Source: an uncultured Anaerolineales bacterium
GTDB lineage: Bacteria; Chloroflexota; Anaerolineae; Aggregatilineales; Aggregatilineaceae
Direction of reading: 5' to 3'
Length of the DNA stretch: 64,000 nucleotides
Assembly: GCA_937135955.1 (NCBI GenBank)
Contig: CAKZOB010000089.1
Span: 1-64,000 of the forward strand
Positions within the stretch are counted from its first letter, which is position 1; each line of letters opens with the position of its first letter. Made by a program: the position numbers and the translations under genes. Below the pieces are notes generated by a model that was not told where the DNA came from, did not search any database, and saw only the letters and a program-made list of their open reading frames with translations. Below are positions 1 through 64,000 of this stretch, piece after piece.

Positions 1-2128
1 CCGGGTCAACCGCCTGCGGGTCTACGCCAAAGAGGTGCACACTGGCCCGCGTTGTCGTGCTGCCAGGGTCGCCGACAACGTGCATCAGCGTCAGCGCCCC
101 CCTCACAGCGGGCAACTGATCCCAGCGCACATCCTGCGCGTTGAGCTGCGCCGGATCGAAGGTGATGCGCGCGCTGCTGCCGACCTCTTCGCGGGCTGCT
201 GTCCAGGCTCCCCGGTCGCGCGTATCGGAAATGCTCAGCGAAGCCGTACCCAGCGCCAGGGTCATGATCAGCAGCAAGACCAGCATGGCGTAATGCCCCG
301 GATCGCGGGCGACGCGCCACACCGCCAGGGGCGCGGTCAGGTGACGGGTGCGCTGCACCACCCGCGAGATGATTTCCATCAGCCAGGGGAAGAGGCGCAT
401 CCAGACCATGCCCAGCCCCAGCACAATCCCAAACACGGCGGGCACCGTATCGAGCACGAAGACAGGCAGGTTGTAGTCGCCGACGACGTGGTAGCTGCCC
501 CGCTCGGCAGCAAAGCTACCTCTGGTCAGTTCCTCGCTGATCTGCCCAATCACTTCGCCGGGGGCCGCCAGCAGATTTTGCAGCAGCACGCCGAAGTCGC
601 CGCCCACTAGGTAGTACAACCGCAGGACGAACAGCACGCCCACCGCCAGCGCCACGATGTCCAGATAGTAGCGCAACCACCAGGGCGTTTCTTTGGGACG
701 CGAAGCGATCTGCTTGAGCCGCGCCAGGCTCCGACGCGCGGCGGGCACGGCAGGCCAGGTCAGGCGCAGGATGATCGGCACGGTGATCAGCGCGCTGAGC
801 ACATACGAAACAGCAGGGATGGATATAGCCCCCAGCGAACGCCCGCCCAACGCTTCGGCCAGCGGGCCGTATTGTTCCATCAGGCGCAGAAAAACCACGC
901 TCAGCAAGGGGCCGAGCGCGAACCCCAGCAGGGCCAACAGGGTCACGGTGACCAGTTGCATCAGCACCAGTTGCAGGGCACTGCCCCCCCGGCTGACGAT
1001 GGTGCTCCATTCCTGGCTTTGCTGTTCCAGCACCAGGGCGGTGGTGCTGGCCAGGTGCTGTGCCATCAGCCCAGCGATGAGCGCCGAAAAGGCGATGATC
1101 ACCAGTTCGTTATCGGCCACATCGCCCGCATAGTTCTCCAGCAAGGCGGTCAGGCCAGTCAACACGCGCAGGCTGGGATGATAGGCCCCCAGTCGGTTTT
1201 GCAACAGGGCCAGCCGTTGCCGGTAGTGGTGAATGTTGTCGGCGGTGATGACATCCGTGTTGGTAGCTATCACATAAAAATAGCGGTTGCCGGGCGTCAC
1301 GTTCGCCAGCCAGTCGTTGTACGCTTCTGGGACGGTGGCGAATCCGAAGTCGTAGCGCATCTGGCCGGGGGCAATCTCCACTTCTGCCCCATACAGGAAG
1401 TTGCGGTTACCTTCCCAGAACGGGTCTTGCGGATTTTGGGGTTCGACGATGCCCACAATCACCACGCTGGCAACATTGCCGCTGCCATCAAGCTGTTTGG
1501 TGCCCACCACAAAGCGCTGTCCCACTTCCAGGTTGGCCCGGCGAGCCACCTCAGCCGTGACCACGATCTCCACCTGCCCGCGGTTGTAGAGGCCGATCTG
1601 CCGCGCCTGCTGTTCGGCATCGCTCAGGCCGGTCGGGTCAACGGCGTCGGGCGGGGGGAGACGGACGGGCCAGCGCCCTTCCAGCAACGTCAGGCGGGCG
1701 GGCATGTCGCTGAAGGCATAGGGCTGGAAGGTGTGATCCAGCCGCGTCGAGCGCGCCGTCACCGGCTCGCCATAGCGGTACATGTAGCCGCCAGTCGCCA
1801 GGCCAGCGGCATCTACGCCGCCTTCCGTGGTGGGCGGGGTATAGTCGGCGCGGATGAAAAAGGTGTAATCCGTCGCCAGCGGCCCCAGTTCCCGGCTCGC
1901 CACTTTCAGCGCGGCGGGCGAGAGCGGCTCGTCCTGAATCACCAGGGTGATCTGCAAATCCTGCGGTGCGGCCTGCTCCAGCGCGAAGCGCAACCCCACG
2001 CCCGTCACCGCGCGGATATAGAATGGCCCCAGCGCGAAAAAGCCCGTCAGCAGGCAGATGGCCAGCAACAGAATGGCCAGCGAGCGCCATTCGCGGCGCA
2101 TACGTTTGAGGATCAAGCCCAGAGTCAT
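1..2128 (-). CDS. FtsX-like ABC transporter permease, C-terminus cut by window edge
   Basis: An uninterrupted minus-strand frame runs from an ATG at 2128 to the left edge, giving about 709 residues without a stop. The protein starts MTLGLILKRMRREWRS, followed by a membrane helix at about residues 17-37 and a large extracytoplasmic segment of about 300 residues. Helix clusters follow near 340-430 and again near 490-640. This is the layout of MacB/FtsX-type permeases, which couple an ATPase to periplasmic or extracellular work such as lipoprotein release. It lies 30 bp behind the next permease and is probably co-transcribed with it. No ATPase gene is visible; it may lie left of the window. Substrate unknown. 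Confidence 0.8.
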   Translation of the reverse strand, partial: MTLGLILKRMRREWRSLAILLLAICLLTGFFALGPFYIRAVTGVGLRFALEQAAPQDLQITLVIQDEPLSPAALKVASRELGPLATDYTFFIRADYTPPTTEGGVDAAGLATGGYMYRYGEPVTARSTRLDHTFQPYAFSDMPARLTLLEGRWPVRLPPPDAVDPTGLSDAEQQARQIGLYNRGQVEIVVTAEVARRANLEVGQRFVVGTKQLDGSGNVASVVIVGIVEPQNPQDPFWEGNRNFLYGAEVEIAPGQMRYDFGFATVPEAYNDWLANVTPGNRYFYVIATNTDVITADNIHHYRQRLALLQNRLGAYHPSLRVLTGLTALLENYAGDVADNELVIIAFSALIAGLMAQHLASTTALVLEQQSQEWSTIVSRGGSALQLVLMQLVTVTLLALLGFALGPLLSVVFLRLMEQYGPLAEALGGRSLGAISIPAVSYVLSALITVPIILRLTWPAVPAARRSLARLKQIASRPKETPWWLRYYLDIVALAVGVLFVLRLYYLVGGDFGVLLQNLLAAPGEVIGQISEELTRGSFAAERGSYHVVGDYNLPVFVLDTVPAVFGIVLGLGMVWMRLFPWLMEIISRVVQRTRHLTAPLAVWRVARDPGHYAMLVLLLIMTLALGTASLSISDTRDRGAWTAAREEVGSSARITFDPAQLNAQDVRWDQLPAVRGALTLMHVVGDPGSTTTRASVHLFGVDPQAVDP

Positions 2129-2158
2129 GCCGTCACAGTCCTGCCCACGTTGCCCCGC

Positions 2159-5100
2159 CTACTCATCGCCCAGGCGCAGCGTGCGCGCCAGCGACAGTTG
2201 CCGCACCAGCAACAGGCTGGAGCCGAGCACCAGCCCCAGCGTGACCAGCAACAGCAGCGCGTATTCCAGCAGGCGTTGCGTCTCCACGCGCATGACGAAT
2301 GGCGGGATGACACCTTCGCCCGCCGCGCCCAACGCCAGCGTTGGCACCACCTGCGAGGCGAGCAGCCAGCCCAACACAGCGCCCAGCGTCACCGCCACGC
2401 CCATCACAAAGACCTGTTCCAGCGCCAGGGCCAGCACCACGCGCAGGGACGACAGCCCCAGCGCCCGCAGCACGCCGAATTCGGTGCGGCGGGCCTGCGC
2501 CGTCAGACCGGCGTAGGTCAGCAAGCCGACGATGCTCAGCGCCAGCGCCATGATGAAGGCCAGATACATCAGCCCCAGCAAGCCCAACGCCAGCGGATCG
2601 GTGTTGAGCCGACTCAATTCGTCCGCCAGCGTCACTTCGCCCAGCACAACCGCCGCGCCTTCATCCAGCGAACGGACGAACGCGGCCACTTCGCTCTTGT
2701 CGTGCGCATCTACGCCGTCGCCCAGCCGCAGCCAGACCTCGTCCGGGTAAAAGGCGGCGCTGGGCCGGCGGTTCAGCCGGTAGAGCAGTTCGCGCACGTC
2801 TACCACGATGAACGAATCCCCCTTGGGGTCGTTGAGTGTCGGCGCGCGGTCGAACAGCGAAGGATAATAGTCGGTCACCTGCACGGCGCGGAACTGCACG
2901 CTGCTGCCGCCGATGCCCGGCAACGTAAACGGCGCGGCATCCAGCCCCCATGTCAGGCCGTTTTCGCTCTGCACGCGGCGGCTGACCACGGCATCGATTG
3001 GCCCCAGGTCAGGGTAATTGAGCAGCACGCCCACCGTCGAACGCTGCGCATCCTGTTGCCAGGTGACATAAAGCGCGTCGCCGCGTTCGCCAGTCACCTG
3101 CCAGCCGGGCGAGGCGTCGCCCTCGGCCAGCGCGCCGCTGTCGTAGCGGAATTCCCAGGCGCGGTCGGCAAAGACCCGCCACGGTGTTGCTGAGTTGTCT
3201 GCCCCGATCAACGTCATGTCGGCCAGGGTCAGGCGCATACCTCGTTCGCCGCGCGCGCTGGGGCTGCGGTATTGCCAGTAGAAAGAGACCAGGTTGAGCG
3301 GGGCGACGGGCGCATATTCCAGCGCGAACAGGTCGGCTTCGCAGTAGACCCAACCGGTAGTCACGAACCCCGCCGCGCCCAGGCCCGGCGTATCCTGCCC
3401 CACCCGCACATACTCGACCTCGACCGGCCTGACCGGCACCCGCACCCACGCCCCCGCCGCATCCAGCAGGCGCAGCCATAGCTCGGTGCGCTGCACCAGG
3501 CGGCCCACGTCGGCGCGATAGATACCCTCGCTGCCGGGGCGGAACGACTGCACTTCGAAGCGCACCCATAGCCCAATACGCGCTGGCACGCCGGGCAGAG
3601 TCTCGCCACGCGGCGGCAGGGAGGGCGCGCCACCGGGCGCGCGCGGCGAATAGACCGGCCCCAGGTCGCTCCGCCAGTAGAGCGTCTGCCCGAAAGTATC
3701 GGGATCAATAGCCAGGATGCTGCCGCGCAGGTCACCGGCCAGGCTGGTGCTGAGATTGGTATTGCGCACGCGGAAGGCGGTGCTGGCCGCCACGACTCCC
3801 TCGTGCGCCAGATAGGCGTCGGCGGGGCGGGCGCGGTTGACGTTGAGCGCCGTGTCGCGCTCGGTCAGGCGCACGTCGGTGCCCACCAGGTAACGCGCCT
3901 GATCGCTGTGACTGTTGGCGAGTGTGGCGCGGAAGCTGGTGGCAAACCAGCCCGTGCCCACCGCCAGCGCCAGCAGAAAGGTGATGCGCCCATAGTGCAC
4001 CGGTTCGCGGCTGAGCTGCCAGCCCGCCAGCGCACCCAGCAAGCCGCGCCGGGCAGCGGTCAGGCGCGCCGCCAGCAACGCCAGCGTCGGGAAGGCGCGC
4101 AGGGCCAGGCTGCCCAGCGCCACGAAGAGCAAGGCGGGCGCGGCCAGCATCAGCGGGTCGGCCTGTTTGTCGCCCAGGGTGGTGTCGCTGAGCGGCGACC
4201 CCTGTTGCACCAACGCCCACAGCGCCACCAGCGCGACGAGCGCCACCACTACGTCGAGATAGAAGCGTTGCCACCAGTGTTGGCGTTCGCTGCGCGCCGC
4301 CGCGCCGCCCGCCAACACCAACGGCATCCGCAGCACCGGCAACAGGGAGAGCATCAGCGCCAGGAAGGTGATCAGCGCAGCCAGCCCGGCGGTGCCGAAG
4401 GTCGCCGGTGTGAGCGGCAGGGGGAATTCCTGGGTACCGGCCACGCTCGGCCCCAGCGCCGTCAACAACGCCTGCGCCAGAAACGGCGCGATCAGCGCCG
4501 CCGCAGTGCAGATCACCAGCGCCTCGATGCCGCGCAGCAAGACGATCTGACTGTCCCACGCCCCCCGGCTTTGCAGCATGGCGATCTCGCGACGCTCGCT
4601 GCGGCGCACCAGGGCCGCCGTCGCCACCACGAAGAAGAGCACCAGCGCGCCCACCTGCCCCAGCAGGATGGCGAACGGCACGCCCAGCAATGCCTGTTCG
4701 TCGGCGTAGTCGCGCAGGATGCCGTCATCGCGCTCTTTGTGGATAACGTCGTAGTCTATCAGGCGGGTGTGATAATTGAAGCCCAGGTCCTGGCGGGCGG
4801 TCTGATTGGGAGTCGTCGGCGCTTCCAGCGTGAAGGTCGCCCGCATGTCGCGTTCGAAGTCTCGCAACGCCGCGCGCGCCCGATCAATGCGCGCATAAGG
4901 CAGATTGTCGTGTGCGAACAGCACGCGCCAGCCGATGCGCGTCGGTGTATCCGGCAAGAATTCGGTGGCAATGCGGAAAAGCGCCGTTTCGGTGGTGAGG
5001 GCGGCGAAATCGTAGTCCCACAGCCCCGCCCCACTGCTGCGATCCAGCAGGCGAATGGGCGAAGGGGCCAGCCAAAATGGATCGCTCTCGTCCAGCGGCG

Positions 5101-5830
5101 CGATCACGCCCACAATGCGCGCGGTGATCGGGCGGCTGCTGGGGTGCCCGCCGCCAGTATTGCCCTCGGCGTCCATGCCCTGATCCAGCAAGACGACTGT
5201 ATCGGCGGCCAGATTCAGTTCATTGGCCACCGTCAGCCCGATGGCGATCTCGATGTCCTCGCCGCCCGCGGGCGTGTCCTGCGGCAGGCGTCCGTCTACC
5301 AGGCGCACGCGCCCCGTCCAGCCGCTGTAGTAGCCCACGCGAGCGCGCACGCCAGTCAGCGGCACGAACTCCCCGCTGCCCGCGTCGCGCAGGGCAACGC
5401 CGGTCGCTTCGGCCTCCCCGAAGAAGACCACTTCGTCCGCCCAGCCCGCGATGACGCTCAGATCGCGGGCCACCAGCGCGCGCACGGCTTCGGTGGACTG
5501 CACGGCTTTGTCTATCAGCGTGCTGCCGTCGGCCCACTGCGTGTTGGCCCGCAGGCTGATATACGCCGAGACATGCACGTCGCGCGGCGGCTCTTCCGCC
5601 AGGCGCTGCGTCATGCCCACCTGCGCCACCGCCGTGGTGTAGAGCGGCACCAGCGCGCCGATAGACGCCGTCAGCACCGCGCCGGCGACGATCGTCAGCA
5701 GCGAGCGCCATTGCGTGATCAGCCGTGCCAGCGCCAGATGGAGCGCAAAACGAACAGGGGTGCGCCGCAGTTCCCGCCAGCCTTCGAGGGTGCGGCGTAT
5801 CCAGCGCGAAGAACGACGACGGTTATTCAC
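2159..5830 (-). CDS. Large FtsX-like ABC transporter permease (1223 aa)
   Basis: This membrane protein has an N-terminal basic stretch and a helix near residues 42-62 (LLTIVAGAVLTASIGALVPL). A long extracytoplasmic region follows. A first FtsX-type helix group lies at about 380-500, with the charged loop RRSERREIAMLQSRGA, and a second at about 1060-1215, containing RRTEFGVLRALGLS. These two loops are typical of FtsX/MacB permeases. The extracytoplasmic insert is far larger than in E. coli FtsX (352 aa). It is the first gene of a two-permease unit with the downstream partner 30 bp away. Substrate and partner ATPase cannot be told from this window. Confidence 0.82.
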   Translation of the reverse strand: MNNRRRSSRWIRRTLEGWRELRRTPVRFALHLALARLITQWRSLLTIVAGAVLTASIGALVPLYTTAVAQVGMTQRLAEEPPRDVHVSAYISLRANTQWADGSTLIDKAVQSTEAVRALVARDLSVIAGWADEVVFFGEAEATGVALRDAGSGEFVPLTGVRARVGYYSGWTGRVRLVDGRLPQDTPAGGEDIEIAIGLTVANELNLAADTVVLLDQGMDAEGNTGGGHPSSRPITARIVGVIAPLDESDPFWLAPSPIRLLDRSSGAGLWDYDFAALTTETALFRIATEFLPDTPTRIGWRVLFAHDNLPYARIDRARAALRDFERDMRATFTLEAPTTPNQTARQDLGFNYHTRLIDYDVIHKERDDGILRDYADEQALLGVPFAILLGQVGALVLFFVVATAALVRRSERREIAMLQSRGAWDSQIVLLRGIEALVICTAAALIAPFLAQALLTALGPSVAGTQEFPLPLTPATFGTAGLAALITFLALMLSLLPVLRMPLVLAGGAAARSERQHWWQRFYLDVVVALVALVALWALVQQGSPLSDTTLGDKQADPLMLAAPALLFVALGSLALRAFPTLALLAARLTAARRGLLGALAGWQLSREPVHYGRITFLLALAVGTGWFATSFRATLANSHSDQARYLVGTDVRLTERDTALNVNRARPADAYLAHEGVVAASTAFRVRNTNLSTSLAGDLRGSILAIDPDTFGQTLYWRSDLGPVYSPRAPGGAPSLPPRGETLPGVPARIGLWVRFEVQSFRPGSEGIYRADVGRLVQRTELWLRLLDAAGAWVRVPVRPVEVEYVRVGQDTPGLGAAGFVTTGWVYCEADLFALEYAPVAPLNLVSFYWQYRSPSARGERGMRLTLADMTLIGADNSATPWRVFADRAWEFRYDSGALAEGDASPGWQVTGERGDALYVTWQQDAQRSTVGVLLNYPDLGPIDAVVSRRVQSENGLTWGLDAAPFTLPGIGGSSVQFRAVQVTDYYPSLFDRAPTLNDPKGDSFIVVDVRELLYRLNRRPSAAFYPDEVWLRLGDGVDAHDKSEVAAFVRSLDEGAAVVLGEVTLADELSRLNTDPLALGLLGLMYLAFIMALALSIVGLLTYAGLTAQARRTEFGVLRALGLSSLRVVLALALEQVFVMGVAVTLGAVLGWLLASQVVPTLALGAAGEGVIPPFVMRVETQRLLEYALLLLVTLGLVLGSSLLLVRQLSLARTLRLGDE

Positions 5831-5869
5831 AGAGCTTCCTCAAAGGCGGTCTTCAGAGGCCATTTGATA

Positions 5870-5970
5870 CCCCCTCACTCCGGCGCTGTGCGCCATCTCT
5901 CTCCCTCAATGGGGCGAGAGGGAAAACCTGGCCTGTTTCTCCTTTGCCCCTCAGAGGAGGGTTGAGGGGG
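5870..5970. repeat. Palindrome-bounded intergenic repeat
   Basis: The segment starts with CCCCCTCACTCC and ends with GTTGAGGGGG, an inverted pair bounding about 100 bp. Inside is a C/T-rich run and a GGGGCGAGAGGG motif like those of the other intergenic elements in the window. The rest of the gap 5831-6404 contains no gene. It holds the divergent promoters described separately and a long S1-gene leader. Confidence 0.4.
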
Positions 5971-6096
5971 CTTTTCAAACGGTCTTCAGCCTGTACCTCG
6001 CCAACCCTGGCATACTCGCCAGCGATTATGGATGTTGCTTCGTCATTTATACGCACTTGCGGGCGCAGAATGTCACTGCCAATCCCAGGCCGCGCT

Positions 6097-6125
6097 ATTG
6101 TAGCGTATGCGCTGCGGCCTGTAGA
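6097..6125 (-). promoter_or_regulatory. Possible promoter for the FtsX permease pair
   Basis: On the minus strand TCTACA is followed after 17 bp by TACAAT. The spacing is ideal and the -35 matches 4 of 6 consensus bases. Transcription would start near 6090, leaving a 260-nt leader before the ATG at 5830. Confidence 0.3.
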
Positions 6126-6202
6126 GATCGAATCATCCCAGCACATCCTATCATGTCATCATTACAACTATTGATTTTGCTCCAAATTGAACAATTAGCT
6201 GC

Positions 6203-6231
6203 TTGTTGTAGCAGGCCTGTCAGGATATACT
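6203..6231 (+). promoter_or_regulatory. Sigma70-type promoter for first S1 gene
   Basis: TTGTTG at 6203-6208, a 17-bp spacer and TATACT at 6226-6231. It lies in a locally AT-rich stretch. The predicted leader before the ATG at 6405 is about 165 nt. Confidence 0.6.
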
Positions 6232-6404
6232 AAGTGTAATGGCGCATGCAGTGGAACACCGTCATGGTGATCCCCTCAGCTTTTGACAGGTGCAGGTTTT
6301 CACGCTGTGGTAGCAGCCTCCTGCCGGGCATGGCACGTAAACCGGCTGTGCCGGGTAGCGCTGTCTACGTGGTCAAACTTCCCAACATAAGGTGGTAGCA
6401 AAGC

Positions 6405-7646
6405 ATGGACTTCGAGGACAACAAGAAGCCAACGCCCCCGCCCCAGGAGCCAGCCCCTGCGGAGGGGGAAACAGGTGAAAGCTTCCTAGAAATGCTGGAA
6501 GCATCGTTCGACTACGAGCCGCCTCATCGCGGCGAGATCCGCAATGCCGTCATCCTGCAGATCGAGCCGAACGAGATCATCGTTGATCTGGGAGCCAAGC
6601 AAGACGGTATCGTCACCGCGCAAGACCTAGAGCGGCTCGACCCAGAGTACCGTCGCTCGCTGAAAGTGGGCCAGACAGTGCCGGTCTATGTGCTCAACCC
6701 GAGCGGCGTGGAGAATAACCTGATCGTGTCTATCAACATGGGCCTGCAACAGTACGACTGGGACGCAGCCCGTGCTCTGCTGGAAAAAGACGAGGTCGTC
6801 GAGGTCACCGTCACCGGTCACAACCGCGGCGGCGTGCTGGTGCGCTGGCGTTCGCTCGAAGGGTTCATCCCCTCGTCGCACATGGTCACCGTCAGCGCCG
6901 GCCTGCAGGGCAATGAACGCCGCGACGCCCTCAACGAACTGGTGGGCAAGAACCTGGGCGTGAAGGTGATCGAGGTAGATCAAGATCGCCGCCGCCTGAT
7001 TTTTTCGGAGCGCGAGGCGCAGCGCGAATGGCGGGCGCAGCAGAAAGCGCGCCTGTTGGCCACCCTCAACGAGGGCGATGTGGTGCGCGGCGTGGTCACC
7101 GGCCTGCGCGACTTTGGCGCGTTCGTCAACCTGGGCGGCGCAGACGGCCTGATTCACGTCAGCGAGCTGGCCTGGCACCGCGTGGATCACCCTCGCGATG
7201 TGCTGAAAGTGGGCGACGAGATTGATGTCTACGTCCTGAGCCTCGACCGCGACACCAACCGCATTGCGCTCAGCCGCAAGCGCCTGTTGCCCGATCCCTG
7301 GGACGATGCCCTGGAGCGCTATCACGAAGGGATGCTGGTCGAAGGCACAGTGACCAACGTGGTGGACTTCGGCGCGTTCATCGCCCTCGACGACGGGCTG
7401 GAAGGGCTGCTGCACCTCAGCGAAATGGGCGACGGCACGCTCAAAGAACCCTACAGCTACGTCAAGAAAGGCGACCGCCTGCAACTGCGCATCAGCCGCC
7501 TGGAACCCGATCAGCGGCGCGTGGGCTTCACGCAGCGCTGGGGCATTGGTCCGCAGGAAGCGCCCGCTGAAGAAGCCGCGCCAGAAGAAGACGAATCATC
7601 TGCCGAAGAGAGCGCCGATCACGACGAGTCCGCTGCAGAGGCGTGA
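6405..7646 (+). CDS. S1 RNA-binding domain protein, ribosomal protein S1-like (copy 1)
   Basis: A 413-residue protein with four consecutive S1/OB-fold repeats at about residues 41-111, 128-200, 223-291 and 308-378. The third carries the standard [22 protein letters not shown] signature. S1-domain proteins of this layout bind mRNA and act as ribosomal protein S1 or as related translation factors. The C-terminal 30 residues are strongly acidic (Glu/Asp/Ser/Ala). AAGGTGG nine bases before the ATG supports the start. A very similar protein follows at 8022, so this is a tandem duplication. E. coli S1 has six repeats; four is common outside Proteobacteria. Which copy is the true ribosomal S1 cannot be settled here. 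Confidence 0.85.
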
Positions 7647-7775
7647 TCGGCTCGCTTCGCTGCATGCGCCCCACAAGCAGAGCAGGCGAACCATCCCGCC
7701 AGGGTTGGGAGGGTGGGTGTGTGTTGCGCCTGAGCCCGGGCGGACAGTAGTTAGTGAGCTTCTATTACAAAAGGT

Positions 7776-7804
7776 TTGACAAACGCGATCCCCCCCGTTA
7801 TAAT
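7776..7804 (+). promoter_or_regulatory. Perfect consensus sigma70 promoter for second S1 gene
   Basis: TTGACA at 7776-7781, exactly 17 bp, then TATAAT at 7799-7804: both hexamers are full consensus. The spacer ends in a C-rich run. Transcription should start near 7811, giving a leader of about 210 nt before the ATG at 8022. Confidence 0.85.
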
Positions 7805-7931
7805 GCTGCCGACTTGATGGAAGGGGGGCGCGCCGCGCTGCGAAGCCACGTGCGAGCGTTGAGTTGTCTTGAGGGTGCATCATCAGACGCTTGGGCGGGT
7901 GATGCCAGCGCAGCACGCTGCTACACAGATC

Positions 7932-7966
7932 GCCGGTGCCGACCTGCAGGGTTGAGCCGGCTTTTT
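7932..7966 (+). promoter_or_regulatory. Leader hairpin with T-run, possible attenuator
   Basis: Within the leader of the second S1 gene, GCCGG pairs with CCGGC, and an inner CGACC/GGGTTG pairing closes a TGCA-containing loop. TTTTT follows directly. The shape resembles an intrinsic terminator between promoter and gene, which would suit attenuation or autoregulation. That role is inference. Confidence 0.4.
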
Positions 7967-8021
7967 GTTGCCCATCCACAGGTCAAAAAATTACGACCCT
8001 CGGGGGCTAGTTGCAGGAATC

Positions 8022-9254
8022 ATGATCGACAGAACACAATCTCACATTGACGCGGCGCAAGCCGACGGGGATTTCCTGGCTCTGCTGGAGGAATCCTTCG
8101 CAGTCGAACAGCCCGTGCGCGGCGACATCGTCATGGGCGTCATTCAGTCCATTGATAGCATGGGCATGTTGGTAGACCTGGGCATGAAGCGCGATGGCGT
8201 AGTGCCCCGTAACGATCTGGAACGGCTGGGCGAAGACATGCATTTCGCCGTCGGCGACCGTGTGCCGGTGATGATCGTGCGTGCCGAAGACGAGGATGGC
8301 AACCTGATCGTGTCGGTCGCCCAGGCCAAGCAGAACGAAGACTGGCTGCGTGCCGAAGAGCTGATGAACAGCGAAGAAGTCTGGGAAGGCGTGGTGGCCG
8401 ACGCCAACCGCGGCGGCTTGATCGTGCCCTTCGGCAATCTGCGCGGCTTCGTGCCCGCCAGCCATGTCTCCAACCTGCCGCGCGGCCTCAACGAAGAGGA
8501 GCGCACCCAGTACCTGCAGGGCATGGTCGGGCAGCCAATCACCGTCAAGGTGATCGAGGTCAACCGCCGCCGTCGCCGTCTGGTGCTCAGTCAGCGCGAA
8601 GCGCAACGCGAAGTGCGCGACGCGCACAAGAACGAACTGCTCTCCGAACTGCAAGAAGGCGAGATTCGCCGCGGTGTGGTCAGTGGCCTGCGCGACTTCG
8701 GCGCGTTCGTAGACCTGGGCGGAGCCGACGGTCTGATCCACATCAGCGAACTGGCCTGGCACCGCGTCAAGCACCCGCGCGAAGTGCTCAAGGTCGGTCA
8801 GGAAGTCGAAGTCTACGTGCTGCGCCTGGATCAGGAAGGCCGCCGCATCGGGCTATCGCTCAAGCGCCTGCAGCCCAACCCCTGGACGCAGGTGGACGAG
8901 CTGTATCATGTCGGGCAGGTTGTCGAGGGCGTGGTCAGCCGCGTGACGCAGTTTGGCGCGTTCGTGAGCATGGAGCCGGGCATCGAAGCGCTGCTGCACG
9001 CCAGTCAGATTGCCGACCCCGCGCCCGAAAACCCCGCCGAACTGTTGCACGAGGGGCAGGTCATCCAGGCCCGCATCATCAGCATCGAGCCGCACCGTCA
9101 GCGCCTGGGCCTGAGCCTGCGCGACCTGGATAGCCCGGCTTCCGCAGACGAAGAAAGCGAAATTGAGGCTGGTCAAACTGCGCCGGAGGCGGTAGAATCA
9201 GACGGCGTGGAACCGGAGGCCGAGCAAGAAACGAGCGCGGAGATCGCAGAATAG
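8022..9254 (+). CDS. S1 RNA-binding domain protein, ribosomal protein S1-like (copy 2)
   Basis: A 410-residue paralogue of the preceding gene with four S1 repeats. The third again has the [21 protein letters not shown] core almost unchanged. The region after each second repeat, with REAQRE, and the ELAWHRV stretch are shared nearly word for word between copies. The tail from about residue 375 is Glu-rich. The ATG at 8022 is preceded by GCAGGAAT; an in-frame ATG at 7965 lies inside the leader hairpin zone and lacks a ribosome site. The gene has its own consensus promoter and a strong terminator, so it is expressed independently of copy 1. Likely a ribosome-associated mRNA-binding factor. Confidence 0.87.
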
Positions 9255-9280
9255 CAGGCTATCGCGCGTCAGAAGTTCAC

Positions 9281-9308
9281 AAGGCAGGTTCTCACAACCT
9301 GCCTTTTT
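9281..9308 (+). terminator. Intrinsic terminator after S1 copy 2
   Basis: A perfect 10-bp stem AAGGCAGGTT/AACCTGCCTT with loop CTCAC, running into a T-tract. Confidence 0.92.
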
Positions 9309-9353
9309 GGTTCGGTTTCCACGCTATCCTGAACAAGAGGGGAGGTGAACTGC

Positions 9354-9554
9354 GTGGCTCATGTCGAATTGCAGCCTGGCGAGTCGCAGGAGCAGTTGCT
9401 GAAGCGTTTTCGCAAAAGCGTTGCCAAGAGCGGCATCCTCAGCACTGTCCGGCGTAAGCGCTGGTACGTCTCCAAGAGCGAACTGCGCCGCATTCAGAAG
9501 AAGAAAGCGATCCGCCGTGCCCGCCGCAAGCAGCGCAAGCAGGGCCAATCCTAG
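9354..9554 (+). CDS. rpsU: 30S ribosomal protein S21
   Basis: A 66-residue, very basic protein beginning MAHVELQPGESQEQLLKRF, followed by the RRKRWYVSKSELRRIQKKKA segment and an Arg/Lys-rich end. This is the bS21 pattern: helical, Arg-rich, bound to the 30S platform near the 16S 3' end. I choose the GTG at 9354 because GAGGGGAGGTG ends about seven bases before it. The in-frame GTG at 9345 overlaps this ribosome site. It sits between two intrinsic terminators, so it is a single-gene transcript unless read through from upstream. Confidence 0.93.
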   Translation: MAHVELQPGESQEQLLKRFRKSVAKSGILSTVRRKRWYVSKSELRRIQKKKAIRRARRKQRKQGQS

Positions 9555-9565
9555 CTCTCACGAGT

Positions 9566-9589
9566 CGGCGTCCGGCACGCCGGGTTTTT
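9566..9589 (+). terminator. Intrinsic terminator after rpsU
   Basis: CGGCGT pairs with ACGCCG around the loop CCGGC, followed by GGTTTTT. Confidence 0.75.
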
Positions 9590-9627
9590 CTGGGTGTGCG
9601 GAGTAGAGAAAAGTACGTACACAGGCT

Positions 9628-9888
9628 ATGGCCAAACGCTCTGACGATAAGCTCGAAGTCGAAGGCACGGTAGTCGAAGCCTTGCCCAACACGCAGTTCA
9701 TGGTCGAACTGGAAAACGGGCACCGGGTACTGGCCTATCTCTCCGGCAAGATGCGCAAGTACTACATCCGCATCCTGCTGGGCGATAAGGTGCGCGTAGA
9801 GCTGACCCCCTACGATCTGACGCGAGGGCGCATCACCTACCGCTACCGTCGGCGCGGCGAAATGGCCGAAGACTTCGAGGAAGAATAG
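9628..9888 (+). CDS. infA: Translation initiation factor IF-1
   Basis: An 86-residue OB-fold protein. It contains the IF-1 hallmarks [20 protein letters not shown] near the N-terminus, [20 protein letters not shown] in the middle, and [21 protein letters not shown] near the end. IF-1 binds the 30S A site during initiation. It is longer than E. coli IF-1 (72 aa) by a C-terminal [13 protein letters not shown] tail. The ribosome site before the ATG is weak. The position beside rpsU and the S1 genes makes this a translation cluster. It ends at a strong hairpin terminator. Confidence 0.95.
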
Positions 9889-9958
9889 CATTCGGCTGGC
9901 CCGGTTCATCTCTTTGCCTCGGTAAACCTGTGCGGCACCAGAGGCGTGTTTGCTTTGG

Positions 9959-9998
9959 CAGGCTGACGCCATTCCCCCAGAATGCGCCAGCCTGTTTT
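9959..9998 (+). terminator. Intrinsic terminator after infA
   Basis: CAGGCTG at 9959-9965 pairs with CAGCCTG at 9988-9994. An inner CGC and ATTC/GAAT pairing continues the stem around a CCCCA loop, and TTTT follows. It also separates infA from the convergent gene at 10024. Confidence 0.88.
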
Positions 9999-10023
9999 GT
10001 TGCCCGGCGCTGTGGACCAGCGT

Positions 10024-10575
10024 TCAATTGGAGTCCGGGGGCAACCGTCCCGGCAGGTCGGCGGCGATCCCCTTCAGGCCACGTTCGATCTCCCAGGGGT
10101 AGACAATGTAGGCATCGGTGACGGCAGCGTAGAAGTCCGGCTCGGCCCGGCTGAACAGCGAGCGATAGGGGTTGAAGTGAAAAACGCAGGTGAAGCCCGC
10201 CGCACCCGCCGACAGCACACGGCTCTTGACCGCCGTGCTGGTGCGTCCACTGCCCCATACGTCGTCCACGATCAGCACGCGCTTGCCCACCAACAGGGAG
10301 TTTTCGGGGAACTGCACAAACTTGGGCCAGACCAGCAGGCGCGTCTTCTCGTCCAGATCGTGTTCAGCGGGGAAGTCCACCGCCGCATTGAGCACCTCCG
10401 ACAGGTCGAGCGCCTCGGCCAGCAAGCCGCCGGGGACGATCCCCCCGCGCGTGATCATGATCATCGTGTCGAAGCGCCCGGCAGCGCGCAGTTGAGGTAA
10501 CAGCACATCCACCAGTTTGTCCACATCCGACCATGTCAACCATTCCTGGCGTAAGGGGCGGCGCGACGGGTCCAT
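10024..10575 (-). CDS. Phosphoribosyltransferase family protein
   Basis: A 183-residue protein with the type I PRTase PRPP-binding loop VLIVDDVWGSGRTS in its middle and an upstream MIMITRGGIVPGGLLAEAL strand/helix typical of xanthine-guanine-type transferases. Such enzymes move a phosphoribosyl group from PRPP to a purine or related base. The substrate hood is not diagnostic, so the base is unknown. The start at 10575 is preferred because AAAGGA lies ten bases upstream of its ATG. A GTG frame extension to 10605 has no such site. It is transcribed convergently with infA and divergently from the next gene. Confidence 0.8.
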   Translation of the reverse strand: MDPSRRPLRQEWLTWSDVDKLVDVLLPQLRAAGRFDTMIMITRGGIVPGGLLAEALDLSEVLNAAVDFPAEHDLDEKTRLLVWPKFVQFPENSLLVGKRVLIVDDVWGSGRTSTAVKSRVLSAGAAGFTCVFHFNPYRSLFSRAEPDFYAAVTDAYIVYPWEIERGLKGIAADLPGRLPPDSN

Positions 10576-10668
10576 CACGAACGTATCCTTTGACCTGACG
10601 AGCACTGTCTGTTATGTGTTGACTATCGCGCGATTATGCCCACAGATGAGCGTAAAGTCAACGCGCCC

Positions 10669-10697
10669 TTGCACCGTCCCCCTAACCCGCGGATAAT
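10669..10697 (+). promoter_or_regulatory. Promoter for membrane protein at 10738
   Basis: TTGCAC at 10669-10674, a 17-bp spacer and GATAAT at 10692-10697. Transcription near 10704 excludes upstream ATG codons as the translation start. Confidence 0.6.
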
Positions 10698-10737
10698 AGA
10701 AGCAGGGGGTGAGGACGACTGGACAAGGAGCGTGGGC

Positions 10738-11682
10738 GTGAAATCAACAGCCGAACGGACCGTCGAGGCCCTCACCTGGGCTGCCGTGGTGATCTGGTTG
10801 GGCTTTGCACTGGTCACGCATATCCTCGGCTATGCCTGGCTGATAGTGCTGGTGCTCGGCTTCATCCTGCTCGCCTCGGCCATTTATCAACGCAGCCAGG
10901 GCTGGCATACGTCCCTGTCCATCTGGGTCTTCGGCATCTGGATGGCGGTCTTCAGCGTGCTGGAGATCGTCAGCAGCCTGATCGAGGCGACCGGCGGCCC
11001 TGGGCTGAACATTGACCTGTGGGTATACCTGGGCGTGGCGCTGCTCTCCATGGGAGTAGCCGTCATCTTCCGCATGGTCAACCCCAATGCCCTGCTGGGC
11101 GACAGCGGATCGCGTCAGCGCGGCGAGCGTTACAATGGCGATCCTCGCCCCTACGTCCCGCGCCATGTCGTCGAAGAGTCCAGCGCGGCCTATCTGCCGC
11201 CGTCGCGTGGGCGCGGGCGCGGAGCACAGCGCCGCCCGGATTACGACTATCAGCAACCTGCGAGCGCTTACGATCAGGCTGACGAGTACACCTACGCCAC
11301 CCGCCGCGATCCGCGCGCATCTCGCCCGTCGTATACTGCGCCAGACTACCCACCATCGCGCCAGGAAGTACCCCGTCGGTCGGCGCGCGATCGCTATGCG
11401 TCGCAAGATTACGACTACGGCGCGGAAGAACAGCTTGCCCCCGACGACGAGTACGGCAGCTATGCGCCCGAAGACGAGGCCGCCAGCGCACCGCCCCGCT
11501 ATACCCCGCGCAGTAGCGCAGCGCTGCCCCGCCGCCCCGACGACCGTCGCCGTGCCGTGCGTCCTGGCCGCCGACCGGCGCGCACCGCCGACACGCCCGC
11601 CGACCTGCAGGCGCGTATAGACGACATCATCCGCCGCAGCCGCGAGCGCCGCAACGTCCCGCCCGAAGACCTGCCCTACTAG
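10738..11682 (+). CDS. Membrane protein with disordered Tyr/Arg/Pro-rich cytoplasmic tail
   Basis: A 314-residue protein of unknown function. Four hydrophobic helices occupy roughly the first 115 residues (ALTWAAVVIWLGFALV, AWLIVLVLGFILLASAIY, IWVFGIWMAVFSVLEIV and a last one near VYLGVALLSMGVAVIF). The remaining 200 residues are low-complexity and rich in Tyr, Arg, Pro, Asp and Ser, so likely disordered. The GTG at 10738 is chosen because AAGGAG ends seven bases before it and the promoter lies just upstream. An ATG frame from 10636 would begin before the promoter. Tails of this kind often serve as interaction surfaces; that is inference. Confidence 0.7.
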   Translation: MKSTAERTVEALTWAAVVIWLGFALVTHILGYAWLIVLVLGFILLASAIYQRSQGWHTSLSIWVFGIWMAVFSVLEIVSSLIEATGGPGLNIDLWVYLGVALLSMGVAVIFRMVNPNALLGDSGSRQRGERYNGDPRPYVPRHVVEESSAAYLPPSRGRGRGAQRRPDYDYQQPASAYDQADEYTYATRRDPRASRPSYTAPDYPPSRQEVPRRSARDRYASQDYDYGAEEQLAPDDEYGSYAPEDEAASAPPRYTPRSSAALPRRPDDRRRAVRPGRRPARTADTPADLQARIDDIIRRSRERRNVPPEDLPY

Positions 11683-11687
11683 CCCTT

Positions 11688-11812
11688 AGCGGTCAGCCGT
11701 CAGCCATCAGCTCAAAACCGGCCATCAGTCCTCAGCGGTCAGCCGTCAGCCCGGAATGAAGAACCCCATGCTTTTGCTGAAAGCTGAAAACTGACGGCTG
11801 ATAGCTGAATGC
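11688..11812. repeat. Short TCAGCCGTCAG direct and inverted repeats
   Basis: AGCGGTCAGCCGTCAGCC occurs twice as direct copies (about 11688-11705 and 11734-11751). A related inverted form, CTGACGGCTGATAGCTG, lies at 11791-11807. The array lies between convergent-free genes and holds no coding sequence. Similar TGATCAGCGATCAG words recur near 44055-44075. Confidence 0.55.
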
Positions 11813-11906
11813 CATTCGCTCTCTGCCCGTTGGCGCGTTACAATGAAATCAGCAGGCCATACAAGATCGCCAGGTTTTCAGATTTCTCTGGCGCAGAAGG
11901 GGGCGC

Positions 11907-13190
11907 GTGTCGAACCATATGCCATCTGTCACCAGCCCTCCCTGGAGTGTCACCACCAAACGCCTGGTCGCCTTGGGCGTCCTGGTAGGGGTATATCTGA
12001 TCGCGCGTCAGGTAGATAGTGTCGCCTGGCTGTCCATCATCACCTCGGTAGTGCTGGCCTACCTGCTTTCGCCGGTGGTCACCTTCTTCGAACGCCGTCT
12101 GCGCCTGGTGCCCAACTATGAGACGCGCCGCACCCTCAGCGTGCTGCTGACCTGGGTGCTGGTGCTCAGCCTGCTGGGCCTGATGATCTGGCTGGTGGTG
12201 CCGGCGACGCTCAAGCAAGCCCGCGAGTTCGCCGACGATCTGCCGACGCTGCTGGAAGACACCCAGAACGATCTCAAATCGGTGTTGGGCAAACCCATCA
12301 CCATTGGCAACTTCACCGTGGTGCCCTGGGACGAACTGGAGAGTTTCTTCACCGGCCAACAAGGCGAAGAACCGACCGACGTGAGCACCACCCTGCAAAA
12401 CGCCGTGCTATCGCTGGCCGACCCGGCGCTGGGCGTGGTGGGCAGCGTTTTTTCCTTCCTCATCACCACTATCTTTGTGCTGACCATGCTCTTCTACCTG
12501 ATGCGCGACGGGCCATCGTTCATAGACGGGCTGATCGCTGCCATGCCGGAGAGCTACCAGGGCGACACGCGGCAGTTGCTGCACGAACTGGGCCAGGTCT
12601 GGAGCGCCTACCTGCGCGGGCAAGTCGTGCTGAGCCTGATCATGACGGTGGTGGTCTATGTGGCGGCGCTCGTTCTGGGGTTGCCGCAGCCGCTGTTGCT
12701 GGGGCTGGTAGCCGGTTTCCTGGAGTTCATCCCCAATCTGGGGCCGGCCCTGGCCCAGATTCCCGCGCTGCTCTTCGCCCTGACGACCGATAGCTCGACC
12801 ATCCCCGCGCTCGACGCAGGGTTGCTCTATGCCGTGGTCGTCTCGGTGACCTATATGTCGCTGCAACAACTCGAAGCGGTGCTGTTGGTGCCGCGCGTGC
12901 TGGGCAGCAGCCTCGACCTGCACCCCTTCGCCGTGCTGGTGGCCATCCTGGTGGGGGCCAGCCTGGCGGGTGTGCTAGGGGTGGTGCTCGCCGCGCCCAG
13001 CGTGGCGACCGTGCGGCTCTTCGTGCGCTACGTGCGCGTCAAGCTGCTGGACGAAGACTATCTGCCCGCGGCGCAGGGCATGGCCGCGCGGCAACGGGGT
13101 CTGATCTACCGCCTGATGCACTACCTGATCAGCCGTCGTTATCCGGTGCTGCCCCCTGAAGAACGCGCCCGCGACGCCGCCGACCTGTGA
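11907..13190 (+). CDS. AI-2E family (PerM/UPF0118) transporter
   Basis: A 427-residue polytopic protein with the family layout. Two N-terminal helices (ALGVLVGVYLIARQV, LSIITSVVLAYLLSPVV) are followed by a soluble stretch with two amphipathic segments. Five or six helices then include VVVYVAALVLGLPQPLLLGLVAGFLEFIPNLGP, the most conserved block of the family. Members have been linked to autoinducer-2 or other small-molecule and Na+/H+ export, but the substrate is usually unknown. The GTG start has AGAAGG six bases upstream; an ATG four codons later is possible. The C-terminus is a basic cytoplasmic tail. Confidence 0.86.
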   Translation: MSNHMPSVTSPPWSVTTKRLVALGVLVGVYLIARQVDSVAWLSIITSVVLAYLLSPVVTFFERRLRLVPNYETRRTLSVLLTWVLVLSLLGLMIWLVVPATLKQAREFADDLPTLLEDTQNDLKSVLGKPITIGNFTVVPWDELESFFTGQQGEEPTDVSTTLQNAVLSLADPALGVVGSVFSFLITTIFVLTMLFYLMRDGPSFIDGLIAAMPESYQGDTRQLLHELGQVWSAYLRGQVVLSLIMTVVVYVAALVLGLPQPLLLGLVAGFLEFIPNLGPALAQIPALLFALTTDSSTIPALDAGLLYAVVVSVTYMSLQQLEAVLLVPRVLGSSLDLHPFAVLVAILVGASLAGVLGVVLAAPSVATVRLFVRYVRVKLLDEDYLPAAQGMAARQRGLIYRLMHYLISRRYPVLPPEERARDAADL

Positions 13191-13221
13191 GCGTGAAGCG
13201 TGCAGCCAGAGGAGAGACACC

Positions 13222-14190
13222 ATGCAGCCGTTCCCAGACCAGACTTTCACCCGCGCCGACCTGATCATCCGGCCCGCGCAGCCGTCCGACAGAGTCGCTC
13301 TGGAGGCGATCTCCGCGCAGATTTGGGAGGGCAACGACTATCTGCCGCGGGTGCTGGACGCCTGGCTGAACGACCCCTACGACGGCTTCTTCGTGGCGAC
13401 CCTGCGCGACCGCGTGATCGGCGTCTCCAAGGTTACCCGCCTGGACGAGGAAGAGTGGTGGCTGGAAGGCCTGCGCGTTGACCCGGCCTTTCAGGGCTAC
13501 GGCTTTGGGCGCATTTTGCATCACTTCGCCGTCAACCATGTGCGCCAGCACGGGCGGGGCGTGGTGCGCTTTGCCACCAGTTCGGAGAATGGCGCTGTCC
13601 AGCGGATGGCCCGCGAGACGGGTTTCACCCGCGTGGCCGTCTATGTGCCGCTGGGCACGGATGTGCTCGACGAGCCGGTCGCCCACCTGTCGCCGCTGAC
13701 GCCTGCCGATGCGCCGCGTGTGCGCGCCTGGCTCGACCGCTCGGCGCATTTTGTCGCCTGCCAGCGCAGCCTGGAATGGGATTGGTCGTTCTATTTCCTC
13801 ACCGACGCCCGTCTGGCCGAGCGGCTGGCGGGCGGGCTGGTCTATGGCTGGGCAGACCCCGGCTCTCCGGAAGGGCTGCGCGGTCTGCTGATCGTCAACT
13901 CGACCGAACGCGACCGCTGGCCCGGTCAACCCGCGCTCAAGATCGCCTATTGCGACGCCGCGCCCGCCGACTTGGCAGCGCTGGCCCGCGATGCCCGTCG
14001 GCTGGCCGCGCAACTGGATCGCGTCTACGTGCGGATAAAGGTGCTCGATCAGCCGGACGCACAGGCGGCCTTCCAGGCGGCGGGCTATCTGTGCGAGTCC
14101 GATCACTGGGTCTATCTGTACGCCCGTGAGGTGCAGCTCACCGCGCACGCCGACGTGCAGCTCGACGAGCTGCCCCCGCTCTCCCGTTGA
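13222..14190 (+). CDS. GNAT family N-acetyltransferase
   Basis: A 322-residue protein. Its N-terminal half is a standard GNAT fold: LIIRPAQPSD at the start, the WWLEGLRVDPAFQGYGFGRIL strand and acetyl-CoA loop (Q-x-x-G-x-G) at about residues 80-100, and the SENGAVQRMARETGFTRV helix. The C-terminal half (about 150-322) looks like a second, degenerate GNAT lobe. The family transfers an acetyl group from acetyl-CoA to amines; the acceptor is unknown. AGAGGAGAG before the ATG supports the start. It follows the AI-2E gene by 31 bp and may share its transcript. Confidence 0.82.
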   Translation: MQPFPDQTFTRADLIIRPAQPSDRVALEAISAQIWEGNDYLPRVLDAWLNDPYDGFFVATLRDRVIGVSKVTRLDEEEWWLEGLRVDPAFQGYGFGRILHHFAVNHVRQHGRGVVRFATSSENGAVQRMARETGFTRVAVYVPLGTDVLDEPVAHLSPLTPADAPRVRAWLDRSAHFVACQRSLEWDWSFYFLTDARLAERLAGGLVYGWADPGSPEGLRGLLIVNSTERDRWPGQPALKIAYCDAAPADLAALARDARRLAAQLDRVYVRIKVLDQPDAQAAFQAAGYLCESDHWVYLYAREVQLTAHADVQLDELPPLSR

Positions 14191-14237
14191 GCTTCAGGGG
14201 CGGACAGAAATAGAGAAAACATGATCGGCTCGCCTGG

Positions 14238-14335
14238 TTTACCTCACCCCCAGCCTCGCTGCGCTTGGCTCGCCCTCTCTCCGCGTCGGAGAGAGGACAG
14301 CGAGGCGCGTGAGCGCCAAGCGGGGGTGAGGTAAA
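14238..14335. repeat. Repeat A, copy 1
   Basis: The 98-bp element is bounded by TTTACCTCACCCCC and its inverse GGGGGTGAGGTAAA. The interior holds AGCCTCGCT, a CTCTCTCC/GGAGAGAG hairpin and GCGAGGCGCGTGAGCGCC. It occupies most of the gap 14191-14506. The same termini recur at 25804-25871, 43090-43138, 60442-60537 and 62304-62369. Confidence 0.75.
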
Positions 14336-14506
14336 GTGAAGGGCAGTTCTCAGCCCCAGGCATTCCTAATGCCTGTCCGTCCTTGGACCCGTTAGCCAAG
14401 CGTGGTGCTCGCGCCCCTGGCAGCCGGGCATCCGCGCCCTTGCAGACGCTGAACTCATCGCTCTCCGGATTCACGACTCCGGTCTCATCACTCACAGGAG
14501 CATCCC

Positions 14507-14824
14507 ATGGACGACAACTGGAATCTGCTGGCTCGCCATCGCCCGCCGCCCCCGGCTCCGCCCGAACCCCTGACCACCGAGCGCATTGACGCCGGTTATC
14601 GTCTGTACTGGACGAAGACCGCGTTGACCTGGGACAACGAGCGCCGCGCCCTGATGGCCGACCGCGTGGCAGCGGTCATCGCTGGGCCGGACTTCGAGAA
14701 CAACGCCCTGGAGCGGCGCTTTCGCGTAGACGGGCTGGACGATCTGGCGCACAGCGGGGCCAGCCTGTTGGCGCTGGCCGAGGTGCTGCGCGCGCTCGAC
14801 GCCTTCGACGCCGAGGCAGAGTGA
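14507..14824 (+). CDS. Hypothetical small protein (105 aa)
   Basis: Begins MDDNWNLLARHRPPPPAPPEP and continues as an alpha-helical, Arg/Ala/Leu/Asp-rich protein without membrane segments or motifs I recognise. CACAGGAG eight bases before the ATG is a good ribosome site. It ends seven bases before the YrdB-like membrane gene, suggesting a translationally linked pair. Function unknown. The Pro-rich N-terminus is probably flexible. Confidence 0.6.
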   Translation: MDDNWNLLARHRPPPPAPPEPLTTERIDAGYRLYWTKTALTWDNERRALMADRVAAVIAGPDFENNALERRFRVDGLDDLAHSGASLLALAEVLRALDAFDAEAE

Positions 14825-14831
14825 GACCAGC

Positions 14832-15203
14832 ATGAGCAATCATCCGGCCAACCTGGCGCTGCGCTTTGGGCTGGAACTGGCGGCGCTGGCGGCGCTGAGC
14901 GTGTGGGCGCTGGAAGCAGTGAGCGGGCCAGGAGGCGTTGCCCTGGCGATCTTGTTGCCCCTGCTGGCGGCGACGGCCTGGGCCACCCTGCGCACCCCTG
15001 GCGACGACAGTCATGGCGGCGGCGCGCCAATACCGGTGCCAGGCATCGTGCGGCTGGCGCTGGAATGGCTCCTCTTCGCCCTGGCAGTGCTGGCGCTGCT
15101 TGCCGCAGGTCACCGGACGGCGGGAATGGCGCTGGGCGTTGTGGTCGTCGTGCACTATATTCTGTCCTACGATCGGGTGCTGCGCCTGTTGGGCCAACGC
15201 TAG
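14832..15203 (+). CDS. YrdB family (DUF2568) membrane protein
   Basis: A 123-residue protein with four predicted helices: LALRFGLELAALAALSVWAL, GVALAILLPLLAATAWATL, LALEWLLFALAVLALLAAG, and a last one ending VVVVVHYILSY. The ATLRTPGDDSHGGGAPIPVPG loop between the second and third helices, with its conserved RxPGD...PVPG pattern, is characteristic of the YrdB/DUF2568 family. Biochemical function unknown. It follows the 105-residue gene by seven bases and precedes the metallo-hydrolase by 26. Confidence 0.8.
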   Translation: MSNHPANLALRFGLELAALAALSVWALEAVSGPGGVALAILLPLLAATAWATLRTPGDDSHGGGAPIPVPGIVRLALEWLLFALAVLALLAAGHRTAGMALGVVVVVHYILSYDRVLRLLGQR

Positions 15204-15229
15204 CGCGGCAGATGGTAGGGGGGACATTG

Positions 15230-15931
15230 ATGCGCATCTCGACTCACGGCGACTATCTGATCAAACTCACCCGCTTCACCGCTTTCAACTGCTATCTGGT
15301 GCGTCAGGACGACGGGTTGGTGCTGATTGACACGGGGTTAAGCGGCAGCGCCGCGGGCATTCTGAAGGCGGCTCAGCAGATCGGGCAACCCATCGTGCGG
15401 ATTCTGCTCACACACGCGCACGCCGATCACGTGGGATCGCTCGACGCGCTGGCGGAGGCACTGCCCGGCGTAGAAGTGCTGATCGGGGCGCGCGAGGCGC
15501 GTTTGCTGGCGGGTGACATGAGCCTGGACGCCGACGAGCCACAGACTCCGCCGCGCGGGGGCTTTCCGCGCGTCAGGACGCAACCGACGCGCACCCTGCA
15601 AGCGGGCGAGCAGATCGGCTCGCTGGAGGTGATCGCTGCGCCAGGGCATACGCCAGGGCACACTGCCTTCCTCGATACGCGCGACGGCACCCTGATCGCC
15701 GGAGACGCGCTGTATTCCTGGGGCGGGCTGGCCGTCTCCGGCAAGCTGACCCCGCTCTTTCCCTTCCCGGCCCTGGCGACCTGGCACAAGCCCACTGCGC
15801 TGCGCACTGCGCGAGCGTTGCGCGCGCTCGAACCAACACGGTTGGCGCTGGGGCACGGGCCGGTGATCGAGAGGCCGGCGGAGCGCCTGGACAGGGCCAT
15901 CGCGGCGGCACGGGCATTTGAGCGGGCCTGA
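15230..15931 (+). CDS. MBL-fold metallo-hydrolase
   Basis: A 233-residue zinc hydrolase of the metallo-beta-lactamase superfamily. The first metal motif is THAHADHVGS (HxHxDH). Later metal ligands are in the APGHTPGHTAF block and the Asp of IAGDALYS, with a final His in LALGHGPV. These proteins hydrolyse thioesters, phosphoesters or lactones; the set here does not fix the substrate. AGGGGGG six bases before the ATG at 15230 decides the start. An upstream in-frame ATG at 15212 overlaps that site. Likely the last gene of a three-gene unit with the two small genes before it. Confidence 0.85.
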   Translation: MRISTHGDYLIKLTRFTAFNCYLVRQDDGLVLIDTGLSGSAAGILKAAQQIGQPIVRILLTHAHADHVGSLDALAEALPGVEVLIGAREARLLAGDMSLDADEPQTPPRGGFPRVRTQPTRTLQAGEQIGSLEVIAAPGHTPGHTAFLDTRDGTLIAGDALYSWGGLAVSGKLTPLFPFPALATWHKPTALRTARALRALEPTRLALGHGPVIERPAERLDRAIAAARAFERA

Positions 15932-16010
15932 TCGAACGACTCTGGACATTTTGCCGGAAAGCGGCGAAAATGGGGGCAATTCCCTGTGAGCATAAGGAGC
16001 AAATCCCATA

Positions 16011-16307
16011 ATGAACAACGGCGATATGTCCGATATCCCTACCGAAACCCTCGCTGAGACCGAAAACTACTCCGTGTGGAGTTCGGTAGAGCCGGACGGC
16101 GAGAAGACCTATCACGTCGAGCTTGGCCCGGTGACGGTGCATTTCTTCGAGGAAGAATGGGCCGAGTTCCTGGAAATGATCCGCGAAGCAATCTCCGATG
16201 ACGATGTCGAAAGCAGCGATGACATCGAGATCGAACTGGACTGGGGATCGCTGTACTTTGCCCGCGACGAGTGGGACGAGTTCACCAAGCTCATGGCAGC
16301 GATCTAA
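16011..16307 (+). CDS. Acidic small protein with internal repeat
   Basis: A 98-residue, strongly acidic soluble protein. Two half-length units resemble each other: VHFFEEEWAEFLEMI near residues 43-57 and LYFARDEWDEFTKLM near 81-95. Each follows a short beta-like strand (TYHVELGPV and DIEIELDWG). This suggests an internal duplication of a beta-beta-alpha or beta-alpha unit. AAGGAG precedes the ATG by about twelve bases. No family is recognised. It stands alone between the MBL gene and the methyltransferase. Confidence 0.65.
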   Translation: MNNGDMSDIPTETLAETENYSVWSSVEPDGEKTYHVELGPVTVHFFEEEWAEFLEMIREAISDDDVESSDDIEIELDWGSLYFARDEWDEFTKLMAAI

Positions 16308-16382
16308 AGCGAGTCAGACGGGGCGGGCTGCTGTTGCTCGCCCCGCGATTTCCTGTCCCCCGCCCATGCCAATGCTCGCCTG

Positions 16383-17612
16383 ATGTTCTCTACTCATAGC
16401 CTCGATTTCCTGCTCAGCCCGGCGGGGGGCGAGGTGCTGGCCTGGCTGGCGACGCAAGACCTGAGCGACGCGCAGACGCTGCCTCTGCTACAAAGACTGC
16501 GGCGCGAACTGCCCCCGGATGTAGCGGGCGCAGCGCTGACCATGGCCCGCCTGCGTCAGCGTGCCGTCGCCAAGTTCAGCCGGGCGACGGCGATGTTCTT
16601 CACGCCCGATGCGCTCGAACAGGCCACCGGCGAAATCGTCGCGACCTGGCGGGCACGGCGCTTCGCCGAGGGCGGCTATGCGCAGATCGCCGATCTGGGC
16701 TGTGGCATCGGCGGGGACACGTTGGCGCTGGCCGCTTTGCCCGGCGCAACTGTGATCGGGCTGGATCGCGACCCGTTGCGGCTGCGCCTGGCCCGCGCCA
16801 ACCTGAACGTCTACGGGCGTGCGGCACACCTGCTGTGCGCTGACCTGCGCGATTGCCTGCCGCTGATCGGCGTGCCCGCAGCCTTCTTCGACCCGGCGCG
16901 GCGCGAGCACGAGCGACGACTCTTTTCGGTGCGGGACTACGTTCCGCCGCTGGATGTCATCCGTAGCTGGGATTTCGTCGCGCTGGCCGTCAAACTGTCG
17001 CCGGGGGTGGCGCTCGACGAATTGCGCCCTTACACAGAAGCGGGCGTGGGCGTGGAGTTCGTCAGCGCGGGCGGCGATCTGAAAGAAGCCGTGCTGTGGA
17101 CTGGCGATCTGGGCTTTGCCGGGCGTTGGGCCTCGCGCGCCGACGCGGGTGAAACCCTGCATCCGACCGGCGCGCCGCCGCCGCCACTGAGCGCGCCCCG
17201 TGCCTTTCTGCTGGAGCCAGACCCGGCCATCATCCGCGCGGGATTGTTGGGCGAACTGGCCGAGCACCTGGGCGCGCCGCTCTACCGGTTGGACGAGCAC
17301 ATCGCCTACCTCACCGCCGACACGCCGGTCAATTCCGGCTGGGTGCGCGTCTGGCCGGTGTTGGACTGGCTGCCTTTTAACCTCAAGCGGCTGCGCGAGG
17401 CGTTGCGGGCACGCAGCATTCGCCGGGCGACGATCAAGAAGCGCGGCAGTCCCCTGGCTCCCGCAGAAGCGTTGCGCTTGCTGAAGCTCGCTGGCGAGGG
17501 CGACGACGCCGTAATCGTGTTGACGCACGTGCAGGGCGAGCACAGCGCGCTGATCTGCGGGCCGCCGCTCACCGGCCCGGAAACAGGAGCAGGAAGCTCA
17601 TGGACATCGTGA
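16383..17612 (+). CDS. Class I SAM-dependent methyltransferase with THUMP-like C-terminal domain
   Basis: A 409-residue protein. The N-terminal 90 residues are helical. The Rossmann SAM site IADLGCGIGGDTLALA is at about 102-118, VIGLDRDPLRL follows, and the FFDPARR motif is at about 167. The C-terminal part, with IRRATIKKRGSPLAPAEALRLL and HVQGEHSALIC, matches the THUMP-like domain found with this methyltransferase type in several phyla. An RNA target is plausible because THUMP folds bind RNA, but the substrate is not shown. The ribosome site is poor. The next small membrane gene begins 13 bases before this one stops. Confidence 0.78.
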   Translation: MFSTHSLDFLLSPAGGEVLAWLATQDLSDAQTLPLLQRLRRELPPDVAGAALTMARLRQRAVAKFSRATAMFFTPDALEQATGEIVATWRARRFAEGGYAQIADLGCGIGGDTLALAALPGATVIGLDRDPLRLRLARANLNVYGRAAHLLCADLRDCLPLIGVPAAFFDPARREHERRLFSVRDYVPPLDVIRSWDFVALAVKLSPGVALDELRPYTEAGVGVEFVSAGGDLKEAVLWTGDLGFAGRWASRADAGETLHPTGAPPPPLSAPRAFLLEPDPAIIRAGLLGELAEHLGAPLYRLDEHIAYLTADTPVNSGWVRVWPVLDWLPFNLKRLREALRARSIRRATIKKRGSPLAPAEALRLLKLAGEGDDAVIVLTHVQGEHSALICGPPLTGPETGAGSSWTS

Positions 17613-17809
17613 CGCTGATCAACGGGGCGCTGGCCGTCGGTGGGTTGCTGGGCTTTGTGGGGACACTGCGCGGCTGGCGTGTATTCATGGACGAGCGCCG
17701 TATGCAGACGCTGATCGCCACCGTGGGCGAACGACCGGTGCGCTGGGGCGTCGCCGGCGGCTACCTGGTGCTGGGGCTGTTCGGGCTGCTGCAGCTATGG
17801 GGCGGGTGA
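17600..17809 (+). CDS. Small two-helix membrane protein (69 aa)
   Basis: Two hydrophobic helices (LINGALAVGGLLGFVGTL and GVAGGYLVLGLFGLLQLW) flank a polar loop with DERRMQTLIATVGERPVR. AGGAAG just before the ATG, and a 13-base overlap with the methyltransferase, support real translation. No family is recognised and no function is proposed. Confidence 0.6.
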   Translation: MDIVTLINGALAVGGLLGFVGTLRGWRVFMDERRMQTLIATVGERPVRWGVAGGYLVLGLFGLLQLWGG

Positions 17810-17875
17810 GGGCGTACTTTTTGGCTAAAGCGACCAAAGACTTGTCCCAAACTATGAAAAATAACAAAAAATCCC

Positions 17876-17904
17876 TTGGCACATAAGCCCTGCCCTGATA
17901 CAAT
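17876..17904 (+). promoter_or_regulatory. Promoter for the double-NYN gene
   Basis: TTGGCA at 17876-17881, a 17-bp spacer and TACAAT at 17899-17904. It lies in a low-GC stretch. The implied leader to 18195 is about 285 nt. Confidence 0.6.
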
Positions 17905-17910
17905 GAGCTT

Positions 17911-18194
17911 TGGACAATAACAGAGGGTGGACGGAGCTTGATCGGTCTGCAGCAGTCAAGTTTTAGGCTTATGGCTAAAGACTTATGCAAAACGCGGCGT
18001 TCTTTGCAAAGGGTTAATGGCCTTGTAGCATGTGCCGTCATGGGCGACTAAGTTATTACCGGCCCCTCAAGAGAGCGTGCTGGCACCTCGCCTGAGCTTC
18101 GCCATACCCCCTGCGATTATCCGAGATACGTATTCCCTGAGCGCCGCCCAAGCGAGCTGAGGGGTTTTCGCCTGTAATCTGGTGAGAGCGCTTG
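17911..18194 (+). other. Long noncoding leader of the double-NYN gene
   Basis: About 285 nt with no convincing reading frame and no RNA family I recognise. Near its end, CCCT at 18135-18138 and AGC pair with GCT and AGGG around a mismatch, followed by TTTTCG. This is a weak terminator-like hairpin 27 bases before the start codon. Whether a separate small RNA is made here is unknown. Confidence 0.35.
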
Positions 18195-20294
18195 ATGACA
18201 GCGTACCTGATCGTAGACGTAGATGACCTTCTGCAACGGCTAGAATCGCGCGGGCTGGTGCTCGACATCCAGACCATCGCCACCTCGCTGCTCAATGCTG
18301 CGTCGCTGGCCGCGGGCCTTGGCAGCCCCAGCGAATTAATGGCGATCGCTGTCGCCGACTGGAATCGCTACCGTCGTCCCAGCGGCAGCGCTGGTGTCAG
18401 CGTGCAGCAGGTCTTCGCCAACAGCGGCTACGATCTCTTCAACGTGCCCGACCGCCGCGTGGTAGCCGATGCGCTGCTAACCCACTATTTCTCCTTCGAA
18501 CAGCAGGTAGTAGACGAGCTGATCATCGCCTCATCGCGCATGGACATCGCTGCGCTAGTGCAGCGCGTGCCCGCTTCGGAACGGGCGCGGTTACGCATCT
18601 GGGGCGACGAACCGCCCAGCAGCCTGCCGGGAGTGATCTTCCAGCCGCTGGAAGTCATCCTGGGCCTGCCCAGCAAGACAGTAGCGCTCTACATTGACTT
18701 CGAGAACATCTCGATCAGCCTCAGCGAACAGGGCTACATCATCAACCTGGATGACCTGCTGGAAGGGATGATCCGCCAGGCGCAGACGCACGGCCAGGTC
18801 ATTCACATGGCCGCCTACGCGCCCTGGGGTCAGCGTGGCAGCCTGGCCCCCATGATTGACCGCACGGGCCGTGAGGTTTCCGACGAAGTCACCAGCCGCC
18901 TGGCACGGGCCAATATTGACCCGGTCTACAGCCTGCCGGGCAAAAACAGCGCCGATATGCGCATCGCCAAAGATGTGCTCGCCGATAGCGCCCGCCCCGA
19001 CAGCGCCGATGTCTTCATCATCGCCAGTGGCGACCGCGACTTCAACGAGGTCTTCAGCGCCGTGCGCACGCGCAACAAGCAGGTGATCGTGTGGGGCGTG
19101 CGCGGCAGCACCAGCCGTCTGCTAGAATCTAATCCGGCGCTCAGCGTCGAATATATCGAGGACTTCTGCCGCCTGCGTCGCGCCAACGAAGCGATGGCTG
19201 CTCACACTGCGCCCTATGGCCCCGGCGAAGAGCCGCCCGAATTCCGCCCCTCCCAGTGGTCGAGCGTTATCCTGCAACTGGATATCCTGCTGGCGGAGCG
19301 CGCCGCCGACCGCGTCAGCCTCAACACCCTGGCGCGGCGGCTGGTCGAGACGCACGCGGTACCCAGCCCCGAACGCGCCGAAGACCTGATCATGCAGGCG
19401 GCCAATCAGGGCATCCTGGTGGTAGACCTCGAACAGGGCACGGTGATGCCCAACGCCAACAGCGAGGTGGTGGCCAAGACGCGCCTGATCCGCGACCGCA
19501 TCGTGCACCGCGTGGCCAACACGTTGCACGTGCGCGGCTGGGAATACGTCAACTACGGTTTCCTGCTGAAAGGCATTGGCATGGATCACGGCCTGGCTGG
19601 CCCAGGGCTGAACACCACCGACGCCTGGCGCTCTGAGTGGGTAGACACCCTGGTGCGCGAAGGCATTTTGGTGCGCGAGCTGGTGCCGCACCGCCACAAC
19701 CCCGAAGACCTGGTGCCGGTGATCAAACTCAGCGAGGTCGAAGGGCCGGCGCTCGCCCCACCGGTGATCGGCGTCAGCCGCGACGAAGTCGAAGCGATGA
19801 TCCGGCGCATCATCGTCAGCGTCGAGCAGTTCACCTCGTTCCGCGGCTTTGCCTGGTGTCCGCTGGGCAGTCTGCATCGCCGCCTGCGCCCCTTCGACCC
19901 CAGTACGGCCTTCCAGCAGGCGGTCGAAGAGCTGCAGGAACAGGGGGCGGTCACCATCAACGAGTACGACAACCCCCTCAGCGAGTTCAAGACGAAAGGC
20001 ATCTCGCTGGTGGAGCAGTCGCCCATCGTGCAACGTGTGCTGGAAGAGCGCAACGCCTTCGTGCGCGCGCTGCTCGCCCTCTACGAGCAACGCCTGCCCC
20101 TCAGCCGCGAGGCCATTAGCCAGGCCAGCGGCTTGGATGGGCGCGAACTCGACCTGTGGCTGTCTATCATGCAGGCGGAGAACGTGCTCAAAGCCGTGCC
20201 CGGCCAGACTGACCTCTACAGCCTCTTCCGCACGCATCACACCGTGTGCATGGTCGCCGGCGATCCGCCCGCAGCGGCAGGGAATGGGGAGTAG
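18195..20294 (+). CDS. NYN domain protein with two NYN-like modules and winged-helix C-terminus
   Basis: A 699-residue protein. The N-terminal module (about 1-150) starts TAYLIVDVDDLLQRLE and looks like a degenerate NYN/PIN fold. The central module (about 158-320) is a canonical NYN nuclease: VALYIDFENIS, KNSADMRIAKDVLADS and FIIASGDRDFNEVF supply the acidic metal-binding residues. The C-terminal 350 residues are helical with repeated winged-helix-like segments, possibly nucleic-acid binding. NYN proteins cut RNA. The ATG at 18195 is preceded by GGTGAG; a TTG one codon earlier is unlikely. The gene has its own promoter and a long leader. Confidence 0.8.
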   Translation: MTAYLIVDVDDLLQRLESRGLVLDIQTIATSLLNAASLAAGLGSPSELMAIAVADWNRYRRPSGSAGVSVQQVFANSGYDLFNVPDRRVVADALLTHYFSFEQQVVDELIIASSRMDIAALVQRVPASERARLRIWGDEPPSSLPGVIFQPLEVILGLPSKTVALYIDFENISISLSEQGYIINLDDLLEGMIRQAQTHGQVIHMAAYAPWGQRGSLAPMIDRTGREVSDEVTSRLARANIDPVYSLPGKNSADMRIAKDVLADSARPDSADVFIIASGDRDFNEVFSAVRTRNKQVIVWGVRGSTSRLLESNPALSVEYIEDFCRLRRANEAMAAHTAPYGPGEEPPEFRPSQWSSVILQLDILLAERAADRVSLNTLARRLVETHAVPSPERAEDLIMQAANQGILVVDLEQGTVMPNANSEVVAKTRLIRDRIVHRVANTLHVRGWEYVNYGFLLKGIGMDHGLAGPGLNTTDAWRSEWVDTLVREGILVRELVPHRHNPEDLVPVIKLSEVEGPALAPPVIGVSRDEVEAMIRRIIVSVEQFTSFRGFAWCPLGSLHRRLRPFDPSTAFQQAVEELQEQGAVTINEYDNPLSEFKTKGISLVEQSPIVQRVLEERNAFVRALLALYEQRLPLSREAISQASGLDGRELDLWLSIMQAENVLKAVPGQTDLYSLFRTHHTVCMVAGDPPAAAGNGE

Positions 20295-20771
20295 GGAGTG
20301 GGCAGTCGGGAGTAGGGTAATGTGCTCCCGACCGCATTTCGCGGTTCCGCAATAAAGGCCAGAGAGAGCCTGTGGGCGAAGGTTCCATTCAGTCCTATCG
20401 CGACCTACGAGTGTGGCAGGAAGCGATGGTGCTGGCCGAGCAAACCTATCTGCTGACCCGGCAGTTTCCATCGGAAGAATTGTACGGACTGATCAGCCAG
20501 ATACGGCGAGCGGCAGTCTCAGTGCCCGCCAACATAGCCGAAGGCTACGGACGGGACAACCGCGGGGATTACATTCGCCACCTGCAAATCGCTCAGGGAT
20601 CGCTCAAAGAGCTTGAAACTCATCTAATCCTCGCCACGCGGGTCAACATGGCGACGGAACAGGCTATCGCCCCCTGTCTCGATCGTGAAGCTGTAGGTAA
20701 GATGTTACGTGCCCTGCTACGCTCGCTGCAGCGCTGACCCCCACTCCCCACTGCCCACTCCCCACTCCCCT
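20284..20771. repeat. Inverted-repeat cassette around the four-helix-bundle gene
   Basis: At 20285-20313 a G-rich arm contains GGGAGTGGGCAGTCGGGAGT. At 20743-20771 a C-rich arm contains ACTCCCCACTGCCCACTCCC, the near-inverse. The arms are about 29 bp, enclose only the gene at 20372, and start 9 bp before the stop of the NYN gene. A third, unpaired C-rich arm occurs at 60617-60647. No transposase is present, so mobility is inference. Confidence 0.5.
20372..20737 (+). CDS. Four-helix-bundle protein (23S rRNA IVS-protein family)
   Basis: A 121-residue protein with the family signature spread over its length: SYRDLRVWQEAMVLAEQTYLL, then SQIRRAAVSVPANIAEGYGR, then YIRHLQIAQGSLKELETHL. Members were first seen inside intervening sequences of 23S rRNA genes and as stand-alone genes in many genomes. 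Their function is unresolved. The start is a GTG with AGAGAGCC upstream, not a strong site. The gene lies within an inverted-repeat cassette, consistent with its known patchy distribution. Confidence 0.88.
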   Translation: MGEGSIQSYRDLRVWQEAMVLAEQTYLLTRQFPSEELYGLISQIRRAAVSVPANIAEGYGRDNRGDYIRHLQIAQGSLKELETHLILATRVNMATEQAIAPCLDREAVGKMLRALLRSLQR

Positions 20772-20784
20772 GCGCATTTGAGAC

Positions 20785-20813
20785 TTCCCAAGCCCCCGCC
20801 CCAATGGTATAAT
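20785..20813 (+). promoter_or_regulatory. Promoter for rpsO
   Basis: TTCCCA at 20785-20790, a 17-bp spacer and TATAAT at 20808-20813. A leader of about 80 nt follows. In it ACCGG(C)GGGCC can pair with GGTTCGCCCGGT, a fold that could serve S15 autoregulation as in other bacteria (inference). Confidence 0.6.
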
Positions 20814-20900
20814 GCGGCGGGTAAGCAATCCCGTATCGTTCTGACCGGCGGGCCAACGTCCGGTTCGCCCGGTGACATCCCTTGACGAGGACGCCACGCA

Positions 20901-21170
20901 ATGTCCATCACCAAGCAGCAAAAGGAAGAAATCTTCCACAGTTTCGGTCGGCACGAGTCCGACACCGGTTCGCCCGAAGTGCAGATCGCCATCCTCACCA
21001 GGCGCATTGATCAGCTCACCGAGCATCTCAAAGTGCACAAACACGACGAACACAGCCGTCGGGGTTTGCTCAAGCTGGTGGGGCAACGTCGCCGCCATCT
21101 GCGCTATCTGAGCCGCAAAGACCCCAACGCCTACCGCGCCCTGATCGAGCGGCTGGGGCTGCGTCGCTAG
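20901..21170 (+). CDS. rpsO: 30S ribosomal protein S15
   Basis: An 89-residue protein with the uS15 pattern: [58 protein letters not shown] and a final [13 protein letters not shown]15 binds 16S rRNA helices 20-22 early in 30S assembly. The length is exactly that of the family. The gene is followed after 251 bp by pnp, the classical rpsO-pnp arrangement, with a large structured leader between them. Confidence 0.97.
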
Positions 21171-21246
21171 GTGAGGTCGAGGCGAGCGTGGGGCGCAGGC
21201 TCCGCGCTCTGTATCCTGAGACAGTATGGATAGAGAGAAGCCCTGG

Positions 21247-21281
21247 TTGGGGCAGATATGTGCGACATGCCCCTGCCCCAA
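21247..21281 (+). promoter_or_regulatory. First hairpin in the rpsO-pnp intergenic region
   Basis: TTGGGGCAG at 21247-21255 pairs perfectly with CTGCCCCAA at 21273-21281. Inside, ATGT pairs with ACAT. No T-run follows, so it looks like an RNA processing or stability element rather than a terminator. Confidence 0.6.
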
Positions 21282-21303
21282 TCAATCTGATTGATCGCAG
21301 TCG

Positions 21304-21398
21304 CCCGGAGGGACAGGAATTGGAACATGCGGTCAAGCCGACGCCAGTGTATGGCGCGTCGTGCGCTTGACACCAGGTTCCAGTCCCTGACCTCCGGG
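21304..21398 (+). promoter_or_regulatory. Long pnp leader hairpin, possible RNase III processing site
   Basis: Successive arms pair across 95 nt: CCCGGAGG (21304) with CCTCCGGG (21391), CAGG (21314) with CCTG (21386), TGGAAC (21321) with GTTCCA (21377), GTCAAGC (21332) with GCTTGAC (21365), CGAC (21339) with GTCG (21358), and GCC (21343) with GGC (21353). In E. coli an RNase III-cut leader stem controls pnp; a similar role here is inference. Confidence 0.75.
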
Positions 21399-21405
21399 CC
21401 TTATC

Positions 21406-21424
21406 GTTCCGGAGGGAACCTATG
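21406..21424 (+). promoter_or_regulatory. pnp ribosome site inside a small hairpin
   Basis: GTTCC at 21406-21410 pairs with GGAAC at 21415-21419, so the GGAGG ribosome site at 21411-21415 lies in the loop and 3' arm, directly before the ATG at 21422. This could mask or present the site. Confidence 0.4.
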
Positions 21425-23737
21425 AATACCACCGTTGGGATGCCCCCCAACCATCGCTTCGTGGCGACGGTGGGCGGCAAGCAAATCATTCTAGAAACTG
21501 GCAAGCTGGCCGAGCAGGCTGGCGGCGCGGTGACTGTCCGCCTGGGCGACACCGTCGTCTTTGCCACCGCCACCATGAGCGCCACCGCGCGCCAGGGGGT
21601 GGACTTCTTCCCGCTCAGCGTGGACTATGAGGAAAAGCTCTATGCAGCGGGGCGTATCCCCGGCAGCTTCATGCGCCGCGAAGGCCGCCCCTCGGAGGCG
21701 AGCATCCTGATCGCCCGCGTCACCGACCGCCCGCTGCGCCCGCTCTTCCCCAAAGACCTGCGCAACGAAGTGCAGGTGCTCGTCACCCCGCTCAGCCACG
21801 ATCAGGAAAATCACGCCGACATCCTCTCCATCATCGCGGCCAGCGCCGCCCTGCATATCTCCGACGTGCCCTGGGACGGGCCGATCGGCGCGGTGCGCGT
21901 GGGCCTGATTGACGGGCAGTTCGTGCTCAACCCCACCATCCCGGAGATGGAGAACAGTCAGCTCGATCTGCGCATGGCGGGCACCAAAGACGCCATCATC
22001 ATGGTCGAGGCCGGGGCCAACGAGGTAGACGAAGAGACCATGGTGCGCGCTCTGCGCTTCGGTCACAACGCCATGGGCGACCTGATCGCCGTGCAGGAGC
22101 AGATGCGCGCTCAGCTTGGCAAGCCCAAGCGCAAGTATGAGCCAGCGGTAGTAGACGAAGCGCTGGCCGCCGAGGTCGAACAGAAAATCACTGAAGACAT
22201 CGTCCGCATCCTGGAGACGCACACCATGCGCACCGAGCGCAACGAAGCGCTCGAAGAGCTGCGCACGCGCCTGCTGGCCGAGTACGAGAGCGCCAACCTG
22301 GCCGAGGACGAAGAAGCCCGCCCGCTGGCCGATGTCAGCGCGGTGCTCGACGCCACCCTCAAGAAGGAAGTGCGCCGGCGTATTCTAGAAGAGGGCATCC
22401 GCCCCGACGGGCGCGACTACACCAGCATCCGCCCGCTGGCCGCCGAAATTGACGTGATCCCCCGCGTGCACGGCTCCGGCCTGTTCAAGCGCGGGCAGAC
22501 CCAGGTACTCAGCATCTGCACGCTGGGCACCCCGCGCGACAGTCAGCCGCTGGACGGCCTGTACCCGGAAGAGACCAAGCGTTTCATGCATCACTACAAC
22601 TTCCCGCCCTACAGCACCGGCGAAACTTGGTTGCTGCGCGGGCCGAAGCGCCGCGAGATCGGGCATGGCGCGCTGGCCGAAACCGCCCTGCGCCCGATGA
22701 TCCCGCCCGAAGATCAGTTCCCCTATACCATCCGCGTCGTCAGCGAGGTCATGTCGTCCAACGGCAGCACCAGCATGGCCAGCGTGTGCGCCAGCACCCT
22801 GGCGCTGATGGCAGCGGGCGTGCCCATCACCCGACCGGTAGCGGGCATCGCCATGGGCCTGATCAAGGAAGGCGAGCGCTACGCCGTGCTCACCGACATC
22901 CAGGGGATCGAAGATCACCTGGGCGACATGGACTTCAAGGTCGCGGGGACGGAAAAGGGCATCACCGCCTTGCAGATGGACATCAAGATCGCTGGCGTCA
23001 GCGACGACATCATGCGTCAGGCGCTGGCGCAGGCGCGCGACGCCCGCCTGTATATCCTGGATGTGATGCGCCAGGTCATCCCCGCTCCACGCGCCGAACT
23101 TAGCCCCTACGCGCCGCGCATCCTGACCATCAAAGTGGACGTAGACAAGATCGGCATGATCATCGGCCCCGGCGGCAAGACCATCCGCTCCATCCAGGAC
23201 AAGACCGACACCAAGATTGACATCGCCGAAGACGGCACGGTCTTCATCGCCAGCCCGGACGGCCCGAGCGCCGAGCGCGCCCGCGACATGATCCTGGCCA
23301 TGGTCGAAGAGCCAGAAGTCGGGCGCATCTACACCGGTCGCGTGACGCGCGTGGAATCCTACGGCGCGTTCGTCGAAATTCTGCCCGGCCAGGACGGCTT
23401 GGTGCCTGTCAGTCAGATCACCGATCACTATGTGCAGCGCATCGAGGACGAGGTATCCGTCGGGGACGAGATCATGGTCATGATCACCGACATTGACGCC
23501 GACGGCAAGATTCGCCTCAGCCGCCAGGCCGTGCTGGAAGGCTGGACGCTGGAAGAAGCCCGCGCCGCCGACCGCAAGATCGGCAGCGGTGGGCAACGGG
23601 GCGGCGGGCAGCGCGGCGGCGGGTCGGGTCGTGGCGGTGGCCGCGGCGGTGAGCGCGGCGGCGGAGACCGTGGCCCGCGCGGTGGCGACCGTGACCGGCG
23701 CGGCGGCGGTGACCGCGACCGCGGCGGGCGGCGCTGA
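21422..23737 (+). CDS. pnp: Polyribonucleotide nucleotidyltransferase (PNPase) with Gly/Arg-rich tail
   Basis: A 771-residue phosphorolytic 3'-5' exoribonuclease. The first RNase PH domain is at about 15-145. A linker is followed by the second, catalytic RNase PH domain at about 326-560, containing [20 protein letters not shown]. The KH domain has [16 protein letters not shown] at about 575-590. The S1 domain starts with [19 protein letters not shown] near 634. Residues from about 719 onward are an unusual low-complexity tail of Gly, Arg and Asp with RGG-like repeats. E. coli PNPase (711 aa) lacks this. The gene follows rpsO and ends at a hairpin. Confidence 0.96.
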
Positions 23738-23759
23738 TCCCCTCAACAGTCAACACAAC

Positions 23760-23788
23760 AACGGGGCGTGTGATGAACACGCCCCGTT
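23760..23788. terminator. Hairpin between pnp and GYD gene
   Basis: An 11-bp stem AACGGGGCGTG/CACGCCCCGTT with a TGATGAA loop lies 23 bp past the pnp stop. There is little T after it on either strand, so termination efficiency is uncertain. Position between convergent genes suggests a shared terminator. Confidence 0.55.
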
Positions 23789-23856
23789 CTCCTGCGCCCT
23801 GGCCCAAACCACAGATCGCGTGGCCTGACTTTCCTACTCGCCCATGCTCACGGCGG

Positions 23857-24156
23857 TCACGGCCTCCGGTCGAGGCTCAGGCGGCTGATGAAGTCGTTGA
23901 TCGAAATCGTCGGCATGGTCAGCGGCTTGAGGCGTCCGCGCGCGATCAACTCCATGCTCACGCGGGCAATGGTCTCGTTATCGGGCGCTTCGATCACGTG
24001 CACGAAATCGAACTGTCCGAGCGTGGCATATTGCTCCAGCACTCTGACGCCCAGCGTCTCGATATCCAGGCTGATCTGACGCAGGCAATCCGGTTCCTCA
24101 ACAATGCGCGACACGCCGTGTTCGGTGAGCGTGCTCAGCAAGATGTAAACGGGCAT
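23857..24156 (-). CDS. GYD domain-containing protein
   Basis: A 99-residue alpha/beta protein beginning MPVYILLSTLTEHGVSRI, with YATLGQFDFVHVIEAPDNETIARVSMEL in the middle. This matches the GYD family, small ferredoxin-like-fold proteins that are usually dimeric and of unknown function. Here the family Gly-Tyr-Asp triplet reads GQFDF. GGGGAG eight bases before the ATG supports the start. It lies 53 bp downstream of proS and may be co-transcribed. Confidence 0.78.
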   Translation of the reverse strand: MPVYILLSTLTEHGVSRIVEEPDCLRQISLDIETLGVRVLEQYATLGQFDFVHVIEAPDNETIARVSMELIARGRLKPLTMPTISINDFISRLSLDRRP

Positions 24157-24209
24157 GGCCAGTCTCCCCGCACCAGGGCACTACTCCACACAATCCGCAA
24201 CCCGCCCTA

Positions 24210-25661
24210 TCAATACGCCTTGGCGAAATAAGCCATCTCGCGGGCTGGCTGACCGCAAATGATACATTTCCCCTGCTCGCCGGGGTGCGGCTGCTCCAGC
24301 GGGAAATTGCGGCTGACCGCCTGCGCATCTTCTTTGACGCGCTCCTCGCAGGCGGCGCTTTCGCAGAACCACGCCAGCGCCCATTCGCCGCCGCGGACGA
24401 TCTCGATGAAGTCCTGGTAGTTGCTGGTCACTTCGTGCAGATGGCTATCGCGGAACTCGGTCGCCTGGCGCAGCAGACTGGCCTGAATGTCATCCAGCAG
24501 GTCGCGCACCGCGCCCACCAGACCATCCTGACTCACGAAGCGCTTGCCCTCTTTGCCGGGCAGATCGCGGCGGGCGAGCGCCACCGTGTTGTTCGCCACG
24601 TCCTTGGGGCCGATCTCCAGGCGCAGCGGCACGCCGCGCATCTCCCAGTCGTTGAACTTATAGCCGGGCGAGACATTGTCGCGGTCGTCCAGGTGCACGC
24701 GCAGACCTGCCTCGCTCAACTGCGCTCTGATCCGCGTGGCAGCGGCCATCACCGTGGCACGCTGCGCTTCTTCGCGGAAAATGGGCACGATCACCACCTG
24801 GATGGGAGCCAGTTTGGGCGGCAGGCGCAAGCCCTGGTCATCGCCATGTGCCATGACGATCGCGCCCACCATGCGCGTGCTGACGCCCCAGGAGGTCGTC
24901 CAGCAGTATTGCAGGTCGTTGTTTTCGTCGGTGAACTGAATCTCGAACGCTTTGGCGAAGTTCTGGCCCAGGTCATGGCTGGTGCCCGCCTGCAACGCCT
25001 TGCCGTCGCGCATCATGGCCTCGATGCTGTAGCTGGCCACTGCTCCGGCGAAACGCTCCTGGTTGCTCTTGCGCCCCGGAATGACCGGAATGGCCGCATC
25101 GTTGACGGCGAAATCGGTGTAGACGCCCAGCATCCGCATTGTCTCAGCCAGAGCGTCCTCGTGCGTGGCGTGCGCGGTGTGCCCTTCCTGCCACAGAAAC
25201 TCCATCGTGCGCAGAAACAGGCGCGTGCGCAGTTCCCAGCGCACTACATTCGCCCATTGGTTGATCAGCAGGGGCAGGTCGCGGTAGGACTGAATCCACT
25301 TCTGGAACGCCCAGCCGATAATCGTCTCGGACGTGGGGCGCACCACGAGCGGCTCTTCCAGGGGCTTGCCGCCGCCAATAGTCACCACGGCCAGTTCGGG
25401 CGAGAAGCCCTCGACGTGCTCGGCTTCTTTCTTCAGAAAACTTTCGGGGATGAATAGCGGGAAGTAGGCGTTCTTGTGGCCGGTCTCCTTGAAACGCCGA
25501 TCCAGCCCGGCCTTGACCGCCTCCCACAATTCATAGCCGTAAGGCTTGATGATCATGCAACCGCGCACCGGCGAATAGTCGGCCAGATCAGCCTTCTGCA
25601 CGACATCAGTGTACCAGCGCGAGAAGTCTTCGGATTGCGGCGTGACGCCCTGCTGTGCCAC
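24210..25661 (-). CDS. proS: Proline--tRNA ligase, archaeal/eukaryal-type (ProS type 3)
   Basis: A 483-residue class II synthetase that charges tRNA-Pro. Motif 2 is NVVRWELRTR with FLRTMEFLWQEGHTAHAT after it. TSHDLGQNFAKAFEI follows, and motif 3 includes MAHGDDQGLRLPP. The anticodon-binding domain starts at LAPIQVVIVPI (about 284). The C-terminal Cys-bearing domain has CESAAC and KCIICG, like the zinc-binding domain of the Thermus enzyme. No bacterial-type INS editing insert is present. The GTG at 25661 is chosen because AAGGAG lies nine bases upstream and MAQQGVTPQSEDFSRWY aligns with known N-termini. A TACAAT -10 at 25733-25728 fits this start. Confidence 0.95.
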   Translation of the reverse strand: MAQQGVTPQSEDFSRWYTDVVQKADLADYSPVRGCMIIKPYGYELWEAVKAGLDRRFKETGHKNAYFPLFIPESFLKKEAEHVEGFSPELAVVTIGGGKPLEEPLVVRPTSETIIGWAFQKWIQSYRDLPLLINQWANVVRWELRTRLFLRTMEFLWQEGHTAHATHEDALAETMRMLGVYTDFAVNDAAIPVIPGRKSNQERFAGAVASYSIEAMMRDGKALQAGTSHDLGQNFAKAFEIQFTDENNDLQYCWTTSWGVSTRMVGAIVMAHGDDQGLRLPPKLAPIQVVIVPIFREEAQRATVMAAATRIRAQLSEAGLRVHLDDRDNVSPGYKFNDWEMRGVPLRLEIGPKDVANNTVALARRDLPGKEGKRFVSQDGLVGAVRDLLDDIQASLLRQATEFRDSHLHEVTSNYQDFIEIVRGGEWALAWFCESAACEERVKEDAQAVSRNFPLEQPHPGEQGKCIICGQPAREMAYFAKAY

Positions 25662-25775
25662 AGTCACCTGCTCCTTGAGTCGGTCGAAATGGGTCGGTGT
25701 GCGTGCTGGCTGTGCGCCAGCGGCATGATTGTACCGCATTTGAGGCAAACGTCTATCGGCGTGTTGCAGAGGGGC

Positions 25776-25871
25776 AGGGGGATTGGATCAAACCGCTTGC
25801 CGCTTTACCTCACCCCCAGCCTTGTTTCGCTCGGCTTGGAGGCGCGTCAGCGCCGAGCGGGGGTGAGGTAA
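25776..25871. repeat. Repeat A, copy 2
   Basis: TTTACCTCACCCCCAGCC begins at 25804 and the inverse GGGGGTGAGGTAA ends at 25871. The flank 25776-25803, containing GATCAAACCGCTTGCCGC, is also found inverted beside the copy at 62304. The repeated unit therefore extends beyond the palindrome there. Confidence 0.7.
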
Positions 25872-25913
25872 GCGCCTGCGGGCGGGCACATGTGAACTGT
25901 GACAGGCGCTTTG

Positions 25914-26058
25914 CCGCAGTCTGCTGCCCCTCACCCCTGAATCCCCTCTCCCTCGCGACTGCGTCGCGGGGCGAGGGGACTTACTTTCTCGTGCCCAGGC
26001 ACTCCCCTTCGCCCGCAGCGCGGGCGAAGGGGCCGGGGGATGAGGGCCATCGGGCGGG
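25914..26058 (-). repeat. Repeat B, copy 1 (inverted orientation)
   Basis: Contains GCAGTCTGCTGCCCCTCACC, a CCCTCGCGACTGCGTCGCGG hairpin, CCTTCGCCCGCAGCGCGGGC, and GGGGCCGGGGGATGAGGG followed by CCATCGGG. The same ordered words occur at 30200, 31688, 41895 and 46867. The remainder of the gap 26059-26403 has no gene I can support. Confidence 0.7.
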
Positions 26059-26403
26059 GCAAAGCCGCTGTCAACCTTCGCTCGCCCCCCTCGCAGAGGG
26101 GCGCATTCGGATTTGGGGGCAGGAGGTAAGGCAAAAAGGCGGAATTCGCAAAGTTGCCCTGCCATCATCTCCGCCCTTCCTCTGTGGTGAGCTGATGCCA
26201 GTCAAAAGGCAAGAACTGGCAATTTGTGAAGCACGGAACACTGTCAAAACCTATCAGGTTCGCGCTCTGGTAGCTTTTGAGAGAGCAAGACGTGTATATC
26301 TATGCGCAAGTGCATGGCTCGTGACAAAATGCACACCAGCCAGACTGCACCGGCGATCGCACAGTGTCGGACTCTGTATCGGGAAATGACAAAGAGGTGA
26401 GCT

Positions 26404-26607
26404 ATGGACATCACTCGCAACTGGCGACTCAAGATCAACCGCAGCCAACTGCTGGCCACTCGCTGCCCTCATACTGGCGCGGTGATGCTCCCGCAGCAGA
26501 CACCTTCCGCCACGCGGAACAACTTCCTGCGCTACGAATTCGCCATTGAGGACGCGCCTATCGCGCTGAACGAAGACGCGGTGGATTACGTGCGCGCGGC
26601 GCGTTAG
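26404..26607 (+). CDS. DUF35-like N-terminal fragment with degenerate zinc ribbon
   Basis: A 67-residue protein starting MDITRNWRLKINRSQLLATRC. This opening (MDI.R.WRL....) is how DUF35-type Zn-ribbon/OB-fold proteins of thiolase clusters usually begin, but the ribbon cysteines are mostly missing: only RCPHTG remains. AAGAGGTGAG before the ATG is a strong ribosome site, so it is probably translated. It ends nine bases before the OB-fold gene. Together they look like one ancestral gene split in two, or a degraded ribbon subunit. Function uncertain. Confidence 0.55.
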   Translation: MDITRNWRLKINRSQLLATRCPHTGAVMLPQQTPSATRNNFLRYEFAIEDAPIALNEDAVDYVRAAR

Positions 26608-26615
26608 GAACGGTT

Positions 26616-26996
26616 ATGAACGCAGAGAACCCCGGAACGATCCGCGCCCGCATGGCGCATCAGCTCGCCTACTGGGATCAGGTGCGCCGCGCCCAACCGC
26701 TCGAAGACGATGAGGGAGTCGAGCTGTTCCCGCTGTCGGGCAAGGGCACGGTCTATAGCTACACCACCGTCACCGCGCCCGCCGAGCCTTTCGAGCCATA
26801 CGCACCCTACGTGCTGGCGCTGGTGCAACTAGACGAAGGGCCGCTGGTCACTGCGCAACTCACCGACCTGGACGGCGAACCGCAAATCGGTATGCGCGTC
26901 GAGATGGTGATCCGCAAGCTGCGCACCGACGGGCCGCGCGGCATCATCGTCTACGGCCCCAAGTTCCGCCCCCTGCTCCAGCCCGCGCAGGGTTGA
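26616..26996 (+). CDS. OB-fold protein of the DUF35/ChsH2 type lacking its zinc ribbon
   Basis: A 126-residue protein. From about residue 43 it reads LSGKGTVYSYTTVTAP, then PYVLALVQLDEGPLVTAQL, and finally IGMRVEMVIRKLRTDGPRGIIVYGPKFRP: the OB-fold half of DUF35 proteins. These usually partner thiolase-like enzymes and bind acyl-CoA. The normal N-terminal Cys4 ribbon is absent and is replaced by a helical segment. The preceding small gene may supply what is left of it. No thiolase gene is nearby. Confidence 0.75.
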   Translation: MNAENPGTIRARMAHQLAYWDQVRRAQPLEDDEGVELFPLSGKGTVYSYTTVTAPAEPFEPYAPYVLALVQLDEGPLVTAQLTDLDGEPQIGMRVEMVIRKLRTDGPRGIIVYGPKFRPLLQPAQG

Positions 26997-27001
26997 AAAA
27001 C

Positions 27002-27085
27002 TTCACACCGCAAAGACGCAGAGAATCCCCGCAGAAGAGCAACTGCCCCTTGCCCTTCCCGCGCTCTCTGCATCTTTGCGGTGAA
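27002..27085. repeat. Repeat D: palindrome between convergent genes
   Basis: TTCACACCGCAAAGACGCAG at 27002-27021 is inverted as CTGCATCTTTGCGGTGAA at 27068-27085. It fills the space between a plus gene ending at 26996 and a minus gene ending at 27097, so it may act as a two-way terminator. Confidence 0.55.
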
Positions 27086-27096
27086 CTACTTCTCGC

Positions 27097-29352
27097 TCAT
27101 TGCGGGCAGGCTGACCCGACCATCAGGCGCGTCAGGTCGGCGTCCGGCGGCACGCGCAACCATCCTTCCGCCCGCTGACCTTCTCCCGCTAAGGCGATGC
27201 GCAGCCAGCGTTCTTCTGCGCCGTCCTTCGCGACGATCGTCTTGCTCTCGATCACTTCGGCCAGTAGGGGCGCTTGCCCAACCAGTTGGCGATCACCCGC
27301 ATAGGGGCCGCTGAAGACCGGCAGGCTCAGATTATCGCGGTTGACCAGCGCACAGGTCACCTGGTCCAGCATTTCGGCGGCCAACACGACGGCAGTCGCG
27401 GATACATCGGGCGTGGCCGAAGGTGTCAGCGTCGGCGAGACGGTCGGCGTGGCGGTGAACGCATCTGCGGTGCGCGTCAGTTCCGCGGCGAAGGCGGCGA
27501 CAATGGCGTCGCGCGTCGCCGTCATATTGGGCGTGGCCGAAGGTGTCAGCGTCGGCGAAGGGGTTGCGCTGGGCTGATGCGTGCGCGTCATCTCGGCGTC
27601 GAGCGTGCGCTGCATCGCCATTTCCAGCGCGGCCACCTGGGTGGCGCGTTCGGCGGCCAGCGTGGCGACCTGCTGCGTCGCAGCGATGACCTCCTCCGGC
27701 ACAGGCGTGGGCGTGCGAGTGGCGTTGGCGCTCTGATAGACGCGCAGCCCGCCGATACCCAACGCTGCGCCCACCAGCAGCGCCACCAGTGCCGCGCCGA
27801 TGATCACTGGCGCGAAGGAACGCGCCGATGGCGCAGCGAGCGTAGCAGGTGTCGCAGCGACCGGCGCCACCGTCACTGGCGCACTCCATTCGCTGGCCGT
27901 GAGCGGGTCGCCAGTCTGCCGCAGAGCGCGTACCCGATAGGTGCCAGGCACACACGATACCGCGCTGCCCGGCTCACTGACGCTCACCTCCTCGCCCCGC
28001 TGCCCGTCCATGTCCAGTGGGACGATTTGCAACTGATAGCTCTGCGCACCGGCTACCGGCGTCCAGGCCAGCCGCTCGTGCGACACTTCCGTGAAGACCG
28101 GCGTATCCAGCCGGGTCGGAGCCTGCACCGCTTCGCTCCACGGCGAAGGCGTAGCGGGGGCGTAGAGCGCATTGAGCGAGCGGACGCGGTAGAAATGCCC
28201 CGGCGGAGTGCCCAGTGGCAACCGGCATTCGGGCCGCTCGCCGCGATAGACGATGGTCGCCTCCCCCGCCTCGAAGCGCTCGCCCGACGCGGCTTGTACT
28301 TCGTAACCGTTCGCCTGAGGGACAGGCGTCCAGTGAAGCAGATACCCGCCATCCGCAGCCCAGCGCACCGGCCCCAACACTGGCGCAACCAGCGTCAGCG
28401 GCAGCGGGCAGACGGGCGCACTGGCCAGACCGGCGTTGCCCTGGTTCAGCGGAACGACGCGCACATAGAGACGCTGTTCGGGCGGAGGCGAGAAGACATA
28501 ACGAACCTGCCGCCCATCGGTTAACTCGGCCAACAAGTCCGGCGCGGCAAAATCGGGCGCAGCGGAAGTCTCCAGCCGGTAGCCGGTGGCGTTGGGGGCC
28601 GGATTCCAGCGCAGCTCAACCAGGTCGGGCGCGACCCAGCGGCAGGAAAGCGTCACCGCCGACGGCATCGCCAGCACCGGAGCCAGCCGTACGTCGAGTG
28701 CGATCAGGTCGCCAGACGCCCCATCGCGCCAGTCTTGCAGCGCCTGCTGTAACTGCGCGTGCGTCAGGTCGGGCAGGTCATCGGCCAGTCGCTGCGCCCC
28801 CGTTGACAGCAACAACAATCGTTCCATGCCAAACAGGCTGCTGCGATACGTCCCCAGCGCGGTGAGGTCGGGCACGACGCCGCGCTGCGCCGACCAGTGC
28901 GCTTCCGACACCTGCTCGCGCGCACCCAGGTCAACGGGAGACAGCGAGCGATCCAGCAGGCGGACGGGCGGCAGCCCCAGCCAGGCCAGGCTCAAAAAGC
29001 TGACGGGCGGCTGCCGATCTATGCGCCCCACCACGAAGCGCACCGTTCCGGCGGGCAAATCTGTCCACCGCGCGCCATCGTCCAGCCAGGTCACTAGCGG
29101 CGCGGGCCAGTCGTCGCCCACTGTCTCCAGCGTCCACAAAGCCTCGCCGAGCCGTTCGGCGAAGTCGAGCGCGGAGGGACCTTCGGCCAGCACAAAGACC
29201 AGGCGGGCCGCATCCAGAGTCAGAGCGAGCGCGGCGGGCACCGCCGAGGCAGCCGCCCGCGCATAACCGGCCCGCCAGCGCCCATGCACGCTTTGTCCGC
29301 GCTCGAAGGCGAAATCGCTGCTGCCCAGAATCAACTGTCGCAGAGGGGTCAT
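27097..29352 (-). CDS. Single-pass membrane protein with Fn3-like repeats, Thr/Pro stalk and SH3-like domain
   Basis: A 751-residue protein. An N-terminal globular part of about 225 residues is followed by three fibronectin-III-like units (about 230-505; note LVELRWNPAPNATGYRLE, YLLHWTPVPQANGYEVQ and RLAWTPVAGAQSYQLQ). One helix lies at about 525-550 (FAPVIIGAALVALLVGAAL). A Thr/Pro/Ser stalk follows with two copies of PSPTLTPSATP-type sequence, then a final SH3b-like domain (CALVNRDNLSLPVFSGPY to EGWLRV). There is no signal peptide, so the long N-terminal part is probably cytoplasmic and the SH3 end outside. The start at ATG 29352 is uncertain; TTG/GTG codons lie upstream. Function unknown. 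Confidence 0.65.
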   Translation of the reverse strand: MTPLRQLILGSSDFAFERGQSVHGRWRAGYARAAASAVPAALALTLDAARLVFVLAEGPSALDFAERLGEALWTLETVGDDWPAPLVTWLDDGARWTDLPAGTVRFVVGRIDRQPPVSFLSLAWLGLPPVRLLDRSLSPVDLGAREQVSEAHWSAQRGVVPDLTALGTYRSSLFGMERLLLLSTGAQRLADDLPDLTHAQLQQALQDWRDGASGDLIALDVRLAPVLAMPSAVTLSCRWVAPDLVELRWNPAPNATGYRLETSAAPDFAAPDLLAELTDGRQVRYVFSPPPEQRLYVRVVPLNQGNAGLASAPVCPLPLTLVAPVLGPVRWAADGGYLLHWTPVPQANGYEVQAASGERFEAGEATIVYRGERPECRLPLGTPPGHFYRVRSLNALYAPATPSPWSEAVQAPTRLDTPVFTEVSHERLAWTPVAGAQSYQLQIVPLDMDGQRGEEVSVSEPGSAVSCVPGTYRVRALRQTGDPLTASEWSAPVTVAPVAATPATLAAPSARSFAPVIIGAALVALLVGAALGIGGLRVYQSANATRTPTPVPEEVIAATQQVATLAAERATQVAALEMAMQRTLDAEMTRTHQPSATPSPTLTPSATPNMTATRDAIVAAFAAELTRTADAFTATPTVSPTLTPSATPDVSATAVVLAAEMLDQVTCALVNRDNLSLPVFSGPYAGDRQLVGQAPLLAEVIESKTIVAKDGAEERWLRIALAGEGQRAEGWLRVPPDADLTRLMVGSACPQ

Positions 29353-29526
29353 AGGTGCCGTCCGTTGCTGTCGCACTGCCAACGGCTAGTGTAATGCCGG
29401 GCGACGGGACGGGCAAGTGCAGTGACCAGGGCACTTCTCACTTAGGAGTCACAGAGCGCAGAGAGGAACTCAGAGGAAGCGTCTGCGCAGCGTCACACTC
29501 GGGCGCTCAGAGAACAAACCAACGCC

Positions 29527-30021
29527 TCAGCGGCGGCGACTCCGGCGCAATGGGGGCGCGATCTCGTCGTCTTCGTCGGCGGGGAAGGCTTCGGCTTCGC
29601 CGGGTTGCCAGTCGGGCAAGGGGAGTTCGTCCGCGTCGGGCAGGGGAAGTTCTCCGTCATAGAGCGGCTGCGCGCGCTTGCGTTTGAGCTTCACGCCGGG
29701 TTGCTGCGGCGGGCGATCGGGCGGAAGCAACGCTGCCAGGAGTGCGCTCAGGCCGAACAGGACGAATATCCCCGGCCAGATCAGATTAGCCGCGATGAGC
29801 CAGGGCAACCCCAGCAGGTAAAGCCCCATCTGCGCCAGAATCCACAGGCCCTTCCTCCAGCCTTCTTCGGCCAAGATGGCTAGCGCGGCGGTCAGCCAGA
29901 TCAGCGGCAGGATGCCCGGCCAGAACAGGTCCAGGTAGAACAGCCCCGCTAAGCCGATGAGGAACACTGCCCCGCTGAGCGCGCCCATGCGCTCGCTCAT
30001 TTCGCTGCCATCGTCGCCCAC
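29527..30021 (-). CDS. Small membrane protein with charged C-terminal tail
   Basis: About 164 residues. Three hydrophobic stretches (LSGAVFLIGLAGLFYLDLFWPGI, LIWLTAALAILAEE, and a long WILAQMGLYLLGLPWLIAANLIWPGIFVL region) are followed by a polar tail with KLKRKRAQ and DADELPLPDWQ. I place the start at the GTG at 30021, six bases after GGGAG. An ATG at 30000 is the alternative, and the frame stays open upstream to 30180. No family is recognised. It is upstream of the Fn3-like gene on the same strand, 174 bp away. Confidence 0.55.
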   Translation of the reverse strand: MGDDGSEMSERMGALSGAVFLIGLAGLFYLDLFWPGILPLIWLTAALAILAEEGWRKGLWILAQMGLYLLGLPWLIAANLIWPGIFVLFGLSALLAALLPPDRPPQQPGVKLKRKRAQPLYDGELPLPDADELPLPDWQPGEAEAFPADEDDEIAPPLRRSRRR

Positions 30022-30199
30022 TGCTGTCTCCCGTGCGCTCGCTCTGTGGAGTCTATACGCAGGCCAGACCCGGCGGGTTGCTGCCAGACAACGCCCATCC
30101 GCTACGACCAACCTGAGAGCTTGATTGTACCGCGCCTGCCAAAAACCAGGCCAGCACCCAGTATAGATGGGTACGAGCAAAGGTTGATAGCGACTTTGC

Positions 30200-30380
30200 C
30201 CCGCCCGATGCCCCTCAACCCCCGGCCCCTTCTCCCGCGCTGCGGGCGAAGGGGAGCACGTAGCGAAAGAAAGTCAGTCCCCTCGCCCCGCGACTGCGTC
30301 GCAGGCAGAAGGAATTTAGGGGTGAGGGGCGGCAGACTGCTGCAAATCGCCCGTCACATTTTGCACGCGCCCTGTCACCG
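30200..30380 (+). repeat. Repeat B, copy 2
   Basis: It runs from GCCCCTCAACCCCCGGCCCC through CTTCTCCCGCGCTGCGGGCG, AGCACGTAGCGAAAGAAAG, CGACTGCGTCGCAGG and GGCAGACTGCTGCAAATCG to GTCACATTTTGCACGC. It is nearly identical to copy 3 at 31688, including sequence beyond the shared core. It fills most of the gap 30022-30578, which also holds the promoter of the next gene. Confidence 0.75.
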
Positions 30381-30464
30381 TGACTTTCCGCCCCTCGCCG
30401 ATCGCTTTTTACAAGCTTTTATGAGAATTTTCTCGAAGTTTTATTGAAAATCGCGCCATGCACC

Positions 30465-30493
30465 TATTGCGTTATCAACGAAACCGTTATACT
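30465..30493 (+). promoter_or_regulatory. Probable promoter of the exported lipoprotein gene
   Basis: TATTGC, a 17-bp spacer and TATACT (30488-30493), in an AT-rich stretch about 85 bp before the ATG at 30579. The -35 is weak. Confidence 0.4.
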
Positions 30494-30578
30494 GGTGATA
30501 GGTTCACAACCAGCAGGGTACGGCGTCCGGCCACTGCCGCACGAGCGTGCTCGTCAGTTGTCATGGGAGAAACAGGAG

Positions 30579-31619
30579 ATGATTCGACGCAAGAGTTTAC
30601 CGGCGCTGTTGGTTACAGCAATGATCGCCCTGTCAGTCCTCGCCTGCGGGTTCCCTCTTCCTGCCGGCACTACTACCATGGCCGTCACCAAGGCTGTCTG
30701 CGCCCAGGGCGAGCCAGCCGCGTCGTGCCAAGTCCGCCAGGACGCCTACCAGTTGATGAGTCAGTTGCAGTCGGCTGCCGTAGAAGACCTGAACATGACC
30801 CTGCACATTGACGACGGAACCAGCGTCACGTCCATGGTGCTGACCGGCTATTACGAGTATGCGGTCACGGGGCAAGAAGGCGGCCTGGGAGCGAACATAC
30901 ATGCCACCCTGGTTTCGGCGGAGATAACCGACGAAAGTGGCACGGAATCGCTGAGTGGCGTGGAATTGATCATTGTGGATAACAAAGCCTATACCAAGAA
31001 ACCAGGAGAAGGGTGGGTCTATGAAGAACTCGACGAGAACGCGCTGCTCGGTCTGGGGGTGATCCTGGGCCTGAGCGGGCCGACTGGCTCCGGCCTCGAT
31101 CTGTTCAGTGATCCGGCCACTTTCACTGTCAGCGCTGCCGAGGCCGACGCGATCGCGGGACAGGCCATGCAGGCGCAGACTCTCACGGTCAACTGGAGCG
31201 CGCTACTGGCCAACGCTGAGGCTCTCAACAGCCTGATGAGCGCGGGCTTCGGCGCGGGCGGTGAGGCGCTGGGCATGACTCAGGAAGACCTGGGCATGGA
31301 CCCGGCCCAACTGGCCATGCTCTCGGCCATGTTGTTGCCCATGTTCCAGGGCACCTCATTCGCCACCACCATCTACATTGGTGCGGACGACGGTTACATT
31401 CACCGCGTGGAAGACAACTACGTCCTGTTGATGGACACCAGTGCCCTGGGCGCGCTGGCAGGTGAAGAAGAGCCGCAGCGCGTGGAGATGCGCTATGAGC
31501 TATCCGGCAATATCGTGCGCCACAATCAGCCAGTGATTATCACCGCCCCCGAAGGCGCGACGGAAGGGTCGGGTCTGCTGGACGAAAGTGGCGGTCTGCT
31601 CGGCGGCCTGGGCGGATAG
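30579..31619 (+). CDS. Exported lipoprotein-like protein, first of three tandem paralogues
   Basis: About 346 residues. The N-terminus MIRRKSLPALLVTAMIALSV ends in LAC, a plausible lipobox, so it is probably a membrane-anchored lipoprotein. Features shared with the next two genes are an early CQVRQDAYQL segment in the place of CNGLSDADCQLL, a long run of alternating strands, a YIGADDGYIHRVE strand, and Gly/Leu-rich Met-containing linkers (AQLAMLSAMLLPMF). The general pattern resembles LolA/LppX-like lipid-binding sheets, but that is a guess from strand pattern. GGGAG precedes the ATG by nine bases. The frame extends upstream to 30444 through the promoter, so I reject that start. Confidence 0.68.
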   Translation: MIRRKSLPALLVTAMIALSVLACGFPLPAGTTTMAVTKAVCAQGEPAASCQVRQDAYQLMSQLQSAAVEDLNMTLHIDDGTSVTSMVLTGYYEYAVTGQEGGLGANIHATLVSAEITDESGTESLSGVELIIVDNKAYTKKPGEGWVYEELDENALLGLGVILGLSGPTGSGLDLFSDPATFTVSAAEADAIAGQAMQAQTLTVNWSALLANAEALNSLMSAGFGAGGEALGMTQEDLGMDPAQLAMLSAMLLPMFQGTSFATTIYIGADDGYIHRVEDNYVLLMDTSALGALAGEEEPQRVEMRYELSGNIVRHNQPVIITAPEGATEGSGLLDESGGLLGGLGG

Positions 31620-31642
31620 TAAACGCCGCGCGGTTGACAATT

Positions 31643-31669
31643 GGGGGCAGCTTTTCGCTGGCTGCCCTC
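31643..31669 (+). terminator. Possible terminator after first paralogue
   Basis: GGGGCAGC and GCTGCCC pair around TTTTCGCTG, 24 bases after the stop. Only a pyrimidine-rich tail follows. Confidence 0.45.
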
Positions 31670-31687
31670 TCTACTGCTGTCTTAATC

Positions 31688-31872
31688 ATTACCCACATCT
31701 TGAGCCGATGGCCCTCATCCCCCGGCCCCTTCTCCCGCGCTGCGGGCGAAGGGGAGCACGTAGCGAAAGAAAGTCAGTCCCCTCGCCCCGCGACGCAGTT
31801 GTGAGGGAGAGGGGATTAAGGGGTGAGGAGCGGCAGACTGCTGCAAATTGCCCGTCACATTTTGCACGCACC
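31688..31872 (+). repeat. Repeat B, copy 3
   Basis: Starts with CATTACCCACATCTTGAGCC (as at 46873) and runs through the same ordered words as copy 2, including AGCACGTAGCGAAAGAAAG and CGTCACATTTTGCACGC. It lies at the same place relative to the second paralogue as copy 2 does to the first. Gap 31620-32026 otherwise holds a terminator and a promoter. Confidence 0.78.
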
Positions 31873-31879
31873 CGAAAAA

Positions 31880-31909
31880 TTGTCCCCAGAACGATTTTGC
31901 GCATATACT
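31880..31909 (+). promoter_or_regulatory. Promoter of second exported paralogue
   Basis: TTGTCC at 31880-31885, an 18-bp spacer and TATACT at 31904-31909; leader about 110 nt. Confidence 0.55.
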
Positions 31910-32026
31910 GGGAAAAGAATCTGTTCCCACCGTCACAGAGCATCCCTTCTCAACAGATTGTCTTCCAACAAGGAGCGGATTCCCGTTTCTCTGACCCGCC
32001 AAGTGATAGCTGTAAAGGAGTCATTC

Positions 32027-33019
32027 ATGGCACGCATTCTACGCAAACTCTCGGTTCTGTCAGTCTTGTTGCTGGCCCTGGCGCTGGCCGTCCCTGCCCT
32101 GGCCCAAGGCGGCGATCCCTTGTGTAACGGACTGAGCGACGCCGACTGTCAGTTGTTGCTGAGCGTCAACTCGGCCATGACTGGCGTTTCGTCGTTCTCG
32201 ACGCCAGCCTGGGCGATTGACCTCACCCTGACGGACGGGACCCAGGAATTTAAGTTCAATGCCAGTGGATCGGGCGCATTTCAGTTCTCGCCAGGCGGCT
32301 CGCAATTGCTGGTTCACCTGATGATCGATCAGGCGTCGCTTGTCAGCCCCGAAGTCTCTCAGGCCGGGTCGGCGGAGATCATCGTGACCCAGGACATGGC
32401 CTATATCTTTTACAACGGGGAATGGTATGGCACTGAGGTGACGGAAGAAGACCTGAGCGGCCTGGGCGATTTCAGCAGCCTGGGGGGCATGATGGGTAGC
32501 GCTGGCGGTATTGGGGGCGCGGCTGCGGCAGCGGGCATTGATCTGACCGGCGTGCTCACCACCGCCCGCGGCGCAGATGAGCAGGTTGGCGGGCAGCCAA
32601 CGGCGACGTTCACCACCGACGTCAACGTAGGGCAGTTGCTGATCGCGCTGCTCTCCTCCCCCATGATTGGTCAGGCGTTGGGCATGGCCGGTGACGAGCT
32701 TGGCATGGAACAGATGACGCCCGAAGACATCCAGATGATGGGCATGTTCCTGACCCCTCTGCTGGGGCAGACCAAGTTATCGGTGAGCCAGTGGGTCGGC
32801 CTGAATGACAACCTGCTACACAAGCTCGCGCTGAACATGATCATTGACCTGCAGTTGGGCATGTTCGATCCAGAAGTCCCGCCGATCACGGGCAATATCT
32901 CGTTCACGACCGAGATCGGGGCCTTCAACGAGCCGGTGAGCGTGTCCGTGCCGACAAGCTACCGTCCGATTGAAGAACTGGAAGCGCAGTTCGAAGAACT
33001 GAGCGCCCTCATGGGATAG
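32027..33019 (+). CDS. Secreted protein, second of three tandem paralogues
   Basis: A 330-residue exported protein with a clear signal peptide (LSVLSVLLLALALAVPALA, cleavage before QGG). The mature start carries CNGLSDADCQLLLS followed about 25 residues later by PAWAIDLTL. The same words recur in the third paralogue. Strands and a Gly/Ala/Met-rich loop near residues 145-165 follow. The second half has LSVSQWVGLNDNLLHKLALN, matching the third gene's GMEQWIGAQDRYVHRLSL. AAAGGAG six bases before the ATG fixes the start; the frame upstream of it is repeat B. The two cysteines probably form a disulfide. Function unknown. Confidence 0.75.
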   Translation: MARILRKLSVLSVLLLALALAVPALAQGGDPLCNGLSDADCQLLLSVNSAMTGVSSFSTPAWAIDLTLTDGTQEFKFNASGSGAFQFSPGGSQLLVHLMIDQASLVSPEVSQAGSAEIIVTQDMAYIFYNGEWYGTEVTEEDLSGLGDFSSLGGMMGSAGGIGGAAAAAGIDLTGVLTTARGADEQVGGQPTATFTTDVNVGQLLIALLSSPMIGQALGMAGDELGMEQMTPEDIQMMGMFLTPLLGQTKLSVSQWVGLNDNLLHKLALNMIIDLQLGMFDPEVPPITGNISFTTEIGAFNEPVSVSVPTSYRPIEELEAQFEELSALMG

Positions 33020-33028
33020 CCCGGTAAG

Positions 33029-33064
33029 ACCGGCCTCCTGCCTGGAACAGGAGGCCGGTTTGTT
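33029..33064 (+). terminator. Intrinsic terminator after second paralogue
   Basis: A 12-bp stem ACCGGCCTCCTG/CAGGAGGCCGGT with a CCTGGAA loop, followed by TTGTT. Confidence 0.88.
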
Positions 33065-33205
33065 CTGGCACGGCTCTTCTCCTGGCAACGTCCCCCCTCT
33101 ACTCTGCGTAATACACATCAGATTAGGGAGCTATCCCGCCTGAAAGTTGTCCGAAAAAAAGCCATCGTATTCAGTCGGTGAGTCTGCCGGGAGGAGGAGA
33201 AAACC

Positions 33206-34687
33206 ATGAACCGCCGACGCAGGATGTTAGCAGGCGTAGGGTTGCTGCTGGCACTGTTGATGGCGCTCGGCCCTACAGCAGTAGCCCTGGGGCAAGGCGG
33301 CGAGAAGCCGATCAACTGCAATGGATTGAGCGATGCCGACTGCCAGATACTGATTGACTCCACAGCGGCTATGCAGGGGTTGCAGTCGGTGACCATGCCC
33401 GAATGGGCGGTTGACCTCACAGTCACCACCGATCAGCAGACCATGGACGTGCACATGAACGGTTCTGCGGCGCTGCTGATCCCACCCTATGCGTGGACGC
33501 TGATCTCGGCGTTGCAGAATCTGTCCACGACGTTCGACCCGACAGTCCTCACGACCACGCTGCAACAACTGGATGCAGCGACGATGGTAGACCTGTTGCG
33601 CGCTCTGGGCCTGCACCTGAAGCTCGACGAGGTGCGCCTGCCCCAACAACCGAACCTGAGCGGGCCGATCGAGATCATCTTCAAGGACATGGGGCTATAC
33701 CTGCATGCCCCAACGCCCACTGGAGCAGATGCCTGGTTCGGTGAACCACTGGTGCTGTCGCCCGAAGACCTCAGCGAGGTAGAAACCAGTCTGCAGGAAG
33801 CGATAACAGGTCTGCAGAGCCAGGAGACACAACAGATGCTGGCGCAGCTTTCCGAGCTGTCCGGCCCGGTGCAACGGTTACAGGCCCTGATGGCCAGGTA
33901 TATCAGCACGACGCGCGGAGCAGACACCGTCTACAACGGGCAGACGATGTACACCTTCACCAGCACCTTCGATGTCAAGCGCTTCCTGGCCGATCCCGAT
34001 CTACCGCCTTTGCTGCTGGCCCTGCTGAAGAATCCGGCGCTGGCCACACTGGAACTCGACCTGGGGGACATCGAGACGCTCAACGAAGCACAGGTGCAGT
34101 TCGTGCTGATGACCGTGAGCCTGATCGTCACCGACGCGCGCCTCGGCATGGAGCAATGGATCGGGGCACAGGATCGCTATGTACACCGGCTGAGCCTCGA
34201 CCTGAGCCTCGATCTCAACCTGGCCCTGCTGGGCGAGCAGGCCGAAATGCAGACGGCCAGTGTACAGGGATCAGTCTACGCCTTGCTGGACAAGATCAAC
34301 AGCACCACCCTGGACACGGTGACCATCCCGGCCCACTACTACCCGCTGGACGAGAGCAGCAATTACCTGATTGGCACGCCCGATCAGGTCAAAGGGCCGC
34401 TGACGATGGGGCAGGTAGTCAGCGGGTCCTTCGTGAACGTGGACGAAATCGCCCGCGATCTTTACAGCCTGCCGCTGCGGGCTGGTGACACCGTGCAGAT
34501 CGCGCTGGTGTCGGAGGACTATCCCTATCTGCGCGTCTACGGACCCGATGGCTTCCTGGTAGAGGAGTTCGATACCTACTTCGAGCACAACGTGACCTTC
34601 ACGGCCCAGAAGACCGGCGTGCACCTGTTCGAAGTCTATGCCTACTGGGACATGGCCTACGAACTGACTGTGAGCGCCGGGCCATAG
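33206..34687 (+). CDS. Secreted protein, third paralogue with C-terminal extension
   Basis: A 493-residue exported protein with signal peptide (MLAGVGLLLALLMALGPTAVA, then LGQGG). It has the CNGLSDADCQILIDS and MPEWAVDLTV motifs shared with the preceding gene and the matching EQWIGAQDRYVHRLSL strand near residue 320. A C-terminal extension of about 110 residues (from GPLTMGQVVSGSFVNVDE to the end, with YPYLRVYGPDGFLVEEF and HLFEVYAYWDMAYELTV) looks like a PPC-type beta-sandwich. GGAGGAG before the ATG is a strong ribosome site. The 186-bp gap before it includes a terminator. Function unknown; surface or extracellular. Confidence 0.75.
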   Translation: MNRRRRMLAGVGLLLALLMALGPTAVALGQGGEKPINCNGLSDADCQILIDSTAAMQGLQSVTMPEWAVDLTVTTDQQTMDVHMNGSAALLIPPYAWTLISALQNLSTTFDPTVLTTTLQQLDAATMVDLLRALGLHLKLDEVRLPQQPNLSGPIEIIFKDMGLYLHAPTPTGADAWFGEPLVLSPEDLSEVETSLQEAITGLQSQETQQMLAQLSELSGPVQRLQALMARYISTTRGADTVYNGQTMYTFTSTFDVKRFLADPDLPPLLLALLKNPALATLELDLGDIETLNEAQVQFVLMTVSLIVTDARLGMEQWIGAQDRYVHRLSLDLSLDLNLALLGEQAEMQTASVQGSVYALLDKINSTTLDTVTIPAHYYPLDESSNYLIGTPDQVKGPLTMGQVVSGSFVNVDEIARDLYSLPLRAGDTVQIALVSEDYPYLRVYGPDGFLVEEFDTYFEHNVTFTAQKTGVHLFEVYAYWDMAYELTVSAGP

Positions 34688-34706
34688 TCTCTACGCGGCG
34701 CTGCAA

Positions 34707-34740
34707 CGGACACGCCCCTCGCGCAGAGGGGCGTGTTCCG
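34707..34740. terminator. Bidirectional hairpin between convergent genes
   Basis: CGGACACGCCCCTC pairs with GAGGGGCGTGTTCCG around GCGCA. There is little T on either side. It separates the third exported gene from the oxoamine synthase. Confidence 0.6.
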
Positions 34741-34806
34741 CCCTGGTTAGCGCGGGGGCTGCGACACCCTCTCATCCCCCTTGCCCATCAAAGAGCGCCA
34801 CAACTG

Positions 34807-36036
34807 CTAGCCGCTGGTCTCGCGCTGCAGGGTGGCGTCGGCGGGGATCAGATCGAGATTGTGCCCGACGGTCTCCAAACCCTTCAGGGCGCGATCCAGG
34901 TGTTCTTTGGTGTGCGTGGCCATATAGCTGGTGCGCAACAGGCTGCTATTGGGTGGGACGCCGGGCGAGACTACCGGGTTGGTGTAGACGCCCTCCTCGA
35001 TCAGGGCGTGCCAGGCCAGCACGGTGCGGTAATCGTCGCGGATGTAGATGGGGATGACCGGTGTGTTGCTGTTGCCCGTGTCGTAGCCCAGGCGCTTGAG
35101 GCCCGCCCGCATGTATTCGGCGTTATCCCACAGACGCTGCACGTGCTCCGGCTCGTTCTCGATGATGTCCAGCGCTGCCAGCACCGCAGCTACGTTGGAA
35201 GCGGGCAGGCTGGCGCTGAAGGCGAACGACCGCGCGAAGTGCTGGATGTAGTGAATGACCTGCTCGTCGCCGGCGATGAACCCCCCGATGGACGCCAGCG
35301 ACTTACTGAAGGTGCCCATGATCAGGTCTACTTCGTCGGTCAGGCCAAAATGCCAGGCCGTGCCGTGCCCCTGCCCCAGCACGCCAATGCTGTGCGCGTC
35401 ATCAACCATGATGCGCGCACCGTGCCGCTTGCAGATTTCGACCAGCTCCGGCAGCGGGGCGATGTCCCCGCCCATGCTGTAGATGCCGTCCACAATCACC
35501 AGCTTGCCCGCATCGGCGGGGATTTTGGACAGCGTGTATTCCAGGCTATCGGGATCGTTGTGCGAAAAACGCCGCATCTCGGCCTGATTCATGCCGCGCG
35601 CCATGAAACAGCCGTCCACGATGCTGGCGTGATCGTCCTTGTCCAGGATGGCGAAGTCCCCCCGCCCGACGATCGCCGAAATAACCCCTACGTTGGTCTG
35701 ATAGCCGGTGGAAAAGACGATCGCCGCTTCTTTGCCCACGAATTTGGCGAGGCGATTGTCCAGTTCCAGGTGAAACTGCAGTGTGCCGTTGAGAAAACGG
35801 CTGCCGGTGCAACTGGTGCCGAAGCGATCGATCGCTTCCATGGCTGCCCGTTTCACCTTGGGATGAGTCGTCAGCCCCAGGTAGTTGTTGGAGCCGATCA
35901 TCACCACTTCCTTGCCCCGAAACAGCGCTGTTGTGGCGTCGGAGTCCTGCAACGGCTGGAAGAAAGGATACAGCCCCATCTCCATGGCTTCGCGGGCGCG
36001 GGTGAAGGTGCGCGTCTTTTCGAAGATGTCTTTCAT
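34807..36036 (-). CDS. PLP-dependent alpha-oxoamine synthase, serine palmitoyltransferase-like
   Basis: A 409-residue fold-type I PLP enzyme that condenses an amino acid with an acyl-CoA. The Schiff-base lysine is K245 in MGTFSKSLASIGGF. Upstream are MIGSNNYLGLTTHP, SRFLNGTLQFHLELDNRLA, DHASIVDG and MVDDAHSIGVLG. The N-terminal EMGLYPFFQPL and the FLNGTL wording match bacterial serine palmitoyltransferases better than glycine C-acetyltransferase (KBL), which reads RFICGT. Substrate therefore could be serine plus palmitoyl-CoA (sphingolipid start) or glycine plus acetyl-CoA. ATG 36036 is preceded by AGGGGACTC; an upstream GTG frame (36084) is less likely. Confidence 0.8.
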   Translation of the reverse strand: MKDIFEKTRTFTRAREAMEMGLYPFFQPLQDSDATTALFRGKEVVMIGSNNYLGLTTHPKVKRAAMEAIDRFGTSCTGSRFLNGTLQFHLELDNRLAKFVGKEAAIVFSTGYQTNVGVISAIVGRGDFAILDKDDHASIVDGCFMARGMNQAEMRRFSHNDPDSLEYTLSKIPADAGKLVIVDGIYSMGGDIAPLPELVEICKRHGARIMVDDAHSIGVLGQGHGTAWHFGLTDEVDLIMGTFSKSLASIGGFIAGDEQVIHYIQHFARSFAFSASLPASNVAAVLAALDIIENEPEHVQRLWDNAEYMRAGLKRLGYDTGNSNTPVIPIYIRDDYRTVLAWHALIEEGVYTNPVVSPGVPPNSSLLRTSYMATHTKEHLDRALKGLETVGHNLDLIPADATLQRETSG

Positions 36037-36160
36037 GAGTCCCCTATCCCTCTTCGCTTGTGCACGGGAGGTCCCCGCACACACAGGCGGTCACTGGCTG
36101 TGCCGTATGATCTCGATATGCGCTCCCCTGCCCCAGGGCAGCGGAGCGCTCGATGCCGTG

Positions 36161-36189
36161 ATTGTACCGGACACAATCGATCTTGGCGA
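36161..36189 (-). promoter_or_regulatory. Promoter for oxoamine synthase gene
   Basis: On the minus strand TCGCCA, a 17-bp spacer and TACAAT. Leader about 118 nt. The remaining part of the gap 36037-36381 shows no gene. Confidence 0.5.
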
Positions 36190-36381
36190 CAAAAACAAGA
36201 TACGTGAAAAGCAGATCAGGCAGTCGCCCGCCTGCCCAACAGGCCAGGCCGCCTGGAGACAACACATGGTTCAAGGGCGGACAGGGAGGGGAACAGCGGG
36301 GATGACATACCTGAAACACTGAGAGCGCAGAAGTATTCCCCTGTGCCCTCTACGTCAGTGGATTGCCACGTCGTTCTGCTA

Positions 36382-37464
36382 TCAGCGCCACAGCAGCGAT
36401 AGCTCGGTCTGTGGATCGAAGAACTGCACCTTGCGCGTGTCCAGGGCCAGGGTCACGGTGTCGCCGGCGCGCAGGTGAACCGCGGGATCGGCCAGCACGC
36501 TCAGCCGATTGGCTGCGTCCAGGTGCACGTCGAGCAGGTCGTCGCGCCCCAGCGGTTCAACGACGAAAACCTCGCCCCTCACCGTCCCTGTCTCGCTGAT
36601 AGTGATGTCTTCCGGGCGAATGCCCATGATCACCTGCCCGCCGTGACGGGCCGCCGCTTCGCCGCGTTCGGCGGGCACGGGCACGCGCAGCGCCGAATTG
36701 ACGGCGTAGAAGGTATCGCCCTCGCGTTGTACTTCCACTTCGAGGAAGTTCATGGGCGGGTTGCCCACAAAACCGGCGATGAACAGCGTCTTGGGCCGGT
36801 CGTAGAGATCGTCGGGCGTGTCGAAGGCCTGCAGCTTGCCCAGGTTCATCACGGCGATGCGGTCGGCCATGGTCATGGCTTCGACCTGATCGTGCGTGAC
36901 ATAGACAGCAGTGATGCCCAGTTCTTTTTGCAGATGCCTGATCTCCCCGCGCATCGAAAGGCGCAGCCGCGCATCGAGGTTGGAAAGCGGCTCGTCGAAG
37001 AGCAGCACGTCCGGCTGTTTGACCAGCGCCCGCCCCAACGCCACGCGCTGCTGTTGCCCGCCCGAAAGCTGCGCCGGTCGCCGGTCAAGCAGGTTGGCGA
37101 TGCCCATCTTGGCGGCCACTTCGCGCACGCGCTCCGCCTGTTCCTCCTTGGGCACCTTCTTGAGCTTCAGCGGATAGGCGATGTTGCCGAAGACGGTCAT
37201 GTGCGGGTAGAGCGCGTAGCTCTGGAAGACCATGCCGATGTTGCGGTCGCGGGGCGGCACCTGGTTGATCACGCGGTCGTCGAAGCGGATGATGCCCGCT
37301 GTAGGGCGGTAGATACCGGCGATCATCAACAAGGTGGTAGTCTTGCCACACCCCGACGGCCCCAGAAAGGCCACGAATTCGCCGTCTTCGATGGTCAGGC
37401 TGATGTCATCTACTCCCACCACCGTGCCAAATTTCTTGGTCAGGTTTTCCAGGACGATTTTCAT
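36382..37464 (-). CDS. Carbohydrate ABC transporter ATP-binding protein (UgpC/MsmK type)
   Basis: A 360-residue importer ATPase. Walker A GPSGCGKTTT is at 35-44, the signature LSGGQQQRVALGRAL near 134, Walker B VLLFDEPLSNLDA near 155 and the switch His in YVTHDQVEAMTMADR. A C-terminal TOBE region follows (about 235-360), with GIRPEDI. This is the shared ATPase type that energises CUT1 sugar importers. The gene is the last of a four-gene operon with binding protein and two permeases, 11 bp after the PDZ-containing permease. Confidence 0.93.
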   Translation of the reverse strand: MKIVLENLTKKFGTVVGVDDISLTIEDGEFVAFLGPSGCGKTTTLLMIAGIYRPTAGIIRFDDRVINQVPPRDRNIGMVFQSYALYPHMTVFGNIAYPLKLKKVPKEEQAERVREVAAKMGIANLLDRRPAQLSGGQQQRVALGRALVKQPDVLLFDEPLSNLDARLRLSMRGEIRHLQKELGITAVYVTHDQVEAMTMADRIAVMNLGKLQAFDTPDDLYDRPKTLFIAGFVGNPPMNFLEVEVQREGDTFYAVNSALRVPVPAERGEAAARHGGQVIMGIRPEDITISETGTVRGEVFVVEPLGRDDLLDVHLDAANRLSVLADPAVHLRAGDTVTLALDTRKVQFFDPQTELSLLWR

Positions 37465-37475
37465 GGCATTGCCCC

Positions 37476-39083
37476 CTACGAAGTGCCTTTGGTGCCGCCC
37501 GCATAGATGTTGAGCAGGTACTCCTGGGCGAAGATGAAGATGATGAAGACCGGAATCATCTGGTAGAGGCCCACCGCGGCGACCTCATTCCAGTTGACCG
37601 GCGCGGTGTCGCCCGTTAGTTGGGTGATGTAAACGGCGAGCGTCGCCGTCCGCGTGCCGACGCTGTACGTCTGCGGAATGAGGTAGGCTCCCCAGCCGGA
37701 GATGAAGGCGAAGGTGCCCAGCGCCAGGATGCCAGGGCGAATCTGCGGCAGCAGGATTTCCCAGAAGGTGCGCCAGCGCGACGCGCCATCAATCAGCGCC
37801 GAGCGCTCCATATCCCAGGGAATGTTGTCGAAGAAACCCTTCATCAGCCACACGCCCAAGGGCATCTCGAAGGCGACCATCACCAGGGCGATCCCGCCGC
37901 GTGTGTTGAAGCCGAAGTAATCGCCCAGCACCGGCACTTTGCCAATGTTGCGCAGTATGAAGAAGATGGCGATGAGCAGCGTCACTGCCGGGAAACCGTG
38001 CAGGATCAGCGTCAGCGACAGGAAAGCGCGGCGACCGGGGAAGTTCATGCGCGACAGGGCGTAGCCTGCCATCGAAGACACGGTCAGCACGATGATCGCC
38101 ATCAAGCTGGCGATCACCAGCGTGTTGAGCGTGATGCGCCAGATGCTGGGGTAGGAACTAGTGCCCGGTCGGGTGAGAAATTCCCAGTTGCGCAGCGTGA
38201 AGCCGCCGAAGTTCCCGCTGGCATCCACCGGCAGCAGGCCCTCGGTGCGGTACGAGAAGGTGGCGACGATCAACCACAGGTAGCCGACCAGCAGCGGGAT
38301 CATGATCACCACCATCAGCACATAGGGCGTCAGGCCGCCGGGCCAGAAGAGCGCGATCACCGCCAGGATCAGCGCCAGGATCAGCCCGCCGACCAACGGT
38401 GCCAGCCCGATCTCCATCACCGGCACCACTTCGACCGGCATCAATTCTTCCTGGCCGTCGCGCGAGACCCGCAGGCCGATCTTGCTCTCGAACTTCGCCA
38501 GGGCGATTTTCTCTTTGAGTTCGTCGGCAGTGGTGGGCGCGCGACCGATGGCAACAATGAGATCGCCAGCTTTGATCCCAGCCCGATCAGCCGTGCCGCC
38601 CGGCACCACGCCGGTGACCAGTACCCCCTCGTCCGTCTGGCGGAAGGACATCTCCAGAGATGGCTTTTCGGCGAACGGCCCCACCTGGAAGACGTACTGC
38701 CCCATGGTGACGAGCACGTAGACGATGATCGTCGCGGCGAGCGCAACGCGCACCGCGCGCCGCCGGTCGAAGGCGGCCAGTTCGCGCAGCCTGGCCCCAC
38801 AGGTCACATAGGCCGCGAAGGGGGCCAGCAAAGTCAGCGCATTGGCCAGGGCGCGTGTCAGCGTTTCGTCAACTTTCAGGTCGGAACCCCAAAAACGTGG
38901 CGAGGACTGAATCAGCGGCCCCAACACTTTGAACAGGACTACGCCTAGCTCGAAGAACAGCACCACCACCAGGGCGGTGAAGATGGCCTGCCCGACCAGT
39001 TCGCCCGTCTCGGCCTGGCGATAGCGATACTCCTGGCTGGTGAGCGGGCGCTGAGTGGGCGCGGAGGAGGTGAACGTTGCCAT
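37476..39083 (-). CDS. Carbohydrate ABC permease (MalG type) with embedded PDZ domain
   Basis: A 535-residue inner-membrane protein, nearly twice the usual length. An N-terminal extension with about four helices is followed at about 143-225 by a PDZ-like domain (EGVLVTGVVPGGTADRAGIKAGDLIVAIGRAPTT, split here by its GIKAGD carboxylate-loop motif, then IGLRVSRDGQE). Further helices come next, and from about 318 a standard MetI-type permease: LNTLVIASLMAIIVLTVSSM, the EMPLGVWLMKGFFDNIP helix and the EAA-type loop ALIDGASRWRTFWEILLPQIRPG. The ATG overlaps the stop of the upstream permease as TGATG. PDZ domains bind C-termini; its role in an importer is unexplained. Confidence 0.85.
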   Translation of the reverse strand: MATFTSSAPTQRPLTSQEYRYRQAETGELVGQAIFTALVVVLFFELGVVLFKVLGPLIQSSPRFWGSDLKVDETLTRALANALTLLAPFAAYVTCGARLRELAAFDRRRAVRVALAATIIVYVLVTMGQYVFQVGPFAEKPSLEMSFRQTDEGVLVTGVVPGGTADRAGIKAGDLIVAIGRAPTTADELKEKIALAKFESKIGLRVSRDGQEELMPVEVVPVMEIGLAPLVGGLILALILAVIALFWPGGLTPYVLMVVIMIPLLVGYLWLIVATFSYRTEGLLPVDASGNFGGFTLRNWEFLTRPGTSSYPSIWRITLNTLVIASLMAIIVLTVSSMAGYALSRMNFPGRRAFLSLTLILHGFPAVTLLIAIFFILRNIGKVPVLGDYFGFNTRGGIALVMVAFEMPLGVWLMKGFFDNIPWDMERSALIDGASRWRTFWEILLPQIRPGILALGTFAFISGWGAYLIPQTYSVGTRTATLAVYITQLTGDTAPVNWNEVAAVGLYQMIPVFIIFIFAQEYLLNIYAGGTKGTS

Positions 39084-40075
39084 CACAGCACCTCGATCTT
39101 TGGCTCGGCGACCAGCTCGTTGAAACGGAAAACGCGCATATAGACAGTGGCCATCACCACGCCAATGATCACCAGCACGACGGCGAAGGCCGAGCCATAG
39201 CCCCACTGCGCATTGGCGAAGTAAGTGTTCAAAGCCCGGTTATAGGCGGCCAGCGACCACACTTCCGTCTGCGAAGCTGGCCCGCCGCTGTTGAAGAGCA
39301 GGATATATTCGAAGGAGGTCAGCAGCGACAACGTCTGATAGGTGGTGACAAAGAGCAACGGCCAGCGCAGCAGGGGCAGGATCACGTAGCGCACGCGCTG
39401 CATGATGGTAGAACCATCCACCAGCGAGGCGTTCATCAGGTCTTTGGGAATAGACTCGATGGCCGAAGTGAAGATGATCATGCCAAACGACGCGCCGATG
39501 AAACCGTTGAGCATGACGATGAAAACCCACGCTTCGCCCTGGAAGTAGTTGGCCTCTGGGCGGCCCAGCAATTCGTTGAACTGGTTGAGAATGCCGAAGG
39601 GCGAGGCGGCTACGATGCGCTTCCACATCAGGATGTACACCGCTGGCGAAGTGATACGCGGCAGAATCCACAACGCGCGGAAGAGGAAGCCCGCCCGCCG
39701 GTCTACGTGCGCGGTCAACAGAGCGATCACCAGTCCCAGCCCCACGTTGAACAGCAGCAACGTGGCCAGCACGTAGAAAAGGGTATTGAACAAGATTTTG
39801 GGCGCGAATTCGTCGGCGAACATGCGCTCGAAGTTGTCCAGCCCAACGATGTATTTGGGGTCTCGCGAGGTGGCCATGCGCCAGACATCGGTAGTGAAGT
39901 TAGTCGTGGCCAGGTTGGTGATGCTGAGGAAGAGGATCAACAGCATGGGGATGAAGAAAAAGACCAGCACCAGAAAACCCGCCGGAGCCAGGAAACCGTA
40001 GGCGGTCAGGCGGGCGCGCATGGCCTGGCTGCGACTGCGCGCTATGGCAGAGGCGCTCGACGCTGCAGATGCCAT
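39083..40075 (-). CDS. Carbohydrate ABC permease (MalF/UgpA type)
   Basis: A 330-residue permease with an N-terminal helix (YGFLAPAGFLVLVFFFIPMLLILF) and the MetI core from about residue 95 (LFYVLATLLLFNVGLGLVIAL). The ATPase-contact loop reads NASLVDGSTIMQRVRYVILPLLR, an EAA-type motif. It pairs with the downstream PDZ-containing permease to form the heterodimeric channel. AGGAGGT before the ATG is strong. The gene begins 130 bp after the binding-protein gene; the gap contains a stem that probably separates high binding-protein expression from the rest. Confidence 0.9.
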   Translation of the reverse strand: MASAASSASAIARSRSQAMRARLTAYGFLAPAGFLVLVFFFIPMLLILFLSITNLATTNFTTDVWRMATSRDPKYIVGLDNFERMFADEFAPKILFNTLFYVLATLLLFNVGLGLVIALLTAHVDRRAGFLFRALWILPRITSPAVYILMWKRIVAASPFGILNQFNELLGRPEANYFQGEAWVFIVMLNGFIGASFGMIIFTSAIESIPKDLMNASLVDGSTIMQRVRYVILPLLRWPLLFVTTYQTLSLLTSFEYILLFNSGGPASQTEVWSLAAYNRALNTYFANAQWGYGSAFAVVLVIIGVVMATVYMRVFRFNELVAEPKIEVL

Positions 40076-40131
40076 GGATCAACCTCCTGTTGTGCCCTGC
40101 CAGGGATAGTACCAGCAACGCGCAGAACCGA

Positions 40132-40168
40132 CCAGCCGGAGACTCCGCAGGTGCAGGCCCCCGGCTGG
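40132..40168 (-). promoter_or_regulatory. Intra-operon hairpin between binding protein and permease
   Basis: CCAGCCGG at one end pairs with CCGGCTGG at the other, with further partial pairing inside. In many importer operons such a stem protects the upstream binding-protein mRNA or partly ends transcription; that function is inferred. Confidence 0.55.
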
Positions 40169-40205
40169 CACACAGTTAGTTTACATGCCGGTTCGCGCCC
40201 GACAG

Positions 40206-41549
40206 CTAGCGGATGACGATCCCCGGAATCTCATTCTGCAAGCGGTTGACCACTACATCCAGGGCTGCTTCGGCGCTCATCTCGCCGCTCTCCACGCTCT
40301 GAATGCCCGTCCAGTAGGCTTCCGACCACGCGCCCCAGTTGGGATGGTTGGGAATGAACGTGGTGTACTCCAACATGGGGTGCGTCAGGCTCAGGAAGCG
40401 CGCGTTCTTGTAGTCTTCGGACTCCAGTTGCGCGTTGAGAATGCCCAGGTGTGCACTTTCGATGGCATGACGGTTGTTGGCCTCCGGCGTGGTGATCGCC
40501 GCCAGCAGAGCCATCGCTACGTCCGGATGCTTGCTGCTGGCGCTGACCATATAGGCCAGCGGATGAGTGAGGGTGATCGGTTTGCCGGTCTTCAGCGCGG
40601 GTACCAGGGCGACACCGATGTTCTCGAACAGGTAATCCTCACCGCCGCGGTCGGCCACGTAGTTGACCGCCCAGTCGCCCCAGTTCCAGGTGCCGCCCGT
40701 CCAGAAGAGCACGTTCTCGGCGGACGACACGGCAGTATGCCAGTCGGCCCACTCGATGCCCAGGTGTTTGCCCGCCATGATGCCACGGGCGCGCGCATCC
40801 TCGAACAGCTTGTACACGTCCAGCGCGGCCTGCTTGTCGAAGACCAGGTTGCCCGCCTCGTCGAGTATCTGACCGCCCATACCGAAGTAGAAGTAGAGGA
40901 AGTCCGGGCCGTTGCGCGGGCGATGCCAGTAGCCGTTGCCTTCTTCAACCACGCCCAGTTCGACCGCTTCCTGGGCCACATCGAGCATGTCGGCGAAGGT
41001 GAATTCACCGGCCTTGATCTTCTCTGGCAGGGCCTCGATCTCCTCGTCGCTCCAACCCAGGTCGCGCAGCAAGGGTTTGCTGAAGTAAAGCGGACGGGCT
41101 TCGGCGTCCTGCGGGATGCCGTAAATCTTGCCGTCGGGGGCCTTCATGGACTCCCACAGGCTGGGCACGACATCGGCGAACTCCGGATAGTTGGGGATCA
41201 GGTCGTCCAGCGGGATGATGAAACCGGCCTGTGCCCATGTGCCAATGTCTTCGTGACCCGACAGGATGATGTCCACAGCCTCGCCGGCTTCCGCAGCAAG
41301 CTGGAATTCCTGCTTGTACGGACCCCAGTCCAGGTTGTCCTGGATCAACTCCAGTTCCAGGTTGATGCCCAGCGCCGCCTCGACCTGCGACTCGACCTGG
41401 GCGAAGTTATTGCAGCGCCATTCCTCAACCGGAGGCACGGCCTTGCAACGAATGCGCATGGAGACAGTCTCCTGGGCGCTCGCAACCGGCACCAGGGCCA
41501 TCACCAGGGCGACAATCAACAGCAGGGGGAGCAAGCGATGTATTCTCAT
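40206..41549 (-). CDS. Extracellular sugar-binding protein of ABC importer
   Basis: A 447-residue exported solute-binding protein (family 1). The signal peptide is LLPLLLIVALVMALVPVASA, with cleavage before QE and no lipobox Cys. Mature motifs include AAEAGEAVDIILSGHEDIG, YGIPQDAEARPLYFSK, and the WTGGTWNWGDW and HPLAYMVSASSKHPDVAMAL stretches typical of oligosaccharide-binding proteins. Not having a lipid anchor is unusual for a monoderm and is worth noting. AAGGAG precedes the ATG by seven bases. It heads the operon, about 290 nt downstream of a promoter with a LacI-type operator. The exact sugar is unknown. Confidence 0.9.
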   Translation of the reverse strand: MRIHRLLPLLLIVALVMALVPVASAQETVSMRIRCKAVPPVEEWRCNNFAQVESQVEAALGINLELELIQDNLDWGPYKQEFQLAAEAGEAVDIILSGHEDIGTWAQAGFIIPLDDLIPNYPEFADVVPSLWESMKAPDGKIYGIPQDAEARPLYFSKPLLRDLGWSDEEIEALPEKIKAGEFTFADMLDVAQEAVELGVVEEGNGYWHRPRNGPDFLYFYFGMGGQILDEAGNLVFDKQAALDVYKLFEDARARGIMAGKHLGIEWADWHTAVSSAENVLFWTGGTWNWGDWAVNYVADRGGEDYLFENIGVALVPALKTGKPITLTHPLAYMVSASSKHPDVAMALLAAITTPEANNRHAIESAHLGILNAQLESEDYKNARFLSLTHPMLEYTTFIPNHPNWGAWSEAYWTGIQSVESGEMSAEAALDVVVNRLQNEIPGIVIR

Positions 41550-41819
41550 GATGTTTCTCCTTATAGGCTACTAACTATCTGACGAATTGTCTCTGGCTCT
41601 GGTGGTGAGGATGGGCCTACGCCAGCCAGGTACCAGCAAGACTCATCCCCGAAGACATCGAATGCGCGCGGGTTACAAGGGAACGCCGGAAGGTGGATTG
41701 TGTCAGCCATGATACCTCGTAAGCGCCAATCTGTATCCTAAGCACTATTTATCCGGGAAGAGCGGTTAAGACCGCACCAAGCCCGTTTGAAAAAAGACTA
41801 ACAGTGCGCACAGCTAAAA

Positions 41820-41876
41820 GATAACGTTTACCTAGTGCTCTACTGTCATTATAGACCGCTTCGGAGTCCGTGCCAA
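41820..41876 (-). promoter_or_regulatory. Promoter plus LacI-family-type operator of the sugar ABC operon
   Basis: On the minus strand TTGGCA (41876-41871), 17 bp, TATAAT (41853-41848). About 20 bases downstream, straddling the first transcribed bases, is GGTAAACGTTATC (41832-41820). This is a near-palindrome centred on CG that resembles TGTAAACGTTTACA operators of LacI/GalR regulators. A repressor bound there would block initiation. No lacI-type gene is in the window. Confidence 0.65.
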
Positions 41877-41894
41877 CCCTTGTACGGCTGTGTG

Positions 41895-42085
41895 CCAAAT
41901 GCGTCAGGCCGTTTGCAGCAGTCTGCTGCCCCTCACCCCTGCATCCCCTCTCCCTCGCGACTGCGTCGCGGGGCGAGGGGATTTATTGTCTCTCGCGCGA
42001 GACTCCCCTTCGCCCGCAGCGCGGGCTGAGGGGGCCGGGGGATGAGGGCCATCGGGCACAGCAAAGCCGCTGACAACCTTTGCAC
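41895..42085 (-). repeat. Repeat B, copy 4 (inverted orientation)
   Basis: Contains TTGCAGCAGTCTGCTGCCC, CTCGCGACTGCGTCGCGGGG, TCTCTCGCGCGAGA, CTTCGCCCGCAGCGCGGGCT and GGGGGATGAGGGCCATCGGG. Together with the ABC operon leader it fills the gap 41550-42103. Confidence 0.75.
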
Positions 42086-42103
42086 GCACCCGCCCCTTAT
42101 GGC

Positions 42104-42865
42104 TCACCACTCGAACGAGCTGATGCTCTGATCGGGCAAGTCGTCATGTTCGGCAGAGGCGCTGACATCGCGCCCGTCCGAAGCCCTCACCGCGGAGTTG
42201 CCTTCGGGGAACCATGTCTGCTCCAGCCAGTCGGTCAGTGCCGTGACCATATCCGGCGTCAGACGGGCGGCGGCCTCGAAGCCATAGGGCGAGAACGCAT
42301 AGAGCCGCCCGAAACCCTCGCGCCGCACCAGGATCAGGTAGGGCTGCTCCCAGCGCTCGCGCGTCCACAGCACGGTGATGCCGTTCTCGCGGCGTAGCAA
42401 TGGCAGCCAAGCGGCGCGGTCGGCGGATAGCAGGGGAGTCAGGTAAAAGCGCAGAGCCAGCGCGCCGAACAGAGAAAAAGTGAAGGTGAGCGCCGCCGTC
42501 TCATCCAGCGCTGCGTCCACGATCAGAGTGGCCGCATCGTCGTTGCTGCCCAGGGTGACTGTGACCTGCTGTTGCAGGGCAGTGCTGCCGCCGGGCAACA
42601 CGTGCATATGCGAGAGCAGAGGAGCGTTGGGGAAACGGCTGAGCAGCTCTTCGTCCAGGTCGATCTCGCCCGCGAAGAATTGTTGCAACAAAGCCGGCGC
42701 GCTCGTCCACACCCGCCGCGCGTCGCCGGACTCGCGCAGAGCCAGGATCAGGCGCTGACGATCCTGATCGGTGATGCGCCGGACCAGCGCCCGGCTGAGC
42801 CGGATCAGCTCTTCGACCGGAACGTCGTCAAAATCGGGGATACGTCGTCTGGGCGGCCTGGGCAT
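42104..42865 (-). CDS. Hypothetical soluble protein (253 aa)
   Basis: Begins MPRPPRRRIPDFDDVPVEEL. The protein is helical in its first 90 residues (RITDQDRQRLILALRESGDA) and then mixed alpha/beta, with LIVDAALDETAALTFTFSLF, RFYLTPLLSADRAAWLPLLR, and GITVLWTRERWEQPYLILVR. It ends in an acidic, Ser-rich tail. There are no membrane segments, metal motifs or known signatures. AGGAGG precedes the ATG by about eight bases, so translation is credible. It is flanked by repeats on both sides and has no operon partner. Function unknown. Confidence 0.6.
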   Translation of the reverse strand: MPRPPRRRIPDFDDVPVEELIRLSRALVRRITDQDRQRLILALRESGDARRVWTSAPALLQQFFAGEIDLDEELLSRFPNAPLLSHMHVLPGGSTALQQQVTVTLGSNDDAATLIVDAALDETAALTFTFSLFGALALRFYLTPLLSADRAAWLPLLRRENGITVLWTRERWEQPYLILVRREGFGRLYAFSPYGFEAAARLTPDMVTALTDWLEQTWFPEGNSAVRASDGRDVSASAEHDDLPDQSISSFEW

Positions 42866-42939
42866 ATGCCCCCTCCTGCCGTATGCGTCCGCTGCTGATT
42901 ATACGGCAGGCGGAGCAAAACCGAAACACACGAGAGAGG

Positions 42940-43030
42940 GGGTGCGTTTCACGAAAGTTCACAGTCGGTTGATAAAGCATCAGCGCTGTTTAGGCTTGTC
43001 GGGTCTTGTGAACTCAACTGAAAGGCACCC
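42940..43030. repeat. Repeat C, copy 1
   Basis: GGGTGCGTTTCACGAAAGTT at one end and AACTCAACTGAAAGGCACCC at the other form an imperfect inverted pair about 90 bp apart. Copy 2 lies at 43191-43280 with the same spacing. Confidence 0.55.
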
Positions 43031-43089
43031 GGTTTGAGGGAATTGGAGAGGTGCGCGCAAACTGTGACAGGCTGTTTGCTGCGCTGTGG

Positions 43090-43138
43090 TTGACCTCACC
43101 CCCAGCCTCGCGCCAGCGCCGAGCGGGGGTGAGGTCAA
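43090..43138. repeat. Repeat A, copy 3 (short)
   Basis: Ends are TTGACCTCACCCCC and GGGGGTGAGGTCAA. The base change from TTTACC to TTGACC is mirrored at the other end, so the palindrome is preserved. It is the shortest copy, at 49 bp, and sits between the two repeat C copies. Confidence 0.7.
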
Positions 43139-43190
43139 CGCCTCCGCACTGCGCAAATCGCCGAGAAGCTTTGCTCGCACTCAGTTTGAG

Positions 43191-43280
43191 GGGTACGTTT
43201 CACAACAGTTCACCCCAGAGCACGGCTTCAGAAATCCGCCTCAGTTCGCGAGTGCGAGCGAACTCAACTGAAATGCACCC
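43191..43280. repeat. Repeat C, copy 2
   Basis: GGGTACGTTTCACAACAGTT at the left and GAACTCAACTGAAATGCACC at the right. Together with copy 1 and repeat A copy 3 it fills the gap 42866-43292, in which I see no gene. Confidence 0.55.
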
Positions 43281-43292
43281 AGAACCCAGGGA

Positions 43293-44030
43293 TCACAGCG
43301 GGTAGATGTTGATCCCCAGCAGCGTCGCCAGCTCGACCAGGAGCGGCGCGATCAACAGCCCCGGCAAGAAGTTGACCATACGCGGCTTCTTGATGTCCAG
43401 CAGCACCAGGCCCAGTCCCAGCAGGATCAGCCCGCCGACAGCGGTCATCTCGTTGATCATGGGGTCGGTCATGAACTGCCCGGCCAGCGCTCCCAGCAAG
43501 GCCAGGCCCCCCTGCACGCCCAGCACAGTAAAAACGCTGAACAGCACCCCAATCCCCAGGCTGGCGGCGAACGCCATCGAAGAGAACAGATCGAGCGTGC
43601 TCTTGATCGTCAGTTGCTCGAAGCCGCTATCCAGCCCCATGCCGTCCTGAATAGAGCCGACGAAGGTCAGCGGCCCCACACAGAATACCAGCGAGGAAGT
43701 GACGAAGCCCTGGATAAAACGCGCCCGCTGATCGCTGTCGGCGTCCTCGCGGGTTTCGCCCTGGACGCGGCCCTGTACCCAGCCGGCGAAGCGTTCCAGG
43801 CGCACGTCCAGGCGCAGCAGTTCACCGATGATCGCCCCGATCACCAGGCTGAGCAACGGTAAGATGATGTTGCCGGTTTCGTTGGCGTTGGAAAAGCCGA
43901 CGACCAGTGTGACCAGCCCCAGGCCAGTCATCACCGATTCCTGGATGCGCGTGGGCAGGCGGTTGCCGATCAGCAGGCCGATCGAGCTGCCCAGCAGCAC
44001 AGTGAAGGAGTTCAGCAGTGTGCCCCCCAT
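43293..44030 (-). CDS. DUF554 family membrane protein
   Basis: A 245-residue protein with about seven helices, matching the DUF554 (YdfK/YqgA) family. It begins GGTLLNSFTVLLGSSIGLLIG, continues with LGLVTLVVGFSNA, and has the hallmark FVTSSLVFCVGPLTFVGSIQ and GLGLDSGF-like region (here DGMGLDSGFEQLTIKS). The final helices are GLILLGLGLVLLDIKK and LPGLLIAPLLVEL. The family is thought to be a transporter but no substrate is established. GAGGGGGAA precedes the ATG. Single gene between repeats and the DUF3048 gene. Confidence 0.9.
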   Translation of the reverse strand: MGGTLLNSFTVLLGSSIGLLIGNRLPTRIQESVMTGLGLVTLVVGFSNANETGNIILPLLSLVIGAIIGELLRLDVRLERFAGWVQGRVQGETREDADSDQRARFIQGFVTSSLVFCVGPLTFVGSIQDGMGLDSGFEQLTIKSTLDLFSSMAFAASLGIGVLFSVFTVLGVQGGLALLGALAGQFMTDPMINEMTAVGGLILLGLGLVLLDIKKPRMVNFLPGLLIAPLLVELATLLGINIYPL

Positions 44031-44197
44031 GTGTTCCCCCTCGCGGTAAGTTGTCGGTGATCAGCGATCAGTTGTCAGTGACCGGATGGCGATCAGGGAT
44101 AGTGGCAGTGTACGGTGGAGAACGGAGCGGTCGGCCCCTTCGCACAGCGCCAACCGACCATTGAAAACCGATCACGCCAACCTGATCATTTTTTTCA

Positions 44198-45583
44198 TCA
44201 CGGCAAACGCTCTGGCGTCGGCGTGGCGACAGTCGGCGTGGGCGTGATGTAAGGCGCGATGGCCGTCGCCGTCAGCGCGGCAGACTGTGTCTGCGTGGCG
44301 TAGATGGCCTGCGCCGTGCCGACCATGTCGGCGGGTTGCTCACTGACCTGCACCCCATACATCACCGGGCGCACCACGTTGAACCACGTCTGGCCGGGTT
44401 TGAGGTGCATCGGCGTCTGCCCGTCGGGGAAGAGCAGCCACAGGCCGGGCTTGCCCTGCGCGTGCGCCCAGATGCCCTGGTACCACAGCCCATCGCGGAA
44501 GAGCCAGGCTGTGCCGCGTCCCCATAGCACCGTTTCGATCACTACGCCGCTCACTTCGCTATCCAGGATGTCGGGCCGGTCAATGTGCTCGGCTTCCAGG
44601 ATCACCACGTTGTCCGCTGCCAATTGCTTGCCGGTGACGGCATCCACGTGCGGCAGGCCATTGTTCCAGCGGTAGTAGCGCCCGTCGGCGGGGTTGTATT
44701 GCCAGCGCGTGTCCTGGCGCGGACTCCAGTAGTCAATGAAGATGTCCAGGGCGGGTTTGCCGCCGGGGTCGGGTTCGTAGGAGAAAGCGAAGCCGCGCAC
44801 CTGAATCGGGTCGTTGACCTGGCGCTGCTCGGCGACTTCCCACATCTGGAAGGTGTTGCCGAACAGGGTGTGCTCGAAGGCTTTGCCCTCTTCCGGGTAG
44901 CGGCAAAAGGGCGGGCAGTTGACGCCCATCTGCGGCGTGAGGGCGCGCCATTTCCAATCCGAATCCAGGATGTAGTGGTAAATCCAGTCGTTCGCGCCGC
45001 TGTAGGCCAGCAGCGCCTGGAACATTTCGACCAGTTCCAGGTCCAGCAGGCGTGCGCTGCGGATGCTGCCCACCTTCTCCGCGCCCTGGCTGCGGTAGAT
45101 GGCGGCGAAGCGCGTCACCGCCCCCTCGACCTCGTACTCGAAGACAATATCCGCTTTATCCAGGCCGCTCTGGGGACGCACAACCTCCGGGAAGTTGGAG
45201 ACCTTGACGATCAGGTTGCGCCGGTTGCGGGCCTCTTCGCTGGGGTAGGGCAGACCTGTGAGCGGGTTGAAGTTGTCCGGATACTCGCTGGGGCCGACGA
45301 CCGTCGCCGTGGGGCTGGGCGAAGGCGTATAGGTGGGGGTATCCGTCGGCGTGGGCGAAGGCGAGGCCGTGGGGGTGGCCGTTGCGGTGAAAGTCGGGCG
45401 TGGCGTGTTGGTCGGCAGGGGCGTGGCCGTTGCCGTCGGGCTGGGGCGCGGCGTGTTGGTGGGCGGGAGCGTTGGCGCGCCCTGCCCCGCCGCCGGACGT
45501 GGCGCGGTCAGCATTGCGCCGAGCAACGCCAGCCCTGCGATCAGCATCAGCGATACAGCCGAAAACACTACACGTCGCTTCAT
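44198..45583 (-). CDS. DUF3048 domain-containing exported protein
   Basis: A 461-residue protein. An N-terminal signal or anchor (AVSLMLIAGLALLGAMLTAP) is followed by a Thr/Pro linker (about 35-95, repeated TPRPSPTATATPLPTN units). The DUF3048 region follows: NPLTGLPYPSEEARNRRNLIVKVSN, RPQSGLDKADIVFEYEVEG, TRFAAIYRSQGAEKVGSIRSARL, and later WLFRDGLWYQGIWAHA and LKPGQTWFNVV. The family (Bacillus YerB) is extracellular and of unclear role. A Thr/Pro tail ends the protein. The ribosome site is weak. Confidence 0.88.
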   Translation of the reverse strand: MKRRVVFSAVSLMLIAGLALLGAMLTAPRPAAGQGAPTLPPTNTPRPSPTATATPLPTNTPRPTFTATATPTASPSPTPTDTPTYTPSPSPTATVVGPSEYPDNFNPLTGLPYPSEEARNRRNLIVKVSNFPEVVRPQSGLDKADIVFEYEVEGAVTRFAAIYRSQGAEKVGSIRSARLLDLELVEMFQALLAYSGANDWIYHYILDSDWKWRALTPQMGVNCPPFCRYPEEGKAFEHTLFGNTFQMWEVAEQRQVNDPIQVRGFAFSYEPDPGGKPALDIFIDYWSPRQDTRWQYNPADGRYYRWNNGLPHVDAVTGKQLAADNVVILEAEHIDRPDILDSEVSGVVIETVLWGRGTAWLFRDGLWYQGIWAHAQGKPGLWLLFPDGQTPMHLKPGQTWFNVVRPVMYGVQVSEQPADMVGTAQAIYATQTQSAALTATAIAPYITPTPTVATPTPERLP

Positions 45584-45835
45584 ACACTCTGCCGCTTTCT
45601 CAATGCCGCCAACACGACCGCCCAGTATACCCCTGCCAGGGCGCGCTGCCTACCCCCGGATCGGGCGGGCGCTGGGCGCTTGTCCTACGCGGCTGATACT
45701 CCTACGTTCATGATTCTCTAAGAAGAATTTCGTTTTTACCTCATCTTTAGTGCTTATTCTCTAAGACAATCACCTGGATAGGCCCGTGGAGCATACGGGG
45801 CTACAACACTCAACTGACTGGGAGGAAGGTTCAAC

Positions 45836-46738
45836 ATGCGCAAGGTTACTTTGTTCGTGCTTGTTCTGGCTCTGGTAGCGGCGCTTGCGCTCCCTGCGCA
45901 GCGCGACGCCCGCGCGCAGGGCAACTCAATCGTGGACATCGCTGTTGCCGATGGCCGCTTCACCACGCTGGTCGCTGCCGTGCAGGCGGCTGGTCTGGCC
46001 GACACCCTGGCGACAGGTGGCCCGTTCACCGTCTTCGCCCCCACGGATCAGGCGTTCGCCAACGTGCTCAACCTGCTGGGCATCTCCGCCGCCGATCTGC
46101 TGGCTGACAAAGCTCTGCTGACCGACATCCTGCTCTATCATGTCGTGGCCGGCGCGGTGACCTCTGATCAGGTGGTGAACCTGACCTCGGCTGAGACGCT
46201 CCAGGGATCGTCCATTCGTATTGGCGCTGGCCCGACGGGTGTGCAACTCAACGGCTCTTCCAACGTGATCATCGCCGACATCATCGCCAGCAACGGGGTC
46301 ATTCACGTCATTGATAACGTGCTCTTCCCGCCCAAGAGCATCCTGGGCCTGGCCGCCGAGAATAACCTGACCATCTTCAAGGCCGCTCTGGATGCCGCTG
46401 GCCTGACGGCGGCGCTGTTCGGCGGCCCCTACACGGTGCTGGCCCCGACCAACGATGCTTTCGTGGCCGCCCTCAACGCGCTGGGCCTGACGGCTGAGGA
46501 ACTCTTCGCCAACACGGAACTGCTGCGCAGCGTGTTGCTGTATCATGTCATCCCTGGCGCGTATACCTCCGACGTGGTGGTGACGCTCAGCTCGGCCCCG
46601 ACGCTGAACGGCGCGCGCATCAGCATCAGCGGCACCACTTTCAACGGTGGACAGGCCAGCGTCTACCTGCCTGACCTGGTCGGCTCCAACGGTGTGCTGC
46701 ACATCATTGACGGCGTGCTGCTGCCGCCCAGCAACTGA
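45836..46738 (+). CDS. Fasciclin (FAS1) domain secreted protein
   Basis: A 300-residue protein. Signal peptide LFVLVLALVAALALPAQRDARA is followed by two FAS1 domains: IVDIAVADGRFTTLVAAVQA to GVIHVIDNVLFPP (about 30-165), and ILGLAAENNLTIFKAALDAA to GVLHIIDGVLLPP (about 166-299). Each carries the FAPTDQAF or LAPTNDAF H1 motif and the YHVV(I) H2 motif. FAS1 proteins mediate adhesion at the cell surface. GGGAGGAAGG precedes the ATG by about six bases. It ends with a strong hairpin. Confidence 0.95.
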   Translation: MRKVTLFVLVLALVAALALPAQRDARAQGNSIVDIAVADGRFTTLVAAVQAAGLADTLATGGPFTVFAPTDQAFANVLNLLGISAADLLADKALLTDILLYHVVAGAVTSDQVVNLTSAETLQGSSIRIGAGPTGVQLNGSSNVIIADIIASNGVIHVIDNVLFPPKSILGLAAENNLTIFKAALDAAGLTAALFGGPYTVLAPTNDAFVAALNALGLTAEELFANTELLRSVLLYHVIPGAYTSDVVVTLSSAPTLNGARISISGTTFNGGQASVYLPDLVGSNGVLHIIDGVLLPPSN

Positions 46739-46768
46739 CAGCAAACAGTTCCCCGCTCATGAGCGTCT

Positions 46769-46796
46769 GGAGGTTGGGTCACGCGGCCCAACCTCC
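46769..46796 (+). terminator. Terminator after fasciclin gene
   Basis: A 10-bp stem GGAGGTTGGG/CCCAACCTCC with loop TCACGCGG, then GCTTTGTG. The T-run is short. Confidence 0.65.
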
Positions 46797-46866
46797 GCTT
46801 TGTGTTGAAGATCAGCCCCGACTGTCAGGTTTACCTCACCCCAGAAGCCCCTCTCCATGCATGTAT

Positions 46867-47005
46867 CTTATCATTACCCACATCTTGAGCCGATGGCCCT
46901 CAATCCCCGGCCCCTTCTCCCGCGCTGCGGGCGAAGGAAAGCACTCGCGCGAGAGACAATAAGTCCCCTCGCCCCGCGACGCGGTCGCGAGGGAGAGGGG
47001 AGACT
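46867..47005 (+). repeat. Repeat B, copy 5
   Basis: Starts CATTACCCACATCTTGAGCC as copy 3 does. It continues with CTTCTCCCGCGCTGCGGGCG, a CTCGCGCGAGAG hairpin and CCCCGCGACGCGGTCGCGAG. A partial repeat A end (TTTACCTCACCCC) lies just before it near 46829. The gap 46739-47197 also holds a TATAAT at 47127-47132, the likely glgA -10; its -35 is poor. Confidence 0.7.
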
Positions 47006-47197
47006 TGTGGGTCATGCATAGCTCTCGGCCTCTTTCTGCGACCTGTGCGCTCTGTGGCGACCCCTGCGCCCCGGCCCAGGCACCCCCGACGCGCACTCCG
47101 TTTTCTCGCCCTCAGCCAAAGCTGGTTATAATGCGGGCTGGACGAAGCAGCAGACCGCGGAGCGGTCACGCGGCGGAACGGCAAGGAGAGATGGGCC

Positions 47198-48712
47198 ATG
47201 CGTGTGCTATTCGTGGCGGCGGAGATGGCCCCCTTCGCCAAAACAGGGGGGTTGGGCGACGTGGTCGGCAGCCTGCCGCGCGCCTTGCGGCAGCGGGGCG
47301 TCGACGCGCGGGTCGTGTTGCCGCTTTACGGGCCGGTGAAGGGGCGCTTCGGCGACCGGCTGACCTACCGCTTTCACTTCCAGTTTCACCGCCCGCCGGG
47401 CATCGCCGACATCTACATTCACAGCACCGAGCAGGACGGCATCCCCGTCTATTTCCTGGAAAGCTGGCCCTTCTTCAGCGGAGGTGATTACGTCTACACC
47501 GATCTGAATTGGGATCGCAAGCGTTTTGTCTTCTTCAGCCAGGCAGCGATGGCGCTGGCCTGGGAACTGGGACAGGGGCGCGACGGCGCGGCCTGGTTCC
47601 CGGACGTGCTGCATGTGCACGACTGGCACACCGCGCTGATCCCCTTCCTGCTGCACGAGTCGCGCGGTGCGCCCGGCTGGGACAGCGTAGCGAGCGTGCT
47701 GACCATTCACAACATGGGCTACCAGGGCTGGGACGCGGGCGGCTATCTGTGGGAAGCGGGCGTGCCCCCGCGCCATCACCCGCACCTGGTCTACCAGGGC
47801 AAAACTGACAATCTGCTGGGGATCGGCATCGCCTATGCGCACAAGCTCAACACGGTCAGCCCGCGGCACGCCGTCGAATTGCACTACCCGCGCTTCGGCG
47901 AAGGGCTAGAAGGGTTGATCTGGGTGCGCGACGCCGATTTCACGGGCATCCTCAACGGCCTGGATATAGAGCGCATCAATCCGGTGACCGACCCTGCGCT
48001 GCCGTATCCCTTCGATGCGGACAGCTTCCGGACGGTGCGCCCCAGGAACAAAGCCGCACTACAGGCAGAATTGGGCCTGCCTCAGCAGCCCGACGTGCCA
48101 CTGATCGGCATCATCAGCCGGCTGGTGGAGCAGAAGGGCATGGACTTCGCCATACCGGGCGTGCGCCGTCTGCTGGCCGAGACCGATGCCCAACTGGTGA
48201 TCATCGGCACGGGCAAAGCCGAGATCGAGCAAGAGGTGCGCCGCCTGGAATGGGATTTCGGCTGGAAGACGCGCGCCATCATCGGCTATCTGCCCGATCT
48301 GGCGCAGCGCGTCTATGCTGGGGCCGACCTGGTGCTGGTGCCCAGCCGCTACGAACCCTGCGGCCTGACGCAAATGCTCGCCATGCGCTACGGCGCGCTG
48401 CCCGTAGTGCGCGAGACGGGCGGCCTGGCCGACACGGTGGAGAATTACGATAACGGCCCGGCAGATCGCGGCACGGGCTTCGTCTTTCTCTTCGAGGAGC
48501 CGGACGCCGTGCGCCTGACCCTGCACTGGGCCATAGACACGTACCGGCGACGCCGCGCCGCCTTCGAACGGATGCAAGAGCGCGCCATGCGCCTCGACCT
48601 GAGCTGGGAGCGCCCGGTGCAACAGTATATAGCGCTCTATGAGGGGGCGCTTGCAGCAGCGCGGCAGGTTACCCCTACCCTGTCCGAGATCGGGCGCGGT
48701 TGGCCCAGGTGA
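47198..48712 (+). CDS. glgA: Glycogen synthase (ADP-glucose type, GT5)
   Basis: A 504-residue GT-B glycosyltransferase that adds glucose from ADP-glucose to glycogen. The N-terminal KTGGLGDVVGSLPRAL (about 15-30) is the substrate-binding motif. DVLHVHDWHTALIPFL and TIHNMGYQG follow. The C-terminal domain has IGIISRLVEQKGMDF and SRYEPCGLTQMLAMRYG, the catalytic Glu region near 386. Full length for the family. It has its own -10 and lies alone on the plus strand, convergent with the R3H ATPase gene. No other glg gene is in the window. Confidence 0.94.
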   Translation: MRVLFVAAEMAPFAKTGGLGDVVGSLPRALRQRGVDARVVLPLYGPVKGRFGDRLTYRFHFQFHRPPGIADIYIHSTEQDGIPVYFLESWPFFSGGDYVYTDLNWDRKRFVFFSQAAMALAWELGQGRDGAAWFPDVLHVHDWHTALIPFLLHESRGAPGWDSVASVLTIHNMGYQGWDAGGYLWEAGVPPRHHPHLVYQGKTDNLLGIGIAYAHKLNTVSPRHAVELHYPRFGEGLEGLIWVRDADFTGILNGLDIERINPVTDPALPYPFDADSFRTVRPRNKAALQAELGLPQQPDVPLIGIISRLVEQKGMDFAIPGVRRLLAETDAQLVIIGTGKAEIEQEVRRLEWDFGWKTRAIIGYLPDLAQRVYAGADLVLVPSRYEPCGLTQMLAMRYGALPVVRETGGLADTVENYDNGPADRGTGFVFLFEEPDAVRLTLHWAIDTYRRRRAAFERMQERAMRLDLSWERPVQQYIALYEGALAAARQVTPTLSEIGRGWPR

Positions 48713-48728
48713 TAGGCGCGCGGGACAA

Positions 48729-48763
48729 CAAAATCCCCCCGACTCACGAGGAAAGTCGAGGGG
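48729..48763 (-). terminator. Terminator for R3H ATPase operon, shared with glgA end
   Basis: AGTCGAGGGG/CCCCCCGACT stem of nine to ten pairs around CACGAGGAA. On the minus strand it is followed by ATTTTGTTG, a T-rich tail. It may also help end glgA. Confidence 0.7.
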
Positions 48764-48804
48764 ACGGCTGAACGACAGGACTGCGACAGGCTGTTGCTGA
48801 GAGC

Positions 48805-50442
48805 CTACGAGCGCGCCGGCTCATCGCGGAAGATGCGCACGCGGCGATTCGGCTCGGTGCCGTAGCTGTGCGAGACCAGGTTTGCAGCACGCGCCATGTC
48901 GTGCTGTTTGCGGCGGATGTAGCCGTCCTGCGGCGACAAGTCTACCGAACGTTCCCCGCTGCGCACGCGGCGAATGGCCTCCTCCGTCTCGCGAATGGCC
49001 GCCGTCAGCGGATCATCATCTTGCGGCGAGTCGTGATACAGGTCGAAGATATCCACCAGGAAGTCTTCAACCTGCGTGGCCGTGTTGGCGCGCAACACGT
49101 AGATCGAAACGCCCATCCGCTCGGCGTCCACGATCAGGCGCGGGCGACGGCGATAGTAGGTCTTGAGCGTGACCAGCGCCTGCGCGGATTCGAGATCGTC
49201 CACGATTTCTACTGGCACGTGCAGCTGCCGCGCCACGTCCAGCAGGCGATTGCGCGCCAGACCATAGGGGAAGACGTGCAGCGTGGGCAGACCGCGCCCT
49301 TCCCTGCGCGCCGGCTCGAATGGCTCGGCGCGGCTGTAGCCATAGTCCGGCTCAGCCGTTCGCGCGGGAGCCATCTCGCGCCGCCCGGCCTGACGCCGCC
49401 CGCCATTGCGCCCCCCGTTGCGCTCGCCAAAGGCCAGTTCTGGGCGGGCCGTCTCGATGGTGATCGTGCCGTCGGGGTTGCGCTGCCGGATTTCGACCGG
49501 CAACGGACGCCCGCGCAGCTTGGCATCTACTGCCGCGGCCACGTCATCCAGCACTACCAGCCGGTGCCGGGTCTGAATTTCCACCAGCACGTTGAAGGTG
49601 GGCGGCGCGCGACGTTCCAGCACGGTCTTCTGCGTGCCACGCCGCCGCGCTTCTTCGTCGGAGAGCGTGACCGACTCGATCCCGCCGACCAGGTCGGAGA
49701 GCGTGGGGTTGAGCAGCAGATTGTCGAGGGTGTTGCCATGCGCCGTGCCGATCAGTTGTACGCCGCGCTCGGCGATAGTGCGGGCCGCTGCCGCTTCCAA
49801 CTCGCGCCCGATCTCGTCAATGACGATCGTCTCCGGATTGTGATTCTCGACCGCTTCGATCATCACCTCGTGCTGCAACACCGGCGTCGGCACCTGCATC
49901 CGACGGGCGCGCCCCACCGCCGGGTGCGGCACGTCGCCGTCGCCGCCGATCTCGTTCGACGTGTCCACGATCACCACGCGGCGCGTTTCGGCCAGCACGC
50001 GGGCGGCTTCGCGCAACAGCGTCGTCTTGCCCACGCCGGGCGGCCCCAGCAACAGCACATTGTTGCCCGACTCGATGATGTCGGCCAGGATGTCAATCGT
50101 GCCGTAGACGGCGCGCCCCACGCGGCAGGTGAGGCCGACGATGTGCCCACGCCGGTTGCGAATGGCGCTGATGCGGTGCAAGGTGCGCTCGATCCCCGCG
50201 CGATTGTCCTCGTCGAATTCGCCCACCCGCTCGGTGACATAGGCGATCATCTCGGCGGTGACCTCGCGCGAGTCCAGCACCACTTCCCCGTCGGTGAAAC
50301 GGGCGGTGGGCACGCGCCCCAGGTCGAGGATCACTTCCAGCAGTTCGTCCTCGTCGCGCCCCAGGGCGTTCAGCTTTTCCACCAGATGCGGTGGCAAGAC
50401 CGCTTTCAGTTTGTCCAGATCATCCGTGATTCGACGTTCCAT
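48805..50442 (-). CDS. R3H domain-containing AAA ATPase (SpoIIIAA/Ycf45-like)
   Basis: A 545-residue protein. The N-terminal region resembles the stage III sporulation AA ATPase: NRRGHIVGLTCRVGRAVYG, then Walker A LLLGPPGVGKTTLLRE (about 130-145), DTSNEIGGDGD, Walker B ETIVIDEIG (about 205) and GVQLIGTAHGNTLDNLL. A low-complexity Arg/Gly linker (about 337-355) leads to a C-terminal part with LPTLHVFPYGLARNRLLD. An R3H-type end follows (about 480-540, ARAANLVSHSYG), which binds single-stranded nucleic acid. The role is unsettled; homologues occur in cyanobacteria and plastids. It starts six bases after the GNAT gene in one operon. Confidence 0.88.
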   Translation of the reverse strand: MERRITDDLDKLKAVLPPHLVEKLNALGRDEDELLEVILDLGRVPTARFTDGEVVLDSREVTAEMIAYVTERVGEFDEDNRAGIERTLHRISAIRNRRGHIVGLTCRVGRAVYGTIDILADIIESGNNVLLLGPPGVGKTTLLREAARVLAETRRVVIVDTSNEIGGDGDVPHPAVGRARRMQVPTPVLQHEVMIEAVENHNPETIVIDEIGRELEAAAARTIAERGVQLIGTAHGNTLDNLLLNPTLSDLVGGIESVTLSDEEARRRGTQKTVLERRAPPTFNVLVEIQTRHRLVVLDDVAAAVDAKLRGRPLPVEIRQRNPDGTITIETARPELAFGERNGGRNGGRRQAGRREMAPARTAEPDYGYSRAEPFEPARREGRGLPTLHVFPYGLARNRLLDVARQLHVPVEIVDDLESAQALVTLKTYYRRRPRLIVDAERMGVSIYVLRANTATQVEDFLVDIFDLYHDSPQDDDPLTAAIRETEEAIRRVRSGERSVDLSPQDGYIRRKQHDMARAANLVSHSYGTEPNRRVRIFRDEPARS

Positions 50443-50448
50443 ATCTCT

Positions 50449-51462
50449 CTACTGATGATGACCGTTGGGCCACCAGGAGGCCCGCCGGTTCAGACGATGC
50501 TTGGGCCAGCGCGCGAGTTTGCGCACGGTGATCGGCCCGTCGGCGATGGGAGGCCGCAGCCGCCCCGATTCCAGGCCAGGCACAGGGGCCAGTTCCATGC
50601 GTTCCAGGCGAGGCGCGGTGTGCTTGACCATCAGCGCGTGCTCGGCGCACGCCGCAAAGCCGACCCGTTCCAGCACGCCGCGCAACCAGTCCTGATAGGC
50701 TCGCGCGTACAGATACACCGGCACTTCGGCAGTCCGCGGCAGGTGCGCCAGCGCTGCCAGGACTACCTCGGCAGCCTGATCGTAGACTTCCGGGTGGAAG
50801 TACGGCTTGATCACCACGCCGTTCTTACCCTCGACGACTTCCAGATACCCCGCGATCTGCCCGTCGCGCTCGTAGATCAGGCCGCTCTGCTCGGCTTCCG
50901 GCCACGGCTCGGCCTGCTGCAACAGGCGCGGAACGGTGTTGGCATAGAGCAGGCTGACGGCTGCCGCGTCGCGCTCGGTCTCGGCGCGCACCAGAGCGGG
51001 GTCGGCGTCCGCGCGATCGGGATCGCGGCGCAGGATGGCCTGCCGCGAATAGACAGCGAAACCCGTCTGCCGGAAGGCGACGAAGGCCGCGTGTCCCTCT
51101 GGCACTTCCGCGCTGACCAGCAACGCTCCGCGCCTGCCCGCTTCGGCAACCAGCGTATCAATGATCGCCAGCCAATAGGGCAGATGGGCGGGTTGCGGCT
51201 CTGGAGCCAGGAAAGTGAGCTGCGCGACGGCGCGCCCGGCCCGCTGCCGGAACTGCCCCACAAAGCCGCCCTCGCCATTGCGGATGACAACCGTTGGCGC
51301 GCCCAGGTCGGTCAGAGGCAGGGCAGAGAGTAACGCTCCCTCCATCCCCGGCAGACCACGGGCCAGGGTCTGCGTTATGTCGAGCGGCAGGCGCTGCGCG
51401 ATGAGTCGCCGCACCAGCGCCAGGTCGAGCGGCGTAATGGGCCGCGCCTCACAATCGGGCAT
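50449..51462 (-). CDS. GNAT-like acetyltransferase
   Basis: A 337-residue protein with two GNAT-like halves. LARGLPGMEGALLSALPL and VAEAGRRGALLVSAEVPEGHAAFVAFRQTGFAV form the N-terminal half. The second half, from about 155, has LIYERDGQIAGYLEVVEGKNGVVIKPYFHPEV and a helix before WLRGVLERVGFAACAEHAL. The acetyl-CoA loop is poorly conserved, so activity is uncertain. The basic tail KHRLNRRASWWPNGHHQ may bind nucleic acid. It is the first gene of an operon with the R3H ATPase, behind a good promoter. Confidence 0.68.
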   Translation of the reverse strand: MPDCEARPITPLDLALVRRLIAQRLPLDITQTLARGLPGMEGALLSALPLTDLGAPTVVIRNGEGGFVGQFRQRAGRAVAQLTFLAPEPQPAHLPYWLAIIDTLVAEAGRRGALLVSAEVPEGHAAFVAFRQTGFAVYSRQAILRRDPDRADADPALVRAETERDAAAVSLLYANTVPRLLQQAEPWPEAEQSGLIYERDGQIAGYLEVVEGKNGVVIKPYFHPEVYDQAAEVVLAALAHLPRTAEVPVYLYARAYQDWLRGVLERVGFAACAEHALMVKHTAPRLERMELAPVPGLESGRLRPPIADGPITVRKLARWPKHRLNRRASWWPNGHHQ

Positions 51463-51610
51463 CTGTCGGTCTCTTCATGCGTGTCAAACCACGCGCGTGA
51501 GCCATCCCGCGCATGACCTTCTGGGCGACCGGTTGCCAGGACACCGTGCCGGAAAGAATCGCAAGAGCCGCAGGGAGGACAATGCCGAAGCGTGGTTTCA
51601 TCCTACGTAC

Positions 51611-51639
51611 ATTTTAGTGCAGGTTGCCCGGCGTGACAA
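51611..51639 (-). promoter_or_regulatory. Promoter of GNAT-R3H ATPase operon
   Basis: TTGTCA, a 17-bp spacer and TAAAAT on the minus strand. The leader to 51462 is about 140 nt. On the plus strand of the same gap (51463-51783), a TATAAT at 51738-51743 may serve the divergent gene; its -35 is weak. Confidence 0.6.
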
Positions 51640-51783
51640 TAGCGGTAACTTTAAAAGAGTGTTACAGAGGGGTGAAGAATGAAGGCTGACCTGGGCCTCA
51701 CTGAGTACCGTACTTTCTCCCCCGCTCGCTCTTACCCTATAATAGGGGCGTAGCGCAGCCCTGGAACCTGGGAGATACGCCCC

Positions 51784-52812
51784 ATGGACCCTGTGCAGGC
51801 CCTGGCCATTCTGTCGCTCGGCGCGTTCGTCACCGTGCTGGTGACGGCTCTCTTCTATGTCTTCACCGTGCGCCCGCGCCTGCTCGAACCTATCCCCCTG
51901 ACCAGCCTGGGCCTGCTCGACGAGGCGCTGCGCGACGAGTTGCTGGAACAGCGCGCACAGGTGCAGGCGCTTAACGAGGCGCTGCGTCAGCACGCCGCCC
52001 AACTGGAGGTGACAGCACGGGGTAGCGGCGAGGAGGTCTACGCCGGTCTGCGCGAGATGCTGGTCGCGCAGCGCGACGCCATAGACGCCCTGCAGACCCT
52101 GCTGATCGCCCAGGGGCAGCGGCTGGATGGTCAGGACGAACGCCTGGCGCGGCTGGAGAGCGTGATCACAGCGAGTCAGGCATCAACAGCCCTGGATGAA
52201 CGTCTGGCCCGCCTGGAAAGCCTGCTGACCGCCCACCTGACTCCCGCCCGCGCCGATGACACCTCACCGGTGAGCAGCCTGTTACAGCAGCAGGCCGAAC
52301 GCCTGTTGAGCCTCAGTCAGCGCCTTGACGAATGGGTGATAGGCCGCAGCCGCGATCACGCGCAACTCGCCGAGCACGCCCGCGTGCTGGCCGAGCTGGA
52401 TCGCGAAATGGCCGCGCACGCCAGCATCCTGCATCGCCTGGACGAACGCATCGGCGAGCACACCACCCTGTTGCTAACAGAGGCCGCTGAACGCCGCCAA
52501 CAGGCGTCCCTGCTCGACCGCGTCATCCGGCAGGTGAACCAACTGGTGCAGATGGTCGGGCAGCTTGGCGCGGTGCCCTTGCGCCCCGGCCAGGACCGCC
52601 TGACCGATATTCGCGGCATCGGCCCAGTCTACGCAGGACGGCTATACAAGGCGGGTATTCATACCTTCGCCCAACTGGCCGCCATGACGCCCGCGCAGGT
52701 CAAAGAACTGCTCGACGAACCCGCCTGGCGCTTGCGCTCGATTGATGTCGAAAGCTGGATTCGGCAGGCCGCCGAACGCGCCGCCGGTCAGAAAGACGAG
52801 GGCACGCCGTGA
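51784..52812 (+). CDS. Membrane-anchored coiled-coil protein with helix-hairpin-helix domain
   Basis: A 342-residue protein. One N-terminal helix (ALAILSLGAFVTVLVTALFYVF) is followed by a long Gln/Glu/Ala/Leu-rich coiled coil (about 45-270, including duplicated DERLARLESV/DERLARLESL units). The end is a helix-hairpin-helix-like domain, LTDIRGIGPVYAGRLYKAGI with FAQLAAMTPAQVKELL (about 285-325). Such DUF4332-like ends bind DNA or act as dimer units. It resembles RmuC-like topology without the nuclease. The stop overlaps the next start by four bases, so the two are translationally coupled. Confidence 0.7.
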   Translation: MDPVQALAILSLGAFVTVLVTALFYVFTVRPRLLEPIPLTSLGLLDEALRDELLEQRAQVQALNEALRQHAAQLEVTARGSGEEVYAGLREMLVAQRDAIDALQTLLIAQGQRLDGQDERLARLESVITASQASTALDERLARLESLLTAHLTPARADDTSPVSSLLQQQAERLLSLSQRLDEWVIGRSRDHAQLAEHARVLAELDREMAAHASILHRLDERIGEHTTLLLTEAAERRQQASLLDRVIRQVNQLVQMVGQLGAVPLRPGQDRLTDIRGIGPVYAGRLYKAGIHTFAQLAAMTPAQVKELLDEPAWRLRSIDVESWIRQAAERAAGQKDEGTP

Positions 52813-54401
52813 GCCTGGACTTCCGGCGGGCGCTGGTGCGCCGTCTGGACGTGTTGGTGCTGACGGGGTTGTTGCTCACATCGGGCGCAGCCGGCGTGCT
52901 GTTTGCAGCGCGCTTCTACAGGGGGCAGGAAGGCACGGTCACGCCCGCCGCACCCGCCGAACTGTCGCCCACTGCTGCCGTCGCCGCGCACGCCGTCGTC
53001 CCCGCCCCCGTCGTGACCCCGCTGACCCTCGCCGACACCTACGCCGGACAGCCCCTGACCCTGCACGGCGTGGCCCGCCCCGGCGATGTCGTTCAGCTTT
53101 ACGACCGGGGCGAGCTGATCGCCATTGCCGTCTCCGAAGAAAGTGGAGCGTGGACGCTGACAGTGCCCGGTGGCCTCGACGAAGGCGCGCACGCGCTGAC
53201 GGTGCAGGCTGTTGGCGAAGATGGTGGGGTGAGCCAGGCAGTGCCAGTCGCTTTCCTGGTCGCCGGGCTGCCGACGGCTACGCCATCGCCCACTATCACG
53301 CCATCGCCGACCCCTTCAGCGACCTTCACGGCGTCGCCCAGCGCGACGCACACGGTCACAGTCACAGCCACCCCAACGGTGACCTTCACAACTACCCCGA
53401 CCGCTTCCCTCACGCCGAGCGCGACGGCGACGCTCACGCCTTCCCCGACCGCGACGCCGACGGCGACCCCAACGCCCAGTGTCACGCCGACCGCAACTGC
53501 CCCCCCTACGCTCACCTGGACGGCGACACCTTCGGTCACAGCGACGCTCACAGCCACGCCCAGCGCGACACCGAGTGCCACAGCGACCGCCTCGGCCACG
53601 CCTCGCCCGACCCTGACCGCGACTCCCGCGGCTGTAGCATTGCAGGCAACGCAGACTGCCACTGCTTCGGCGACGTTCACCGACACCCCCCCCGCGCCCA
53701 CCATCACACCGAGCGCGACAGCGACCGCTTCAGACACGCCGTCGGCGACTCCGAGTGCGACAGCGACTGCCTCGGATACCCCGTCGGCAACTCCGACCGT
53801 GACGGCAAGCGCCACGCCCCAACCCACCTTGACGCCCACGCCGTCGCCGAGTGTCACGCTGAGCGCCACGCCCAGCCCTGTCCCGCCGACGCGCACGCCG
53901 CTGGCCCTGCGCACCTCGCCCCATCCGTCCGCCACGCCCGTACTCCTCGCTGGATCGGCGGAGCCGCGCATTGACGCGCCCGCTTCTGGCGAGGTACGCG
54001 CTCCGGGGACGCTGGCTGTGCGCGGCATGGCCTCGCCCGGCGCGTTGATCACCGTGCGCGATGGCGAGAGCGGGGCGGTGCTGGGGGTGACGCAGGCGGC
54101 AGCAGCAGGCAACTGGGAGACGCGCATCGCCGTCGCCGACGAAGGGCCACTGGTGCTGATCGCGGTCGCCACAGCCCCCGACGGTACAACGCGCAGCTCC
54201 TCACCGGTGACCATCACCCTGGCCCCGCCGGTACAGCCAGCGTCGGGCAGCGCCCTGCTGCCAGATAGCCGCCGCGCCGGACGCCTGTTCACTACCCTGC
54301 TGAGCATGCTACTGCTGGCGGGTGGGTTCAGTGCCTTTGCCGCCGGACGCCTGCTGCTGCGGCTGGCCCGCGATCTGCGCACTCGCCAGCGCTCACGCTA
54401 A
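52809..54401 (+). CDS. Ig-like/mucin-like membrane protein with Thr/Pro/Ser stalk
   Basis: A 530-residue protein starting with GTG in a four-base overlap with the upstream stop. Helix at about 14-36 (VLVLTGLLLTSGAAGVLF). A first Ig-like beta domain follows at about 75-155 (LTLHGVARPGDVVQLYDRG). The low-complexity stalk of Thr, Pro, Ser and Ala is at about 155-370. A second Ig-like domain is at about 375-465 (LAVRGMASPGALITVRDGE), then a C-terminal helix (LLSMLLLAGGFSAFAAGRLLL) and basic tail. The stalk-coding DNA is highly repetitive, which makes long spurious frames on both strands. Probably a surface protein; partner of the coiled-coil gene product. Confidence 0.72.
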   Translation: MSLDFRRALVRRLDVLVLTGLLLTSGAAGVLFAARFYRGQEGTVTPAAPAELSPTAAVAAHAVVPAPVVTPLTLADTYAGQPLTLHGVARPGDVVQLYDRGELIAIAVSEESGAWTLTVPGGLDEGAHALTVQAVGEDGGVSQAVPVAFLVAGLPTATPSPTITPSPTPSATFTASPSATHTVTVTATPTVTFTTTPTASLTPSATATLTPSPTATPTATPTPSVTPTATAPPTLTWTATPSVTATLTATPSATPSATATASATPRPTLTATPAAVALQATQTATASATFTDTPPAPTITPSATATASDTPSATPSATATASDTPSATPTVTASATPQPTLTPTPSPSVTLSATPSPVPPTRTPLALRTSPHPSATPVLLAGSAEPRIDAPASGEVRAPGTLAVRGMASPGALITVRDGESGAVLGVTQAAAAGNWETRIAVADEGPLVLIAVATAPDGTTRSSSPVTITLAPPVQPASGSALLPDSRRAGRLFTTLLSMLLLAGGFSAFAAGRLLLRLARDLRTRQRSR

Positions 54402-54458
54402 GCGGTATGCTTGTCACCTGCTCAAAAACGGTATTGGTAGCGACGGAGAGATAGCGTA

Positions 54459-55136
54459 ATGCGGCTGCGGCGAATTCACCTGATCGCAATAGCTCTGGTT
54501 GTGCTGACGGTGGGGTTGGTGCTGGGGGTGAGCTTCGCCCTCGACCCCGGCAGCAAAAATGATCGCAATACTGACCTGGTCACGCCCACACTTGCGACCT
54601 CTGGTGTGCGCAGCTTTGCCGTCTCCGCCGAGGAATCGCGGGTGGAATTCGTCGCGGCGGTGCGCGGCATGTCGCTGGCAGGCGTCTTCCCGGTCGAGCG
54701 GGGGACGATCACGCTGGAGCCAGTCGGCGATCAGTTGCGCGTGCTGGCCTCGCTGGAGATCAACGTGAACGGCGTTGAGACGGCCAATCCGGCCCTTGCG
54801 CCGCTGTTGCGGGCAGCCATGGACACTGGCGACTATCCCATCGCCTTCTATGTCGCCACCTCGCGCGGGCTGGTGCCGGTCACTGAAGAAGAGATCAGTT
54901 TCGAGCTAGAAGGCGAACTGGATGTACACAACGTGGCCCGCCCCCACGATATGCAGGTGCGCGCGCAACTGGTCGGCGGCGACATGTGGGCCGTCGCCAC
55001 GTCCACCCTCGATCTGGGCGAGCACGGCGTCGAGTTCCCGGCCATCCTGGGCAGCACCGTCATCGAGCTGACCGCGCGCCTGCAGGCCTATGAGACAGCC
55101 CCGACGGGCGACCCTGTCAGCGCCGCAGACGACTGA
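54459..55136 (+). CDS. YceI family protein
   Basis: A 225-residue exported or anchored protein. The N-terminal helix is HLIAIALVVLTVGLVLGVSF. The YceI lipocalin-like region covers about 48-215, with SRVEFVAAVRGMSLAGVFPVERGTITLEP and FELEGELDVHNVARPHDMQVRAQL. YceI proteins bind isoprenoids or other lipids in an eight-stranded barrel. GGAGAG lies about nine bases before the ATG. Its 3' end overlaps the convergent glycosyltransferase gene by 20 bp. Confidence 0.87.
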   Translation: MRLRRIHLIAIALVVLTVGLVLGVSFALDPGSKNDRNTDLVTPTLATSGVRSFAVSAEESRVEFVAAVRGMSLAGVFPVERGTITLEPVGDQLRVLASLEINVNGVETANPALAPLLRAAMDTGDYPIAFYVATSRGLVPVTEEEISFELEGELDVHNVARPHDMQVRAQLVGGDMWAVATSTLDLGEHGVEFPAILGSTVIELTARLQAYETAPTGDPVSAADD

Positions 55137-56400
55137 TCAGCCAGGCCACGCCGAAGAGCCACAGCGCCGGATAGGTGGGGAAGAGGTAGCGGGGCAGGGC
55201 CAGCAGCACCAGGTGAATCCCTGCGAAGTAGGCGATCAAGCCGTAGAGCGGCAACAGAGCGCGCCAACGCCGCCGCGCCCCGATCATACCCGCCACGCCA
55301 GATATCAGCCCGGCATAGTGGAAGACGTACAGCGACAGCTTGGGCCAGAACGACTCGATATGCGTCAGGTCGCGCAGGCCAGCGAACGAACGGTCGTGCC
55401 GTAGCCAGTCCGCCGCTGCATCGCGGATGCTCTCCCCCTTGAAGTAGACCGTGTTGTGCGGTTGCAGGATGGCCCCGACCAGCTCTTTCAGGCGATGCGC
55501 GGCCCACCCCGCGGGATCGTCGAGAATGTGCTCGCGGACGCGCTCCCGTAAGACCTCGTCGCGCCTGTCGTCCTGCTCCGGAGCAATGCCCAGCCGCTCA
55601 TCCACTTCCCGCGGGGACGCCTTGCCCGTCGCGCCCTGGTAGACAAAGCCGAGCAGCCCGTCCCCGCCGATCACCAACCGCTGCCACACGGCCAGGTTGT
55701 AGACCGTCCACGTGGAGACAAGCGCCGCATAGCTGATCAGCAAGACCAGCGCGGGCCGCGCCCAGCCGCGATGACGGGCAAGCCGCAGATGGGCGATCAG
55801 CAGCAGGGGAAAGAGCAGGAAAACGGCGCGGGTCAACGTCGCCAGTGCCAGCAACGCCCCCGCCGCGGCATAGTGGACTGCCCGCCGCGTGTCCAGCGCC
55901 ACCGCATATATGGCCAGTCCAGCGAAGATGAAGGCCAGGAAGACAGTCTCGGTGATCAGGTTGCCGGACTCGACGATGAGCGCCGGGCTGATCGCCAGTA
56001 CCGCGCCAGTCCACACCCCCACCCGTGCCGAAAAGAGCCGTCGCCCCAGCATCACAGCGCTCGCCACCAGCGCTGCCCCCAGCACACTTTGCAGCGTGCG
56101 CATCGTCTGCATTTCCGCGTCATTGTAGGCGCGTCCCTCGCTGGGGCCGCCGGGGACAAGCACCTGCACGATACCAGTCAGCAGCAGATAGAGCGGGGGC
56201 GTCTGCAAGGGACCGGCGGTCTTGCCAGTCGTGACCAGGTCGCGCCCGTTCTGCATGTACCAGTTAGTGTCGCCGCCCTCGAAGCGCGGCGATGGGTCGA
56301 GCACCCACACAAAGAGCAGCCGCAGGATCAGCGCCAGCAGGGCCAGGGTCAGAGCCGGATGTCTGTTCAAGGACGATAAGAGTGAGTGGGGGTTTCTCAC
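55117..56400 (-). CDS. GT39/ArnT-like membrane glycosyltransferase
   Basis: A polytopic protein of 427 residues. The first helix (ALTLALLALILRLLFVWVLD) is followed by a luminal loop with the acidic pair FEGGDTNWYMQNGRDL, the catalytic-Asp position of GT-C enzymes such as ArnT and protein mannosyltransferases. About ten helices and a C-terminal RRLR follow. These enzymes use polyprenyl-phosphate sugars. I choose the GTG at 56400 because a TTGCCT-17-TATAAA promoter places transcription near 56433; the open frame further upstream to 56490 crosses that promoter. Acceptor unknown. Confidence 0.78.
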   Translation of the reverse strand: MRNPHSLLSSLNRHPALTLALLALILRLLFVWVLDPSPRFEGGDTNWYMQNGRDLVTTGKTAGPLQTPPLYLLLTGIVQVLVPGGPSEGRAYNDAEMQTMRTLQSVLGAALVASAVMLGRRLFSARVGVWTGAVLAISPALIVESGNLITETVFLAFIFAGLAIYAVALDTRRAVHYAAAGALLALATLTRAVFLLFPLLLIAHLRLARHRGWARPALVLLISYAALVSTWTVYNLAVWQRLVIGGDGLLGFVYQGATGKASPREVDERLGIAPEQDDRRDEVLRERVREHILDDPAGWAAHRLKELVGAILQPHNTVYFKGESIRDAAADWLRHDRSFAGLRDLTHIESFWPKLSLYVFHYAGLISGVAGMIGARRRWRALLPLYGLIAYFAGIHLVLLALPRYLFPTYPALWLFGVAWLISRLRR

Positions 56401-56439
56401 GGTATAATTAGCCGCCGTTCGGTGCAACCAGGCGCGCCG

Positions 56440-56468
56440 TTTATACCGTGACACGATGAGACAGGCAA
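56440..56468 (-). promoter_or_regulatory. Promoter of the minus-strand glycosyltransferase
   Basis: TTGCCT (56468-56463), a 17-bp spacer and TATAAA (56445-56440) on the minus strand. It overlaps the start of the divergent gene at 56456. A plus-strand TATAAT lies at 56403-56408, so the two promoters interleave. Confidence 0.6.
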
Positions 56469-58174
56469 CCATGAGCAGCCAACAGGGCACTTTGGCAGGG
56501 AGAAGCGATCTTCACCACGGAGAACACAGAGCAATGCACAGCGCTTTCGCCCGCCCCTCACGTTCTCTGCGTTTCAGCGGTTCGGAACACATCGCCGCCC
56601 GTCTTGGCGCGCTGACGCGACGGCGCGGCTTCTGGCCAGCCCTGATCGCGCTGCTGGCGCTGTTGCCGCGCCTAGTCTTGTGGGCGATCAGCCGTCACCC
56701 TGGCCTGTGGGACCCCAGCGAATACTACAATCTGGCGCTCAACCTGCATCGCGGGCGCGGCTTCACCCTCGACTATATCTGGAGCTTCGCCAATCACCCC
56801 GCCGCCGTGACGCACCCCCTCGATCACTGGTTGCCGCTGCCGGGCGTGCTGGCCGCCGGAGGCTTCGCCCTCTTCGGGGAATCAGTGCAGGCGGCGTTGC
56901 TGATGTTTGTGTTGCTGGGCGTGGCACAGAGCCTGCTGGTCTACTGGTTCGCCCTGCGCATCGGGACGAGCCGCGACGTGGCCGTCCTCGCCGCCCTGGC
57001 GACCGCCTGGACGCCCTGGCTGTTCCTCTCTTCGCTGCACACGGACACAACGACGCCCTTCGGCGTGTGCGCTTTCGGGGCGCTGGCGGCGGCCTACCTG
57101 GGCGCGCGCGAGGATGGGCGCTGGTGGTGGCTCGCCGGCGCGCTGACCGGCCTGGCTATGCTCACCCGCAACGATGGCCCCATGCTGATCGTCGCTGGCC
57201 TGCTGGGCGCGGGCTGGCTGGCCTGGCGGAAGGGGATGCGCTTCCCCTGGCGGCACATGCTGGGCGGCGGCGCGCTGTTGTTGTTGGTGCTGCTGCCCTG
57301 GCTCGCTCGCAATCAGGCGGAGATGGGGACGCCCTGGCCGCGCAGCACGGCGAACGCGCTCTTCGTCACCGAACACGAAGACTTTTACGCCTATGCCAAG
57401 GAAATCAGCCTGCAAACCTATCTCGATCAGGGGGCGCGGGTCATCCTGGGCAAGATCGCCTTCGAACTGGCGGCGGGCGTCAAGCTGATGATCACTCTGG
57501 TCGAGCTGATCTTTCCAGTTGCCATCCTGGGCGGTTTGCTGGACGCCTGGGCGACGCGGGGACGGCCCGCCGCGCGCGATCTGGGACCGTTTGTTCCGGC
57601 GCTGCTGTTCATCCTGCTCACCTGGGTCGCCTATGGAGTCTTCATGCCCTACCTCAGCCAGGGGGGGAGCTTCAAGAAAGCCTATCTGGCGGCGATCCCG
57701 TTCCTGCTGATCTTCGGCGCGCAGACCGTCGAGCGCTACGTCCGCCCGCGCCCGGCGTTTTTACTGACAGGAGCGCTGACGCTGGCCCTGCTGCTGGCCA
57801 ATGCCGTCGAACTGACCCGCGCCGACTTCAAGCTCAACAATGCGCAGCGGGCCATGTACGAAGACGTGAAGGCGGCGCTCGACCGGCTGCAAGCGGATGA
57901 GGAGCGCGAGATCATCGTCATGACGCGCGATCCCTGGTCGGTCAACCTGGTGACAGGCTACCGCGCGGTGATGGTGCCCAATGAGCCACTGGAGGTGATC
58001 CTGGAAGTCGCCGATCGCTACGGCGTGACACACCTGCTCGCCCCCGTGCCGCGCGCGGCAATCACGGCCATTGATCGGGGTGAGCTGACACACCCGCGCC
58101 TGATCCGCGTCGCTGAATTGCCGGAGCACCGGATGCATATCTATCGCATTGTGCCGGTAGCAGAGAAAGAGTGA
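56456..58174 (+). CDS. GT39-like membrane glycosyltransferase
   Basis: Up to 572 residues. After a cytoplasmic N-terminal part of about 60 residues come about ten helices. The first luminal loop carries HPGLWDPSEYYNLALNLHRGRGF, with an acidic pair (D, E) at the GT-C catalytic position. ALATAWTPWLFLSSLHTDT and AMLTRNDGPMLIVAGLL follow, and a soluble C-terminal domain with IIVMTRDPWSVNLVTGYRAV ends the protein. The start is uncertain: the first ATG (56456) and ATG 56471 both lack a clear ribosome site. It probably transfers a sugar from a lipid carrier to a surface glycan or protein. Confidence 0.8.
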   Translation: MRQATMSSQQGTLAGRSDLHHGEHRAMHSAFARPSRSLRFSGSEHIAARLGALTRRRGFWPALIALLALLPRLVLWAISRHPGLWDPSEYYNLALNLHRGRGFTLDYIWSFANHPAAVTHPLDHWLPLPGVLAAGGFALFGESVQAALLMFVLLGVAQSLLVYWFALRIGTSRDVAVLAALATAWTPWLFLSSLHTDTTTPFGVCAFGALAAAYLGAREDGRWWWLAGALTGLAMLTRNDGPMLIVAGLLGAGWLAWRKGMRFPWRHMLGGGALLLLVLLPWLARNQAEMGTPWPRSTANALFVTEHEDFYAYAKEISLQTYLDQGARVILGKIAFELAAGVKLMITLVELIFPVAILGGLLDAWATRGRPAARDLGPFVPALLFILLTWVAYGVFMPYLSQGGSFKKAYLAAIPFLLIFGAQTVERYVRPRPAFLLTGALTLALLLANAVELTRADFKLNNAQRAMYEDVKAALDRLQADEEREIIVMTRDPWSVNLVTGYRAVMVPNEPLEVILEVADRYGVTHLLAPVPRAAITAIDRGELTHPRLIRVAELPEHRMHIYRIVPVAEKE

Positions 58175-58305
58175 ATGAGCTATTCTTGCTTATCGTCCTG
58201 GTAGCGTTCAATGGCTAAAGCACCTACTCAACTCATGCTACCATGATCAGCCGGGAATCTGATCACCTCTATCTCGGAAGCTCAATGATAACGGCGATCT
58301 GGCCA

Positions 58306-58334
58306 TTGTACTTTGCAACAGAGTATCGTATAAT
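58306..58334 (+). promoter_or_regulatory. Promoter of NYN gene and its structured leader
   Basis: TTGTAC at 58306-58311, a 17-bp spacer and TATAAT at 58329-58334, in a clearly AT-rich region. Transcription should start near 58341. Confidence 0.7.
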
Positions 58335-58347
58335 GTGGGCATACCCC

Positions 58348-58394
58348 CCCTGCCCGCTTCGGCGGCAGGGTGCAAAGCCGCGCAAGCGGCTTTT
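58348..58394 (+). ncRNA. Two-hairpin leader or short RNA with terminator upstream of NYN gene
   Basis: The first stem (58348-58370) is CCCTGCC(C)GC/GCGGCAGGG closing a TTCG tetraloop. The second (58374-58393) is a perfect eight-pair stem AAAGCCGC/GCGGCTTT closing a GCAA tetraloop, with TTTT at its end. The AAGGAG ribosome site of the NYN gene begins eight bases later. It could be an attenuator or the end of a separate RNA of about 50 nt; either is inference. Confidence 0.5.
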
Positions 58395-58412
58395 GCCGTT
58401 TAAGGAGCCAGC

Positions 58413-59096
58413 ATGCCCTATCTCACTAATGTCTATGTAGACGCTTTCAACGTCTATTATGGCTGTACCAGAAATACTCCTTACCGTTGGTTGAATCTCG
58501 CCAAGTTATGCGAGATCATGCTCACCAACAACATCATCAACCGGATCAAAGTATTCACAGGCGTGGTCAAGTCTCGACCACATGATCCCCAACAACACAT
58601 CCGCCAACAGATCTACTTCCGCGCTCTGCGAACAATTCCTAATCTATCTATCATTGAAGGCACATTCCTCAGCCATGTTCGAACCTTCCCCAAAGCTGAA
58701 CCTAATCCTGATGGCAGCCTGGAGTACGTACGTGTTCTTTACACTCAGGAAAAGGGCGCAGATGTCAACCTGGCCTCTCATCTACTCTATGATGCTTTCA
58801 TTAATGACTATGAAATGGCGGTGATCATCTCTAACGATTCCGATTTGGCCGAGCCGGTCCGTATTGTCAGAACCCTGCTCAAGAAAAAAATAGGCATTCT
58901 GAACCCTCAAATCAACAAACCTGAATATCGTGATGAGCAAGGTAATATTGATTACCACAAGGTGAGGACTAGTCACGAGCTATGTCGTTACGCCAATTTC
59001 TGCAAGCCGCTGACCGAAGAGGCACTGCGTCAGAGTCAGTTCCCTGACGAACTGACCGACGCAAAAGGCACATTCCGTAAACCAGCAAGCTGGTGA
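58413..59096 (+). CDS. NYN domain protein (putative ribonuclease)
   Basis: A 227-residue stand-alone NYN nuclease. LTNVYVDAFNVYYG supplies the first acidic site, EKGADVNLASHLLYDAF the second, and AVIISNDSDLAEPVRIV the third. The C-terminus is basic with HELCRYANFCKPLTEEALR. NYN proteins are metal-dependent RNases; some belong to toxin-antitoxin or defence loci. Base composition is visibly lower in GC than the neighbours and codon choice is more A/T-ending, consistent with horizontal acquisition. AAGGAG five bases before the ATG fixes the start. Upstream lies a structured leader with a terminator. Confidence 0.85.
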   Translation: MPYLTNVYVDAFNVYYGCTRNTPYRWLNLAKLCEIMLTNNIINRIKVFTGVVKSRPHDPQQHIRQQIYFRALRTIPNLSIIEGTFLSHVRTFPKAEPNPDGSLEYVRVLYTQEKGADVNLASHLLYDAFINDYEMAVIISNDSDLAEPVRIVRTLLKKKIGILNPQINKPEYRDEQGNIDYHKVRTSHELCRYANFCKPLTEEALRQSQFPDELTDAKGTFRKPASW

Positions 59097-59134
59097 TCAA
59101 GCCTTTACACGACTGACAAGGAAGCCGATCCTCC

Positions 59135-60340
59135 ATGCTCATCCGCGAACCGATGGTGCAGACCATGCACTACTATTTGCGCGAGACGCCGGACGACAAC
59201 GACGCCCGCCGTCGCGAACGCCACGAAGCGTTCACCAGCGACGTGCGTCATCAACTGGCCGCACTGGCCGGTTGGCTGGCGCTCCCTACCCCTGCTCTGC
59301 CCCCGCTTCCGCTCTGGCAGGGTGTACCGCCGGATGAACCACGCCTGCTCATTGCCCCGGAACCATTGCGCGGGCTGTCCAATGCCACCGCCTCGCTATG
59401 CGCCTACGTGCTGCGCAATATGTTCGTGCTGCGCCTGACCGTGACACGCGCTGGCGAACACGATCAGGGGGCCTGGGCGCTGCTCGACGATGTGCTCAAC
59501 CGCCCGCCCCATACGCCCTCCTGGCTGTCCATGACGCGCTACTGGTGCGGCATCGCCCCGCGCCTGCCGGAAGACCTGGAACTGGGGGGCATCAAGACGC
59601 ACTTCGGCGTGCTGAGCCTGGGCGAGGGCGAGCAGCCGCACGTGCTGGTCTACCCCGATGCGCGCACGCAGGCCCGCGCCGAGTGGTTCCTGGGGCAGCA
59701 GGCGCTGCAACTGGACTGGTACCTTGTCATGGCCCGTTACCGGCTGGACACCTATTCGGATCATGCTTCGCGCGTAGCCCGTCAACAACAGGCTGCCCTG
59801 GATCGTGTGCTGCGGGCAACGCAGACCTGGGGGCCAGCCAGCAATCTGACCGGGAGGAACGCGCTCGTCCCCTTGCAGGTGGAACTGGACGCGCTGGAGA
59901 GCACCTACCGCGAAGTGCTGGCCGACCTCACGCAGACGCACGCCGCCGCCCACGAACTGCGCACGCTGGCCGCGGAATACCGTCTGGCGCTGATGCGCAG
60001 CGGTCTGTGGGACACAGCCCCCACCGTCTGGCAGGCGCGCGCCCAACGTCTGGAACTGATGCACGCTCAGGTGCAGGCCGACCTGCACTACGTCGAAGAT
60101 GCCCTGCAACGCATAGACCTGGCCTTCCGCGTGCTCAACACGCGGGCAGCGCTGCTACAAAACGAGCGCGAGCGCCTGCTGATGGGACTGATCGCGCTGA
60201 TCGGGCTGGCGCTGCTGGCCGTGCTGGTCGTGGATACCGATCCCCTCCGCCTGGCGCTGCGGCTGGCGGTGCTGCTGGTGCTCGCCCTGGCGGGTTGGTG
60301 GGGCTGGCGGCGCTGGTCGCGGCGAGGGAGTGAATCTTGA
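59135..60340 (+). CDS. Hypothetical protein with C-terminal coiled coil and two membrane helices
   Basis: A 401-residue protein, 38 bp after the NYN gene. The N-terminal 200 residues are soluble with no motif I recognise (for example PRLLIAPEPLRGLSNATASL and LGGIKTHFGVLSLGEGE). Residues about 215-345 are helical and Gln/Ala/Leu-rich, likely a coiled coil. Two closing helices (LLMGLIALIGLALLAVLVV and RLALRLAVLLVLALAGWWGW) anchor the C-terminus. GC content is high, like the general genome and unlike the NYN gene. The start may instead be the ATG at 59153. Function unknown. Confidence 0.62.
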   Translation: MLIREPMVQTMHYYLRETPDDNDARRRERHEAFTSDVRHQLAALAGWLALPTPALPPLPLWQGVPPDEPRLLIAPEPLRGLSNATASLCAYVLRNMFVLRLTVTRAGEHDQGAWALLDDVLNRPPHTPSWLSMTRYWCGIAPRLPEDLELGGIKTHFGVLSLGEGEQPHVLVYPDARTQARAEWFLGQQALQLDWYLVMARYRLDTYSDHASRVARQQQAALDRVLRATQTWGPASNLTGRNALVPLQVELDALESTYREVLADLTQTHAAAHELRTLAAEYRLALMRSGLWDTAPTVWQARAQRLELMHAQVQADLHYVEDALQRIDLAFRVLNTRAALLQNERERLLMGLIALIGLALLAVLVVDTDPLRLALRLAVLLVLALAGWWGWRRWSRRGSES

Positions 60341-60441
60341 GTCTGGGGTTTTGAGTCTAGAGACATGAGTCTGGTATCGAGAACCAGAAACAGGGAGTAA
60401 CCCCAGGTAAAGAATTGAAGAAATGCGTTGCCATGCTCTGG

Positions 60442-60537
60442 TTTACCTCACCCCCACTCGGCGCTGACGCGCCTCGTTGCCCCCTCTCCGCTTCGGAGAC
60501 GGGGCGAGCCGAGCGCAGCGAGGCTGGGGGTGAGGTC
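60442..60537. repeat. Repeat A, copy 4
   Basis: TTTACCTCACCCCCACTCGG at the left and GCTGGGGGTGAGGTCAC at the right, with a CTCTCCGCTTCGGAGA stem inside. Outside are TTGAGTCTGGGGTTTTGAGT (near 60338) and its rough inverse ACTCAAGACTCCTGACTCA (near 60597). The C-rich ACTCCC tract follows at 60617-60647. The gap 60341-60628 has no gene. Confidence 0.68.
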
Positions 60538-60628
60538 ACCCCCACGATTTCGCAAAGCTTTCCTGAGTTTGCTGGGAGTGCTCTCAACACTCCCAACTCA
60601 AGACTCCTGACTCAAAACTCCCCACTCC

Positions 60629-62137
60629 CTACTCCCCACTCCCCGTCTCATTCAGCGCCGGGTAGAGCGCCTGGTAGCGGGCGTGCTGCTCGGCGTAAAC
60701 AGCCTGATCCGCCGGATTGGGAACCTCGACCGCGCCGTAGTGCACCACGGCGGCCACAGCCTGGGCCAGGTCGTAGAAGACGCGCGCGCCCAATCCGGCC
60801 AGCATGGCCGCGCCGGTAGCGGTGTGCTCCGCTCCCTCCACCTGTTGCAGCGACACGCCCAGCACGCTGGCGAGAATCTGCCGCCACAGGCTGCCCTGCG
60901 CGCCTCCACCGCCGACCAGGAAATGATCGGGGACGGGGCCGGCTTCGCGCAGGGTCAGCAGGCAATCGCGGAAGGCGAAGGCCACGCCTTCCAGCACAGC
61001 GCGGGTCATATGTGCCTGCGTGTGCCGGATCGTCAATCCGACGAATGCGCCGGTCGCATTGGGGTTCATGTGTGGGGTGCGCTCGCCTTCCAGGTAGGGC
61101 AGGAAGATCAGCCCTTCGGCTCCGGCGGGCACCTGCGCCGCGTCGTTGAGCAGCGCCTGATAGGAGGTGATGTTGCGCCCGCCCAACACATCGCGCCACC
61201 AGCGCAACGCGATCCCGGCGTTGAGAATGGCCCCCATGGTATACCAGCGACCGGGCACCGCGTGACAGAAGGTGTTGAGGCGCAGCCTGGGATCGATCAA
61301 CGGTCGCGTAGAGACGACCGTCATCTGCCCGCCCGTGCCCACGGTGATCGAGCCGCGCCCAGGCTCTACCACGCCCGTGCCCAGCAGCAAAGCCGCCTGA
61401 TCGCCCGCCCCGGCCACCACCGGTATATCGGGCCGCAGGCCCAGGTCGAAGGCGGGCGTCGGGCGCAGTTCACCGACGATTGAGGTCGAGGCCAGCAAAG
61501 GCGGCAGGATGTTCATGGGCACGCCGCAGGCAGCGGCCAGCGTTTCCGACCAGGTGCGCTGACGAATATCGTAGAGCCAGGTAGCCGAAGCGTCGCTCGG
61601 CTCGCTGCTGATCTCGCCAGTGAGCCGCAGCACGATGTAGTCTTTGGGCTGAATGATGGCGCGCGCCCGATCGAGCGTCTCCGGCTCGACTTCGCGCAAC
61701 CAGGCGGCAGTTGCCCCGGCGAAGCCCGGCGACAGGCGATTGCCCGCCTGCTCGATGACCACGTCGGGCGGGACGCGCTTGAGGACGACCTCGCACAGGT
61801 TGGCGCTGCGGCGATCCATCCAGATGATCGCGGGGCGCAGCGGCTCCAGGTCGGCGCCGATCAACACTGCGCCGTGCATCTGCCCGGTGACGCCGATACC
61901 GCGCACCCGTCCGGCAGTCATCTCGGCCTCGCGCATGGCCTGGCGCACCGCGCTGACCACTGCCGCCCACCAGGCATGCGGGTCCTGTTCCACCCACTGC
62001 GGGCGCGGGGTGAGCAGCTCGTAAGCCTCCTGGCCAATGCCGCGCAGTTCGCCCGCCGCGTCCAGCACCACGCACTTGGCGCTCTGCGTCCCCACATCAA
62101 TGCCCAACACCACATCGGTGCGATCGGTCAAGCGCAT
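60629..62137 (-). CDS. xylB: Xylulokinase
   Basis: A 502-residue FGGY sugar kinase that phosphorylates D-xylulose for the pentose phosphate pathway. The N-terminal ATPase loop reads VVLGIDVGTQSAKCVVLD. GIGVTGQMHGAVLIG and AIIWMDRRS are xylulokinase-type motifs. Later come VVAGAGDQAALLLGTGV, TVGTGGQMTVVS, IFLPYLEGERTPHMN and FLVGGGGAQGSLWRQILA. Length is right for the family. GGGAG nine bases before the ATG supports the start. No xylA is nearby; the sugar importer 20 kb away could feed it, but that is not shown. Confidence 0.92.
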   Translation of the reverse strand: MRLTDRTDVVLGIDVGTQSAKCVVLDAAGELRGIGQEAYELLTPRPQWVEQDPHAWWAAVVSAVRQAMREAEMTAGRVRGIGVTGQMHGAVLIGADLEPLRPAIIWMDRRSANLCEVVLKRVPPDVVIEQAGNRLSPGFAGATAAWLREVEPETLDRARAIIQPKDYIVLRLTGEISSEPSDASATWLYDIRQRTWSETLAAACGVPMNILPPLLASTSIVGELRPTPAFDLGLRPDIPVVAGAGDQAALLLGTGVVEPGRGSITVGTGGQMTVVSTRPLIDPRLRLNTFCHAVPGRWYTMGAILNAGIALRWWRDVLGGRNITSYQALLNDAAQVPAGAEGLIFLPYLEGERTPHMNPNATGAFVGLTIRHTQAHMTRAVLEGVAFAFRDCLLTLREAGPVPDHFLVGGGGAQGSLWRQILASVLGVSLQQVEGAEHTATGAAMLAGLGARVFYDLAQAVAAVVHYGAVEVPNPADQAVYAEQHARYQALYPALNETGSGE

Positions 62138-62303
62138 AGGTGATTACTCCCTCTCCCGTCCGGCAATTCACCGCGAGGGTATCACGCAGTCTTCACCCAA
62201 GTATAGTCGAAATTGTGCGCAGGCAGGGTACGCCCAGGGTAATCGCATCAAAACCAGCCAGCAGAATCATGGGCAGAAGTAAGCTCAGGTGTAATCTTCT
62301 GGG

Positions 62304-62402
62304 TTACCTCATCCCCGCTCGGCGCTCGCGCGCCTCGCCGAGCGAAGCGAGGCTGGGGGTGAGGTAAAGCGGCAAGCGGTTTGATGCAATCCCCCTGACG
62401 GT
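62304..62402. repeat. Repeat A, copy 5
   Basis: GTTACCTCATCCCCGCTCGG at the left and GCTGGGGGTGAGGTAAAG at the right. The flank CGGCAAGCGGTTTGATGCAA matches, inverted, the flank of copy 2. Gap 62138-62586 otherwise contains the promoter at 62524 and nothing else I can name. Confidence 0.68.
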
Positions 62403-62523
62403 ACGCCCCTCAGCCCTCGCAAGCGGAGAACAACCGCCCCTCTTTCCCTGAGCCGGGCTGAGGGAGAAAGTGCAGGGATGAGGGGAGCCTACTCGCTCTT
62501 AGGGAATTCTTATGAAAAGCGCC

Positions 62524-62552
62524 TTGTGAGTGCGCGCCAGATGCATTATACT
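62524..62552 (+). promoter_or_regulatory. Promoter of zinc-ribbon gene
   Basis: TTGTGA at 62524-62529, a 17-bp spacer and TATACT at 62547-62552; short leader of about 28 nt to the ATG at 62587. Confidence 0.7.
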
Positions 62553-62586
62553 CTGCCAATGGAGTCAATCCATGCGAGGTGGTGAT

Positions 62587-62868
62587 ATGCCAATCTATAC
62601 CTACGAGTGCGAGGCATGCGGCGTGCGCTTCGATCAGCGCCAGAAGTTCTCCGATAGCCCGTTGCGGGAATGCCCGGAGTGCGGTGGCCATGTACACCGC
62701 GTGCCGCAGCCAGTCGGCATTGTGTTCAAGGGATCGGGTTGGTATGTCAAAGACAGCCGGGGCACCAACAACCTGGCTGCACCGCCCAAGCGGGATTCCA
62801 ACGGGACCGAGAGCAAAAGCGACAGCAAGTCTGGCACAACGGCTTCTGCCAGCGCCAGCAGCGACTGA
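62587..62868 (+). CDS. FmdB family zinc-ribbon protein
   Basis: A 93-residue protein beginning MPIYTYECEACGVRFDQRQK. The CEAC...CPEC arrangement (CxxC about 28 residues apart) forms the small zinc ribbon of the FmdB family. VPQPVGIVFKGSGWYVKD follows, and a Ser/Lys/Thr-rich tail of 30 residues is disordered. FmdB was named as a formamidase-linked regulator, but most members are uncharacterised. The ATG at 62587 is chosen because GAGGTGG lies just before it and the promoter is only 35 bp upstream. A longer frame from 62530 overlaps the promoter. Confidence 0.9.
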   Translation: MPIYTYECEACGVRFDQRQKFSDSPLRECPECGGHVHRVPQPVGIVFKGSGWYVKDSRGTNNLAAPPKRDSNGTESKSDSKSGTTASASASSD

Positions 62869-62903
62869 CGGCGCACACCGTCAGCCTTCGCGCCTGTAAC
62901 GAA

Positions 62904-62934
62904 AGCGACCCCTTGCGGAGGTCGCTCTTTTTTT
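62904..62934 (+). terminator. Intrinsic terminator after FmdB gene
   Basis: AGCGACC at 62904-62910 pairs with GGTCGCT at 62920-62926, followed by a seven-base T-run. Confidence 0.9.
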
Positions 62935-62965
62935 GTCTGGATAGAACTGGCGGAAAATCCGCCGC

Positions 62966-63265
62966 TTAAATCTGGAAGCCAGCGCTGGCACGCACGATCT
63001 TCTGGCGATAGTTGTCCACGTAGTCAAGCAGGCGCTGATGCAATGCCGCCCACTCTGCACTGGCCAGGATGTTCTGCAGGGTGGGCATGTCCTCAGTCAC
63101 GCCTTCCATCATGATCTGCGGGCAGTCGCCATAGACGGCGAACCAGGCTTCGGTGGGAGTCAGACCCAGTTCCTGCAGGCCGGGAGCGAATTCGCGCACC
63201 ATGAATTCGAAGTATTCCTGGTCACGGCCCGGCTTGATATCCCAGGACAACAACAGTTTGATCAT
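62966..63265 (-). CDS. Small alpha/beta protein (99 aa)
   Basis: Begins MIKLLLSWDIKPGRDQEYFE and continues REFAPGLQELGLTPTEAWFA, GDCPQIMMEGVTEDMPTL and LDYVDNYRQKIVRASAGFQI. The beta-alpha-beta pattern with an aromatic middle suggests a dimeric ferredoxin-like (NIPSNAP or GYD-like) fold, but I do not recognise the family. The ATG at 63265 is used; an in-frame TTG at 63277 lies closer to the AGAGGAA site and may be the real start. It follows the MBL gene by 41 bp in one operon. Confidence 0.65.
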   Translation of the reverse strand: MIKLLLSWDIKPGRDQEYFEFMVREFAPGLQELGLTPTEAWFAVYGDCPQIMMEGVTEDMPTLQNILASAEWAALHQRLLDYVDNYRQKIVRASAGFQI

Positions 63266-63306
63266 GATCGGCTTCAATTCCTCTGGCTGGCGTGTTGCGC
63301 GGCCCC

Positions 63307-63945
63307 TCAGTGCTGATAGTCGAGCAACACCACTTGCGTTTGTTCCGGCAACGCGCCCGCTACCACCCGCAGCACACCTTGCGTCTCGATGGAGGTGATC
63401 CCCATCTCCCTCAGAAACCGATCGACCGGGTCTAGTTCGACCCCACGCAGATCGGGCGTCTGATAGTGCATGGGCACTACGATGCTCGGCTCCAGCAGGC
63501 TGATCACCTCTGCCGCCTGACCAGACGACAACCCCGCCCCTCCCCCGACGGGCACCAGCGCCACATCCACTGGCCCCAGCGCATCAATCATTGCCTGGTT
63601 GGGCACATGATCCAGGTCGCCCAGATGCGCCACCGTCAGCGTATTGTAGTCGAACACATAGACCACATTGCGGCGCGGCTGAGGCGTATTCGGATCGAAG
63701 GTCGCCACACCAATGATGAAGACTTCTCCAATCTCGTATTCACCAGGGCCGTTGATCACATGCCGCGCGCCTTTCACCGCGGCGACGTAGTTATGACCCG
63801 GCGCGTCGTGACTGACGGTGACGATATCCGCCTTGAGGCGGGGGACTTCGTAGCCCAGGTGCGGGCCGAACGGGTCGGTGACCACGGTGGCGTATCCCCG
63901 CTCGACGATGCGAAAGCAGCTATGACCGTACCAGGTGATGTCCAT
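63307..63945 (-). CDS. MBL-fold hydrolase (UlaG-like)
   Basis: A 212-residue metallo-beta-lactamase-fold protein. MDITWYGHSCFRI is the typical UlaG-like start. The metal loop reads TVSHDAPGHNY, in which the canonical HxHxDH is reduced to HDAPGH. GDLDHVPNQA and PMHYQTPD supply later ligands. Zinc binding may thus be altered. A TATAAT at 63995-63990 on the minus strand puts transcription near 63983, so I choose the ATG at 63945 with AGAAGG upstream rather than ATG 63978. Substrate unknown; it leads an operon with the small alpha/beta gene. Confidence 0.82.
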   Translation of the reverse strand: MDITWYGHSCFRIVERGYATVVTDPFGPHLGYEVPRLKADIVTVSHDAPGHNYVAAVKGARHVINGPGEYEIGEVFIIGVATFDPNTPQPRRNVVYVFDYNTLTVAHLGDLDHVPNQAMIDALGPVDVALVPVGGGAGLSSGQAAEVISLLEPSIVVPMHYQTPDLRGVELDPVDRFLREMGITSIETQGVLRVVAGALPEQTQVVLLDYQH

Positions 63946-63989
63946 CCAACCATGCCTTCTGGGGCAAGCGATCATCATAAAGCTGTGCC

Positions 63990-63995
63990 ATTATA
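63990..63995 (-). promoter_or_regulatory. -10 element of the MBL hydrolase operon
   Basis: TATAAT on the minus strand at the right edge of the window. The -35 lies outside. Confidence 0.5.
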
Positions 63996-64000
63996 ACCTG

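Follow-up and report, generated by a model that had tools for sequence, protein, structure and literature searches.

A MalG-type importer permease preceded by a membrane extension with a PDZ domain, conserved within one order of the Chloroflexota

The window analysed here, a stretch of 64,000 nucleotides from an uncultured member of the Chloroflexota, contains a complete importer operon whose MalG-type permease is a complete MalG-type subunit preceded by three transmembrane (TM) helices, a PDZ domain and a fourth helix. The usual picture of a type I importer is that of an invariant core served by a binding protein, and the permease belongs to a real and conserved variant of this known importer type, which is apparently undescribed: in the literature searched on PDZ together with permease, MalG, importer or Chloroflexi, no description of a PDZ-bearing importer was found, so that the impression of novelty given in a first-pass annotation of this DNA is borne out within that literature.

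The permease and its domains

The genes and domains are listed in Table 1. The permease ORF begins with an ATG overlapping the stop codon of the MalF gene by one base (TGATG). In its C-terminal part, the Pfam domain BPD_transp_1 is matched at residues 337-522 (E = 4.1e-15, 56.4 bits against a cut-off of 26.4), the NCBIfam MalG model aligns to residues 258-533, and residues 249-527 superpose on E. coli MalG (4ki0_G; VIA-align Z 17.3, rmsd 4.0, 257 residues aligned). Within the alignment of the EAA-type loop, E426, D432 and G433 are invariant. The BPD_transp_1 domain, the MalG fold with its EAA-type loop and the operon partners, by which a MalG-type (CUT1) permease is recognized, are thus all present. 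The scores against the MalG and UgpE equivalog models (112 and 67.8 bits) are both below the respective cut-offs (261 and 297 bits); judged from its sequence, the permease is a member of the MalG/UgpE family outside the E. coli MalG or UgpE equivalog in the narrow sense.

Table 1. Positions of the importer genes and of the parts of the PDZ-bearing permease in the window
Feature	Position	Strand	Basis or remark
MalG-type permease with N-terminal four-TM and PDZ extension, 535 aa	37476..39083	-	
Permease extension, residues 1-252	38328..39083	-	AlphaFold model and alignment
TM helices of the extension: TM1 26-53, TM2 73-97, TM3 107-133, TM4 227-245			AlphaFold model and alignment
PDZ domain, residues 142-222, between TM3 and TM4	38418..38660	-	Pfam; structural match to HtrA2/DegS/DegP PDZ
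MalG-equivalent part, residues 249-535, EAA-type loop ERSALIDGASRWRTFWEILLPQIRPG	37479..38339	-	Pfam, NCBIfam, alignment, structure match
MalF-type permease, 330 aa	39083..40075	-	Gene overlaps that of the PDZ permease by one base
Sugar-type substrate-binding protein (SBP_bac_1), 447 aa	40206..41549	-	Signal peptide, VASA^QE site, no lipobox cysteine
MalK/UgpC-type ATPase, 360 aa	36382..37464	-	

The PDZ domain is recognized by three Pfam models, PDZ_2 (E = 1.4e-8, residues 144-218), PDZ_6 (6.7e-8) and PDZ (1.1e-6), all above their gathering scores, and the same three models match 15 of 15 diverse extension sequences (E <= 0.001). In the AlphaFold model of the permease, which was built from 37 sequences and is of modest confidence (pLDDT 67.9, pTM 0.44), the PDZ strands and helix are placed at residues 145-218 and the MalG helices begin at residue 249. 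Residues 142-222 superpose closely on the PDZ domain of HtrA2 with its bound peptide (2pzd_A; VIA-align Z 14.1, rmsd 1.3, 78 residues aligned) and on that of DegS (Z 13.7), with rmsd values of 1.3-1.5 for the two. A 535-residue MalG-type permease with a PDZ domain in a long N-terminal membrane extension, as the first-pass annotation had described it, is therefore confirmed by Pfam, NCBIfam and structure matches, including hits for PDZ, PDZ_6 and BPD_transp_1, with the PDZ domain at about 144-218; the extension is indeed long, but the approximately 300 residues that had been placed before the core come to about 250 before the MalG-equivalent part, the Pfam core domain itself starting at residue 337.

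The likeness to known systems is divided among the parts of the protein. With E. coli MalFGK2 the permease has in common the MalG core, the EAA-type loop, the operon composition and the structure match over residues 249-527, whereas E. coli MalG has neither an N-terminal extension nor a PDZ domain. HtrA, DegP, DegS and HtrA2 provide the PDZ fold, with 26-29% identity over about 80 residues, but HtrA-type PDZ domains follow a serine protease, whereas the one described here is located between membrane helices; Pfam finds no protease catalytic domain in the permease, and its sequence has no HExxH motif. In OpuA and GlnPQ, an extra extracytoplasmic domain is likewise carried on the permease subunit, where it is the substrate-binding domain itself, while here it is a PDZ domain, and the structure match to OpuA is limited to the core.

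Distribution and origin of the extension

The extension is present over its full length in 49 of the 154 genomes of the host's order (profile search, E below 1e-56), belonging to three families and 12 genera, and it was not found elsewhere in a 400-genome sample of the phylum, where three matches cover the PDZ part alone; the two of these that were inspected are HtrA-type proteases, not PDZ-bearing permeases. Homologues at 50-94% identity have the identical architecture in tens of genomes, which excludes a sequencing or frame artefact and likewise rules out a chimera or a stray fusion. The earlier view of the locus as a complete importer operon and not a stray fusion holds, with the four operon genes and the conserved architecture in its support, and the survey of homologues that had been proposed as a check finds the extension retained and leaves no room for a frame error.

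About 45 related operons without the extension occur in other orders of the class. The permeases of the extension-less orthologous operons are about 270-300 aa long, with a core that is mostly 50-67% identical. On the core tree, the presence of the PDZ domain is explained by a single change in 99% of the bootstraps: the extension was gained once and, among the genomes searched, is confined to one order. Within the same order, genome G021 has an orthologous operon without the PDZ domain (L010, L206), whose permease is enlarged in another way, by some two membrane helices inserted behind MalG helix 1.

Operon, membrane topology and lipid anchor

On the minus strand, the genes follow in the order binding protein, MalF, PDZ-permease and MalK/UgpC-type ATPase. 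The MalF-type subunit has no large P2-like domain, since its length is only 330 aa. The top NCBIfam match of the ATPase is UgpC, slightly below the cut-off, and the top PDB match of the binding protein is SmoF, a sulfoquinovosyl glycerol binder; a glycerophosphodiester phosphodiesterase gene directly follows MalK in 24 sponge-associated loci, and our guess is a substrate with a glycerol headgroup. In these sponge-associated loci (L027, L029-L039 and L042-L053), a cobalamin-independent methionine-synthase-type gene is often next after the phosphodiesterase and a fatty-acid desaturase gene lies upstream of the operon. Elsewhere in the window, two adjacent genes on the plus strand (31823-33019 and 33206-34687) encode secreted proteins with a common CNGLSDADCQ motif near the N-terminus; they match no Pfam family, and relatives are found near the operon in L025.

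MalG has both its N-terminus and its EAA-type loop inside, and this loop sets the orientation of the core. As the extension adds an even number of predicted helices (four), the orientation of the MalG core would be unchanged, and a PDZ domain between TM3 and TM4 would then be outside the membrane. The charges of the loops agree with this topology, with an average of 2.6 K+R in the TM2-TM3 loop vs 0.2 in the TM1-TM2 loop, and the PDZ domain is net acidic. The domain is accordingly predicted, from the modelled helices, to be outside the membrane on the side of the binding protein.

Wherever the N-terminus of the binding protein is readable in the PDZ operons (26/26), it shows a cleavage site of the signal-peptidase I type and lacks a lipobox, whereas in the PDZ-less orthologous operons the lipobox is present in 30/30, usually followed by a long linker; two automatic exceptions were judged by eye, in L051 (the match precedes the start codon) and in L147 (the N-terminus is cut by the contig). 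This perfect association among orthologues, which would make the PDZ domain a substitute for the lipid anchor, is however confounded by an order-wide loss of the lipobox. In the host genome only one of 36 sugar-type binding proteins (loci L084-L119) has a lipobox, and none of the eight read in either G334, which has the PDZ domain, or G021, which has not; in other orders of the class, by contrast, these proteins are lipoproteins, with a lipobox in 7/7 and 6/7 of those read in two genomes (G049 and G124). About 35 other importers of the host genome hence run unanchored without a PDZ domain, and, anchor loss being a lineage trait and the PDZ gain a single event, the association weighs as one data point. 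Loss of the lipoprotein pathway does not explain the pattern, Lgt being present in 154/154 genomes of the order; the counts suggest that the way in which binding proteins stay at the cell has changed across the order. Two tandem, nearly identical binding-protein genes are also found in the host genome (contig C19, 24615-27602; L100 and L101).

Possible roles of the PDZ domain

Among the roles considered, we tentatively place docking first: the PDZ domain would be a module of MalG that receives a partner on the extracytoplasmic side, most likely the binding protein of the same operon. Recruitment of another protein partner and an internal structural role follow close behind. The MalG of a type I (maltose-family) importer would have acquired a four-helix N-terminal extension with the PDZ domain on the outer membrane face, where it would serve as a docking arm, holding a partner at the permease from the extracytoplasmic side; this partner would most likely be the soluble binding protein, gripped via its surface or a loop and not via its C-terminal tail, and the arm may have become useful where binding proteins lost their lipid tie to the membrane. 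Such an arm would be comparable to the MalF P2 loop of E. coli in role and not in descent: both are soluble permease domains of the outer face on the side of the binding protein, but P2 is inserted in MalF, whereas the PDZ domain lies ahead of MalG, with no sign of common descent. Judging by titles in the reference list of PMC8134467, MalF P2 has a part in transport activation. Docking is favoured by the PDZ and MalG fold matches, the charges of the topology, the single gain, the presence of the extension in 49/154 genomes of the order and its absence from the sample outside it, the retained PDZ fold residues, the lipobox-less partner and the short MalF, and is weakened by the lineage-wide lipobox loss, the variability of residue 140 and the modest confidence of the permease model. 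A narrower form, in which the PDZ domain specifically offsets the lost lipid anchor of the operon's binding protein, is rather unlikely: it draws on the perfect association across orthologous operons, which a single PDZ gain reduces as stated above, and the anchor has been lost across the order, including the PDZ-less G021 and nearly all other importers of the host genome.

The conservation of the domain bears on the remaining readings. Even among members with only about 30% identity, the PDZ fold residues are retained. The SLxM/F motif on the groove side is conserved, and residue 140 is basic (K/R) in 33/34 close members and variable in divergent ones. By analogy with HtrA PDZ domains, we read SLxM/F and residue 140 as the carboxylate side, and it is plausible that the putative groove is able to bind something. 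The retained motif, and the greatest likeness of the domain being to HtrA/Deg and site-2-protease PDZ domains, would suit recruitment of another extracytoplasmic or membrane partner (a protease, a cell-wall protein or a transporter subunit) by its C-terminal peptide, in the turnover or localisation of the importer; we consider this possible but doubtful, since no extra gene, protease or other, is common to the operon surroundings across all PDZ loci and the basic residue on the carboxylate side varies in divergent members. An equal degree of doubt attaches to a role of the extension in structure or assembly, in which the PDZ domain would pack on the permease and stabilise the complex without any external ligand. 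Conserved charged residues away from the SLxM motif (R181, R205 and R208 invariant, E211 nearly so) argue for it, as does the faster evolution of the extension, the mean column entropy being 0.87 in the PDZ domain vs 0.35 in the core, but the approximately 45 sister operons manage without it. Least probable is the earlier proposal of a gating role for the PDZ domain in transport, in which the binding protein offers its C-terminal tail as the ligand. A C-terminal R is more frequent in PDZ operons (43/49) than in PDZ-less ones (15/38), among closely related sequences; nevertheless, the [IV]xR ending is found in PDZ operons and many PDZ-less operons alike and is not distinctive, a terminal R is unusual in PDZ ligands, and the model of the binding protein shows the tail packed into the fold; this model is weak overall (pLDDT 59.7), and only its well-scored C-terminus (pLDDT about 88-94) was therefore used. 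The tail was rejected as a ligand on these grounds.

The operon may possibly represent a new class of type I importers, although we put this forward with hesitation. In such importers, the PDZ domain of the MalG subunit would catch a binding protein that has no lipid anchor, or some other extracytoplasmic partner, and would link transport to the presence of that protein; it would thereby take the place of a lipid anchor or of a docking loop like P2. A permease that contains its own peptide-recognition domain would recruit partners at the membrane in a new manner, and, in an order largely without lipid-anchored binding proteins, the question of how these are retained is open to simple deletion tests.
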